Below are positions 1 through 41,903 of a stretch of 41,903 nt of DNA, piece after piece; position 1 is the first letter of the stretch; each line of letters opens with the position of its first letter. The translations under genes and the position numbers were made by a program. Origin of the DNA: Candidatus Tabaqchalia intestinavium (lineage in GTDB: Bacteria > Bacillota > Clostridia > Oscillospirales > CAJFTT01); NCBI GenBank assembly GCA_904420005.1, contig CAJFTT010000001.1:1-41903 (forward strand). Reading direction: 5' to 3'. Under the pieces are notes generated by a model, which searched no databases, was not told the origin of the DNA, and saw nothing but the letters and a program-made list of their open reading frames with translations.

Positions 1-70
1 GCCAGACGGCGCCGCGCCCGCTCCCTTTTTGTTTTCTGATCTGCCCGGGAAAGAATAGGGCGTAGCGATC

Positions 71-862
71 ATGCTGAAAACCAAGCGGGCCAAAATTCTC
101 GCCGCCGTCATCGCGGTGGTGCTGGTGGTGGGGATCACCATCCCGACCGTGCTGCTGCCTGACAGGGAGCAGCACGGTCGTGTTCGAGACGTCCTTCGAG
201 GACGGAGAAGCGCAGCAGATAAAGGTGTCCACCCTCTCGGAGCGGGGCGCGGAGAATATCGGCGTCATGGAGCTTGCCGCGCGCGTGCGGGGCGGCCTGT
301 CCTCCTCTGTGCAGCTGCAGTCTCTCGCGGGCACCGCCGACCACAATATGAACGAAGTGAAAAGCAACCTGTTCGACGGCAGCCTGCGCGCCAAGTACCT
401 GGCCAACGTGCGCGCCACGCAGTCGCAGCCGGTGGAGGCGACCTTTTCGCGCATCGAGCCTGCGGTGGTCAAAGAATATGTCCTCGCCTGCGTCCATGAC
501 GAGCCCAGCCGCGCCTCCAAGGCCTGAACGCTTTACGGCGAAGAGGACGGGAAGGCGTGGGGTGCGCGCAATGCGCGCAACGGGGAACCCTTCCCCGCGC
601 GGCAGCAGCAGCGGACCTTCGTGACCGCCAACGACGCGGCCTACCGGGTATTATAAGCAGGAGATCACGGAGAACGTCGGCGCGGACATGACGCAGCGGT
701 GCCGGCTCATCCTCTCCACCGGCGAAGCAGGCCGAACAGGCGGAAGCGGGAGATTCCCCGATGATTTCCCAGCGCTCCAGCGGGCCGGTGAAGGATTGGA
801 GCGGCGTCGCGGGCGACGCCGCCGGCTTCTCCGTGGCCGAGGTGGAGCTCATCGGAAAATAA
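71..862 (+). pseudogene. Decayed secreted discoidin-like domain protein
   Basis: The first frame starts with a clear signal peptide or membrane anchor (MLKTKRAKILAAVIAVVLVV). The homologous reading then moves to another frame near 160-178 (FETSFEDGEAQQIKVS onward). It meets an in-frame TGA at 525-527 where tryptophan is expected (..K-A-stop-T-L-Y-G), shifts again near 650 (..AAYR / YYKQEITENVGADM) and once more near 727, and ends at TAA 860-862. The readable pieces resemble F5/8 type C (discoidin-like) regions that precede GH92-type glycosidases in gut Clostridia; this family match is from memory. With one nonsense change and three frameshifts it is a pseudogene unless the assembly is faulty here. 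The ribosome binding site is weak. No catalytic domain is present. Confidence 0.65.
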
Positions 863-894
863 TCGGTTCGGCAAAAAAGAACAAATAAAAAATC

Positions 895-933
895 GCGAGG
901 CCCCGGCCGGGCGTGTCCCAGCCGGGGTCTCGC
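895..933 (-). terminator. Strong hairpin, possible minus-strand terminator
   Basis: Arms 895-907 and 921-933 are complementary over 13 positions with one mismatch (GCGAG.CCCCGGC). On the - strand the hairpin is followed by a T-rich run (complement of the A-rich 875-892); on the + strand there is no U-tract. It may terminate something reading leftward, or be a structural relic after the pseudogene. Confidence 0.4.
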
Positions 934-1540
934 TCCGTCATGCGGGCGGCAATCGCTTGGGCTGCCCATGCCTGCCGCGCGCGATGCAAACCGTCAACGA
1001 GGGGGCTGCGTGGGGGAAGACCATGGTCGGTGCGGGGCCAAACGCGCGATGCCGGGGAAGAGCGTGCGTGTCCCGGACCCGTTGAAGCGGGGCGGCGACC
1101 GCCGGCGAGAGCCGGACGCAGCACTGGCAAGGGAATGAACTTGCCGGATGCATAACAGGCGCCGGACCCTGCATAAGCCCGCTCCCGGACGGCTGTCCCG
1201 CCGCGAGGAATTTGACGAATTTCCTGTGACATTTTTGTGCATTTCGCATGGTGCGCGGCCGGGACCTCTACGCTTCGTAATAAGTTCGGCTGCAACAATA
1301 ATTTTCGGGACAACAGGGTTTGAACATGCCGAATTTGGGGAAAATGGCCGCATTTTTCCCACTTATCAACAGATTCAACAGAGTTTTCAACACGAATTAT
1401 GGAAACCGATGTGTAAACTTTGCGTATAAATCCCGAGAAATGGAAAAGAAATCGGCGGGAAGGTGTTTAAGCCGCTGTAAAATGCTCCAAAATAAGGCAT
1501 CGGGCTTGCCCGGAAAATCGCAAGGAAAGAGGAGAGGCAA
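934..1540. other. Gene-free stretch with AT-richer 3' half
   Basis: No convincing coding sequence is seen on either strand. The overlapping open frames have low-complexity, shadow-like content. From about 1210 the sequence becomes AT-richer than its surroundings and holds the DnaA-box-like repeats listed separately. The final 30 bases carry the ribosome binding site of the next gene. Confidence 0.5.
1363..1392 (+). promoter_or_regulatory. Three DnaA-box-like 9-mers in tandem
   Basis: TTATCAACA (1363-1371), GATTCAACA (1372-1380) and TTTTCAACA (1384-1392) lie in the same orientation, 9 and 12 bp apart. Each is one or a few bases from the DnaA box TTATCCACA. A reverse-strand relative, TGTGTAAAC, lies at 1410-1418. 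The block sits in AT-rich DNA inside a GC-rich genome. Such clusters are typical of oriC-type DnaA-binding regions or DnaA-regulated promoters, but dnaA and dnaN are not in the window, so function is inference. Confidence 0.4.
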
Positions 1541-1927
1541 ATGGTGAAAGGCAGCGAGAGACGGGTCGTCGTGATTGAGAAAGTCGACAGCCCTTATTTT
1601 GAAAAGGCCGTGTTCTTCATCAAGAAAGGCGCGCGCCGCCAGACGTCGAAAAAAACGCTCGCCGCAGTGGCGGAGGAGCTGATTGAGCAATATATGCAGG
1701 AGGAAGAGCCGGTTCCGGTGGTGCGGCTGGTCGGCGGCGCAGAGGCTGCCGCGCCCGTGCGGATGGCGGCTTCGACGGGATGGCGTCCGGCTGGTCCTGC
1801 GCTGTCGCCCGCCCGGCCTGGAACACCTGCGTCTGCCCGAAGAGGGAAAATCCCGTTGCCGGTATGGCTGGCTGCGGGGGGCGGCGCGGTGCTGCTCACG
1901 GCGGCAGCGTTGCTTTTGCTGCTTTGA
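1541..1927 (+). CDS. Small tail-anchored membrane protein, unknown function
   Basis: This 128-residue protein starts at ATG 1541 behind a good AGGAGAGG ribosome binding site. Residues 1-50 form a compact charged domain (MVKGSERRVVVIEKVDSPYF..) that looks conserved: basic start, beta-like VVVIEK, then DSPYFEKAVFFIKKG and a helix rich in Ala and Glu. Residues 55-105 are a Pro/Ala-rich linker. Residues 106-128 are one hydrophobic helix ending the protein, so it is probably tail-anchored with the charged domain in the cytoplasm. I recall similar short proteins in other Oscillospiraceae but cannot name a function. It stands alone, downstream of the DnaA-box-like cluster and upstream of a long gene-free stretch. 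Confidence 0.65.
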   Translation: MVKGSERRVVVIEKVDSPYFEKAVFFIKKGARRQTSKKTLAAVAEELIEQYMQEEEPVPVVRLVGGAEAAAPVRMAASTGWRPAGPALSPARPGTPASARRGKIPLPVWLAAGGGAVLLTAAALLLLL

Positions 1928-2819
1928 CGGGCCGATCCGGCGCGCCCTGGGCGGCAAGGTTGCGGAAAGGGCGTGTTGCCGTCGACGGCCGGGTTTTCCT
2001 GCAAGGGGACGGGGAATTTGCAGCCTGCAATGGCTGGAAAGGGGTGGAGCTTTCCAGCTGGATTTGCAACAGAGCCCGGCCGCAATGCCCCGGGGCGCCG
2101 CGCCGGGGGCATTGCGGCCGGGCGCGCAGGAAGCAGATGCGTTGGCGGCTGGGGTGCCGGGGGTACACGGCAGCCCTGCGCCGGCCGGCGCTGTATAGAA
2201 GAAATCCACTGGCAGTGCCGGGGTGGAAAGATTTTGGCGTTCCATGGTTCCATAAAAGAGAAAGAAAATGCGCAGCAGGACGAACAGAAGAAAGAACATA
2301 GGAGAGGGCTGAGATGCGGGGAATGGCAGCCTGGCAGTTTCCCCGCTTGCTGACAGCGCTTCATGATGGGCTGTGGGGTGAAGCGAGAGAGGACAGGGGA
2401 AAGCGTGGCGCGGCGACCATCGGCGCCTTTCTGCCCCTTTCGGCGTCGCCGGCATCAGGGCCTTTCCGCCTTGCCGGAAACCGCCGGCTTATGCTGTTTA
2501 TACTGGAGGAGATTTCCTGCCTTCTCCATGCGGCGGAGCCGGCGTCATTTCCCATGCCATCGCCGATCGGCTCCCGATGGCCCCCGCGCGGCGGACTGGG
2601 ATCGAGGCGCAGGCGGACGCATTCGCCTGCCTGCTGCGGCCTTTATGCGGCGAAGGCAACCGCATCGGAACCGACGATCCACCCCTGAAATTCGACAACA
2701 AATCGTATTATTCGATGAGAAAAATACAGTTAGAAATCGATAAGTTCTGTAGATGTCCCGTATGTTTGCCCGGCGGCAGGGCGTATGTGTCGGTTTCGGA
2801 AAAAATTCCCCCTGCCCTC
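1928..2819. other. Gene-free stretch with two strong hairpins
   Basis: About 890 bases without a convincing gene. An open frame at 2314-2688 has a plausible AGGAGAGG site but a protein composition typical of non-coding GC-rich DNA. The stretch contains a 9-bp hairpin at 2033-2058 (GCTGGAAAG / CTTTCCAGC) and an 18-bp perfect inverted repeat at 2074-2123. Nothing else is recognised. Confidence 0.5.
2074..2123. repeat. 18-bp perfect inverted repeat
   Basis: Arms 2074-2091 and 2106-2123 are exactly complementary over 18 bp (GCCCGGCCGCAATGCCCC on the left) around a 14-base GC-rich loop. There is no T-run on either side, so it is not a standard intrinsic terminator. It may stabilise or end the 1541-1927 transcript. 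Confidence 0.7.
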
Positions 2820-2848
2820 TTGACAATCGGGGGGAATCGTGATAAATT
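2820..2848 (+). promoter_or_regulatory. Sigma-A promoter of the hrcA operon
   Basis: TTGACA at 2820-2825, 17-bp spacer, TAAATT at 2843-2848. The predicted start of transcription falls just before or inside the CIRCE element, as is usual for HrcA-controlled operons. Confidence 0.75.
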
Positions 2849-2859
2849 TAATCATAGAG

Positions 2860-2886
2860 TTAGCACTCGAATGAAAAGAGTGCTAA
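2860..2886 (+). promoter_or_regulatory. CIRCE operator (HrcA binding site)
   Basis: A perfect consensus CIRCE: TTAGCACTC (2860-2868), nine bases, GAGTGCTAA (2878-2886). HrcA binds this inverted repeat and is inactivated on heat shock, so the hrcA-grpE-dnaK-dnaJ operon is expected to be autoregulated. Confidence 0.97.
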
Positions 2887-2911
2887 AAACATCCGGAAGG
2901 AGGAAACAACC

Positions 2912-3949
2912 ATGGCGAACAAGTTTCGTGAACTGTTCAGCGACCGCAAGAAGAAATTGCTGGCGCTGGTAGTGGAGCATTACATCATGACAGGCGACGC
3001 CATCGGGTCCAAGGCGCTGGCAGAGCGCATGGGCAACACCATTTCCTCCGCGACCATCCGCAACGAGCTGGCCGACCTGACGGAGATGGGGCTGCTGGAG
3101 CAGCCGCATACCTCTGCCGGCCGGGTTCCCACCGCGCAGGGCTACCGATTCTATCTCGATCACCTCATGCAAAGTCACAGTCTCGCCCCGGAGGAGAAAG
3201 CGGAGATCGACCGCAACCTGGACATTCGGGGCGGCAGCATCGAGGAGCTGGTGTCCAAAGCGGGGGACGCGCTCTCGCGGCTGACCATGTGCGTCTCCAT
3301 TTCCGCCGCGCCTTTTACGGACGCGTCCCTGCGCCGGGTGGAGCTGTTTCCCATGTCGGCGCGCAGCGCCGTGGTGGCGCTCATGACTTCCTCCGGCATG
3401 ATCAAAAGCCGTATCGCCGTGCTGGGGGCGGATATTTCCTCCGGCAAGATCTTTGAATTCCTGCGCGTGGTCAACGGCCATCTGGACGGGCGCGCGCTGG
3501 GGGATATCACACAGATGGATTTCTCCATCATCGCGCAGACGCTCGGGCCGCTGGCGTTTTTGTTTTCGCCCGTGCTGGATACGCTCAGCGACCTGATCGC
3601 CGAGACGCGCCAGTCGGAGATTTTCCTCAAAGGGGAGCGGCATCTGCTCGAGCAGGCGGACATCGACCGCGCGGTCGAGCTCATCCGGTTCCTCACCTCC
3701 AAGGAAGCGCTGGCGGAGATCCTTTCGCTGGGCCAGGGGGAGACCCGCGTGGTCATGGGGGATGAGACGGGCATCAAGGCGCTGGGCCCCATGAGCGTCG
3801 TCGTGTCGGAATACCGGCTGGGAGGCCGGACGGCGGGCGCCATCGGGCTGATCGCATCGCCGCAGACCGATTATGCCAGCCTTGTGCCGCGCGTGGAATA
3901 TTTCGCGCAGGCGCTGGGCAGGCTGATTGAGCATTATTCGCCGCGATGA
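2912..3949 (+). CDS. hrcA: Heat-inducible transcription repressor HrcA
   Basis: HrcA represses class I heat-shock genes by binding CIRCE, which lies 26 bases upstream. The 345-residue length is normal for the family. The N-terminal winged helix (about 1-75) contains the family pattern IGSKALAER and SSATIRNELADL, followed by the signature TSAGRVPTAQGYRFYLD near residues 68-86. The central and C-terminal GAF-like dimerisation domain follows. A strong GGAAGGAGG site precedes ATG 2912. It is the first gene of the chaperone operon and is followed closely by grpE. HrcA folding depends on GroEL, which provides feedback; groES-groEL are not in this window. Confidence 0.97.
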   Translation: MANKFRELFSDRKKKLLALVVEHYIMTGDAIGSKALAERMGNTISSATIRNELADLTEMGLLEQPHTSAGRVPTAQGYRFYLDHLMQSHSLAPEEKAEIDRNLDIRGGSIEELVSKAGDALSRLTMCVSISAAPFTDASLRRVELFPMSARSAVVALMTSSGMIKSRIAVLGADISSGKIFEFLRVVNGHLDGRALGDITQMDFSIIAQTLGPLAFLFSPVLDTLSDLIAETRQSEIFLKGERHLLEQADIDRAVELIRFLTSKEALAEILSLGQGETRVVMGDETGIKALGPMSVVVSEYRLGGRTAGAIGLIASPQTDYASLVPRVEYFAQALGRLIEHYSPR

Positions 3950-3983
3950 CGGCGGAGAAGCCGATTGAAGGAGGATGAACGTT

Positions 3984-4595
3984 TTGGCAGAGAAGAAGAA
4001 ACGCCAGGCCGCGCCGCCCGAGCAGGAGGCGCGGGCGGCCGGGGCCAAGCAGGAGCCGCAGCCGGAAACGTGCGCGGCACAGGCGCCGGCGGGCGCGCAG
4101 GAAGCGCCGTTGCCGGAAGAGATGCAGGCGCTGATCCGGGAGAATGAGGAGATCCTCAAGGAGGTCGAGCAGCTGCGCGAGGACGCGGCCAAAACGCGGG
4201 ACGCCCTGCTGCGCACCACCGCGGAATATGAAAATTTCCGGCGACGCAGCGCCGAGGAAAAGGCGAAGATCCACGGCGACGCGACGGCGGACGCCGCGGC
4301 CCAGCTGCTTCCGGTGCTGGATAATCTCGACCGCGCGCTGGCGGTGGAGCATGCGGACGGCGACCCCGTTTATCAGGGCATGGCCATGATCGCGGGGCAG
4401 ATCCGGGAGGCGTTCCAGGCGCTGGGGGTGGAAGAGATCCCCACCGACGGCGCGTTCGATCCCAAGCTGCACAACGCCGTCATGCACGTCGAGCAGGAGG
4501 ATCTGCCGGAGAACGCCATCGCGGAAGTGTTCGCGAAGGGCTACCGTCTGGGCGAGCGCGTGCTGCGTCATTCGATGGTCAAGGTTGCAAACTGA
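3984..4595 (+). CDS. grpE: GrpE nucleotide exchange factor for DnaK
   Basis: GrpE releases ADP from DnaK. The protein has an acidic, Ala/Gln-rich disordered start, a long coiled coil (about 45-105, with EEILKEVEQLREDAA) and a C-terminal beta domain with the family pattern FDPKLHNAVMHVEQEDLPEN and GYRLGERVLRHSMVKVAN. An ATG at 3975 is in frame, but the AAGGAGG site (3968-3974) abuts it with no spacing. The TTG at 3984 lies nine bases from the site and gives a product starting M-A-E-K-K, so it is preferred (203 residues); the ATG would add three residues. It sits 34 bases after hrcA in the same operon. Confidence 0.95.
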   Translation: MAEKKKRQAAPPEQEARAAGAKQEPQPETCAAQAPAGAQEAPLPEEMQALIRENEEILKEVEQLREDAAKTRDALLRTTAEYENFRRRSAEEKAKIHGDATADAAAQLLPVLDNLDRALAVEHADGDPVYQGMAMIAGQIREAFQALGVEEIPTDGAFDPKLHNAVMHVEQEDLPENAIAEVFAKGYRLGERVLRHSMVKVAN

Positions 4596-4620
4596 AATTT
4601 GCGTGTAGCCGCATGGGCGG

Positions 4621-4649
4621 TTAACAATATAGATTGGTATGAATATTCT
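4621..4649 (+). promoter_or_regulatory. Possible internal promoter before dnaK
   Basis: TTAACA (4621-4626), 17 bases, TATTCT (4644-4649) in the AT-rich gap between grpE and dnaK. This would let dnaK-dnaJ be expressed apart from hrcA-grpE. An overlapping extended -10 (TG-N-TAAAAT, 4649-4657) is an alternative. No CIRCE is present here. Confidence 0.35.
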
Positions 4650-4654
4650 GGTAA

Positions 4655-6523
<1,869 letters not shown>

Positions 6524-6538
6524 TTTCCCATCCGGGTC

Positions 6539-6564
6539 ATGCGCGGCGGTTTCCCGCCGCGCAT
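6539..6564. repeat. Intercistronic dnaK-dnaJ hairpin
   Basis: A perfect 11-bp stem, ATGCGCGGCGG (6539-6549) with CCGCCGCGCAT (6554-6564), and a TTTC loop. The stem can be extended outward by GGTC/GACC across a small bulge. It lacks a U-tract, so it more likely sets dnaK and dnaJ mRNA levels by stabilisation or partial termination than fully terminates. Confidence 0.6.
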
Positions 6565-6620
6565 GTGACCATCGGGAAAAACGCTGTACATATTGCTGAT
6601 CCACAATTGGAGTTGAGAAA

Positions 6621-7769
6621 ATGGCGGAGAAACGCGATTATTACGAAGTCCTCGGCGTGTCGAAAGGCGCGAGCGACGACGAAATCAAAAAAGCCTACCG
6701 CGCGGCCGCGAAGAAATACCACCCGGACGTCAACCCCGGCGACAAAACGGCGGAAGAGAAGTTCAAGGAGGTCAACGAGGCCTACGAGGTGCTTTCCAAT
6801 CAGGAGAAGCGCGCGAAATACGACCAGTTCGGCCATGCCGGCGTCGATCCCAACTTCGGCGCAGGCGGCGGCGCGGGCGGGTACGGCGGCGGTTTTGATT
6901 TCGGCGATCTGGGGGATATTTTCGGCTCCATTTTCTCCGATTTCGGCATGGGCGGCGGCCGGCGCGCGAATAACGGGCCGGTGCGCGGCAGCGACGTCGC
7001 CGCCACGGTGGCAATTTCCTTTGAGGAGGCGGCCTTCGGCGTCAAGAAAAGCGTGACGGTGCGCCGCGTGGAGAATTGCCCCGATTGCGGCGGCACGGGC
7101 GCGGCGGCCGGCACTTCGCCGGAGACCTGCCCGACCTGCCGCGGTACGGGCCAGGTACGCACCCAGCAGCGCACGCCGTTCGGCGTGATCCAGAACGTCT
7201 CTGCCTGCCGCGCCTGCGGCGGCACGGGTAAAATCATCAAGAATCCCTGCAAACGCTGCTCCGGCCAGGGGAAGGTGCGCGTGCAGCGCACGATCGAGGT
7301 GACCATCCCCGCCGGCATCGCAGACGGGCAGGCCGTCGTGGTGCGCGGGCAGGGCGATAGCGGCTTGCGGGGCGGGCCGGCGGGCGACGTGCATATCTCC
7401 GTGATGGTGCGCCCGCATCCGATCTTCGACCGCAAGGGCTTTGACGTGCTGTGCGACTATCCGATTTCCTTCGCGCAGGCGGCGCTGGGGGCCAAGCTGG
7501 AGATCCCCACGCTCGACGGCAAGATCGATTATACCATCCCCGAGGGTACGCAAACCGGGACGGTGTTCAAGATCAAGGGCAAGGGAATTCCTTTCATCAA
7601 CGGCCGCGGCCGCGGCGATCAGCTGCTTACAGTGGTGGTGGAGGTGCCCAAGCATCTCACCGACGCGCAGAAACAGCTGCTGCGTGAGTTCGACAGCCAG
7701 ACATATAACGACCAGCATTACCAGAAAAGCAAAGGCTTTTTTGATAAGATCAAGGACCTGTTTTCCTGA
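6621..7769 (+). CDS. dnaJ: Chaperone protein DnaJ (Hsp40 type I)
   Basis: DnaJ delivers substrates to DnaK and stimulates its ATPase. The J domain (1-70) carries HPD at residues 34-36. A Gly/Phe-rich linker follows (about 72-115). The zinc domain has four CxxCxGxG-type repeats near residues 153-217: [24 protein letters not shown] and CKRCSGQG, the last slightly divergent. Substrate-binding C-terminal domains follow. The length of 382 residues is normal. The ribosome binding site is weak (TTGGAGTTGAG), which fits a need for less DnaJ than DnaK. It is the last gene of the hrcA operon. Confidence 0.97.
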
Positions 7770-7781
7770 AAACAGCGGCGG

Positions 7782-7818
7782 TCCGGGGCGCGGCGAAATC
7801 GCTTCGCCCCGGATTTTC
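7782..7818 (+). terminator. Terminator of the hrcA-dnaJ operon
   Basis: TCCGGGGCG (7782-7790) pairs with CGCCCCGGA (7805-7813), followed by TTTTC. It starts 12 bases after the dnaJ stop. Confidence 0.8.
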
Positions 7819-7863
7819 TGCATCCGCTCCGGCGGCCGGGACAAGAAAATCCCAACAAACCCC

Positions 7864-7892
7864 TTGACCGCAGCGGGAAGATATGGTATAGT
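7864..7892 (+). promoter_or_regulatory. Promoter of the rpmG-secE-nusG-rplKA operon
   Basis: TTGACC (7864-7869), 17-bp spacer, TATAGT (7887-7892). The leader contains a run of nine T and an inverted pair CCTCGC/GCGAGG (about 7900-7939) that could fold. Confidence 0.8.
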
Positions 7893-7979
7893 TATTCTTA
7901 CCTCGCTGGGTTCTTTTTTTTTGCACAAAAACGCGAGGGAGGCAAAACGTCAAGAAAGGGTAACGGAGGTGCCGACAAA

Positions 7980-8129
7980 ATGAGAGTAAAAATCACATTG
8001 GCCTGCACGGAGTGCAAGCAGCGCAACTATGACACGGTCAAGAACAAGAAGAATGATCCCGACCGCCTGGAGATGAACAAGTATTGCAGATTCTGCAAGA
8101 AGCACACGCTCCACAGGGAAACGAAGTGA
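7980..8129 (+). CDS. rpmG: 50S ribosomal protein L33
   Basis: A 49-residue protein, [18 protein letters not shown].. ending ..HTLHRETK. It carries two CxxC pairs (CTEC, CRFC), so it is the zinc-binding (C+) form of L33. The start ATG at 7980 follows an ACGGAGGTG site. The order rpmG-secE-nusG-rplK-rplA is standard in Firmicutes. The C+ type suggests zinc-replete expression; a C- paralogue elsewhere is possible but not visible here. Confidence 0.97.
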
Positions 8130-8169
8130 TTCGGACAGTCACTCCAACGAGTGGAAAGGAGTCTTGAGA

Positions 8170-8922
8170 ATGGATAAGGCTGCCATACAGCGTGAAGTGG
8201 CTAACATGCAGGCGAACAAAGCGAAAAAGAAATCCTCGCCCGCGCGCAATGCGCTTTTTCTGGTGCGTGTGGTCGTAGTGTATCTGGTCGTCAGCATTCT
8301 GATTCCGGCGCTCAATTTCCTTGCGGTTTCCCCCAGCGTGTCCGACTGGTCGCAGTATACGGTGTTCACGGAGATGAGCAATTACGTGACGCGGCTGCGG
8401 GCGGACGGCCTGGGTCCGAATTCTGCGCCCGGCATGAATGCCATCGCGTATATCATCTATATTTCGCTGATCCTGCTGATCATTCTGGCGCTGATCTCGA
8501 TCCTCGACGGCCTGATTAAGCGAATCGCCGTCATTGGCATGACGGTGCTGTTCTTTGTCTGCGGCGGCGCGGCGACCCTGACGATCGTCGGGTCGTACAT
8601 GTCGACGAAGATGTATCATCTGCCGTATGCCTACGTGGCGGCAGCGCTGTATTTCATCGCGGGCATCGCCTGCATCTTCTCGATGGTCGCCAAGTCCGGC
8701 CGGCCGATGTATGCTAAAGAGGTCGACACCAGCACGCTGGGCGGCAGGGCGACGAACTATCTCATCGCCAGCGCGGCGGAGATCAAGAAGATCGTCTGGC
8801 CGACGCCCCGGCAGGTGTTCAAAAACACGCTGGTGGTTCTCGCCTGCGTGCTTGTGCTGGGCATTGTGATCTGGGGTCTTGACTGGCTGTGGGGCTTCGT
8901 GTTCAGCCTGCTGTTTGGTTGA
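8170..8922 (+). CDS. secE: Preprotein translocase SecE with N-terminal membrane extension
   Basis: SecE is the small essential clamp of the SecYEG channel. The C-terminal 60 residues (about 190-250) are typical: an amphipathic helix (ATNYLIASAAEIKKIVWPTP) followed by one transmembrane segment. Ordinary single-span SecE proteins are about 60-80 residues; this one is 250, because residues 1-188 add four predicted transmembrane segments (about 29-50, 91-113, 119-141, 153-173). The start ATG at 8170 is eight bases from AAAGGAG; an upstream in-frame TTG (8164) is too close to the site. Position between rpmG and nusG confirms the identity. The function of the extension is unknown; I believe similar long forms occur in related Clostridia. 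Confidence 0.9.
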   Translation: MDKAAIQREVANMQANKAKKKSSPARNALFLVRVVVVYLVVSILIPALNFLAVSPSVSDWSQYTVFTEMSNYVTRLRADGLGPNSAPGMNAIAYIIYISLILLIILALISILDGLIKRIAVIGMTVLFFVCGGAATLTIVGSYMSTKMYHLPYAYVAAALYFIAGIACIFSMVAKSGRPMYAKEVDTSTLGGRATNYLIASAAEIKKIVWPTPRQVFKNTLVVLACVLVLGIVIWGLDWLWGFVFSLLFG

Positions 8923-8961
8923 TGAACGCGGGAGCATTTGCGGATACGGAGGAGGTGCGCC

Positions 8962-9483
8962 ATGGCGGACAATGCAAAGTGGTATGTTGTGCATACCTAT
9001 TCCGGATATGAGAACAAAGTAGCGACGAATCTGGAGAAAATCGTGGAAAACCGCGGTTTGGAAGATCAGATTCTCGACATCCGCGTCCCGACGGAGACCG
9101 TCACGGAGATCAAGGATGAGAAAACGCGCGAGGTGGAGCGCAAGATCTTCCCGGGCTATGTTCTGATCCACATGGTCATGACGGACGACACGTGGTATGT
9201 CGTGCGCAACACGCGTGGCGTCACGGGGTTTGTCGGTCCGGGCTCCAAGCCGGTGCCGCTGACGGATGAGGAGATCGAGGCGCTGGGCGTCGCGAGGAAG
9301 GACGTGGTCGTCAACTTCAAAGTGGGCGACAGCGTCAATGTCATGAGCGGCCCGTTTGAGGGCTTCGTCGGCGTGGTCAGCGCGATCGACCTGGACAACC
9401 AGCGCGTGACGGTGGCGGTGTCCATGTTTGGCCGCGATACGCCGGTCGAGCTCGAGCTGGGCCAGGTCCGCGCCGTGGACTGA
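8962..9483 (+). CDS. nusG: Transcription termination/antitermination factor NusG
   Basis: NusG binds RNA polymerase and links it to Rho, NusA or the ribosome. The 173-residue protein has the NGN domain (KWYVVHTYSGYENKVATNLE at the start; RKIFPGYVLIHMVM; FVGPGSKPVPL) and a C-terminal KOW domain (VGDSVNVMSGPFEGFVGVV). The start is ATG 8962 after CGGAGGAGGTGCGCC; an upstream in-frame ATG at 8938 precedes that site and is rejected. It is followed by a structured 130-base gap before rplK. Confidence 0.97.
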   Translation: MADNAKWYVVHTYSGYENKVATNLEKIVENRGLEDQILDIRVPTETVTEIKDEKTREVERKIFPGYVLIHMVMTDDTWYVVRNTRGVTGFVGPGSKPVPLTDEEIEALGVARKDVVVNFKVGDSVNVMSGPFEGFVGVVSAIDLDNQRVTVAVSMFGRDTPVELELGQVRAVD

Positions 9484-9514
9484 GCGCCCGGCGAGAGACT
9501 GCGTTTTGGAATGG

Positions 9515-9579
9515 ACGGGCGTGCCCGTTTGTTTGCCGGGGCTCCCCGGCTGTGGGAGGACAGGATGGCCGTCCTGTCC
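9515..9579 (+). promoter_or_regulatory. Three consecutive hairpins in the nusG-rplK gap
   Basis: ACGGGC..GCCCGT (9515-9528), GCCGGGG..CCCCGGC (9535-9550) and GGACAGGA..TCCTGTCC (9558-9579) lie in a row upstream of rplK. They may shape rplKA expression (L1 autoregulation or partial termination). No known leader family is recognised. Confidence 0.4.
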
Positions 9580-9612
9580 GCCATCTACCACGAATTTTTG
9601 GAGGTGTAAAAA

Positions 9613-10038
9613 TTGGCACAGAAAGTTATCGGCTATATCAAACTGCAAATCCCGGCCGGCAAGGCCACACCGGCGCCCCCTGTGGGACCTGCGCTCGGTC
9701 AGCATGGTGTCAACATTGTCGCGTTCACGAAGGAATTCAACGAGAGAACGGCGAAGGATATGGGTCTGACCATCCCCGTCGTCATCACGGTCTATGCCGA
9801 CCGGTCCTTCACCTTCGTCACCAAGACCCCGCCCGCCGCGGTGCTCATCAAGAAGGAGCTGGGCATCCAGAGTGGTTCCGGCGTGCCCAACAAGACCAAG
9901 GTCGCCAACCTCACCAAAGAGCAGGTGCGCAAAATTGCCGAAATGAAGATGCCCGATCTCAATGCCGCGTCCATCGAGGCTGCGATGAGCATGATCGCCG
10001 GCACGGCGCGCAGCATGGGCGTCACAGTCGAGGAATAA
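9613..10038 (+). CDS. rplK: 50S ribosomal protein L11
   Basis: L11 forms the GTPase-associated centre with 23S rRNA. The sequence is typical ([36 protein letters not shown]-terminal [15 protein letters not shown]) and has the normal 141 residues. Translation starts at TTG 9613, seven bases after GGAGGTG; there is no ATG alternative, and the product begins M-A-Q-K-V-I. It is followed by rplA. Confidence 0.97.
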
Positions 10039-10141
10039 GGGCTCAAGCGGCCTCTCCCTTTCCGCCTGTGCGGCGGAGGCGTAACCATACGTGGGAGGAA
10101 ATTTCCGTTATCAACCACAATCAATGGGAGGGAAACCAGAA

Positions 10142-10834
10142 ATGAAACATGGAAAGAATTATACCGACAGCCTGAAGCTTGTCGACAAAACGAAGCTCTA
10201 CGACCCGCAGGAAGCGCTGGAGGTGTGCGTCCAGACGGGCAAGGCGAAGTTTGACGAGACCGTCGAAGTGCATCTGCGCCTCGGCGTCGACAGCCGCCAC
10301 GCGGATCAGCAGGTCCGCGGCGCCGTCGTGCTGCCGCACGGTACCGGCCGCAATGTGCGCGTGCTGGTCATCGCGAAGAACGAGAAGGCCGACGCCGCGA
10401 AGGAAGCGGGCGCGGATTTCGTGGGCGCGGAGGAAATGGTGCAGAAGATCCAGAGCGAGAACTGGATGGATTTCGACGTGCTGATCACCACCCCCGACAT
10501 GATGGGCCTGGTCGGCCGTCTCGGTAAGATCCTGGGTCCCCGCGGCCTCATGCCGAACCCCAAGGCCGGCACTGTGACGCCTGATGTGGCGCGCGCCGTG
10601 ACCGAGGCCAAGGCCGGTAAGATCGAGTACCGCCTGGATAAAACCAACATCATCCACTGCCCGATCGGCAAAGTTTCCTTCGGCGCGGAAAAGCTCGGGG
10701 AGAACTTCCAGACGCTGCTCGACGCGGTCAACCGCGCGAAGCCGGCGGCGGCCAAGGGCCAGTATATCAAGTCCTGCGTCGTCGCGACGACGATGGGCCC
10801 CGGCGTGAAGATCAATCCCGTCAAGGTTATGTAA
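10142..10834 (+). CDS. rplA: 50S ribosomal protein L1
   Basis: L1 forms the mobile L1 stalk and represses its own operon in many bacteria. The 230-residue protein is typical ([57 protein letters not shown]). ATG 10142 lies after GGGAGGG; a longer in-frame start at 10091 would include the ribosome binding site and is rejected. In most Firmicutes rplJ-rplL follow, but here a terminator and an insertion sequence come next. Confidence 0.97.
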
Positions 10835-10881
10835 TTGCTGCGGCGATCGGCATACGCCGGGAAACGCGCTGCGATACCGCA

Positions 10882-10917
10882 AAGAAGCCGTACCTGCCAG
10901 GGTACGGCTTCTTTTTG
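10882..10917 (+). terminator. Terminator after rplA
   Basis: AAGAAGCCGTACC (10882-10894) pairs perfectly with GGTACGGCTTCTT (10901-10913), six-base loop, followed by TTTTG. A classic intrinsic terminator closing the rpmG-rplA operon. Confidence 0.92.
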
Positions 10918-10986
10918 TATGAAGAAAACCACTCGCTAGGCGAGTGGTTCAAAAGAAGCCTAATGGCGATGATGTAGACAAAAAAA

Positions 10987-11046
10987 CTCCCTTTGCTTTA
11001 GAATAAGGGTGCGGTCTGCCAACTGCACGAAAAAAAGCAAAGGGAG
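10987..11046 (+). promoter_or_regulatory. tnpA leader stem sequestering the Shine-Dalgarno
   Basis: CTCCCTTTGCTTT (10987-10999) is exactly complementary to AAAGCAAAGGGAG (11034-11046), which contains the ribosome binding site AAAGGGAGG of tnpA (ATG 11056). A small inner stem GTGC..GCAC lies in the loop. IS200 elements are known to silence translation with such a 5' structure. Confidence 0.75.
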
Positions 11047-11055
11047 GTCATTGCA

Positions 11056-11490
11056 ATGAATGACGTAAACAGTTTATCGCATACCAAATGGAATTGCAAG
11101 TACCATATAGTGTTTGCGCCAAAGTATCGAAGAAAAGTATTCTATGGAGAGAAACGACGAGAGATAGGAGAAATTTTAAGGACACTGTGTAATTGGAAAA
11201 AGATAAGGATAGTAGAAGCAGAAGTATGCCCGGATCATGTACATATGCTGGTAGAGATACCGCCGAAGGTGGCGGTATCGAGCTTCATGGGATACTTAAA
11301 AGGAAAAAGCAGCTTAATGATCTACGAGAAATACCCTGAACTGCGATACAAGTACCGGAATCGTGAATTTTGGTGCCGAGGGTATTATGTAGATACGGCG
11401 GGAAAGAATGCGAAGAAGATCGAAGAGTACATTCGGCATCAGTTGGACGAAGATAAAGCTGGAGAACAACTGACAATGGGGAATTTTTAA
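11056..11490 (+). CDS. tnpA: IS200/IS605-family transposase TnpA (Y1)
   Basis: This Y1 HUH single-strand transposase has 144 residues. The HUH metal-binding pair is H61-V-H63 in CPDHVHMLVEIPP, and the catalytic tyrosine is probably Y125 in KKIEEYIRHQL. Typical family blocks are HTKWNCKYHIVFAPKYRR, MGYLKGKSSL and REFWCRGYYVDTAG. The C-terminus (QLTMGNF) is a little short compared with the usual end, but the catalytic core is complete, so activity is plausible. Translation is probably limited by the leader stem at 10987-11046. Confidence 0.95.
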   Translation: MNDVNSLSHTKWNCKYHIVFAPKYRRKVFYGEKRREIGEILRTLCNWKKIRIVEAEVCPDHVHMLVEIPPKVAVSSFMGYLKGKSSLMIYEKYPELRYKYRNREFWCRGYYVDTAGKNAKKIEEYIRHQLDEDKAGEQLTMGNF

Positions 11491-11640
11491 ACCCGTTTAC
11501 GGGTAGCCAGTAAAAAACTTTCGCGGCTGGCAGATCGTATTTGCGCGACGAGACGCGCGAGCTAGTAACATAGGGCTTTGCCCGCATAAGAAAAACCCCC
11601 GGCTTTGCCGGGGGATCATTATTTTGTCCCATTCGCCGGG

Positions 11641-12122
11641 CGAGCGGCGCAAAAGACGTATGGCAGGAATGCAAAACGAATATTCCAAATGGTAAGAACG
11701 AAATGAAAACGGTAGAATTGACACGGTTTTGCTAAGTCACCATTTTCTTAAATAGCGCAGGCGAAAAACGGGAGAATGCCATGCTGGCAGCCAATAGAGC
11801 AGACCGGCGCGACGTGCCGCGCGCCGCTAGTGTCCCAGAGGCTTACCGTCTATGCGTCCCTGCCTTTGCCGGGGGATCATGATTTCGCAGTTCCTGGCTG
11901 GCCCGGCGCCGCGCTGTATGCGTATCTGCTCGCGGCAAGTTCCTGTACTGGCGGGGAGCGCGGCTGCATTTGCGTAATGGAAAGGCATGGCGGGCTGCGG
12001 TGGCTTTTGCGTTTATGGCCGCGCGGCGTTGGTGCGTGGCATTATTGCTGCACGGTCGGCGCGGTTTCATACGGCAAAGCCCAAAATGGGAAAATAAGTT
12101 TGGGACTTTTCTCAAAAACCTC
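11641..12122. other. Gene-free stretch between IS and feo promoter
   Basis: About 480 bases without a convincing gene. It contains a 17-base second copy (11864-11880, CTTTGCCGGGGGATCAT) of the right-end sequence of the adjacent IS (11603-11619), possibly a relic of an earlier insertion. Confidence 0.5.
11864..11880 (+). repeat. Partial copy of the IS200 right end
   Basis: CTTTGCCGGGGGATCAT matches 11603-11619 exactly; the next five bases (GATTT versus TATTT) also match at four of five positions. The upstream arm of the hairpin is missing in this copy. Confidence 0.5.
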
Positions 12123-12174
12123 TTGACAAAAAAGTTAGATAATGCTAACCTATATAAGGTTAGAAAAAGCTAAC
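12123..12174 (+). promoter_or_regulatory. feo promoter with two iron-regulator-type operators
   Basis: A -35 TTGACA (12123-12128) is followed by two identical palindromes: GTTAG-N6-CTAAC at 12134-12149 and at 12159-12174, 25 bp apart. The TAACCT..AAGGTTA between them is itself palindromic. The -10 is either TAACCT (12146-12151, 17-bp spacer) or the nearby TATATA (12151-12156). These palindromes resemble DtxR/IdeR/MntR-family boxes (TTAGG..CCTAA type) and overlap the promoter, which predicts iron repression of feoAAB. Confidence 0.7.
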
Positions 12175-12226
12175 TCAACGAACGAAAGCAAACAACAGCT
12201 TTCCACCCAAAAGGAGTGTGTTGGAT

Positions 12227-12436
12227 ATGCCTTTGACCATGGCGCGGGAAGGGGAGCGCAGCAGCATCAAGCGGATCGGAGGAAAAGAGGAGATCCGCAG
12301 ATTTCTGGGAACGCTCGGATTTGTGGTTGGCGGAGACGTGACGGTGGTGTCGCGCATCGGCGGCAACGTCATCGTCAATGTCAAGGACTCCCGGGTAGCC
12401 ATCAGTAAGGAGATGGCATCCAAGATCCTGGTGTGA
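12227..12436 (+). CDS. feoA: FeoA family protein (first copy)
   Basis: FeoA is a small SH3-like cytoplasmic protein needed for ferrous iron uptake by FeoB. This copy has 69 residues from ATG 12227, ten bases after AAAAGGAG; the in-frame GTG 12218 and TTG 12221 are too close to the site. The fold is visible as KRIGGKEEIRRFLGTLGFVVGGDVTVV followed in two parts by SRIGGNVIVNVKDSRVAIS and KEMASKILV. It is the first gene behind the iron-type operators and is followed 35 bases later by a second, diverged feoA. Confidence 0.9.
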   Translation: MPLTMAREGERSSIKRIGGKEEIRRFLGTLGFVVGGDVTVVSRIGGNVIVNVKDSRVAISKEMASKILV

Positions 12437-12471
12437 TAACAAAGAACGTTGCGGGGAAAGGGGGAAATCCG

Positions 12472-12693
12472 ATGCTGACGCTCAAGGAGACGAAATGCGG
12501 CCAGACCGTCACGGTGACCAAGATCCACGGCGCCGGCGCGATCAAACGCCGGATCATGGATATGGGGATCACGAAAGGCACCGCCGTCTATGTCCGCAAA
12601 GTCGCGCCGCTGGGCGATCCGGTGGAGGTGACGGTTCGGGGCTACGAGCTGTCCCTGCGCAAGGCGGACGCCGAGCTCATCGAAGTGCAGTGA
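12472..12693 (+). CDS. feoA: FeoA family protein (second copy)
   Basis: This second FeoA has 73 residues from ATG 12472, behind GGGAAAGGGGG. It shows the classic FeoA pattern: MLTLKETKCGQTVTVTKI, GAIKRRIMDMGITKGT, then a beta-rich end with GDPVEVTVRGYELSLRK. It differs clearly from the first copy, so the pair is not a recent tandem duplication. Two FeoA proteins beside one FeoB are common in Clostridia. An intrinsic terminator lies between this gene and feoB. Confidence 0.93.
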   Translation: MLTLKETKCGQTVTVTKIHGAGAIKRRIMDMGITKGTAVYVRKVAPLGDPVEVTVRGYELSLRKADAELIEVQ

Positions 12694-12705
12694 GATTTGC
12701 GACCC

Positions 12706-12733
12706 TGCAGGGAAGGAGGTTCCCTGCATTTTT
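12706..12733 (+). terminator. Intercistronic terminator between feoA and feoB
   Basis: TGCAGGGAA (12706-12714) pairs exactly with TTCCCTGCA (12720-12728), five-base loop, followed by TTTTT. It is a textbook terminator inside the feo locus, which predicts less feoB than feoA mRNA or conditional read-through. Confidence 0.8.
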
Positions 12734-12743
12734 CGGCAGGGGA

Positions 12744-12759
12744 GTTAGTCTAAATTAAC
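12744..12759 (+). promoter_or_regulatory. Third iron-type operator-like site before feoB
   Basis: GTTAG-N6-TTAAC matches the two upstream palindromes (GTTAG-N6-CTAAC) with one mismatch and lies between the terminator and feoB. It could let the iron regulator act separately on feoB. No good promoter is evident beside it. Confidence 0.4.
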
Positions 12760-12792
12760 CCGCCTGCCAAAAGAGAGAAGGAGGAAAAGCGA

Positions 12793-15315
12793 ATGTCGAT
12801 CACAATCGGCCTGGCCGGCAACCCAAACAGCGGGAAGACGACCCTATTCAACGCCCTGACCGGCGCCAATCAGTTCGTAGGCAACTGGCCGGGCGTCACG
12901 GTGGAAAAAAAGGAAGGCAAGCTGAAGAACCATAAAGATGTGTCCATCATGGACCTGCCGGGTATTTATTCCCTTTCGCCTTATACGCTCGAGGAAGTCG
13001 TAGCGAGAAATTACCTCATCCATTCCCGGCCGGACGCCATTTTGAACATTGTCGACGGCACCAACCTCGAACGCAACCTGTATCTCACCACGCAGCTGCT
13101 GGAGCTGGGGATCCCGGTGGTCGTGGCGGTCAATATGATGGACCTGGTCAAAAAGAGCGGGGATGTCCTGAACCTCGACGCGCTCAAGAAGGCGCTGGGC
13201 TGCGAGGTTGTGGAGATTTCCGCGCTCAAGGGCACCGGCGTGATGGAGGCGGCGGAATGCGCCATCCGGGCGGCGCAGGCCGGCCGCGCGAGCGAGCGCG
13301 TGCATAAATTCGACGACAAGATCGAAGAGGCGCTCGCCGGCATCGAAGCGATGCTGCCGGGCGACGTCGCGCCGGAGCAGAAGCGGTTTTACGCGATCAA
13401 GCTTTTCGAGCGGGACGACAAAATCGGCGAAATGCTGCGCGTCACGCCCAATGTGGAAGCCATCATCAGCGCGGTGGAGAAGGATCTCGACGACGACAGC
13501 GAAAGCATCATCACCAACGCGCGCTATGAATACATCGCGTCCATTCTCGACGGCTGCTATCAGAAAAAGCAGGCCGGCAAATTGAGCGTTTCGGATAAGA
13601 TCGACAAGATCGTGACCAACCGCTGGCTGGCGCTGCCCATCTTTGCGGTGGTCATGTTCCTGGTTTATTTCGTTTCTGTCACCACGGTGGGCACCTGGGC
13701 GACCGACTGGGTCAACGACGGCGTGTTCGGCGACGGTTTCCACCTGTTTAGTATCGGCACGAAGGCCTACGAGGAGGACGCGGAAGCGTTTGACCTGGCG
13801 AGCACCGAGATCGACGCTTACATTGACGCGGCCGAAGCGGCCGGCGTGGAGACCGACGCGCTGCGCGAGACGCTGGAGGCCGAGGAGCCGGACGCCGCGG
13901 TCATCGAGCAATTCAATGCGGCGGCCCAGGCGGCCGGCGTGACGGCCGAGGCGGAGATCCTCGACGATGAGGGCCAGGTGGAGGAGACCGTGCCCGTTTC
14001 GTTTGCGGACTTTACGGCCGCGATGGAGGTCGCGGAGCCGGATCCCGCGGAATACGGCGTATGGGTCCCGGGCCTGCCCGGCCTGATCGAGGGCGGCCTG
14101 GTTGCCGTCAGTTGCCCGGATTGGCTCAAGGGCCTGCTGCTCGACGGCATTGTCGCCGGCGTCGGCGCGGTGCTGGGCTTCGTGCCGCAGATGCTGGTGC
14201 TGTTCCTGTTCCTCGCCTTCCTGGAGGCCTGCGGCTATATGGCGCGCATCGCCTTCATCATGGACCGCATTTTCCGCAAATTCGGCCTGTCGGGCAAATC
14301 CTTCATCCCCATGCTCATCGGCACGGGCTGCGGCATCCCCGGCGTCATGGCCTCCAGAACCATTGAGAACGACCGCGACCGCAAGATGACCATCATGACC
14401 ACCACCTTCATCCCCTGCGGCGCGAAGCTGCCCATCATCGCCCTCATCGCGGGCGCGCTGTTCGGCGGGGCCTGGTGGGTGGCGCCGAGCGCCTATTTCG
14501 TGGGCATCGCGGCCATCGTTGTCTCGGGCATCATCCTGAAGAAAACCAAGATGTTCGCCGGCGATCCCGCGCCGTTTGTCATGGAGCTGCCGGCTTACCA
14601 TCTGCCGACCGTCGGCAACATCCTGCGCAGCATGTGGGAGCGCGGCTGGTCCTTCATCCGCAAGGCCGGCACGATCATCCTGCTGTCCACCATCGTGGTG
14701 TGGTTCGCGTCCAATTTCGGCGTGCTTGACGGCCATTTCGGCATGGTGGAGAACCTCGTCGCGACCTATCCGGAAGCCGCGGCGTCCATGGGCCTGACGG
14801 CCGCGATGGACATCAGCTTCCTCGCCTATATCGGCAAGGCGATCGCCTGGATCTTCATCCCGCTGGGCTGGGGCAGCTGGGAGGCTGCGGTGGCGGCGGT
14901 CACGGGCCTCGTGGCCAAGGAGAACGTCGTCGGTACCTTCGGCGTGCTGTTCGGCGGCTTTGAAGAAGTGGCGGAGAACGGCTGGCAGATCTGGACGAAT
15001 ATGCAGGCTGCCTTCACGACGGTTTCGGCGTATTCCTTCCTGGTCTTTAACCTCCTGTGCGCCCCCTGCTTCGCAGCGATCGGCGCTATCCGCAGAGAGA
15101 TGAACAGCGCCAAGTGGACGTGGTTCGCCATCGGTTACCAGTGCGTGTTTGCTTATGCGGTTTCCCTGTGCATCTTCCAGATCGGCAACCTCTTCCAGGG
15201 CGGCTCGTTCGGCATCGGCACAGTGGCGGCAATTCTGATCATCGCGCTGCTGGTTTATCTGCTCGTGCGGCCCAATAAGGTCAGCACGACGCTCAAAGCC
15301 AAAGTGCGCGTTTGA
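12793..15315 (+). CDS. feoB: Ferrous iron transport protein FeoB
   Basis: FeoB imports Fe2+ across the cytoplasmic membrane. The GTPase domain shows G1 GNPNSGKTT (9-17), G2 GVTVE (34-38), G3 DLPG (54-57), G4 NMMD (114-117) and G5 around EISALKGTG. Membrane segments start near residue 277. The two gate regions are visible (GTGCGIPGVMASRTIENDRD; later EAAVAAVTGLVAKENVVGTF). Between the first membrane segment and the next is an acidic insertion of about 95 residues (about 325-420), rich in Ala, Glu and Asp and absent from classical FeoB as I know it. Length is 840 residues. ATG 12793 follows GAGAAGGAGG. Confidence 0.97.
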   Translation: MSITIGLAGNPNSGKTTLFNALTGANQFVGNWPGVTVEKKEGKLKNHKDVSIMDLPGIYSLSPYTLEEVVARNYLIHSRPDAILNIVDGTNLERNLYLTTQLLELGIPVVVAVNMMDLVKKSGDVLNLDALKKALGCEVVEISALKGTGVMEAAECAIRAAQAGRASERVHKFDDKIEEALAGIEAMLPGDVAPEQKRFYAIKLFERDDKIGEMLRVTPNVEAIISAVEKDLDDDSESIITNARYEYIASILDGCYQKKQAGKLSVSDKIDKIVTNRWLALPIFAVVMFLVYFVSVTTVGTWATDWVNDGVFGDGFHLFSIGTKAYEEDAEAFDLASTEIDAYIDAAEAAGVETDALRETLEAEEPDAAVIEQFNAAAQAAGVTAEAEILDDEGQVEETVPVSFADFTAAMEVAEPDPAEYGVWVPGLPGLIEGGLVAVSCPDWLKGLLLDGIVAGVGAVLGFVPQMLVLFLFLAFLEACGYMARIAFIMDRIFRKFGLSGKSFIPMLIGTGCGIPGVMASRTIENDRDRKMTIMTTTFIPCGAKLPIIALIAGALFGGAWWVAPSAYFVGIAAIVVSGIILKKTKMFAGDPAPFVMELPAYHLPTVGNILRSMWERGWSFIRKAGTIILLSTIVVWFASNFGVLDGHFGMVENLVATYPEAAASMGLTAAMDISFLAYIGKAIAWIFIPLGWGSWEAAVAAVTGLVAKENVVGTFGVLFGGFEEVAENGWQIWTNMQAAFTTVSAYSFLVFNLLCAPCFAAIGAIRREMNSAKWTWFAIGYQCVFAYAVSLCIFQIGNLFQGGSFGIGTVAAILIIALLVYLLVRPNKVSTTLKAKVRV

Positions 15316-15392
15316 GCCAACTCCCCGTGCCGGCCGCGCATAGCCGCGCCGGCGCGGGACCTCCTGCAACTTGAAAGGGAAGGGTGAGCATT

Positions 15393-15590
15393 ATGCTGGC
15401 ATTTCTCAGCGAGAATCTCGCGACTATCCTGATTTGCGCCGGACTGGCGGCGCTGGTGGCCTGCATCATCTGGTCGATGGTCCGCCGGAAAAAATCGGGG
15501 AAAGGGTGCAACTGCGGCGGCTGCAGCGGCTGCGCCGGCGCGTCGATCTGTCACGCGCAAAAGAAACCGGACGCGCGGGGAAAATCCTGA
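15393..15590 (+). CDS. FeoB-associated Cys-rich membrane protein
   Basis: A 65-residue protein with one N-terminal transmembrane helix (about 7-27), a basic stretch (RRKKSGKG) and a Cys cluster CNCGGCSGC, then a later Cys in SICH. It matches the FeoB-associated Cys-rich family by architecture and position, 77 bases after feoB. It may bind iron at the inner face of the channel; this is inference. ATG 15393 is eight bases after AAGGG; an in-frame GTG at 15384 overlaps the site and is less likely. Confidence 0.9.
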   Translation: MLAFLSENLATILICAGLAALVACIIWSMVRRKKSGKGCNCGGCSGCAGASICHAQKKPDARGKS

Positions 15591-15627
15591 GAGGCAGGCC
15601 GGCGCAGGCATAGGGACCGGATTGGAC

Positions 15628-15678
15628 GGGCGGGCTGCGTTCCCCTGATGGGGAAGGTGCAGCCCGCCCGCTTTGTTA
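15628..15678 (+). terminator. Terminator of the feo locus
   Basis: GGGCGGGCTGC (15628-15638) pairs with GCAGCCCGCCC (15659-15669), with an inner TTCCCC/GGGGAA stem, followed by GCTTTGTTAT. Confidence 0.75.
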
Positions 15679-15733
15679 TGGCGCGGCGCGTGCCGGAAGG
15701 GAGATGTTTGTCACAAATTTTGCGTCCAGGCCA

Positions 15734-15762
15734 TTGCATGCGGCTGGAAAATTTGGTATGAT
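15734..15762 (+). promoter_or_regulatory. Promoter of the phosphohexomutase gene
   Basis: TTGCAT (15734-15739), 17-bp spacer, TATGAT (15757-15762), about 100 bases before the start codon. Confidence 0.75.
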
Positions 15763-15861
15763 AATAAAAAGAAGCGGAAAGCGCGCGGCCGGGCGACCGG
15801 GGGCGCCGCTTTCCCTGCCCCCGCGTCCGGCGGGTCAATCTTTTGTTTGGAGGAATGAACC

Positions 15862-17565
15862 ATGACCATGGAAGAGCGTTACGCGCGCTGGCTGGAGAAA
15901 ACCAAGGATAACGAGGAGCTGCATGCGCAGCTGCTTTCTTACGATGAGAAGGAGAAGGTCGAGAGCTTCTTCAAGGATCTGGAATTCGGCACGGGCGGCC
16001 TGCGCGGCAAGATCGGCGCCGGCCCGAACAAGATGAATATCTATACGGTGGGCCGCGCGACCCAGGGCCTGGCCGAGACCATCGGCGCGGGCAGCAAGGT
16101 CGCCATCGCCTATGACAGCCGCAACAAGAGCGATGTGTTCGCCAAGACGGCGGCGGGCGTCTTCGCCGCCAACGGCGTCAAGGCGTATATCTTCCCGCGG
16201 CTGATGCCCACCCCGACCTTGTCGTACGCCGTGCGCGCGCTGGGCTGCGACGCGGGCGTCGTCGTCACCGCGAGCCATAATCCCGCCATCTATAACGGCT
16301 ATAAGGCCTATGGCAGCGACGGCTGCCAGTTCACGCTGGAGCTGGCGGAGAAGACGCTCGAGCGCATCCTCGCGACCGACGAATTCGACGGCGTGAAGAA
16401 GATGGACTTCGAGCAGGGCCTCAAGGAGGGTAAGATCGAATACATCGGGGAGGAGACTTACCAGGGCTTCCTCGACGCCGTGTGCGCGCAGACGCTGCAG
16501 CCGGGCCTGTGCAAGGAAGTCGGGCTGAAGGTCGTTTATACGCCGCTCAACGGCACGGGCAACCGTCCCGTGCGCGACGCGCTGGCGCGCCTGGGCGTGG
16601 ATGTCAGCGTCGTCAAGGAGCAGGAAAATCCGGACGGCAATTTCCCCACCTGCCCCTATCCGAACCCCGAGGAGAAAGTCAACTTCAAGCTGGCGGAGGA
16701 GCTGGCGCTGCAGCTGCAGCCCGACCTGCTGCTGGGGACCGACCCCGACTGTGACCGTGTGGGCATCGCCGGGCGCAACCGCGACGGTTCCTTCACGCTC
16801 ATGACGGGCAATGAGGTCGGCCTGATGCTGATGGAATACGTCCTGTCGACCCGCAAGGCGCAGGGCACGCTGCCGGAGAAGCCCGTCGTTATCAAGACCA
16901 TCGTCACCGCCGATCTCGCGCAGGAGATTGCGGAGGCTTACGGCGCCGAGATCATCAATGTGCTCACCGGCTTCAAGTTCATCGGCGAGCAGATGACGGA
17001 GCTGGTGAATAAGGGCGAGGGCGACCGGTTCATCATCGGCTTCGAGGAGAGCTATGGGTACCTCGGCGGTCTGTACGCCCGCGACAAGGACGCGGTGTTC
17101 GCGTCGGTCATGATCTGCGAGATGGCGGCCGATCTGAAGAAAAAAGGCATGACCATCCCCGAATTCATGGAGAGCATCTATGAGAAATACGGCTACTGCC
17201 TGCATGAACTGAAGAACTACGCCTTCGAGGGCAAGGCCGGTATGGAGAAGATGAAGCGCATCATGCAGTCGTTCCGCGAGGACAAGGCCGGGTTCGCCGG
17301 TGAGAAGCTCGTGCGTTTCAGCGATTACAAGGCCAGCGAGGCGGTAGACGTCGCGACGGGGGAGAAAACCGTGCTGACGCTGCCGAAGTCCGATGTGCTG
17401 TGCTTCGAGCTGACGGGCGGGCTGAAATTCCTCGTGCGTCCCTCCGGCACGGAGCCGAAGATGAAGGCCTATCTCGTCGCGAAGGCCAAGACCCGCGAGG
17501 CGGCGCAGGCCGGGATCGCGCGCCTGGGAGACGCCGTGACGGCGAAAATCGACTCGGTGGAATGA
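15862..17565 (+). CDS. Phosphoglucomutase/phosphomannomutase
   Basis: Alpha-D-phosphohexomutase, interconverting hexose-1- and hexose-6-phosphates for sugar-nucleotide and polysaccharide synthesis. All four family signatures are present in 567 residues: the phosphoserine loop TASHNP near residue 136, the Mg-binding loop TDPDCDRVG near 293, the sugar-binding loop GFEESYGY near 394, and the phosphate-binding loop RPSGTEPKMK near the C-terminus. The length and GTGGLRGKIGAGPNKMN start fit the PgcA/PGM2-like branch more than short PMM or GlmM. ATG 15862 has a TTGGAGGA site; an in-frame ATG six bases later is possible. It is monocistronic with its own promoter. Substrate preference cannot be read from sequence. 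Confidence 0.95.
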   Translation: MTMEERYARWLEKTKDNEELHAQLLSYDEKEKVESFFKDLEFGTGGLRGKIGAGPNKMNIYTVGRATQGLAETIGAGSKVAIAYDSRNKSDVFAKTAAGVFAANGVKAYIFPRLMPTPTLSYAVRALGCDAGVVVTASHNPAIYNGYKAYGSDGCQFTLELAEKTLERILATDEFDGVKKMDFEQGLKEGKIEYIGEETYQGFLDAVCAQTLQPGLCKEVGLKVVYTPLNGTGNRPVRDALARLGVDVSVVKEQENPDGNFPTCPYPNPEEKVNFKLAEELALQLQPDLLLGTDPDCDRVGIAGRNRDGSFTLMTGNEVGLMLMEYVLSTRKAQGTLPEKPVVIKTIVTADLAQEIAEAYGAEIINVLTGFKFIGEQMTELVNKGEGDRFIIGFEESYGYLGGLYARDKDAVFASVMICEMAADLKKKGMTIPEFMESIYEKYGYCLHELKNYAFEGKAGMEKMKRIMQSFREDKAGFAGEKLVRFSDYKASEAVDVATGEKTVLTLPKSDVLCFELTGGLKFLVRPSGTEPKMKAYLVAKAKTREAAQAGIARLGDAVTAKIDSVE

Positions 17566-17595
17566 TCCGCCGGATCGCCTGAAAGACAGCAAACA

Positions 17596-17641
17596 GGGCG
17601 GCCGCTGCGGCCGCCCGGGAACAAGTGCCCCCAGCGGGCAC
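17596..17641 (+). terminator. Double hairpin after phosphohexomutase
   Basis: GGGCGGCCGC/GCGGCCGCCC (17596-17616) and GTGCCC/GGGCAC (17625-17641) follow the stop codon. Neither has a U-tract, so termination may be partial and the next gene may be read through. Confidence 0.45.
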
Positions 17642-17656
17642 GGAAAGGGGCCCGAT

Positions 17657-18025
17657 ATGAATTGTCCCTATTGCGGCGCGGTCATGACCAAAGATGACCG
17701 CAAGTGCCCGCGGTGCGACAGACGCATCATCACGGAGGAGGAATATCTCCGGCTTTGGGGTGAGCGCAGCGAGGAACAGGAGCGGTTCGAGCGGTTTAAG
17801 AACCGCGTCGCGCTGTTGTTCAATTTCATCCTGCCGGGGCTGGGGAGCTTTGTCAAGACGGGCAGCATCACGCTGTTTTTGCTTTGCCTGCCGCTGTATG
17901 CCCTGGGATGGGCGCTGTTCGCCTGGGGGATCGTGCGCGGGATGACGATGGCGCCGGTGATTATTCTCTTCCCGCTGGCGGTGCTGGCGGTGTCCATTTG
18001 GCTTACCTACCGGGAGAAAAAATAA
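17657..18025 (+). CDS. Zinc-ribbon membrane protein, unknown function
   Basis: A 122-residue protein with an N-terminal zinc ribbon (MNCPYCGAVM..KCPRCDRRI: two CxxC pairs), a charged helix (about 24-50, EEYLRLWGERSEEQERFERF) and two or three hydrophobic segments (about 52-68, 71-90, 96-115), ending in RE-KK. Such zinc-ribbon plus membrane-segment proteins are common and mostly uncharacterised. A GGAAAGGGG site precedes ATG 17657. No partner is evident; it may share a transcript with the upstream mutase. Confidence 0.85.
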   Translation: MNCPYCGAVMTKDDRKCPRCDRRIITEEEYLRLWGERSEEQERFERFKNRVALLFNFILPGLGSFVKTGSITLFLLCLPLYALGWALFAWGIVRGMTMAPVIILFPLAVLAVSIWLTYREKK

Positions 18026-18029
18026 GGAA

Positions 18030-18064
18030 GGGCGGGGCTGCGCTTGCGGCCCCGCCCGGTTTCC
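18030..18064 (+). terminator. Terminator after zinc-ribbon gene
   Basis: GGGCGGGGC (18030-18038) pairs with GCCCCGCCC (18049-18057), followed by GGTTTCC. A short A-rich run precedes the stem. Confidence 0.65.
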
Positions 18065-18601
18065 TGTGCTGGAGCATGCGTGTTGGGCAGGCAATGCTTT
18101 TTGTTCGCTGTCCCCGGCGGCGCGCGGAGTTGATCTGCCGGGTCACGCCAGCGGCAGGCCGCCTACGTTGCTTTTCCTTTGAAGGCTGTCTTATTTGCAG
18201 CCTGGTGTCCCCGGACACGCAGGATGGGCTGGGGCCGTGAAGGGGAGATTTCGGGCTGCTCTATGTGTGGTTTGTTTTCATCCTGTCTTTATCTTAAGCG
18301 GGACGGAGCGGCCCCGGGGCAGCGTTACGGGCAGCGCGCTACCCCGCGCTTTCGGCAGGCCGACGCAACGGATTCGCTTGCTGCCCGCGCGCATCAGGAC
18401 GCCGTCCGCCGAGGCTGCCCGGCAATGGGAAAAGCACGGCGTGGCTTCGCTTTGCCGCAAAAACCGCGGTTTCTTTGTCCGCGGGGAAGGAGGAAAAAAC
18501 CGGAAAGACCGAACCGCCAGATTGCGCCGGACCGTCAGAAGCAGAACGGTACGCCGCCCGCGCTGGCAAGCAGCCGCTGGAATTTTCTGCCTGTCCGGGC
18601 G
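18065..18601. other. Gene-free stretch
   Basis: About 540 bases with no convincing gene; long open frames here have arginine/proline/cysteine-rich shadow composition. Only small palindromes are seen (for example GTGTCCCCGGACAC near 18207). No known RNA motif is recognised. Confidence 0.5.
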
Positions 18602-18630
18602 TTGCATTTGCGCCGCCGGCGTGCTACAAT
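18602..18630 (+). promoter_or_regulatory. Promoter of small membrane-protein gene
   Basis: TTGCAT (18602-18607), 17-bp spacer, TACAAT (18625-18630). It supports a transcript starting near 18637 and a coding start after that point. Confidence 0.65.
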
Positions 18631-18706
18631 GACGGCAGGCCGCCGACGGGCGGGATACAGGCGCGGCATTGCCGCCATTTTGCCTCGGGGAAGGAAGCGC
18701 GTCACC

Positions 18707-19075
18707 CTGAAACGAAAGATTTCTGATTATGATCGCTATCTACCCCCGGCGATCGCCCGACTGGAAAAGGGGCTGTCGATCGCGCTGCGCGCGCTGACGC
18801 TCGCTTCGTTCGCGGCAGGCGCGGCGTCCATCGTGTTTGTGCCGGGCTATATTCCGTTCTCCCTTCTGGCGACGGCGCTGGCCGCGGCCAGTTTTCACTT
18901 TTTCCGCCGCCTGCTGCTGCCCACGCATGAGCTGCAGTATACCGACGGCAGCGCGCGACCTCTCGTGCTGCGCCGGCGGTTCAATTATGCGGCGCTGCTC
19001 GGCGTCGCGCTGGCGTTGGCGCTGGCGGTTGTGCTCTTTATTGTCATCGCCGCTGCCTGGCAGGAGATGCAGTGA
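18707..19075 (+). CDS. Small membrane protein, possible CTG start
   Basis: Unknown protein, about 122 residues if translation starts at CTG 18707 (reads M-K-R-K-I-S-D-Y-D-R). No ATG or GTG fits: CTG lies nine bases after GGGGAAGGAAG, while the nearest other start, TTG 18680, lacks a ribosome binding site. The promoter at 18602-18630 excludes starts further upstream. Residues 20-65 form a hydrophobic hairpin (ALRALTLASFAAGAASIVFV and the following segment), then a short loop, then a third hydrophobic helix (about 95-115) and the end WQEMQ. It is followed directly by the promoter of the T-box operon. A single-base error of an ATG is the main alternative to a CTG start. Confidence 0.6.
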   Translation: MKRKISDYDRYLPPAIARLEKGLSIALRALTLASFAAGAASIVFVPGYIPFSLLATALAAASFHFFRRLLLPTHELQYTDGSARPLVLRRRFNYAALLGVALALALAVVLFIVIAAAWQEMQ

Positions 19076-19109
19076 CGCGTGCGGCAACGAAAAATTCACA
19101 AACTGGGGA

Positions 19110-19138
19110 TTGACAGCGGCGGCTTTGCCCGGTATAAT
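19110..19138 (+). promoter_or_regulatory. Promoter of the T-box operon
   Basis: TTGACA (19110-19115), 17-bp spacer, TATAAT (19133-19138): a perfect consensus sigma-A promoter. Confidence 0.92.
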
Positions 19139-19144
19139 AGAATC

Positions 19145-19452
19145 AGTGAAAAATGAATCAGCCAACGCAAGGAAGAGGATCAGTAGTCGATTCTCGGGGC
19201 AACAGAGAGCCGCCGGTCGGTGCGAGGCGGTGCCTGCGATTTCGATGAACTCGCCTCAGAGCGGCTTGCCGAGGGCGCGGAAAATGCGCATTAGGTATAG
19301 ACGGAGCTCCACCGATACAGGGAGGCTGGATTAAGCGCGGCGTCAAGCCCCGCCGATCCGGGCAGAGGTGGTCGGAAAGCAATTTCCGGCAACAAGAGTG
19401 GTACTGCGGAAGCTGCGCTTTCGTCTCTTGCAGAGAGACGGAAGCTTTTTTG
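19145..19452 (+). ncRNA. T-box riboswitch, probably tRNA-Leu specific
   Basis: The leader between the promoter and the CoA-ligase gene has all main T-box marks. Stem I base: GCAAG/CTTGC (19167-19171 with 19265-19269) and GAGG/CCTC (19175-19178 with 19254-19257). AGTA at 19182, AGAGA bulge at 19204 and GGTGCGA apical loop at 19219, closed by CCGCC/GGCGG. In the specifier loop GAA (19247-19249) is followed by CTC (19250-19252) and a purine, which reads as a leucine codon. The T-box element is AGAGTGGTACTGCG (19396-19409); its UGGU bulge fits a tRNA ending A73-CCA, as in tRNA-Leu. Antiterminator CAAGAG/CTCTTG (19393, 19425) competes with the terminator GCTTTCGTCTCT / AGAGACGGAAGC (19417-19445) and its T-run (19446-19451). 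The controlled gene is an acyl-CoA ligase, not an aminoacyl-tRNA synthetase. Confidence 0.9.
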
Positions 19453-19489
19453 TTTTTCAGGAAAAATTCGAAGAAAAGGAGAACGCGCT

Positions 19490-21154
19490 ATGGAATTCAT
19501 CAGCAAGACATTGGGACAGGTCATCGACGAGCTGGCGGAGAAATTCCCCGACCGGGAGGCCGTCAAGTACACCGACCGGGATTACCGCAGGACGTGGAAG
19601 GAATTCAAGGAGGAATGCGACCGTTACGCCAAGGGATTCCTCTCGCTGGGCATCCGCAAGGGCGACCATGTCGCCATCTGGGCCACGAACGTCCCGGAAT
19701 GGATGATCACGCTCTATGCCGCCGCCAAGATCGGCGCCATCCTCGTCACCGTCAACACCAATTACAAGATTTTCGAGGCGGAATACCTGTTCAAGCAGTC
19801 GGACACCAAGCTCGCGGTCATGATCGAGGGCTTCAAGGACACCAGCTACACCGACATCATCACCGAGCTGTGTCCGGAGCTCAAGACCCTCGACCCGAAG
19901 GATGAGCTGCACAGCGAAAAGCTGCCGTTCCTCAAGCGCGTTGTCCTGGCCGGCGGCGGCTCGCGCCCCGGCATGATCCGCTTCGAGGATATCGCCAAGA
20001 TGGGCGACAGCTTCCCGCAGGAGGAATATGAGCGTGTGCAGGCCAGCCTCGATCCGCACGACGTCATCAACATGCAGTATACCTCCGGCACGACAGGCTT
20101 CCCCAAGGGCGTCATGCTCACGCATTATAACATCCTCAACAACGGCAAGACCATCGGCGACGGCATGCGGTTCACCGAGAACGACAAGCTGTGCATCTGC
20201 GTGCCCTTCTTCCACTGCTTCGGCCTGGTGCTGGCGATGATGGCCTGCATCACCCACGGCACTTCCATGGTGCCCATCGACGCTTACAGCCCCGTCAAGG
20301 TCATGGACGCGCTGCAGAGCGAGCAGTGCACGGCGGTGCATGGCGTGCCGACCATGTTCATCGCCATGCTCAATCACCCCACGTTCAAAAATTACGATTT
20401 CTCCCATCTGCGCACCGGCATCATGGCGGGCTCCCCCTGCCCGATCAAGGTCATGCAGCAGGTGGTGGATGAGATGAACATGAAAGAGATCACCATCGTC
20501 TTTGGGCAGACGGAGGCCTCCCCCGGCTGCACGATGACGACGACGGAGGACAGCCTGGAGCTGCGCGTCGCGACGGTCGGGCGTCACTTCCCGGGCGTGG
20601 AGTGCAAGATCGTCGATCCCGAGACGGGGGAGGATCTTGGTCCGGGTGTGCCGGGCGAGTTCTGCGCCAGAGGCTATAATATCATGAAGGGCTATTACAA
20701 GATGCCCGAAGCGACGGCCAAAGCCATCGACAAAGATGGCTGGCTGCACACCGGGGATATTGCAATTGTCGACGAAAAGGGGTATTATAAGATTACGGGA
20801 AGACTCAAGGATATGATCATCCGCGGGGGGGAAAACATTTACCCCAAGGAGATCGAGGATTTCATTTATACCCATCCGGCCGTCAAGGATGTGCAGGTGA
20901 TCGGCGTGCCGAGCAAGGCCTATGGCGAGGAGGTCATGGCCTGCATCGTGCCGGTGGACGGCGCGAGCGTGACGGAGGAGGAGATCAAGGAGTTTGTCAA
21001 AAAGAACATGGCGCGCCATAAGGTGCCGAGCTATGTGCGCTTCATGGACAGCTTCCCGATGACTGCCAGCGGAAAAATCCAGAAGTTCAAGATGCGCGAA
21101 TGGGCCATCGAAGAACTCAAGCTGCAGGACGCGAACAACATCGAAACAGCGTAA
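19490..21154 (+). CDS. AMP-dependent acyl-CoA synthetase under T-box control
   Basis: ANL-superfamily ligase that activates a carboxylic acid to acyl-AMP and then acyl-CoA. The 554-residue protein has the P-loop YTSGTTGFPKGVMLTH (about 196-211), the A5 region FGQTEASPGCT, A7 WLHTGDIAIVDEKGYY, A8 GRLKDMIIRGGENIYPKEIE and the A10 lysine region TASGKIQKFKMRE. The subgroup looks like the medium/branched-chain FadD/YngI-like branch; exact substrate is not readable. The AAAGGAG site precedes ATG 19490. Expression should rise when tRNA-Leu is uncharged. One consistent role is making isovaleryl-CoA from isovalerate for reductive carboxylation to leucine; this is inference. Confidence 0.92.
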   Translation: MEFISKTLGQVIDELAEKFPDREAVKYTDRDYRRTWKEFKEECDRYAKGFLSLGIRKGDHVAIWATNVPEWMITLYAAAKIGAILVTVNTNYKIFEAEYLFKQSDTKLAVMIEGFKDTSYTDIITELCPELKTLDPKDELHSEKLPFLKRVVLAGGGSRPGMIRFEDIAKMGDSFPQEEYERVQASLDPHDVINMQYTSGTTGFPKGVMLTHYNILNNGKTIGDGMRFTENDKLCICVPFFHCFGLVLAMMACITHGTSMVPIDAYSPVKVMDALQSEQCTAVHGVPTMFIAMLNHPTFKNYDFSHLRTGIMAGSPCPIKVMQQVVDEMNMKEITIVFGQTEASPGCTMTTTEDSLELRVATVGRHFPGVECKIVDPETGEDLGPGVPGEFCARGYNIMKGYYKMPEATAKAIDKDGWLHTGDIAIVDEKGYYKITGRLKDMIIRGGENIYPKEIEDFIYTHPAVKDVQVIGVPSKAYGEEVMACIVPVDGASVTEEEIKEFVKKNMARHKVPSYVRFMDSFPMTASGKIQKFKMREWAIEELKLQDANNIETA

Positions 21155-21200
21155 TGGACTTTTATCACCCCCAAAGCAGGAAAGGAAGGTAGGACGAACT

Positions 21201-22010
21201 ATGAAACTGTGTTTTTCCACGATCGGCTGCCCGGATTGGTCCTGGGACGAGATTTTCGCCACGGTAAAGGATATGGGCTTCCCGGGTGTTGAAGTGCGCG
21301 GGATCGGCGATGAGCTGTTCATCCCGAACGCCCGCCCGTTTATCGACAAGCATATTGCCATCACCACGGCGCAGCTGCGCCGCAGCGGCGTCGAGATCCC
21401 CATGCTGACTTCCGGCATCTGCCTCGCGACGGACAGCGAGGAGGCTGTGATGCACGACGCGGCGGCCTATATCGACCTCGCGCAGAAGCTCGGCACGCCG
21501 TATATCCGTCTCATGCCGACCAGCAAGCCGCAGGCGGAAGGGCCCATCGATGAGGAGATGGTCGCCGACCGGTATGAGAAGATCTGCGCTTACGGCGCGG
21601 AGCGCGGCGTCGCGCCGCTCATTGAGACCAACGGCGTCTTTTGCGACACGGGCTATTTCGCCCGCTTCTTAAACAAGATCCAGGCGGAGAACAAGGGCGT
21701 GCTGTGGGATATCCATCACCCCTACCGCTACCACGGCGAGATGCCGGAGGAGACGATGCGCAACATCGGCGGGCTGATCCGCTATGTCCACGTCAAGGAT
21801 TCCCGCATGGAGAATGGCGACGTCAAATACCGCATGATGGGGTATGGCGACGTCCCGGTTGAGGATGCGGTGCGCCGCCTGTCCGCCGCGGGCTATAACG
21901 GGTATCTCTCGCTGGAATGGGTCAAGCGCTGGAACCGTGACCTGGAGGACGGCGGCGTGGTGTTCGCGCATTATAAGGGCTACATGGATCATTTGCTCCA
22001 GAAGATCTGA
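21201..22010 (+). CDS. TIM-barrel sugar phosphate isomerase/epimerase family protein
   Basis: A 269-residue xylose-isomerase-like TIM barrel (AP endonuclease family 2 fold). Visible pieces are the start MKLCFSTIGCPDWSWDEIF, the glutamate strand LIETNG, the metal-type motif LWDIHHPYRYHGE (D and H ligands), YVHVKDS (H ligand) and YLSLEW with a terminal Glu. These are the usual divalent-metal residues, so catalysis is plausible. The substrate is unknown. It lies 46 bases after the T-box-controlled CoA ligase with a GGAAAGGAAGG site and no terminator between, so it probably shares the leucine-responsive transcript. Confidence 0.88.
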   Translation: MKLCFSTIGCPDWSWDEIFATVKDMGFPGVEVRGIGDELFIPNARPFIDKHIAITTAQLRRSGVEIPMLTSGICLATDSEEAVMHDAAAYIDLAQKLGTPYIRLMPTSKPQAEGPIDEEMVADRYEKICAYGAERGVAPLIETNGVFCDTGYFARFLNKIQAENKGVLWDIHHPYRYHGEMPEETMRNIGGLIRYVHVKDSRMENGDVKYRMMGYGDVPVEDAVRRLSAAGYNGYLSLEWVKRWNRDLEDGGVVFAHYKGYMDHLLQKI

Positions 22011-22043
22011 CCGGGGGATTTCCCGCGGTCGTGATGCACCGGC

Positions 22044-22100
22044 ATACCCCGCCGGCGCGCAGCGTTGTTTGCTGCCCGCCGGCGGGGTATGTACTTTTTT
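22044..22100 (+). terminator. Terminator of the T-box operon
   Basis: ATACCCCGCCGGCG (22044-22057) pairs perfectly over 14 bp with CGCCGGCGGGGTAT (22077-22090), followed by GTAC and six T (22095-22100). Confidence 0.88.
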
Positions 22101-22354
22101 GTGCGGTTGTGGTATGCTGGAAGAAAAGCGGGCGACTGAACGGCTCCGTGCGGCCTCGAGACCGCGCGGCCGCCGGTTGGCGGTCGGAGGATGGCTGGGC
22201 GCGCGCCTGCGGGCGGGGAAAACGCTGCTGGCCCCTTGCCTTGTCCCGAAGGGCCGCGTTTTCTTTGCCCGTGAGGGATAAAATTTACAGCGACCTCAGA
22301 GGGCCTGCACGGGAAAACACAGATGGCAGGCCGCGGAGGAAAGGAGGGAGGCGG

Positions 22355-23197
22355 ATGATTCGTTTTTTGCAGCCGGACGACGCGCTGTTTTCCTCGCCGG
22401 CGTATGACCGGGACCGCACGGCGTTTGACCTGCTGGAGGTCATCCGCCGCGCGCCGCTGCTGCTTGCGGGCGACGGGACGTCGTTCGCCGCGGGGCGCAA
22501 TCTGCCCGGAATGCCGGCGTGGCTTTGGACGGCGGACGAGATCGCCGCGCCCGTGCTGGAGGAAGCGGCGGCGATGGCGCTGGACCGCCTGGCGGAAGGG
22601 GACACGCTGCGCGTCGTCGCGAAACCGCAGGCGGCCGATTCGATTGCGCAATATATCGCGGCGCGCCGGACGATCACCGCGCACAGCCGGCTGCGCATGC
22701 GGGCTTTCGTCAATCCGCGCCCGCGCCCGCCGCGCAATCGCACGGCCTGCATCGAGCGCCCGACCCGGGCGGACCTTCCGGCGCTTGCGGCCTGCATGGC
22801 GGGATTCGCGCGGGAATGCTTCGGGGAGACGCCGGAAGCGGACGCCCTGCTGCGTCGCGCCGAGGCCGCGCTCGACAATCCGCTGCTTCTGGTCGTGCGG
22901 GAGGCGGGGGAGATCGCGGCGATGGCTTGCTGTACGCGGGAGACGGCGCGGCACTGCGCGATCTCGCAGGTGTATACCCGTCCGCTGTCGCGCGGCCGCG
23001 GATATGCCGCCGCGCTGGCCGCTGAACTGAGCGGCCGGATTCTTAGCCTCGGCAAGACGCCGATGCTGTATGCCAATGTGGATAATCACGCTGCGGTGCG
23101 GGCCTATGAAAGCGTCGGGTTTACCCCCTGCGGCCGTGTCGACGAGCTGGCGCTCCGCTGGGAAGAATCGGCGAGGGGAAAAAGGGAGAATGCCTGA
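22355..23197 (+). CDS. GNAT family N-acetyltransferase
   Basis: A 280-residue protein with a C-terminal GNAT domain (about 135-275): the acetyl-CoA pyrophosphate loop is PLSRGRGYAAALAAEL and the final strands read MLYANVDNHAAVRAYESVGF. The N-terminal 130 residues (MIRFLQPDDALFSSPAYDRD..) form a separate domain that resembles the first half of two-domain GNAT proteins, but I do not recognise a substrate. ATG 22355 follows GGAAAGGAGGGAGG; longer in-frame extensions upstream are shadow-like. The next genes are an ATPase and an oxidoreductase on the same strand, but a 187-base gap separates it from the ATPase. Confidence 0.85.
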   Translation: MIRFLQPDDALFSSPAYDRDRTAFDLLEVIRRAPLLLAGDGTSFAAGRNLPGMPAWLWTADEIAAPVLEEAAAMALDRLAEGDTLRVVAKPQAADSIAQYIAARRTITAHSRLRMRAFVNPRPRPPRNRTACIERPTRADLPALAACMAGFARECFGETPEADALLRRAEAALDNPLLLVVREAGEIAAMACCTRETARHCAISQVYTRPLSRGRGYAAALAAELSGRILSLGKTPMLYANVDNHAAVRAYESVGFTPCGRVDELALRWEESARGKRENA

Positions 23198-23384
23198 GGG
23201 GATTGGCGCGGAAGAATGCGGCGGTTTCCTGACGTGTGGCGGCGTTTGGCAGACCGCAGCTCCCGTTTGCCCCGATGTCAGGCCGCGCAGGTGACCAGCG
23301 GCGATGCGGTGAAGGCTGGTGCCGGCGCAGCTGTTGCCGGGCAGCAGAGCGTTGAAGACGCGCCGAAGAAACGGAGGGAAGGCG

Positions 23385-24173
23385 ATGGAGGAGCTGTATC
23401 TGCGGGGGCTCAAAATCCGCCCGCCCGCACAGGGCGAGGAGGTGTGGTTCGACGCGCTGCCGGCCGTGCAGGCGATTGCCGCGCGGCCGGAGGGCCTGCC
23501 GCTGCGCAGTCCGGTCACCTTCTTCGCCGGCGAGAACGGCACAGGCAAGTCGACGCTGCTGGAGGCCGCAGCAATGGCCTGCGGCTTCAATGCGGAGGGA
23601 GGCGGACGCAATTTCTGCTTTGCGACCCAAGAGACACATTCTTCGCTCGATGCGCGCATGACGGCAGTGCGCGGCGCGCGCCGCCCGCGCGACGGTTTTT
23701 TCCTGCGGGCAGAGAGCTTTTATAACGTCGCGACGGAGATCGACCGCCTCGACGAGCTGGGACGGCGCTGGGACTTGCCGTCATTGTATAACAGCTATGG
23801 CGGCAAGTCGCTGCATGTGCAGTCGCATGGCGAGAGCTTCCTCGCGCTGGTGCTGCACCGCTTCGGCGGCGAGGGGCTGTACCTGCTCGACGAGCCGGAG
23901 GCGGCGCTCTCCCCGATGCGGCAGATGACGCTGCTGCGCCGCATGATCCAGCTCGCAGGCAAAGGCGCGCAATTTCTCGTCTCGACGCATTCGCCGATCC
24001 TGCTGGCCTGCCCGGACGCGCAGATCCTGGTGTTGGACGACGCGGGTATTACGCCGACGCCCTATGAGCAGACCGAGCATTACCGGATCACCCGCCGCTT
24101 TCTGCAGGACCCACAGGGCATGCTGCGCCTGCTGCTGGCGGAGGAAAACGACGAAACAACGCAGGAGGACTGA
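23385..24173 (+). CDS. AAA/ABC-type ATPase (single-domain)
   Basis: A 262-residue cytoplasmic ATPase of the ABC-like AAA type. It shows Walker A FFAGENGTGKSTLLEAAA (near residue 45), an ABC-signature-like LHVQSHGESFLAL, Walker B GLYLLDEPEAALSP and a switch histidine in LVSTHSPILLA. There are no membrane segments and no permease nearby, so it is not a transporter component; RecF/OLD-like ATPases and DNA-repair or toxin-type ATPases share this layout. ATG 23385 follows GGAGGGAAGG. Its stop is 3 bases from the start of the next gene, so the two are translationally coupled or close to it. Function unknown. Confidence 0.85.
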   Translation: MEELYLRGLKIRPPAQGEEVWFDALPAVQAIAARPEGLPLRSPVTFFAGENGTGKSTLLEAAAMACGFNAEGGGRNFCFATQETHSSLDARMTAVRGARRPRDGFFLRAESFYNVATEIDRLDELGRRWDLPSLYNSYGGKSLHVQSHGESFLALVLHRFGGEGLYLLDEPEAALSPMRQMTLLRRMIQLAGKGAQFLVSTHSPILLACPDAQILVLDDAGITPTPYEQTEHYRITRRFLQDPQGMLRLLLAEENDETTQED

Positions 24174-24176
24174 ACT

Positions 24177-25172
24177 ATGCAGACACTTCGATGGGGGATC
24201 GTTTCCACCGGGAATATCGCCGGCGTCTTTGCGTCGGCTTTTGCCGCCGCGCCGGGAAATGCGCTCGCGGCGGTTGCCTCGCGCACGCAGGAGAAAGCCG
24301 AACGGTTCGCGCAGGAACATGGCGTTCCGCGCGCGTACGGCAGTTATGAGGCGATGGCGGCCGACCCGTCGATCGACGCGGTCTATATCGCGACGCCCAT
24401 GTCCCGTCACGCGGCGGACGCCGCGCTGTTCCTTCAGGCGGGCAAGCACGTGCTGTGCGAGAAAGCGGTCACCTGCGACGCAGCGGAGCTGGAGGCGCTG
24501 CTGCGGCTTGCGCGGGAGAAGGGGCGCTTTTTCATGGAGGCGATGTGGATGCGGTGCCTGCCGGTGTTCCGCCAGGCGCAGGCATGGGTGCGCGCGGGAC
24601 GCATCGGCCGGGTGGAGGCGGTCAAAGCGGAACTGTCCATTATGCCGCGCGTCGATCCGGCGCACCGCCTGTTTTCCCCGGCGCTGGGCGGCGGCGCGCT
24701 GCTTGATGTGGGTACCTATGCGGTGCATTTTCTCTGCGCGTTTCTCGGCTCGTGCCCGCAGCAGGTGATCGCCGCGGGGCGGCCCGGCCCGACAGGTGTG
24801 GATTTTGACGATGTGATCCTGCTGCGGTATCCGGGCGCGTTCGGGTTCGCATCGGTCGGGTTCTCCGCGCCGGGCGGCAACGGCGCCGCCGTGCTCGGAG
24901 AGCGGGGACGGATTTTGTTTCCCGGCTCGTTTCTGTCCGCGCAGGAGGCGGTGCTCGTGGACGCTGCCGGCGCGGAGGTCGAGCGGTTTCATGAGCCCTT
25001 CCGCGCCAATGGTTATGAATATGAGCTTTCGGAGGCGCGCGACTGCATCCTCGCGGGCAAGAGGGAGAGTGCGCTTGTGCCGGCGGAAGCGAGCCTCGGC
25101 GTCATGCGCATCCTCGACGCCTGCCGTGCGCAGTGCGGCCTGGGAGAGCCCAAGGCGCGAGGACATATTTGA
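24177..25172 (+). CDS. Gfo/Idh/MocA family oxidoreductase
   Basis: NAD(P)-dependent sugar or diol dehydrogenase family, 331 residues. The Rossmann start is LRWGIVSTGNIAGVFASAF. The usual catalytic EKP is CEKAVTCD here (EKA), which is seen in the trans-dihydrodiol dehydrogenase-like branch. The C-terminal substrate domain has GGGALLDVGTYAVHFL with the conserved Asp and His. AGGAGG precedes ATG 24177, three bases after the stop of the ATPase gene, so they form an operon. The substrate is unknown. Confidence 0.9.
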   Translation: MQTLRWGIVSTGNIAGVFASAFAAAPGNALAAVASRTQEKAERFAQEHGVPRAYGSYEAMAADPSIDAVYIATPMSRHAADAALFLQAGKHVLCEKAVTCDAAELEALLRLAREKGRFFMEAMWMRCLPVFRQAQAWVRAGRIGRVEAVKAELSIMPRVDPAHRLFSPALGGGALLDVGTYAVHFLCAFLGSCPQQVIAAGRPGPTGVDFDDVILLRYPGAFGFASVGFSAPGGNGAAVLGERGRILFPGSFLSAQEAVLVDAAGAEVERFHEPFRANGYEYELSEARDCILAGKRESALVPAEASLGVMRILDACRAQCGLGEPKARGHI

Positions 25173-25185
25173 GGCCGGCGCGAGA

Positions 25186-25225
25186 GCCAATCAAAACCAT
25201 CCGTTTACTAGTGGTTTTGATTGGC
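25186..25225. terminator. AT-rich hairpin in convergent intergenic region
   Basis: GCCAATCAAAACCA (25186-25199) pairs perfectly with TGGTTTTGATTGGC (25212-25225), twelve-base loop, followed by CTTATTTG. It lies 13 bases after the oxidoreductase stop and probably ends that transcript. It is unusually AT-rich for this genome. Confidence 0.6.
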
Positions 25226-25315
25226 CTTATTTGCTGGCTTTCGCTGCTTTATTTGCCAGGGTTTTTCCCCACCCCTGGTGGAACTGGGGCTTTGTCATGC
25301 TGTGCGCGATAACAA

Positions 25316-25347
25316 GGAGCGGCCGCGACGAAAGTCGCGGCCGCTCC
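25316..25347. terminator. Bidirectional terminator between convergent genes
   Basis: GGAGCGGCCGCGAC (25316-25329) and GTCGCGGCCGCTCC (25334-25347), a perfect 14-bp stem with a GAAA tetraloop. It is flanked by moderately AT-rich sequence on both sides and lies between + genes ending at 25172 and - genes ending at 25493. Nothing else is seen between 25348 and 25492. Confidence 0.65.
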
Positions 25348-25492
25348 AATTCATTTCAGGGGGTGATCTTAACTGCAAGACAGCGCCGTTTCGCGGGGTG
25401 ACCGGTACGATCCTGCACAGGCGGGAGGCGCCAGCGCGGGGCCGCGGCGCACGTCTGCCGGGCCGCGCGGGGAGAACGCCCAGCCCGGCGCT

Positions 25493-25837
25493 TCACCGCA
25501 CGGGGGTGTAATCGATTTCGGACGTTTGCTCCGTCGCCTCCAGCTTGAAGATCACAGGCCGCAGCCCGTCGTTGCAGCTGCAGATGGCGACGCCGGGCTT
25601 GCGGATCCAGTCGCCGTAATAAAACAGCCCGTCGCCCGCCCCGTGCGCCAGCGCGAAAACGTATTGATAGATGGCTTTCCACGCTTCGTCGCACAGGCCC
25701 TCCGGCTTGGCGTAGTCAGCGTAGAACACCTGCCCTTCCCGCAGCATGGGACATGCCCCGAGGCCCGGGACGCCATATTCCGCGGCAAGCTCGCGATCCA
25801 GCGTCGTCTTGAGTACGGTGATTTTGACTCGTTTCAT
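25493..25837 (-). CDS. TIGR04076 family protein
   Basis: A 114-residue protein of the TIGR04076 family, unknown function. It has the family blocks KRVKITVLKTTL, YGVPGLGACPMLREGQVFYA, CDEAWKAIYQYVFALAHGAG, FYYGDWIRKPG and the Cys pair in VAICSCNDGLRPV. The conserved Cys residues suggest metal binding or redox chemistry, but no activity is known to me. AACAGGAGG precedes the start at 25837. It lies 35 bases downstream of the D,D-carboxypeptidase gene on the same strand and probably shares its transcript. Confidence 0.9.
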   Translation of the reverse strand: MKRVKITVLKTTLDRELAAEYGVPGLGACPMLREGQVFYADYAKPEGLCDEAWKAIYQYVFALAHGAGDGLFYYGDWIRKPGVAICSCNDGLRPVIFKLEATEQTSEIDYTPVR

Positions 25838-25872
25838 CGATTCCTGCCTCCTGTTGTGCGGATGGGCGGCGT

Positions 25873-26865
25873 TCAGTCGTGATCCTCCACGGTGAAGCCG
25901 TTGAATACTGTCAGCGCGTCCTCGAGATGCAGCGCGCCGCGCTCTTCATCCTCGTCGTTTTGCGCGTGGAACGTGATGAGGATATATTCCTCGCCGTCCT
26001 TTTCTGCGAGACTTGCCAGGCATTGCCCCGCTTTCTTGGTATACCCTGTCTTGCCGCCCAGCAGCGTGCCGCCGTCGATGACGGTCGTCTCGATATTTTG
26101 CAGTGTCGAGCTGTAGAGCGTGACGCCGTTTTTATGCTTGTTGGTGGGCGGGATGGAGTACCGCCGGGTGGTGAAAATGGTGCGGAAAGTGTCGTTTTCC
26201 AGCGCATAGGAGAGCAGCTTCGTCAGGTCGCGCGCGGTGGAGTAATGCGCGTCGTCATGCAGGCCGGTCGCGTTGACAAAGTGCGTGCCGGTCATGCCGA
26301 GCTCGGCCGCTTTGGCGTTCATTTTTTCGACGAAAGCTTCCTCCGAGCCGGAAATATATTCCGCGAGGCCGACGCAGCACTCCGCTCCCGAGGGCAGCAG
26401 CGCGCCGTAAAGCAGATCCAGCGCGGTCAGCGTTTCCCCGGCGGAGAAGCCCGCGAGCGAGGCGCTGGCCTCCCGCAGCGGCGGGAAAATGTCGGAGGAA
26501 AGCGTGATCTCCGTCTCGAGATCGTCGATGGACTCGATCGCGACGATGGCCGTCATCATCTTGGTCAGCGAGGCGGGATAAGCCTGCTCGTCCGCCTGCT
26601 GCTCATAGACGACCAACCCGTCGGATAGGCGCGTGAGCAGGGCGTAGTCGCTGTTGAGGTCCGTGAACGTGACGGTAATGGTGGGAGGCGGCGCGGAAGA
26701 AACCTGCTCGGAAGAAGTCTGCGCGGGGGCCGCGCCGCTGGGCATGCCGGCGCTGGCCGGGGTGGAGGAGCAGCTGGCGCTGCTCAAGGCGACGGCAGCG
26801 ATCAGCAGCGCCGCCAGCGCGGCGCGCAGCCGCATGGGAAGGGTATGCGTTTTGTCAAAATCCAT
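25873..26865 (-). CDS. D-alanyl-D-alanine carboxypeptidase (lipoprotein, S11)
   Basis: A penicillin-binding-type serine peptidase trimming the terminal D-Ala of cell-wall stem peptides. The signal peptide (about 10-31) ends in SSASC with a possible lipobox cysteine C32, followed by a Ser/Pro/Ala linker to about 62. The S11 domain shows SLTK (S99-K102) and KTG (K272-G274). The third motif, normally SxN, reads S159-G-A here, within LLPSGAECCVGLAEY, so the canonical Asn is replaced. The start at 26865 follows AGGAGG; further upstream in-frame sequence is rejected because it precedes the promoter. Length 330 residues is a little short for DacA/DacF, which usually carry a longer C-terminal domain. 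Confidence 0.88.
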   Translation of the reverse strand: MDFDKTHTLPMRLRAALAALLIAAVALSSASCSSTPASAGMPSGAAPAQTSSEQVSSAPPPTITVTFTDLNSDYALLTRLSDGLVVYEQQADEQAYPASLTKMMTAIVAIESIDDLETEITLSSDIFPPLREASASLAGFSAGETLTALDLLYGALLPSGAECCVGLAEYISGSEEAFVEKMNAKAAELGMTGTHFVNATGLHDDAHYSTARDLTKLLSYALENDTFRTIFTTRRYSIPPTNKHKNGVTLYSSTLQNIETTVIDGGTLLGGKTGYTKKAGQCLASLAEKDGEEYILITFHAQNDEDEERGALHLEDALTVFNGFTVEDHD

Positions 26866-26971
26866 GATGGTCAACCTCCTGGCAAAATCCTGCGGGAGAG
26901 CCGCACAGCCGCCGGCCGCTTCTCCGCACGCCCGGCGCGAAAAAACGCGGCCTGCGGCGAATTTTGCTTTC

Positions 26972-27002
26972 ATTATACCATAAAGTCCGGCCGCCGCCGC
27001 AA
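26972..27002 (-). promoter_or_regulatory. Promoter of the D,D-carboxypeptidase operon
   Basis: On the - strand an extended -10 TGG-TATAAT (complement of 26972-26977) is preceded 19 bases upstream by TTGCGG. The extended TG element compensates for the poor -35. Confidence 0.6.
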
Positions 27003-27136
27003 AAAATCGGCTGGAAATCTTTTGAATTTTTTCTGAACCGCCGCCGGCCGCGGCGGCGCCCGTGAGAAGAAACTGGCGGCCGCCTGGGGAAGAAAGGGAA
27101 AACCCGCGCGTTTGCAGAATTTTCCGGCAGGGCGTC

Positions 27137-27165
27137 TTGCCAATGCATTCCCCCGGGTATATAAT
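27137..27165 (+). promoter_or_regulatory. Promoter of the MATE exporter gene
   Basis: TTGCCA (27137-27142), 17-bp spacer, TATAAT (27160-27165). The transcript would start near 27172, which fixes the GTG at 27188 as the coding start. Confidence 0.75.
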
Positions 27166-27187
27166 AAGCTTTCGGGGGCGAGGGAGT

Positions 27188-28549
27188 GTGAAAAGAAAAC
27201 AATCTGTCGATCGGAGCCGGTATCTGTTTGACAACCATACGCTGCGGATCCTTATTGTGCCGCTGGTCATCGAGCAGCTGCTGTCCATCCTCGTGGGCAT
27301 GGCGGACTCCATCATGGTCTCGAACGTGGGAGAGGCGGCGGTGTCCGGCGTGTCGCTGGTGGACAGCGTCATGCTTCTGCTGATCAATATTTTCGCCGCG
27401 CTGGCGACCGGCGGCGCCGTCGTCGCGGGGCAATATCTCGGCCGGGAGGACAGGGAGAACGCCTGCCGCGCGTCCGACCAGCTGGTGTGGTTCGTCGGCG
27501 GCGTTTCCCTCGTCATCATGGCGCTGGTTTACCTGGGCAGGAATTTCATCCTGCATACGCTGTTCGGCCAGATCGAGGCGGACGTCATGGCTCACGCCGA
27601 CACGTATCTGCTCATTGTCGCGGCGTCGATCCCCTTCATTGCCATCTATAATGCCGGGGCTGCCATCTTCCGCGCGCAGGGCAATTCGAAGGTGTCGATG
27701 CAGGTTTCCATCATCATGAACATCGTCAACGTCGTGGGCAACGCCACGCTGATCTACAGCTTTCACCGCGGGACGGAGGGGGTCGCGATCCCGACGCTGG
27801 TTTCCCGCATGGTGGCGGCGGTGCTGGTCATCGCGCTGCTGCGCCGGGAGGAGCTGCCGCTGCATATCAACCGCACGCTGCGGTTCCGACCCCGCTGGGA
27901 CATGATCCGGCGCATTTTGTATATCGGGGTGCCCAACGGGCTGGAGAACAGCATGTTCCAGCTGGGGAAAATCCTGGTGCTCAGCCTGGTGTCGACGTTC
28001 GGGACCTACGCCATTACCGCCAACGCGGTGGGCGGGGTCGTCGCGTCGTTCCAGATCCTGCCCGGCATGGCCATCAATCTGGCTGTCACGACGGTGATTT
28101 CCCGCTGCATCGGGGCGGGGGATTACGAGCAGGCGGAATATTACTGCAAGAAGCTGCACATCATTGCCTATGGCTGCGAAATCGCGACCGTGCTGCTCAC
28201 GTTCGCCGCGCTGCCGCTCATCCTGTGGGCGTATAACCTCTCTGAATTGACGGCGCGCACGACGGAACAGGTTCTTTTGATCCACGGGCTTGGCGCGCTG
28301 CTTGTATGGCCGATCGCTTTCACGCTGCCCACCGTGCTGCGCTCGGCGGGGGATGTCAAGGTCAGCATGGCCGTTTCGCTCCTCTCCATGTGGGTCTGCC
28401 GGATTGTGCTCAGCTATGTGTTCGGCCAATATCTCGGCTTCGGCGTGCTGGGGGTATGGGCCGCGATGGTCACCGACTGGGTGGTGCGCGCTGTCTGCTT
28501 CATCGCGCGCTATTGCAGCGGAAAATGGAAAGGAAAGGCCGTCGTCTGA
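27188..28549 (+). CDS. MATE family efflux transporter
   Basis: A cation-coupled multidrug/metabolite exporter, 453 residues, with about twelve membrane segments in two halves. Typical MATE blocks are LVIEQLLSILVGMADSIMVS, GEAAVSGVSLVDSVMLL, TGGAVVAGQYLGRED in the first half and ANAVGGVVASFQILPGMAIN, VISRCIGAGDYEQAEYYCKK in the second. The start is GTG 27188: it lies after the promoter and gives V-K-R-K-Q-S, though the GGGGGCGAGGGAG site is close. The longer in-frame start at 27062 overlaps the promoter. It is followed 33 bases later by an acyl-CoA ligase gene. Confidence 0.92.
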   Translation: MKRKQSVDRSRYLFDNHTLRILIVPLVIEQLLSILVGMADSIMVSNVGEAAVSGVSLVDSVMLLLINIFAALATGGAVVAGQYLGREDRENACRASDQLVWFVGGVSLVIMALVYLGRNFILHTLFGQIEADVMAHADTYLLIVAASIPFIAIYNAGAAIFRAQGNSKVSMQVSIIMNIVNVVGNATLIYSFHRGTEGVAIPTLVSRMVAAVLVIALLRREELPLHINRTLRFRPRWDMIRRILYIGVPNGLENSMFQLGKILVLSLVSTFGTYAITANAVGGVVASFQILPGMAINLAVTTVISRCIGAGDYEQAEYYCKKLHIIAYGCEIATVLLTFAALPLILWAYNLSELTARTTEQVLLIHGLGALLVWPIAFTLPTVLRSAGDVKVSMAVSLLSMWVCRIVLSYVFGQYLGFGVLGVWAAMVTDWVVRAVCFIARYCSGKWKGKAVV

Positions 28550-28582
28550 AAGGCGCGGCCCGGATCTGGATGGAAAGGAACG

Positions 28583-30298
28583 ATGCAAATGCAAACACCC
28601 GCGCCGTGGCTGCGGTTTTACGGCCCAACGCCCGCCACGCTGGAGTATCCCGACGGATGCATGGCCGACCTGGTTGCGCAGGCCGCCGCGCGAACGCCGG
28701 ATAACGTGGCGTATGACTATTTCGGCGCGACGCGGACGTTCGCGCAGCTGATGGAGGATGTGGCGCTGTGCACGCGCGCGCTGCGCGCCGCCGGGGTGAA
28801 GCGCGGCGAAGTGGTGACGCTGTGTATGCCGAACATGCCGCAGGCGGTGGTCATGCTCTATGCGCTCAACCGGATGGGCGCGGTGGCCAGCCTTGTGCAC
28901 CCGCTCTCGAGCGAAGGGGAGCTGGCGTTTGCGCTGCAGCTGACGGGCAGCCGCGTGGTGCTGACGCTGGATCAGTTTTATGAAAAATTCGAGGCAGTGC
29001 GCCGGCAGACGCCGGTGGATACGCTGCTGCTGACCGGCGCGGGCGACGCGCTGCCGCCCGTCAAGCGCATGGGATATTTTCTGACGCAGGGGCGCAACGT
29101 GCCCCGCGTGCCCGAGGACGCGCCGGTGCTGCGCTGGAGCGATTTCCTCGCCGCGGGCCGCGCGGCGGCGGACGCACCCTACCAGCCGGGCGGCGCGGAG
29201 GATGTCGCGGCGATTCTGTTCAGCGGCGGCACGACGGGCACGCCCAAAGGGATTCTGCTGACCAACAGAAATTTCAACGCGGCGGCGCTGCAGACCGCGG
29301 CGGCCGGGGATATCGTCGAGCCGGGCGCTTCCATGCTCGCCATCCTGCCGATTTTCCACGGTTTCGGTCTTGGAGTGTGCATCCATACGGTGCTGACCCA
29401 TGGCTGCAAGTGCATTCTCGTGCCGCAGTTTCATATGAAGAGTTTCGCCGCCATGCTCAGGAAGCACCGGCCCAATTATATTGCCGGCGTGCCGACGCTG
29501 TTTGAGGCGATGCTGCGCAACGAGCAGATGGACCGGGTGGATCTTTCACAGCTGCGCGGCGTGTTCAGCGGAGGCGACACGCTGCCTGTGCAGCTCAAAC
29601 GCCGGGTGGATGCATTCCTGCGCGAGCACGGCGCGACGGTGCAGGTGCGGGAGGGCTACGGCATGACCGAGTGCGTCACGGCGAGCTGCCTGACCCCGCG
29701 CGACTTTTACCGCGAGGGCAGCATCGGCGTGCCGTTCCCCGACACGTTTTACAAGATCGTCACGCCTGCGACGCACGATGCGCTCGCGCCGGGAGAGATC
29801 GGGGAGATCTGCATCAGCGGGCCCAGCGTCATGCGCGGCTACCTGCATAACGAACGGGAAACGGCCGACACGCTGCAGCTGCATGAGGACGGGCGCGTCT
29901 GGCTGCACACGGGGGATCTGGGCAGCATGGATGCCGACGGCTTCGTCTATTTCCGCCAGCGGCTCAAGCGCGTCATTCTCTCCAGCGGCTATAATGTCTA
30001 TCCCTCCCAGATCGAGGCGGTGCTCGACGCGCATGAAGCGGTGCAGACCAGCACGGTCATCGGCATGCGCGACGACTATAAAATGCAGCGGGTCAAGGCG
30101 TTTGTCGTGCTGCGTCCCGGCGTGCCCAAGACGGCGGAGACGGAGGCGTCGATCCGCCGCTGGTGCGAAAAGCGTATCGCCAAATATGCCCTGCCGAAGG
30201 AATACGAATTCCGCGACAGCCTGCCGCAGACCCTGGTGGGCAAGGTCGCGGTGCGCGAGCTGGAAGCGGAGGAAGAGAGCAAGCGCATGGACCGCTGA
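28583..30298 (+). CDS. AMP-dependent acyl-CoA synthetase (second copy)
   Basis: ANL-superfamily acid-CoA ligase of 571 residues. It has the P-loop FSGGTTGTPKGILLTN (near 211), EGYGMTECVTASC (A5), VWLHTGDLGSMDADGFVYF (A7), QRLKRVILSSGYNVYPSQIE (A8) and the A10 region QTLVGKVAVRE near residue 552. It is more divergent from the ligases at 19490 and 36305 than a recent duplicate would be. The long-chain acyl-CoA ligase branch fits best, but the substrate is unknown. It follows the MATE gene with a GAAAGGAACG site and no terminator between, so export and acyl activation may be linked. Confidence 0.9.
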   Translation: MQMQTPAPWLRFYGPTPATLEYPDGCMADLVAQAAARTPDNVAYDYFGATRTFAQLMEDVALCTRALRAAGVKRGEVVTLCMPNMPQAVVMLYALNRMGAVASLVHPLSSEGELAFALQLTGSRVVLTLDQFYEKFEAVRRQTPVDTLLLTGAGDALPPVKRMGYFLTQGRNVPRVPEDAPVLRWSDFLAAGRAAADAPYQPGGAEDVAAILFSGGTTGTPKGILLTNRNFNAAALQTAAAGDIVEPGASMLAILPIFHGFGLGVCIHTVLTHGCKCILVPQFHMKSFAAMLRKHRPNYIAGVPTLFEAMLRNEQMDRVDLSQLRGVFSGGDTLPVQLKRRVDAFLREHGATVQVREGYGMTECVTASCLTPRDFYREGSIGVPFPDTFYKIVTPATHDALAPGEIGEICISGPSVMRGYLHNERETADTLQLHEDGRVWLHTGDLGSMDADGFVYFRQRLKRVILSSGYNVYPSQIEAVLDAHEAVQTSTVIGMRDDYKMQRVKAFVVLRPGVPKTAETEASIRRWCEKRIAKYALPKEYEFRDSLPQTLVGKVAVRELEAEEESKRMDR

Positions 30299-30323
30299 AG
30301 CGACGCGCGTCGGACCCAAGCAC

Positions 30324-30360
30324 GGGGCGGGGCGGATACCGAAAGGATCCGCCCCGCCCC
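30324..30360 (+). terminator. Terminator after second CoA ligase
   Basis: GGGGCGGGGCGGAT (30324-30337) pairs perfectly with ATCCGCCCCGCCCC (30347-30360); nine-base loop with GAAA. Followed by GCGCCGCTTTC, so the U-tract is weak. Confidence 0.65.
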
Positions 30361-30449
30361 GCGCCGCTTTCAGGAAGGCCCCGGCATCGCCGTGCGCAGC
30401 CGGCAAGGGGAAGAGGAACTGCTGGATCAAAATTTTTGTTTGCAGAGGG

Positions 30450-30478
30450 TTGACTTGAGGCTGGGAAGCGGATATAAT
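30450..30478 (+). promoter_or_regulatory. Promoter of the YtrA-type ABC operon
   Basis: TTGACT (30450-30455), 17-bp spacer, TATAAT (30473-30478): near-consensus sigma-A promoter. Confidence 0.88.
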
Positions 30479-30480
30479 AC

Positions 30481-30507
30481 AAGTGTACTAGAACAAATAA
30501 TACACTT
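30481..30507 (+). promoter_or_regulatory. Putative GntR (YtrA-type) operator
   Basis: AAGTGTA (30481-30487) and TACACTT (30501-30507) form a perfect inverted repeat around 13 bases, starting two bases after the -10. Its position over the transcription start and the GntR gene downstream suggest autorepression. Confidence 0.65.
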
Positions 30508-30523
30508 AGAACGGAGGGGCGCG

Positions 30524-30817
30524 ATGCGCAAACTTGCGGTTTTTGGTTTGCTGTGTTGCCTTGCGCTGGCGGCTGCGGCAGTTGGATTTGCCGTGCGGAC
30601 CGGGCGATCTGACGCAGCAGGGCGGCCGGCGGTATATGCGGCGCCTGGAAATCCGGCGCCGGACGGTGCGGGGCAACCGGGCCTGCGCACGCCGGTTTTT
30701 GGCAGCCGGCGGGAGGGAAAACAGATGGTCTGCGCCTGCGCGGGGATGGTCGCGCTGGCCGGGTCGGTCATCGCGGTTTCTCTCTTTCGCGCCGGCCGCC
30801 GGCGGGGCTCCCGTTGA
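30524..30817 (+). CDS. Small membrane protein leading the GntR-ABC operon
   Basis: An unrecognised 97-residue protein. ATG 30524 follows ACGGAGGGG. The N-terminus is a signal peptide or membrane helix (MRKLAVFGLLCCLALAAAAV..), a polar Pro/Gly-rich middle (about 26-66) follows, then a second hydrophobic helix (about 69-87, CACAGMVALAGSVIAVSLF) and a basic end RAGRRRGSR. It is the first gene after the promoter and operator, upstream of the GntR regulator, so it may act with the ABC transporter. The composition between helices is weakly coding-like, so the gene call is less certain than its neighbours. Confidence 0.55.
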   Translation: MRKLAVFGLLCCLALAAAAVGFAVRTGRSDAAGRPAVYAAPGNPAPDGAGQPGLRTPVFGSRREGKQMVCACAGMVALAGSVIAVSLFRAGRRRGSR

Positions 30818-30946
30818 GCGGCGGTGGAGCGGGCCGCGCTGTCCGGCCGGTCCCAGGCCGGAATCCGGCAGGCGCCGACGCCGTTCCGGCGCGGGCGGAC
30901 GCGAGCCTGCGGCATGCATTCCACCACAGAAAGGAGGCGGCGCGCC

Positions 30947-31384
30947 TTGCAAATCGATAAGCTCTCCCGCACGCCCATTTATGAGCAGATCATCCAGGGG
31001 CTGACGCGGGAGATTCTCACAGGGATCCTGCCGGAGGGCAGCCAGATCCCGTCTGTGCGGGAAATGTCCATGCAGCTGTCGATCAACCCGAATACCATCC
31101 AGAAGGCTTACAGCGAGATGGAGCGCCAGGGGCTGACGGCTTCCGCGCCGGGGATCGGCCGGTTCGTCGCGGCGGGCGCGGTGGAGAAGCTGCGCCACGG
31201 CTCGGCAATGGCGGGTCTGGACGGCCTGCGGGAAGCGGCGCACGCCCTGGCGCTGGCCGGCGTGGCGGAGGAGGAAGCGCTCTCCGCCGTGCGGGAGGCC
31301 TACCGGCGCGTCCGCGGAAACGGAGAACCTCTGCCGGGGGCAGCAGAAATAGAAGAACATAACAACAAGGGGGAACCGACATGA
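30947..31384 (+). CDS. GntR family regulator, YtrA subfamily
   Basis: A 145-residue repressor. The N-terminal winged helix is typical of GntR: TPIYEQIIQGLTREILTGIL, SQIPSVREMSMQLSINPNT, IQKAYSEMERQGL. The short C-terminal dimerisation part (about 75-140) marks the YtrA subgroup, which usually controls an adjacent ABC transporter. The start is TTG 30947, nine bases after AAAGGAGG; the longer in-frame start at 30824 would include that site. Its stop overlaps the next start (ATGA), showing translational coupling to the ATPase gene. Confidence 0.92.
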   Translation: MQIDKLSRTPIYEQIIQGLTREILTGILPEGSQIPSVREMSMQLSINPNTIQKAYSEMERQGLTASAPGIGRFVAAGAVEKLRHGSAMAGLDGLREAAHALALAGVAEEEALSAVREAYRRVRGNGEPLPGAAEIEEHNNKGEPT

Positions 31385-32280
31385 TCGTCGCAGAAAACGT
31401 AACCAAACGGTTTGAAGACTTTCTCGCGCTCAAGGACCTCAATTGCACCATTCCCAACGGCTGTATTTACGGCCTTGTGGGCAGCAACGGCGCCGGCAAA
31501 TCCACGTTTCTCCGCCTGATCAGCGGGGTGTACCGCCCGGAGGCCGGCACGATCACCATCGACGGCGCGCCGGTTTACGAGAATCCGGCCGTCAAGCGCA
31601 CGGTGGTCTATATCCCGGATGAGCTGTATTTCCTGCCGCAGTCCAACATGCGGAAAATGGCCCGGTTTTATCACGCGATTTACGATTCCTTCAGCATGGA
31701 GCGGTTTGAGAACCTGACCAAAACGTTCGGCCTCGACCCCAACGCCAACCTCAACACCTTCTCCAAAGGCATGCGCCGGCAGGCGGCGACGATCCTCGGC
31801 CTGTCCACCATGCCGGAGTTTTTGTTCTTCGACGAGACCTTCGACGGTCTCGACCCCGTCATGCGCAATCTCGTCAAGCAGGTCATTTATAACGACGTGC
31901 TCGAGCGCAACACCACGACCATCATCACCTCTCACAGCCTGCGCGAGTTGGAGGACACCTGCGATCAGCTGGCGCTGCTGCATAAGGGCGGCATCGTGTT
32001 CGAGAGCGACATCCAGAACCTCAAGACCTCGCTGTTCAAGGTGCAGGTCGCGTTTGGATACGAATACGACAAATCCCTGTTTGAAGGCATCGACATGCTG
32101 GAATATAACCAGAAAGGCTCGGTTGCGAATTTCATCGTGCGCGGCGACCGGGACAAAACGGTCGAGAAGCTCAAGCAGCTCGGCCCGATCCTGCTGGACA
32201 TCCTGCCGCTCGGCCTGGAGGAAGTGTTCATCTACGAAATGGAGGCGCTGGGCTATGCATTCAAGGAAATTCTGATGTGA
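31381..32280 (+). CDS. ABC transporter ATP-binding protein
   Basis: A 299-residue ABC ATPase of the YtrB type. Walker A is GSNGAGKST (34-42), the signature is FSKGM (about 127-131, a variant of LSGGQ), Walker B with catalytic Glu is FLFFDETFDGLDP, and the switch His is in TSHSLRELE. The C-terminal 80 residues form the additional domain seen in this subgroup. It overlaps the GntR gene by four bases and is followed 13 bases later by the permease, with a complete GntR-ATPase-permease operon. Substrate unknown; YtrA operons in Bacillota respond to cell-wall-active peptides. Confidence 0.94.
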   Translation: MIVAENVTKRFEDFLALKDLNCTIPNGCIYGLVGSNGAGKSTFLRLISGVYRPEAGTITIDGAPVYENPAVKRTVVYIPDELYFLPQSNMRKMARFYHAIYDSFSMERFENLTKTFGLDPNANLNTFSKGMRRQAATILGLSTMPEFLFFDETFDGLDPVMRNLVKQVIYNDVLERNTTTIITSHSLRELEDTCDQLALLHKGGIVFESDIQNLKTSLFKVQVAFGYEYDKSLFEGIDMLEYNQKGSVANFIVRGDRDKTVEKLKQLGPILLDILPLGLEEVFIYEMEALGYAFKEILM

Positions 32281-32293
32281 GGGGGCGCGCGAC

Positions 32294-34423
32294 ATGAACA
32301 AAATTTTCAGTTTGAAGCTCTATTGGGAAGGCATCAAGAAAATCCGCCTTGTGGGGTTCGCAAGCGCGGTGCTGTGCGTCGTCGTCAGCGCGCTGATCCC
32401 CATTTCCACGCTCCTCAACGAGCGCGGCTATGCGCCGGAGACCCAGATGGTGCTGGAGATCGAGCAGTTCTGCATCCCGCTGGTGATGCTCCTGTTTCTC
32501 ACGCCGCTGTTTGTCTTTTCGATGTATTCGTTCCTCAATCACCGCAACACGTCGGATTTCTATCATGCCATCCCCTACCGGCGCGGCTGCGTTTACCTGA
32601 GCTTTACGGCCGCCATTCTGACCTGGCTGTGGGCGATCGTCCTTGTGACGGTGTTCTCCACCGCGCTGCTGTGGAGCTTCTCGGCGAGCTATGTGTTCCC
32701 GCTGACTTTCCTCGTGCAGGTGCCGCTGGCCTATTTCCTCGCGACGATGGCTGTCGCCGGCATCACGACCGTCGCCATGACCATCACCGGCAACGTCGCT
32801 TCCAACATCGCCATCACGGCGCTGCTGCTCGTGTTCGTGCGGGTTGTGAGCGTGCTGATCCTCAACACTGTCTCAAGCATAGCGCCGGTGCTGGACACCA
32901 GCGCATCGGTGTTCTCGATGTTCCAGCCGGAGTTCTTTCTCCCGTTCGGTATTCTGACCGCCTCAATGGGATTGACGGCGGCGGATAAAGTGTTCGGCTC
33001 TGCACCGGTGCTGCTGTATGCGCTGGCGGTGGGGGTCGTCATGCTGGCGCTCGGCGGCGTGTTCTATTGCCGGCGCCGGTCGGAAACGGCCACCCGCAGC
33101 GCGCCCAACCGCCTGCTGCAGCATCTATACCGCTGCGCCGTGACGCTGCCGTTCGTGCTGATCCTGGTCAACTATATTCTGTCGGAACTGTTTGGCCAGA
33201 GCACCTACCGGCGCCTGGAAATGTCGGCGATCCTGATTCTGCTTGTCGTGACGCTGCTGGTGTATTTCCTCTTTGAGCTCATCACGACCAAGCGGCCGAG
33301 AAACCTCATCAGCGCCATGCCGTGGCTGCTGGTGCTGGTGGCCGGCGCAGGCATTTTTACGGGCGCGATGCTGCTGATGCGCTCGAATATACTCGCCTTT
33401 ACGCCTGCTGCCTCGGAAATCGAGAGCATCGTCATCCCGGAGAAGCGCGAGGCTTATTCCGTCACGTATGAAGAGCTGGTCACAGGCAGGATCGAGATCC
33501 GCGACGAGAAAGCCAATCAGCTGGTGGCCGGCGCGCTGGAGCAATCGGTCGAGCTGACCGAGCAGCATCAGCTGTACGAATACTGGAGAGACAAAGAGTC
33601 CAGCGAGCTCGTTACGGTCGGTATCCGCACGAAGGACGGCAAAACGGTCGGCCGGACCCTCTGGATGTCCGGCGAGAATTATCAGGCCCTGCAGGAACTG
33701 TTCAATCAGACGCAGGAATACCGGGACGCGTATTTCAGTCTGCCGGAGACTTCTGAACTGCTGTATATCAGCATTGGCAACAGCTATGTCGGTTCCAGCC
33801 TGACCGACCGGCAGCGGGAAGCACTCTGGGAAACCTTCCGGGCGGAGTTTGCCACGCTGTCCGACGCGCAGAAGCTGGAGATCAAGCGCAGCGATTACGG
33901 CACGGGTGCGATCGCGCTGCATGTTAGCGGCAGCCGCGGGCTGCGGTCCTTTTCCTCGGATTACGTCGTGCCCAGATTCATGACGCGGACCGTGCAGCAG
34001 TATCTGGATTTTATTCGCGCGGATGAGAAGCAGAATGCCCGTGCGTTTGAAGTGCTCACGTCGCTGCAGCGCATGTTTGAAGGGCAGACGCCCGACTTTG
34101 AGCAGGTGGAGCTGCAATGCAGGATTGTGACGCAGCAGGACGCGTATATCTACTACTATCAGATAACGCCCGACGTCCATTCCTCCGCAGTTTCTGACGA
34201 TATCCGGTATGTGCTGCCCACACTTCTGGCGCATGAAAACGACGTCCCCTCGGCCGACGGGAATTATCTGATCTTTTCCACGCTGCGGTGGGATGAAACG
34301 GAAGAAGGGCGCAGAATTCTTACTGAAGGCATCGCCGCCATCCCCCTGACGCAGGAGGAGGTGCAGCAGATTGTGGAGACGCTGCGTCTGTTGCCGGAAG
34401 AGGATGAGATATATTATGACTGA
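32294..34423 (+). CDS. ABC transporter permease with large C-terminal soluble domain
   Basis: A 709-residue permease. About nine hydrophobic segments lie in residues 20-360 (roughly 20-42, 58-80, 100-125, 130-160, 165-190, 235-255, 275-295, 305-325, 337-360). The last 350 residues are soluble and probably extracytoplasmic, beginning SNILAFTPAASEIESIVIPE and containing several Tyr/Gln-rich beta-like blocks. The first segment set resembles YtrC/YtrD-type membrane subunits. The ATG at 32294 follows GAGGGGGCG. Together with the preceding ATPase it forms one half-transporter pair; the soluble domain may sense or bind the ligand. Ends 78 bases before a terminator. Confidence 0.88.
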   Translation: MNKIFSLKLYWEGIKKIRLVGFASAVLCVVVSALIPISTLLNERGYAPETQMVLEIEQFCIPLVMLLFLTPLFVFSMYSFLNHRNTSDFYHAIPYRRGCVYLSFTAAILTWLWAIVLVTVFSTALLWSFSASYVFPLTFLVQVPLAYFLATMAVAGITTVAMTITGNVASNIAITALLLVFVRVVSVLILNTVSSIAPVLDTSASVFSMFQPEFFLPFGILTASMGLTAADKVFGSAPVLLYALAVGVVMLALGGVFYCRRRSETATRSAPNRLLQHLYRCAVTLPFVLILVNYILSELFGQSTYRRLEMSAILILLVVTLLVYFLFELITTKRPRNLISAMPWLLVLVAGAGIFTGAMLLMRSNILAFTPAASEIESIVIPEKREAYSVTYEELVTGRIEIRDEKANQLVAGALEQSVELTEQHQLYEYWRDKESSELVTVGIRTKDGKTVGRTLWMSGENYQALQELFNQTQEYRDAYFSLPETSELLYISIGNSYVGSSLTDRQREALWETFRAEFATLSDAQKLEIKRSDYGTGAIALHVSGSRGLRSFSSDYVVPRFMTRTVQQYLDFIRADEKQNARAFEVLTSLQRMFEGQTPDFEQVELQCRIVTQQDAYIYYYQITPDVHSSAVSDDIRYVLPTLLAHENDVPSADGNYLIFSTLRWDETEEGRRILTEGIAAIPLTQEEVQQIVETLRLLPEEDEIYYD

Positions 34424-34500
34424 CGCGGCCGGAAAATGAGCCGCACACATGAGTTGCTTCCCCCGGGGGCGCGTCCCCATAGCGCCCCTTTCCCTGATAC

Positions 34501-34555
34501 AGCCGGCGTTCCCCGCGGCCCCTGCCGCGGCGGCCCGCCGGCTTTCCCCATTTTC
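34501..34555 (+). terminator. Terminator of the GntR-ABC operon
   Basis: AGCCGGCG (34501-34508) pairs with CGCCGGCT (34536-34543), enclosing a CCGCGG/CCGCGG stem, followed by TTCCCCATTTTCG. The remaining DNA between 34424 and 34635 shows no gene. Confidence 0.6.
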
Positions 34556-34635
34556 GCGCCGTATCGGGGCCGCGATTGGTCAGATTCATGCAAATCCGCG
34601 GATACCCGGGAGGATATTTTATGAATCCCGCGCGG

Positions 34636-34665
34636 TTTACAAAAGCCCGGCGCGCGTGGTATAAT
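34636..34665 (+). promoter_or_regulatory. Promoter of the gtrA-like/smpB unit
   Basis: TTTACA (34636-34641), 18-bp spacer, TATAAT (34660-34665), about 70 bases before the GtrA-like start codon. Confidence 0.75.
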
Positions 34666-34735
34666 TAACCTTAATCTTTTCCGGACGAGACCGGCGCGCC
34701 GCGCGGGAGAATCGCCGGATGACAGGGAGAACGCG

Positions 34736-35164
34736 ATGAAAAGCAAGAAAGAAGCGGGACGGATCATCTGTTTCGGCCTGGTTGGCGTGGCCAACACTGT
34801 GGTGGACTATGCCGTGTTCTGGCTGCTGGGGACGCTCCTCGGCATCCCGGAGACGGTGGCGCAGATTTTTTCCTATTCGGCCGGCACGGCCAACAGCTTC
34901 CTGTGCAATCGGTTTTTCACCTTCCGGGATCACACGACGCAAAAGCCCGCGCGCGAGCTCGCGCGGTTCATCGTCGTCAATCTCGCGTCCCTGGCGGTCA
35001 GTACGCTGCTGGTGTTCTGCCTCATTGACCGGCTGCCGCTGGTCTGGGCGCCGGCGCGGGCCGGGTATTGGTGGATTTTGGCCAAGCTGTTCATCACGGG
35101 CGTGACGCTGGTCATCAATTATCTCGGCAGCCGCCTGTTTGTCTGGAAAGAAAAGAAAGATTGA
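34736..35164 (+). CDS. GtrA family membrane protein
   Basis: A 142-residue GtrA-like protein with four membrane segments (about 9-31, 36-56, 75-97, 110-132). Family blocks are visible: FGLVGVANTVVDYAVFWLL, FSYSAGTANSFLCNRFFTF and TGVTLVINYLGSRLFVWK. GtrA-like proteins are thought to help move polyprenyl-linked sugars across the membrane for cell-surface glycan decoration. AGGGAGAACGCG precedes the ATG. No glycosyltransferase partner is adjacent; the next gene is smpB, 33 bases on. Confidence 0.9.
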   Translation: MKSKKEAGRIICFGLVGVANTVVDYAVFWLLGTLLGIPETVAQIFSYSAGTANSFLCNRFFTFRDHTTQKPARELARFIVVNLASLAVSTLLVFCLIDRLPLVWAPARAGYWWILAKLFITGVTLVINYLGSRLFVWKEKKD

Positions 35165-35197
35165 GGCGGGCCGGTCCCGCCGGGAAGGAGCGCCCGG

Positions 35198-35665
35198 ATG
35201 AAGAAGAGCGAAACCCGCAGCATCGCGCAGAACAAAAAGGCGTTTCATGATTATTTCGTCCTTGAGCGGCTGGAGACGGGCATCGAGCTGGTGGGCACGG
35301 AGGTCAAGTCGCTGCGCGCCGGCGGCGTCAATCTGCGCGACGCCTGGTGCGAGATCACGAAGGACGGCGAGCTCTACGTCCGGCAGATGCATATTTCCCC
35401 GTATGAGCACGGCAATATCTTCAACCGGGATCCGCTGCGCCCGCGCCGCCTGCTCGCGCACCGGCGGGAGATCCGCCGGCTGTATGGCGAAGTCAAGCAG
35501 GGGGGCGTGACGCTCATCCCGCTTTCCTTATATTTCAAAGGCTCGCGCGTCAAGCTCGAGCTGGGGCTGTGCCGCGGCAAGAAGCTTTACGACAAGCGCG
35601 AGAGCGCGGCCAAGCGCGACGCTGCGCGCCTGATGGAGCGCGCGCTCAAGGAACGCAACCGCTGA
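35198..35665 (+). CDS. smpB: SsrA-binding protein SmpB
   Basis: SmpB binds tmRNA and enables trans-translation to rescue stalled ribosomes. The 155-residue protein has all family blocks: SIAQNKKAFHDYFVLERLET, GIELVGTEVKSLRAGGVNLR, YEHGNIFNRDPLRPRRLL and the basic C-terminal tail GKKLYDKRESAAKRDAAR. GGGAAGGAGCG precedes the ATG. tmRNA (ssrA) often follows smpB, but none is seen here. It is transcribed after the GtrA-like gene, probably from the same promoter. Confidence 0.97.
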   Translation: MKKSETRSIAQNKKAFHDYFVLERLETGIELVGTEVKSLRAGGVNLRDAWCEITKDGELYVRQMHISPYEHGNIFNRDPLRPRRLLAHRREIRRLYGEVKQGGVTLIPLSLYFKGSRVKLELGLCRGKKLYDKRESAAKRDAARLMERALKERNR

Positions 35666-35735
35666 GGCGCTCGCCGCCCGGCTTTTGCTTAGATTTCTGC
35701 GGCGGACGCCGTATTTTGAAAGGAGCGATCGAATC

Positions 35736-36281
35736 GTGAAGGAAACCATGATGCAGATCCCCGACCGTTTGCGCGAGCTGCGCGAAGTGCTTGGGGTATC
35801 GGTAGAGGAGCTGGCGGAGAGCGTCGGCGTTACGCCGACAGAATATGAACAGTTTGAATCCGGAGAAAAAGATATTCCCATCAGCGCACTGTACAAATTC
35901 GCGGCCAAGCTGCAGGTGGACCTGAGCGTCCTGCTGTTCGGCGACGAGCCGCGGATGGATACCTACACGGTCATGCGCAGCGGCGAGGGCGTGCCCATCG
36001 AGCGGTACGAGGGATATTCCTTCGAGAACCTCGCCTTCAATTTCAAAAACCGCACCATGGAGCCGATGATCGTCACCATCGAACCGGACATCTCGGCGGC
36101 GCTCGTGGCGCACGGCGGCCAGGAATTCAACTACGTCCTCGACGGCACCGTCAAGGTGGTCGTCGGGCACAAGGAGCATATCCTGCACGCGGGCGATTCG
36201 ATCTATTTCAATCCCCGCCTGCCGCACGCGCAGCTGGCCGTGGACGGCCCGGCGCGGTTCCTGACCGTGATTCAGGAATAA
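35736..36281 (+). CDS. HTH-XRE/cupin transcriptional regulator
   Basis: A 181-residue regulator with an N-terminal Xre-type helix-turn-helix (about 8-65: IPDRLRELREVLGVSVEELA, ESVGVTPTEYEQFESGE, PISALYKFAAKLQVDLSVLL) and a C-terminal cupin (about 110-178: AHGGQEFNYVLDGTVKVVVG, HAGDSIYFNPRLPHAQLAV). It starts at GTG 35736, ten bases after AAAGGAG; the longer in-frame start at 35685 precedes that site. Stop to next start is 23 bases, so it is an operon with the CoA ligase and probably its regulator, with the cupin sensing a small ligand such as an acid or acyl-CoA. That sensing role is inference. Confidence 0.92.
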   Translation: MKETMMQIPDRLRELREVLGVSVEELAESVGVTPTEYEQFESGEKDIPISALYKFAAKLQVDLSVLLFGDEPRMDTYTVMRSGEGVPIERYEGYSFENLAFNFKNRTMEPMIVTIEPDISAALVAHGGQEFNYVLDGTVKVVVGHKEHILHAGDSIYFNPRLPHAQLAVDGPARFLTVIQE

Positions 36282-36304
36282 ACACGAAGGAGAGCGAAAA
36301 CAGG

Positions 36305-37993
36305 ATGGATCAGCTGATCAAGCAGTTTTGTCCCCGTCTGGATTTTGATTCCTACGAGGACTTTGTGAAAAATTACACGGTGAACGTGCCGGAGGACTTC
36401 AATTTCGGCTTTGACGTGGTGGATTACTGGGCCGAGCACGAGCCGGACAAGCGCGCGCTGCTGTATACCAACGATACCGGCGTGATGGAGACCTATACCT
36501 TCGCCGACATCAAACGCCTGTCGGACAAGACGGCCAATGTGTTCCGCAGCCTGGGCATCGGCAAGGGCGACGTCGTTATGCTCATTCTCAAGCAGCGGGT
36601 GGAGGCCTGGACCTGCATCACCGCGCTGTGCAAATTGGGCGCTGTGTGCATCCCCGCGACCTATCAGCTCACGCCGAAGGACATCGTTTACCGCTGCAAC
36701 GCGGCGGATGTGAAAATGATCGTCTGTGTGGGGGACGACGTGGTTATCGACCATGTGGCGGGCTCCGTCGACAAGTGTGAAACGCTGCAGACCGTCTGCA
36801 CGGTGGGGGATTGCCACCACGAAGGGTTCCTGGACTTCCGCGCGGCGGTCGAGGCGGCGAGCGAGGATTTCCCGCGCCCGACGGGAGACGACGCCACGAA
36901 GGTCACGGACACGATGCTCATCTATTTCTCTTCCGGCACCACCGGCATGCCCAAGATGGTGCTGCACGATCATTCGCTCCCCCTGGGGCATATCGTGACG
37001 GCCCGCTTCTGGCATCAGGTGCAGGAGAACACCGTCCATCTGACCCAGACGGACTCCGGCTGGGCGAAATTCGCCTGGGGCAAGATCTACGGTCAGTGGA
37101 TCTGCGGCGCGTGCATCGGCGTGTTCGACACGGAGAAATTCGCGCCGAAAACCATGCTCGACGCCATCCAGCGCCTGCGTCCGACGACCTTCTGCGCCCC
37201 GGCGACGATTTACCGCTTCCTCATCAAGGAGGATCTGACGCAGTACGATTTCTCTTTCATCAAGCATGCGTCGCTGGCCGGCGAGCCGCTGAATCCCGAG
37301 GTGTATCATCAGATTGAGCGCATGACGGGCCTGCATATTTACGAAGGGTTCGGCCAGTCGGAGACGTCCGTCCTGCTCGCGAATTTCGGCTGGTTCCCGG
37401 TGCGTCCCGGCTCGATGGGCAAGCCGTCCCCCATCTTCGACATCCGCCTGCTCGATGAGAACGGCGAGGAATGCGAGGACGGCATCGTCGGCACCATCTG
37501 CATCGGCTGCCCGGACGGCAAGCGCCCGGTGGGGCTGTTCCGGACCTATTACCGCGACGCCGAAGCCAACCAGCGCTCGATGATCGGCGACTATTACAGC
37601 ACCGGCGACATGGCGTGGCGGGATTCCGACGGCTATTACTGGTTCGTCGGCCGCAATGACGACGTCATCAAATGCTCGGGCTACCGCATCGGCCCGTTCG
37701 AGGTGGAAAGCGCGCTCATCGAGCACCCTTCTGTGCTCGAATGCGCCATCACCGCCGCGCCTGACCCCATCCGCGGCCAGGTCGTCAAGGCGACGATCGT
37801 GCTCGCGCGCGGCTATGCGCCGTCGGACGAGCTGGTCAAGGAGCTGCAGAATCACGTCAAGCACGCCACCGCGCCGTATAAGTACCCGCGCATTGTGGAG
37901 TTTGTCGATGAGCTGCCCAAGACCACCAGCGGCAAGATCATGCGCACCGCGATCCGCGCGGCGGATATGCAAAAGGCGCTCAAAAAGGACTGA
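36305..37993 (+). CDS. Acyl-CoA synthetase, medium-chain (MACS)-like
   Basis: An ANL-superfamily ligase of 562 residues. The P-loop FSSGTTGMPKMVLHDH (near 207) has the PKM signature seen in the ACSM/medium-chain group rather than PKG. Further blocks are LAGEPLNPEVYHQIE, EGFGQSETSVLLANF (A5), YSTGDMAWRDSDGYYWFVGR (A7), DDVIKCSGYRIGPFEVES (A8) and TTSGKIMRTAIR (A10). GAAGGAGAGCG lies upstream of ATG 36305. It is directly downstream of an HTH-cupin gene, forming a regulator-enzyme pair. Short/medium aliphatic or aromatic acids are the likely substrates, not provable here. Confidence 0.93.
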   Translation: MDQLIKQFCPRLDFDSYEDFVKNYTVNVPEDFNFGFDVVDYWAEHEPDKRALLYTNDTGVMETYTFADIKRLSDKTANVFRSLGIGKGDVVMLILKQRVEAWTCITALCKLGAVCIPATYQLTPKDIVYRCNAADVKMIVCVGDDVVIDHVAGSVDKCETLQTVCTVGDCHHEGFLDFRAAVEAASEDFPRPTGDDATKVTDTMLIYFSSGTTGMPKMVLHDHSLPLGHIVTARFWHQVQENTVHLTQTDSGWAKFAWGKIYGQWICGACIGVFDTEKFAPKTMLDAIQRLRPTTFCAPATIYRFLIKEDLTQYDFSFIKHASLAGEPLNPEVYHQIERMTGLHIYEGFGQSETSVLLANFGWFPVRPGSMGKPSPIFDIRLLDENGEECEDGIVGTICIGCPDGKRPVGLFRTYYRDAEANQRSMIGDYYSTGDMAWRDSDGYYWFVGRNDDVIKCSGYRIGPFEVESALIEHPSVLECAITAAPDPIRGQVVKATIVLARGYAPSDELVKELQNHVKHATAPYKYPRIVEFVDELPKTTSGKIMRTAIRAADMQKALKKD

Positions 37994-38000
37994 GCGCCTT
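37973..38000 (+). terminator. Hairpin overlapping the MACS stop codon
   Basis: AAGGCGCTC (37973-37981) pairs with GAGCGCCTT (37992-38000), spanning the stop codon, followed by TCGCTCGG. Weak U-tract; the stronger terminator lies 90 bases on. Confidence 0.5.
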
Positions 38001-38087
38001 TCGCTCGGCGCAGTGCCGGTGGCCTTGGCGCGCGTTCCGCTGCGTCGCGGTATCTGCGGAGGCTGTGCCGTTTTCTCAAGAATACAT

Positions 38088-38157
38088 GCGTCTGCCTTTT
38101 TGGCGGTGCAGACGCCGCGTCCCTTTCTGCTCGACCGGGCGGAAAGGGACGTTTTTT
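38088..38157 (+). terminator. Tandem-hairpin terminator
   Basis: GCGTCTGC/GCAGACGC (38088-38115) is followed by CGTCCCTTTC/GAAAGGGACG (38118-38151) and six T (38152-38157). A strong intrinsic terminator for the regulator/MACS operon. Confidence 0.85.
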
Positions 38158-38325
38158 GCCCGGCGGGGCGTTTCGGCTTGCTTCGGCCGGCGGAGCGTTC
38201 CTTTCCCGCGATGGAGGCGGGCGGCGCGTTACCGGCGGCCGGGCCGTCTTCCCGGATGGGGTGGCTTTGCGCTGGCGGTGTTTGCAGCCCGCACCGGGAC
38301 GGTTGCGGGAAGAAACCCGGGCGTT

Positions 38326-38477
38326 TTGCGTCCCGGCCGCGCATGGGAAACACGGCGACGTCCGGCGTCAGCTTGTAGTCACAGCCAGTTGCGTCCCGGC
38401 CGCGCATGGAAAACACACTGTGATGTGCGCGACGGCATCGTCGCGTGCGTTGCGTCCCGGCCACGCATAGAAAATGC
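38326..38477 (-). CRISPR. Short orphan CRISPR-like array, three repeats
   Basis: Three 28-base repeats lie at 38326-38353, 38389-38416 and 38450-38477. Repeats one and two differ at one base; the third differs from the second at four (24/28). The + strand repeat reads TTGCGTCCCGGCCGCGC then ATGG-(A/G)-AAACAC. On the - strand it starts GTGTTTTCC, resembling type I-E repeats, and spacers of 35 and 33 bases fit that class (about 61-base period). The third repeat is next to an AT-rich stretch. The 33-base spacer contains a CGCGACG/CGTCGCG palindrome, so a non-CRISPR repeat family remains possible. No cas gene is in the window. Confidence 0.5.
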
Positions 38478-38482
38478 CCTGA

Positions 38483-38513
38483 TTGTAAACCTATAAAAAA
38501 TAATGGTTGACGA
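38483..38513 (+). promoter_or_regulatory. BirA-type biotin operator
   Basis: TTGTAAACC (38483-38491) and GGTTGACGA (38505-38513) form an imperfect inverted repeat. The left half is identical to the biotin operator half-site TTGTAAACC; the right matches its complement GGTTTACAA at seven of nine. The spacer is 13, a little short. It overlaps the -35 of the birA promoter. Confidence 0.65.
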
Positions 38514-38535
38514 ACGGAGCGCGATCTGGTATGCT
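38507..38535 (+). promoter_or_regulatory. Promoter of birA-bioY
   Basis: TTGACG (38507-38512), 17-bp spacer, TATGCT (38530-38535). Its -35 lies inside the biotin operator, so BirA bound with biotinyl-AMP would block it. Confidence 0.8.
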
Positions 38536-38635
38536 AGGGACAGTCAGCGGGGAGAACGCCGGCCGGCGTTTTCCCCGGCATCGCGCTGCCGCGGGGAAAG
38601 TCCCATGGCAGTGCCGGAACAGGGAGGGAGCTTGT

Positions 38636-39616
38636 ATGACGTCAAAATCACGCGTGCTTTCCGCGCTGCTGCAAGCCGCGGGAGAGGCGGTTTCCGGGCA
38701 GGCGCTGGCGGCGCGGCTCGGTATCAGCCGCGCCGCTGTGTGGAAAGCGGTGGCCGCGCTGCGGGAGGACGGCTATGCCATTGAGGCGATGCCCAACCGT
38801 GGTTATCGCCTGGCCGCGGCGGAGGATATTCTCACCAGTGAGAGCGTCGCCGCGCTGCTGCCGCCGGAGTCGCCCTGGCGCGTGCGGGTGTATCCGCAGC
38901 TCGCGTCCACCAACCGCACGCTCAAGCAGATGGCGAGCGAGGGGGAGAAAAGCGGCGCAGTGATCCTTGCCGAGACGCAGTCGCAGGGGCGCGGCCGTAT
39001 GGGGCGCGACTTTTTTTCTCCGCCGGGATCGGGGCTGTATATGAGCTTTCTGCTGCGGCCCGCAACGTTGCTGACAGGCGATGCGGTGCTGCTGACCACC
39101 GCCGTTTCCGTCGCCGTTGCCCGTGCGATTGCGGCCAGCTGCGGCGTGCAGGTCGGCATCAAATGGGTCAACGACCTGTACCTTGGGGACAGGAAAGTCT
39201 GCGGCATTCTCACAGAAGCGGCCAGCGATCTGGAGAGCGGTGGGATCGACAGCGTCGTCATCGGCATCGGCGTGAATTTCTGCGCGCGGCAGGAGCAGTT
39301 CCCGCCGGAGCTGCGGGAGACGGCCCGCGCGCTGTTTGAGACGCCGCCCGCCGGCGTGACGCGCAGTCGTCTGGCAGCCGCGATCCTGCGTGAGGCGGAG
39401 GGCCTGGAGGAGGCCTGCCGCACGCGGGCGTTTCTCGAGGAATACCGCGCGCGCTCCATCCTGCTGGGCAAACCCGTGCGCTGCACCAGCGCGCGGGAAA
39501 CGTTCGAGGCGATGGCGGTGGATATCGACGCGCAGGGCGGCCTCGTCGTGCGGCGCGCCGACGGCACGCAATGCGCGCTGCATACGGGGGAAGTGACGGT
39601 GCGCCGCATGGACTGA
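38636..39616 (+). CDS. birA: Bifunctional biotin ligase/repressor BirA
   Basis: BirA attaches biotin to carboxylase subunits and represses biotin genes. The 326-residue protein has an N-terminal winged helix (about 1-65: SGQALAARLGISRAAVWKAV, EDGYAIEAMPNRGYRL), the ligase domain (VYPQLASTNRTLKQMASEG; biotinyl-AMP loop GRGRMGRDFFSPPGSGLYMS; KWVNDLYLGDRKVCGILTEA) and an SH3-like C-terminal domain (EYRARSILLGKPVRC). The DNA-binding domain makes it the bifunctional type, in agreement with the operator just upstream. ATG 38636 follows CAGGGAGGGAG; longer in-frame starts overlap the promoter. bioY follows 70 bases on without a terminator. Confidence 0.95.
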   Translation: MTSKSRVLSALLQAAGEAVSGQALAARLGISRAAVWKAVAALREDGYAIEAMPNRGYRLAAAEDILTSESVAALLPPESPWRVRVYPQLASTNRTLKQMASEGEKSGAVILAETQSQGRGRMGRDFFSPPGSGLYMSFLLRPATLLTGDAVLLTTAVSVAVARAIAASCGVQVGIKWVNDLYLGDRKVCGILTEAASDLESGGIDSVVIGIGVNFCARQEQFPPELRETARALFETPPAGVTRSRLAAAILREAEGLEEACRTRAFLEEYRARSILLGKPVRCTSARETFEAMAVDIDAQGGLVVRRADGTQCALHTGEVTVRRMD

Positions 39617-39686
39617 GCGGTCTGGACGCCGCGCGGCCGCGAAACGTCGGTCAGCCCGGCGCGAGAAAAAGAAAAGGGGAAAGCTT

Positions 39687-40277
39687 ATGGGAAAAACGAC
39701 TACACTGGGAAAAACGCGCGCGCTGCTGCTTTGCGCGCTGTTCGCCGCGCTCATCGCGGCAGGGGCGTTTATCCGCATTCCTGTGCCGGTGCTACCCTTC
39801 ACGCTGCAGACGCTGTTTGTGCTGCTGGCGGGGCTGCTGCTGGGGCCGCGCTGGGGCGCGCTGTCGGTCATCGCCTATGTGGCGATCGGACTTGTGGGGA
39901 TTCCTATCTTCACGCAGGGAGGCGGGCCGCAATATGTGTTTCAGCCGTCGTTCGGCTATTTACTTGCGTTCATTCCCGGCGCGTATCTCACCGGCTGGCT
40001 CGCGCGGCGGGGTGCGCCGACGCTGCCCCGGTTGCTGCTGGCTTGCGCGGCGGGGCTGGCGGTGATTTACGCGATCGGCATGACGTATCTGTATTTTATA
40101 ACCAATCTGTATGTTCAGACGCCGATGAGCGTGCGCAGCCTGTTCATGTCGTGCTTTGTGCTGATGCTGCCCGGCGATGTGGTCAAGACCGTCTTTGCTG
40201 CGGTCTTGGCGCGTCGCCTGCTGCCTGCGCTGGAGAAAATGGGCGTCGGCGGGCGGAAAGCGCCGGCAGCTGAATGA
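39687..40277 (+). CDS. bioY: Biotin transporter BioY
   Basis: BioY is the biotin-binding S component of an ECF transporter. The 196-residue protein has six predicted membrane segments. Family blocks include IRIPVPVLPFTLQTLFVLLA, LLLGPRWGALSVIAYVAIGL, GIPIFTQGGGPQYVFQPSFG (biotin-site region) and SVRSLFMSCFVLMLPGDVVK. AAGGGGAAAGC precedes the ATG. It is cotranscribed with birA and presumably biotin-repressed. No ecfA/ecfT or biotin-synthesis gene is in the window, so the cell probably imports biotin using energy subunits encoded elsewhere. Confidence 0.96.
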   Translation: MGKTTTLGKTRALLLCALFAALIAAGAFIRIPVPVLPFTLQTLFVLLAGLLLGPRWGALSVIAYVAIGLVGIPIFTQGGGPQYVFQPSFGYLLAFIPGAYLTGWLARRGAPTLPRLLLACAAGLAVIYAIGMTYLYFITNLYVQTPMSVRSLFMSCFVLMLPGDVVKTVFAAVLARRLLPALEKMGVGGRKAPAAE

Positions 40278-40476
40278 CAGACGCAGGCCGGCGGCTGTCG
40301 CAGGGCGCCGCGCATTTGGCGAGGGAGGGAATGGGCACGGATGAGGCTACAGCAGGCATGGCGGGCCTGTGTCCGCCGAGCGTGCCGGTGTGCCCGCACG
40401 CATTTCGACCGACCGGTGTGGTGGACGCTATGGGCTAATCATAAAAAATATTTATAGATTCAGAAGCAACTCTAAT
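40278..40476. other. Short intergenic stretch
   Basis: No gene or clear terminator is seen. The last 60 bases turn AT-rich before the promoter of the flavoprotein gene. Confidence 0.4.
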
Positions 40477-40505
40477 TTGATTTTATGTGTATTGCGTAGT
40501 ATACT
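40477..40505 (+). promoter_or_regulatory. Promoter of the TrxR-like flavoprotein gene
   Basis: TTGATT (40477-40482), 17-bp spacer, TATACT (40500-40505), 26 bases before the start codon. Confidence 0.75.
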
Positions 40506-40530
40506 CATAAACAGAAAAGGAGGGGTTTCG

Positions 40531-41430
40531 ATGTATGATGTGATTGTGATCGGCGCGGGGCCGGCCGGTATCAGCGCCGCGATTTATGCCGTCAGCCGCG
40601 GATGCCGCACGCTGGTGCTTGAGCGCGGCGAAGTGGGCGGCGTGATCGGCAAGGTGTCCACTGTCACGCATTATGCCGGCATCGTCGCGCAGGAAACGGG
40701 CGTGAGCTTCGCCGCCCGGCTGAAAGCGCAGGCGCTGGCCGCGGGGGTGGAGATCGTGTTTGGCGAGGCGACGGCGGTTTCCCTCCGGGGGAAGATGAAA
40801 ACCGTGACAGTGAGGGAGAAGCAGTTTGCCGCGCCGAAGCTCATCCTGGCCAACGGCTGCACAGCGCGCCGGCTCGGGATCCCGGGCGAGGAAACGCTGC
40901 GCGGCCGGGGCGTCGAGGACAACGCCGCGCTGGCCGGGCCGCGGTATCAGGGGAAGAATATTTACGTCGTTGGAGGCGCGGACGGCGCAGTGAAAGAGGC
41001 GCTGTTTCTGGCGCGGTATGCCGCCCGGCTGACGATTGTGCATTTTGAGCCGCGTTTGGGATGCATCGCGGAATTCCTGCAAAAAGTGGAGGCGACGCCC
41101 AATATTTCGGTTTGCACAGGGTATCGGCTTGCGGCTATTCATGGAGACGAGCAGATCGAGGCGCTGGAGCTCGTTTCGGAACAGGATGGCCGGGTCCGGC
41201 GTGTGGAGGATGCGGGCTGCGGTGTGTTCGTTTATGCAGGGTCGACGCCCAACACGGCGCTGTATCCAGAGCTTTCGCTGGGAAATGGGTTCATCCCGGT
41301 GGAGGAAAATATGCAGACGCAGATCCCCGGCGTTTACGCCGTGGGCGATATTCGCGTCAAGCAGGTGCGGCAGGTCGCCACAGCGGTGGCAGACGGCGCG
41401 ATTGCAGGGATCCACGCCGCCACGCATTGA
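40531..41430 (+). CDS. Thioredoxin-reductase-like flavoprotein lacking the CxxC
   Basis: A 299-residue two-domain FAD/NAD(P) oxidoreductase of the thioredoxin reductase fold. FAD-binding GAGPAG (8-13) and the C-terminal YAVGDIRVKQVRQVATAVAD are clear. The redox-active CAxCD of thioredoxin reductase aligns with N131-A-A-L134, so both cysteines are absent. The second dinucleotide motif reads VVGGADGAVKEA, and the NADPH-phosphate motif HRRxxxR is replaced by H171-F-E-P-R-L-G. It therefore cannot work as a normal NADPH thioredoxin reductase; ferredoxin, NADH or another partner is possible. AAAGGAGGGG precedes ATG 40531. It is monocistronic with its own promoter and terminator. Confidence 0.85.
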   Translation: MYDVIVIGAGPAGISAAIYAVSRGCRTLVLERGEVGGVIGKVSTVTHYAGIVAQETGVSFAARLKAQALAAGVEIVFGEATAVSLRGKMKTVTVREKQFAAPKLILANGCTARRLGIPGEETLRGRGVEDNAALAGPRYQGKNIYVVGGADGAVKEALFLARYAARLTIVHFEPRLGCIAEFLQKVEATPNISVCTGYRLAAIHGDEQIEALELVSEQDGRVRRVEDAGCGVFVYAGSTPNTALYPELSLGNGFIPVEENMQTQIPGVYAVGDIRVKQVRQVATAVADGAIAGIHAATH

Positions 41431-41475
41431 AAAACGCACGAAGGCCGGCCGCAGACGGCGGCGTGGCAGAAAACG

Positions 41476-41512
41476 GCGGGCCGGACAACGAATGCTGTCC
41501 GGCCCGCTTTTT
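41476..41512 (+). terminator. Terminator after the flavoprotein gene
   Basis: GCGGGCCGGACA (41476-41487) pairs perfectly with TGTCCGGCCCGC (41496-41507), eight-base loop, then five T. Confidence 0.92.
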
Positions 41513-41516
41513 GTAT

Positions 41517-41594
41517 AGATCTCCGATACTGCCGCGAGTCGAAAAAGCTGGACCCTTAGGAGGCGACTGCGCGATCCAACTGAGCTACGGGAGC
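41517..41594 (-). pseudogene. Degenerate tRNA-Arg(CCU)-like sequence 1
   Basis: On the - strand from 41594 it reads GCTCCCG-TA-GCTC-AGTTGGATC, then GTCGC-CTCCTAA, i.e. normal acceptor, nearly normal D arm and an anticodon loop with CCU. The 3' side fails: GGGTC pairs with GTCGC at only three of five positions, the T arm does not pair although a TTCGACT loop is present, and the 3' acceptor strand is broken. It is probably a dead tRNA or a tRNA-derived relic. Confidence 0.6.
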
Positions 41595-41617
41595 ATATAC
41601 AGAAAATATTCAATTTT

Positions 41618-41687
41618 ACAGGGCTCCGGGATTCGAACGGTTCGATTGTTAGGAGGCGGACCCTCTATCCTGCTGAGGTGCTGGGAC
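41618..41687 (-). pseudogene. Degenerate tRNA-Arg(CCU)-like sequence 2
   Basis: On the - strand from 41687: GTCCCAG, CCTC-AGCAGGATA-GAGG (paired D arm), TCCGC-CTCCTAA (CCU anticodon). The segment between the anticodon loop and TTCGAAT has 11 bases where about 15 are expected, the anticodon stem 3' strand (CAATC) does not pair, and the T stem and acceptor do not close. It lies 23 bases from the first relic in the same orientation. Confidence 0.6.
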
Positions 41688-41903
41688 ATTATTCAATATG
41701 ATTTTTTAAAAAGTTAACAGGATAAAACAAGTTAGGCGATTGTTCTAAGAAATATTTGCCCGGATAGATCGCCCTTCATAAATTTGAAAGTGTTCCTGAA
41801 TTTTCTCCGGAAAGGCTATGGTCACTCCCGGTGCAGTTTGAAACATCTGTTTTTCCCTCTATCGACTTCTTTCGGTATTCCGATTGGTTTGTCGACGGAA
41901 AAA
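41688..41903. other. AT-rich right edge
   Basis: The base composition drops sharply in GC compared with the rest of the window. A frame on the + strand is open from about 41736 to the edge, but it has no start and no recognisable protein. A 33-codon frame on the - strand (starting MFQTAPGVTIAF) has a plausible GAGGGAA site but is too short to judge. Possibly the edge of a mobile region. Confidence 0.4.

Follow-up and report, generated by a model that had tools for sequence, protein, structure and literature searches.

How did a small CRISPR-like array come to stand directly beside the birA promoter? The window, a stretch of 41,903 nucleotides from Candidatus Tabaqchalia intestinavium, had been described in a sequence-only reading as carrying three 28-base repeats, the first two identical at 27 of 28 positions, with spacers of 35 and 33 bases. 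This description was borne out at 38325-38477, where three copies of a repeat of 28-29 nt are separated by mutually unrelated inserts of 32-35 nt. On the forward strand, repeat copy 1 (TTTGCGTCCCGGCCGCGCATGGGAAACAC) occupies 38325-38353, insert 1 38354-38387, repeat copy 2 (GTTGCGTCCCGGCCGCGCATGGAAAACAC) 38388-38416, insert 2 38417-38448 and repeat copy 3 (GTTGCGTCCCGGCCACGCATAGAAAATGC), the most diverged of the three, 38449-38477. The start-to-start periods are 63 and then 61, and the insert sizes depend on the repeat call (34 and 32 nt with a 29-nt repeat, 35 and 33 nt with a 28-nt repeat). When the three copies are aligned, 23 of 33 columns are invariant, and a 24-nt core of the repeat occurs three times in the window at up to 3 mismatches, versus 0.00 occurrences expected from shuffles. 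Insert 2 is partly palindromic, as had been noticed, and carries the inverted repeat CGCGACG-GCAT-CGTCGCG. A crude gene caller counted the array as coding on account of a long antisense ORF, which we do not believe.

The repeat is unique to this locus. In the whole assembly its only matches at 3 mismatches or fewer are copies 1 and 2, and a profile search of the genome recovered the three copies and no other match below E=0.1; identical units with identical spacers dispersed through the genome, which the first description had named as a refutation, were not found. The weak matches of the repeat model included other mini-arrays of period 61 with different repeats. The array stretch was not found in relatives among the 147 genomes searched, the repeat has no match in IMG/VR, and its sole match in the GTDB species genomes is 23 nt of an Actinomadura, present there in a single copy. 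Neither insert has a second copy in the assembly at 3 mismatches or fewer. A comparison of the spacers with phage and plasmid databases, also proposed earlier, yielded short chance matches only and no convincing protospacer: insert 1 has no significant match in phages and no extended match in IMG/VR, and insert 2 has two 20-nt matches in IMG/VR, neither of which extends. A search of Rfam gave nothing approaching a curated threshold.

The window array is one of many of its kind. We scanned 1.82 Mb (~85% of the assembly bases), with all periods from 40 through 90, for paired 24-nt stretches that agree at 19 positions at least and have dissimilar flanks. There were 67 such pairs at period 61 and 16 at period 62, versus a mean of ~0.7 at control periods away from 61 that are not multiples of three; multiples of three gave 3-18 pairs, because coding periodicity inflates their counts. 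Chains of at least three units, sought in the first 1.06 Mb, numbered 12 at periods 61/62 and 0 at 15 control period pairs. At the same threshold, a small sample of relatives' DNA (~300 kb, canonical arrays cut out) contained no pair at period 61. The relative G217 shows a weaker period-61 signal at a looser threshold, which comes from a dispersed element of another kind with two hairpins (GAAGC/GCTTC and GCCC/GGGC, period 61-62; L150:3104-3275 and L156:246-330).

Altogether, 82 candidate loci with differing repeats (55 of them strong) were collected across 19 contigs; chance or coding repeats will account for part of these 82, above all at periods 60 and 63, and we put the true set at about 50-80 loci that differ in their repeats. 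Candidate loci lie outside genes in 57 of 82 cases, as compared with 20% of random windows. Most loci consist of two units and several have 3-10, the modal repeat extent being 28 bp and the modal insert 33 bp; 28 + 33 is the unit made by the type I-E Cas1-Cas2 of E. coli. Strong loci reach a density of 122 per Mb above 64% GC versus 5 per Mb at 56-60%, and the mini-arrays are concentrated on the GC-rich contigs C44, C36, C10 and C21 (L128, L174-L180, L120, L094, L104, L185-L187); contig C42 (160 kb) has none. Apparent empty/filled pairs (L123/L140 and two loci in L177) turned out to be duplicated array pieces. Unlike the others, the mini-array repeat GTGTTTTCCTCGCCCGCGGGCGAGCGCC (reverse strand) is shared by several loci, at L182:258-468, L185:8099, L203:10801, L087:181, L176:18302 and L089:8509; its first nine bases are those of the window repeat on the minus strand.

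The earlier remark that the period matches type I-E is strengthened by this 61-bp signature and by a type I-E cas operon on another contig. The claimed absence of cas genes holds for the window, where the ORFs neighbouring the array include none and the flank is the birA promoter, but not for the genome. The assembly, a 2.13-Mb draft that is 82% complete, is the sole genome available for its genus, and its contig C18 (5,768 bp) carries the operon fragment cas3-cse1-cse2-cas7'. Cse1 and Cse2 of type I-E score above their NCBIfam cut-offs, Cas3 passes those of cas3_core and cas3_HD, and the cas7 fragment, which comprises the first 114 codons, matches Cas7/Cse4 below the whole-protein cut-off. 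The cas7 frame (L046, contig C18, 5347-5768) stops at codon 114 (5691) and is followed by 77 AT-rich bases up to the contig end, which occur nowhere else in the assembly; this end is either a disrupted gene or an assembly join. No Cas1 turned up in this incomplete assembly.

The recognisable I-E array of the genome is a degenerate mosaic of ~12 units with several repeat sub-families on contig C3 (L086, 3429-4126), and one of its inserts matches part of contig C2 at 32/32 nt. In the order as a whole, Cse1 was matched in 16 of 394 genomes, a period-61 array accompanies 11 of 12 cas loci sampled from these Cse1-positive genomes, and the stem-forming repeat CTTTTCCCCGCRCAYGCGGGGGTGATCC is common to most of the relatives' I-E arrays. 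The window array is similar to these canonical arrays (L064-L075) in its 28-nt repeat, its unrelated inserts and its period (61 in the canonical arrays, 63 and 61 in the window). However, its repeat is locus-unique where that of the relatives is shared, it lacks the CCCCGC/GCGGGG stem, and neither a cas operon nor a leader lies next to it. In line with the missing stem, the fold z-scores of the window repeat are 0.74 and 0.98, versus -2.7 and -3.2 for I-E repeats.

The repeats of the different loci nevertheless have a collective likeness. An unsupervised ungapped alignment of the repeats of 49 loci gave the consensus GCCTTCCCCGCGCGCGCGGGGGAGGGCC, with 9.7 bits versus 5.8-6.3 for shuffles, a sequence near to the I-E repeat. 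When scored with a profile built from the relatives' I-E repeats, 22 of 48 repeats reached p<0.05, as compared with 3 of 48 inserts and 39 of 600 GC-rich intergenic controls. The window repeat alone gave p=0.07, a value compatible with I-E likeness that falls short of proof. The locus repeats are 75% GC and fold no better than shuffles, so that a hairpin requirement for the repeats is unsupported; such unremarkable folding fits the choice of a target better than the preservation of crRNA hairpins.

The sister loci also reveal where inserts come from. Of 116 inserts, 13 (~11%) match the own genome elsewhere at E<1e-7, versus 4-8 of 464 random segments (~1%) in each of five trials; a few of the 13 are duplicated pieces of arrays or paralogous coding sequence. 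The unambiguous matches are sharp-ended over 32-36 nt (32/32, 32/32, 34/34, 35/35, 32/33 in three cases, 35/36 and 31/33 nt), and these self-derived inserts occupy the whole space between repeats. Donor DNA elsewhere in the chromosome was identified in this way for about a dozen sister loci and for neither of the two window inserts, and it is the chromosome itself, rather than the phages or plasmids first envisaged, that the sister inserts match; 32 pooled inserts had no match in phages. In two mini-arrays, located on separate contigs, an insert is a piece of the genome's own cse1 (L106:9222-9254, from C18:4289-4321, and L178:1975-2009, from C18:3843-3877), and in another it is the beginning of a lepA-like gene. 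Such matches across contigs assign the contigs with arrays and the contig with cas genes to one organism. The dinucleotide AA, reminiscent of a PAM, lies directly outside one end of 6 of 12 protospacers versus 9% expected (p=2e-4), a post hoc observation in which the side is inconsistent with one array orientation.

A duplication of 28 bp around a donor piece of ~33 bp is what integration by type I-E Cas1-Cas2 leaves behind, and we consider it likely that the array beside birA is a neo-CRISPR locus, born from off-target spacer integration by this enzyme. The type I-E Cas1-Cas2 integrase would have put DNA pieces of ~33 bp into an intergenic site loosely resembling the I-E repeat; each insertion would have duplicated 28-29 bp of the target site, two insertions giving the three repeat copies. 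The same process would have operated at ~50 or more other places of the chromosome, often with the cell's own DNA and perhaps with other DNA too, and its products would decay afterwards. As a conjecture, the broken cas7, if real, would allow self-spacers to be tolerated. The proposal draws on the anatomy of the array, the 61-bp (28+33) signature, the self-derived inserts of sister loci, the I-E effector genes and the collective likeness of the repeats; from these we infer both that Cas1-Cas2 was the agent and that the window array shares the origin of its sister loci. As expected for a neo-CRISPR locus, the window array combines duplicated units of 28-29 bp and inserts of 32-35 bp with a repeat made of host sequence that is specific to the locus, being unique in the assembly. 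Speaking against the proposal are the failure to find Cas1, the lack of a source match for the window spacers, the p=0.07 at which the window repeat by itself resembles the I-E repeat, the post hoc character and inconsistent side of the AA signal, and the first period, which is 63 and not 61.

Off-target integration that gives rise to neo-CRISPR loci has been described for E. coli with overexpressed Cas1-Cas2 (Nivala, Shipman and Church 2018, Nat Microbiol 3:310, as related in PMC11788318 and PMC9456107). As far as these accounts go, the two cases would be alike in that spacers are integrated outside arrays and the host genome encodes type I-E components, and the loci studied here have 28-bp repeats, inserts of ~33 bp and, at several loci, inserts of self DNA. 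They differ in that the E. coli loci, as related there, were induced by overexpression, whereas ours occupy a natural genome in their tens, many of them aged and several with 3-10 units, and in that Cas1 was not recovered from the present genome. We had also entertained hypermutation of the repeats, because they are more diverged than the near-exact self-spacers, but dropped it, as a spread of ages can account for this difference.

It is possible, if somewhat short of probable, that this lineage's adaptation module is no longer specific for leader and repeat and keeps seeding new arrays across the chromosome from the cell's own DNA; some of the mini-arrays may still be transcribed. If this is true, the genome is a natural, genome-scale record of the birth, growth and decay of CRISPR arrays. 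How CRISPR arrays originate is an open question, and off-array integration is on record for cells that overexpress Cas1-Cas2. With tens of loci of all ages and with identifiable donors, a natural genome would make target and donor preference, growth and decay measurable, and mini-arrays without cas genes in assemblies may be integration footprints, not remnants. What could be new here is off-target integration of genome-wide extent in a naturally occurring genome, although a prior report could have been missed, the subscription literature being thinly covered.

A different history, which we regard as unlikely, is that ordinary I-E arrays were dispersed by rearrangement and that their repeats drifted until each was unique to its locus, the window array being one such remnant. 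The resemblance of the collective consensus to the I-E repeat would follow naturally, and the long degenerate array on C3 with its repeat sub-families, together with arrays on C36 and C44 whose repeats drift, points in the same direction. However, repeat copies are 80-100% alike within a locus and hardly alike between loci, so that the duplications acted on a sequence that was already non-canonical, whatever its origin; in addition, there are just two units at most loci, and the repeats, unlike decayed hairpins, fold no better than shuffles. The remnant of a normal array that the sequence-only reading had offered as one explanation is a poor fit, as the repeat differs from the I-E repeat of the order and dozens of loci have repeats of their own.

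A REP- or BIME-like element, or another dispersed structural element whose period is 61 bp, is very improbable. The window array does share with REP/BIME elements a short, GC-rich, intergenic repeat with palindromic parts, in this case in an insert, and the two-hairpin element of G217 demonstrates that a period of 61-62 can be of that kind in a relative. The REP-like option, raised earlier on account of the palindromic spacer, does not survive the finding that the unit is not dispersed through the genome and that the inserts of one array are mutually unrelated, those of sister loci being 32-36-bp copies of chromosomal DNA.

On the left of the array, a terminator-like hairpin with a T-run (38118-38157, forward strand) lies downstream of an AMP-ligase-like gene; on its right, the birA promoter region contains at 38483-38513 (forward strand) the pattern TTGTAAACC-N13-GGTTGACGA, with half-sites at 38483 and 38505, which we take from its likeness to the known BirA operator to be a BirA-type operator. 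Both lie outside the array, which stands between the probable terminator of the AMP-ligase-like gene and the operator and promoter of birA, ending ~5 bases before the left half-site. The proximity to birA noticed at first is therefore real, but nothing goes beyond adjacency, and the array is probably without function at birA. That its repeats are binding sites forming a regulatory element of birA can hardly be maintained, for all that the array stops 5 bases short of the operator, given that it was not found in the 147 related genomes searched and that sister loci of the same architecture occupy many unrelated intergenic regions.

Two further repeated sequences were met in the assembly. A dispersed intergenic element, TACCCTCGGTGGACAAGGGGCAACGCGCCCGGCGG, has many copies, often near contig ends (L191:13601-13636, L125:1915-1949, L175:7351-7385, L206:142-176 and others). 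A sequence of 36-38 nt, AAACTATACCCTATAAGGCTCCGTCCTTCTACTTTTT, marks the ends of some ten contigs (L146:50-87 and the first ~37 bases of C18, C16, C24, C26, C39, C41, C44 and C61, among others) and probably represents a repeat at which the assembly is interrupted.
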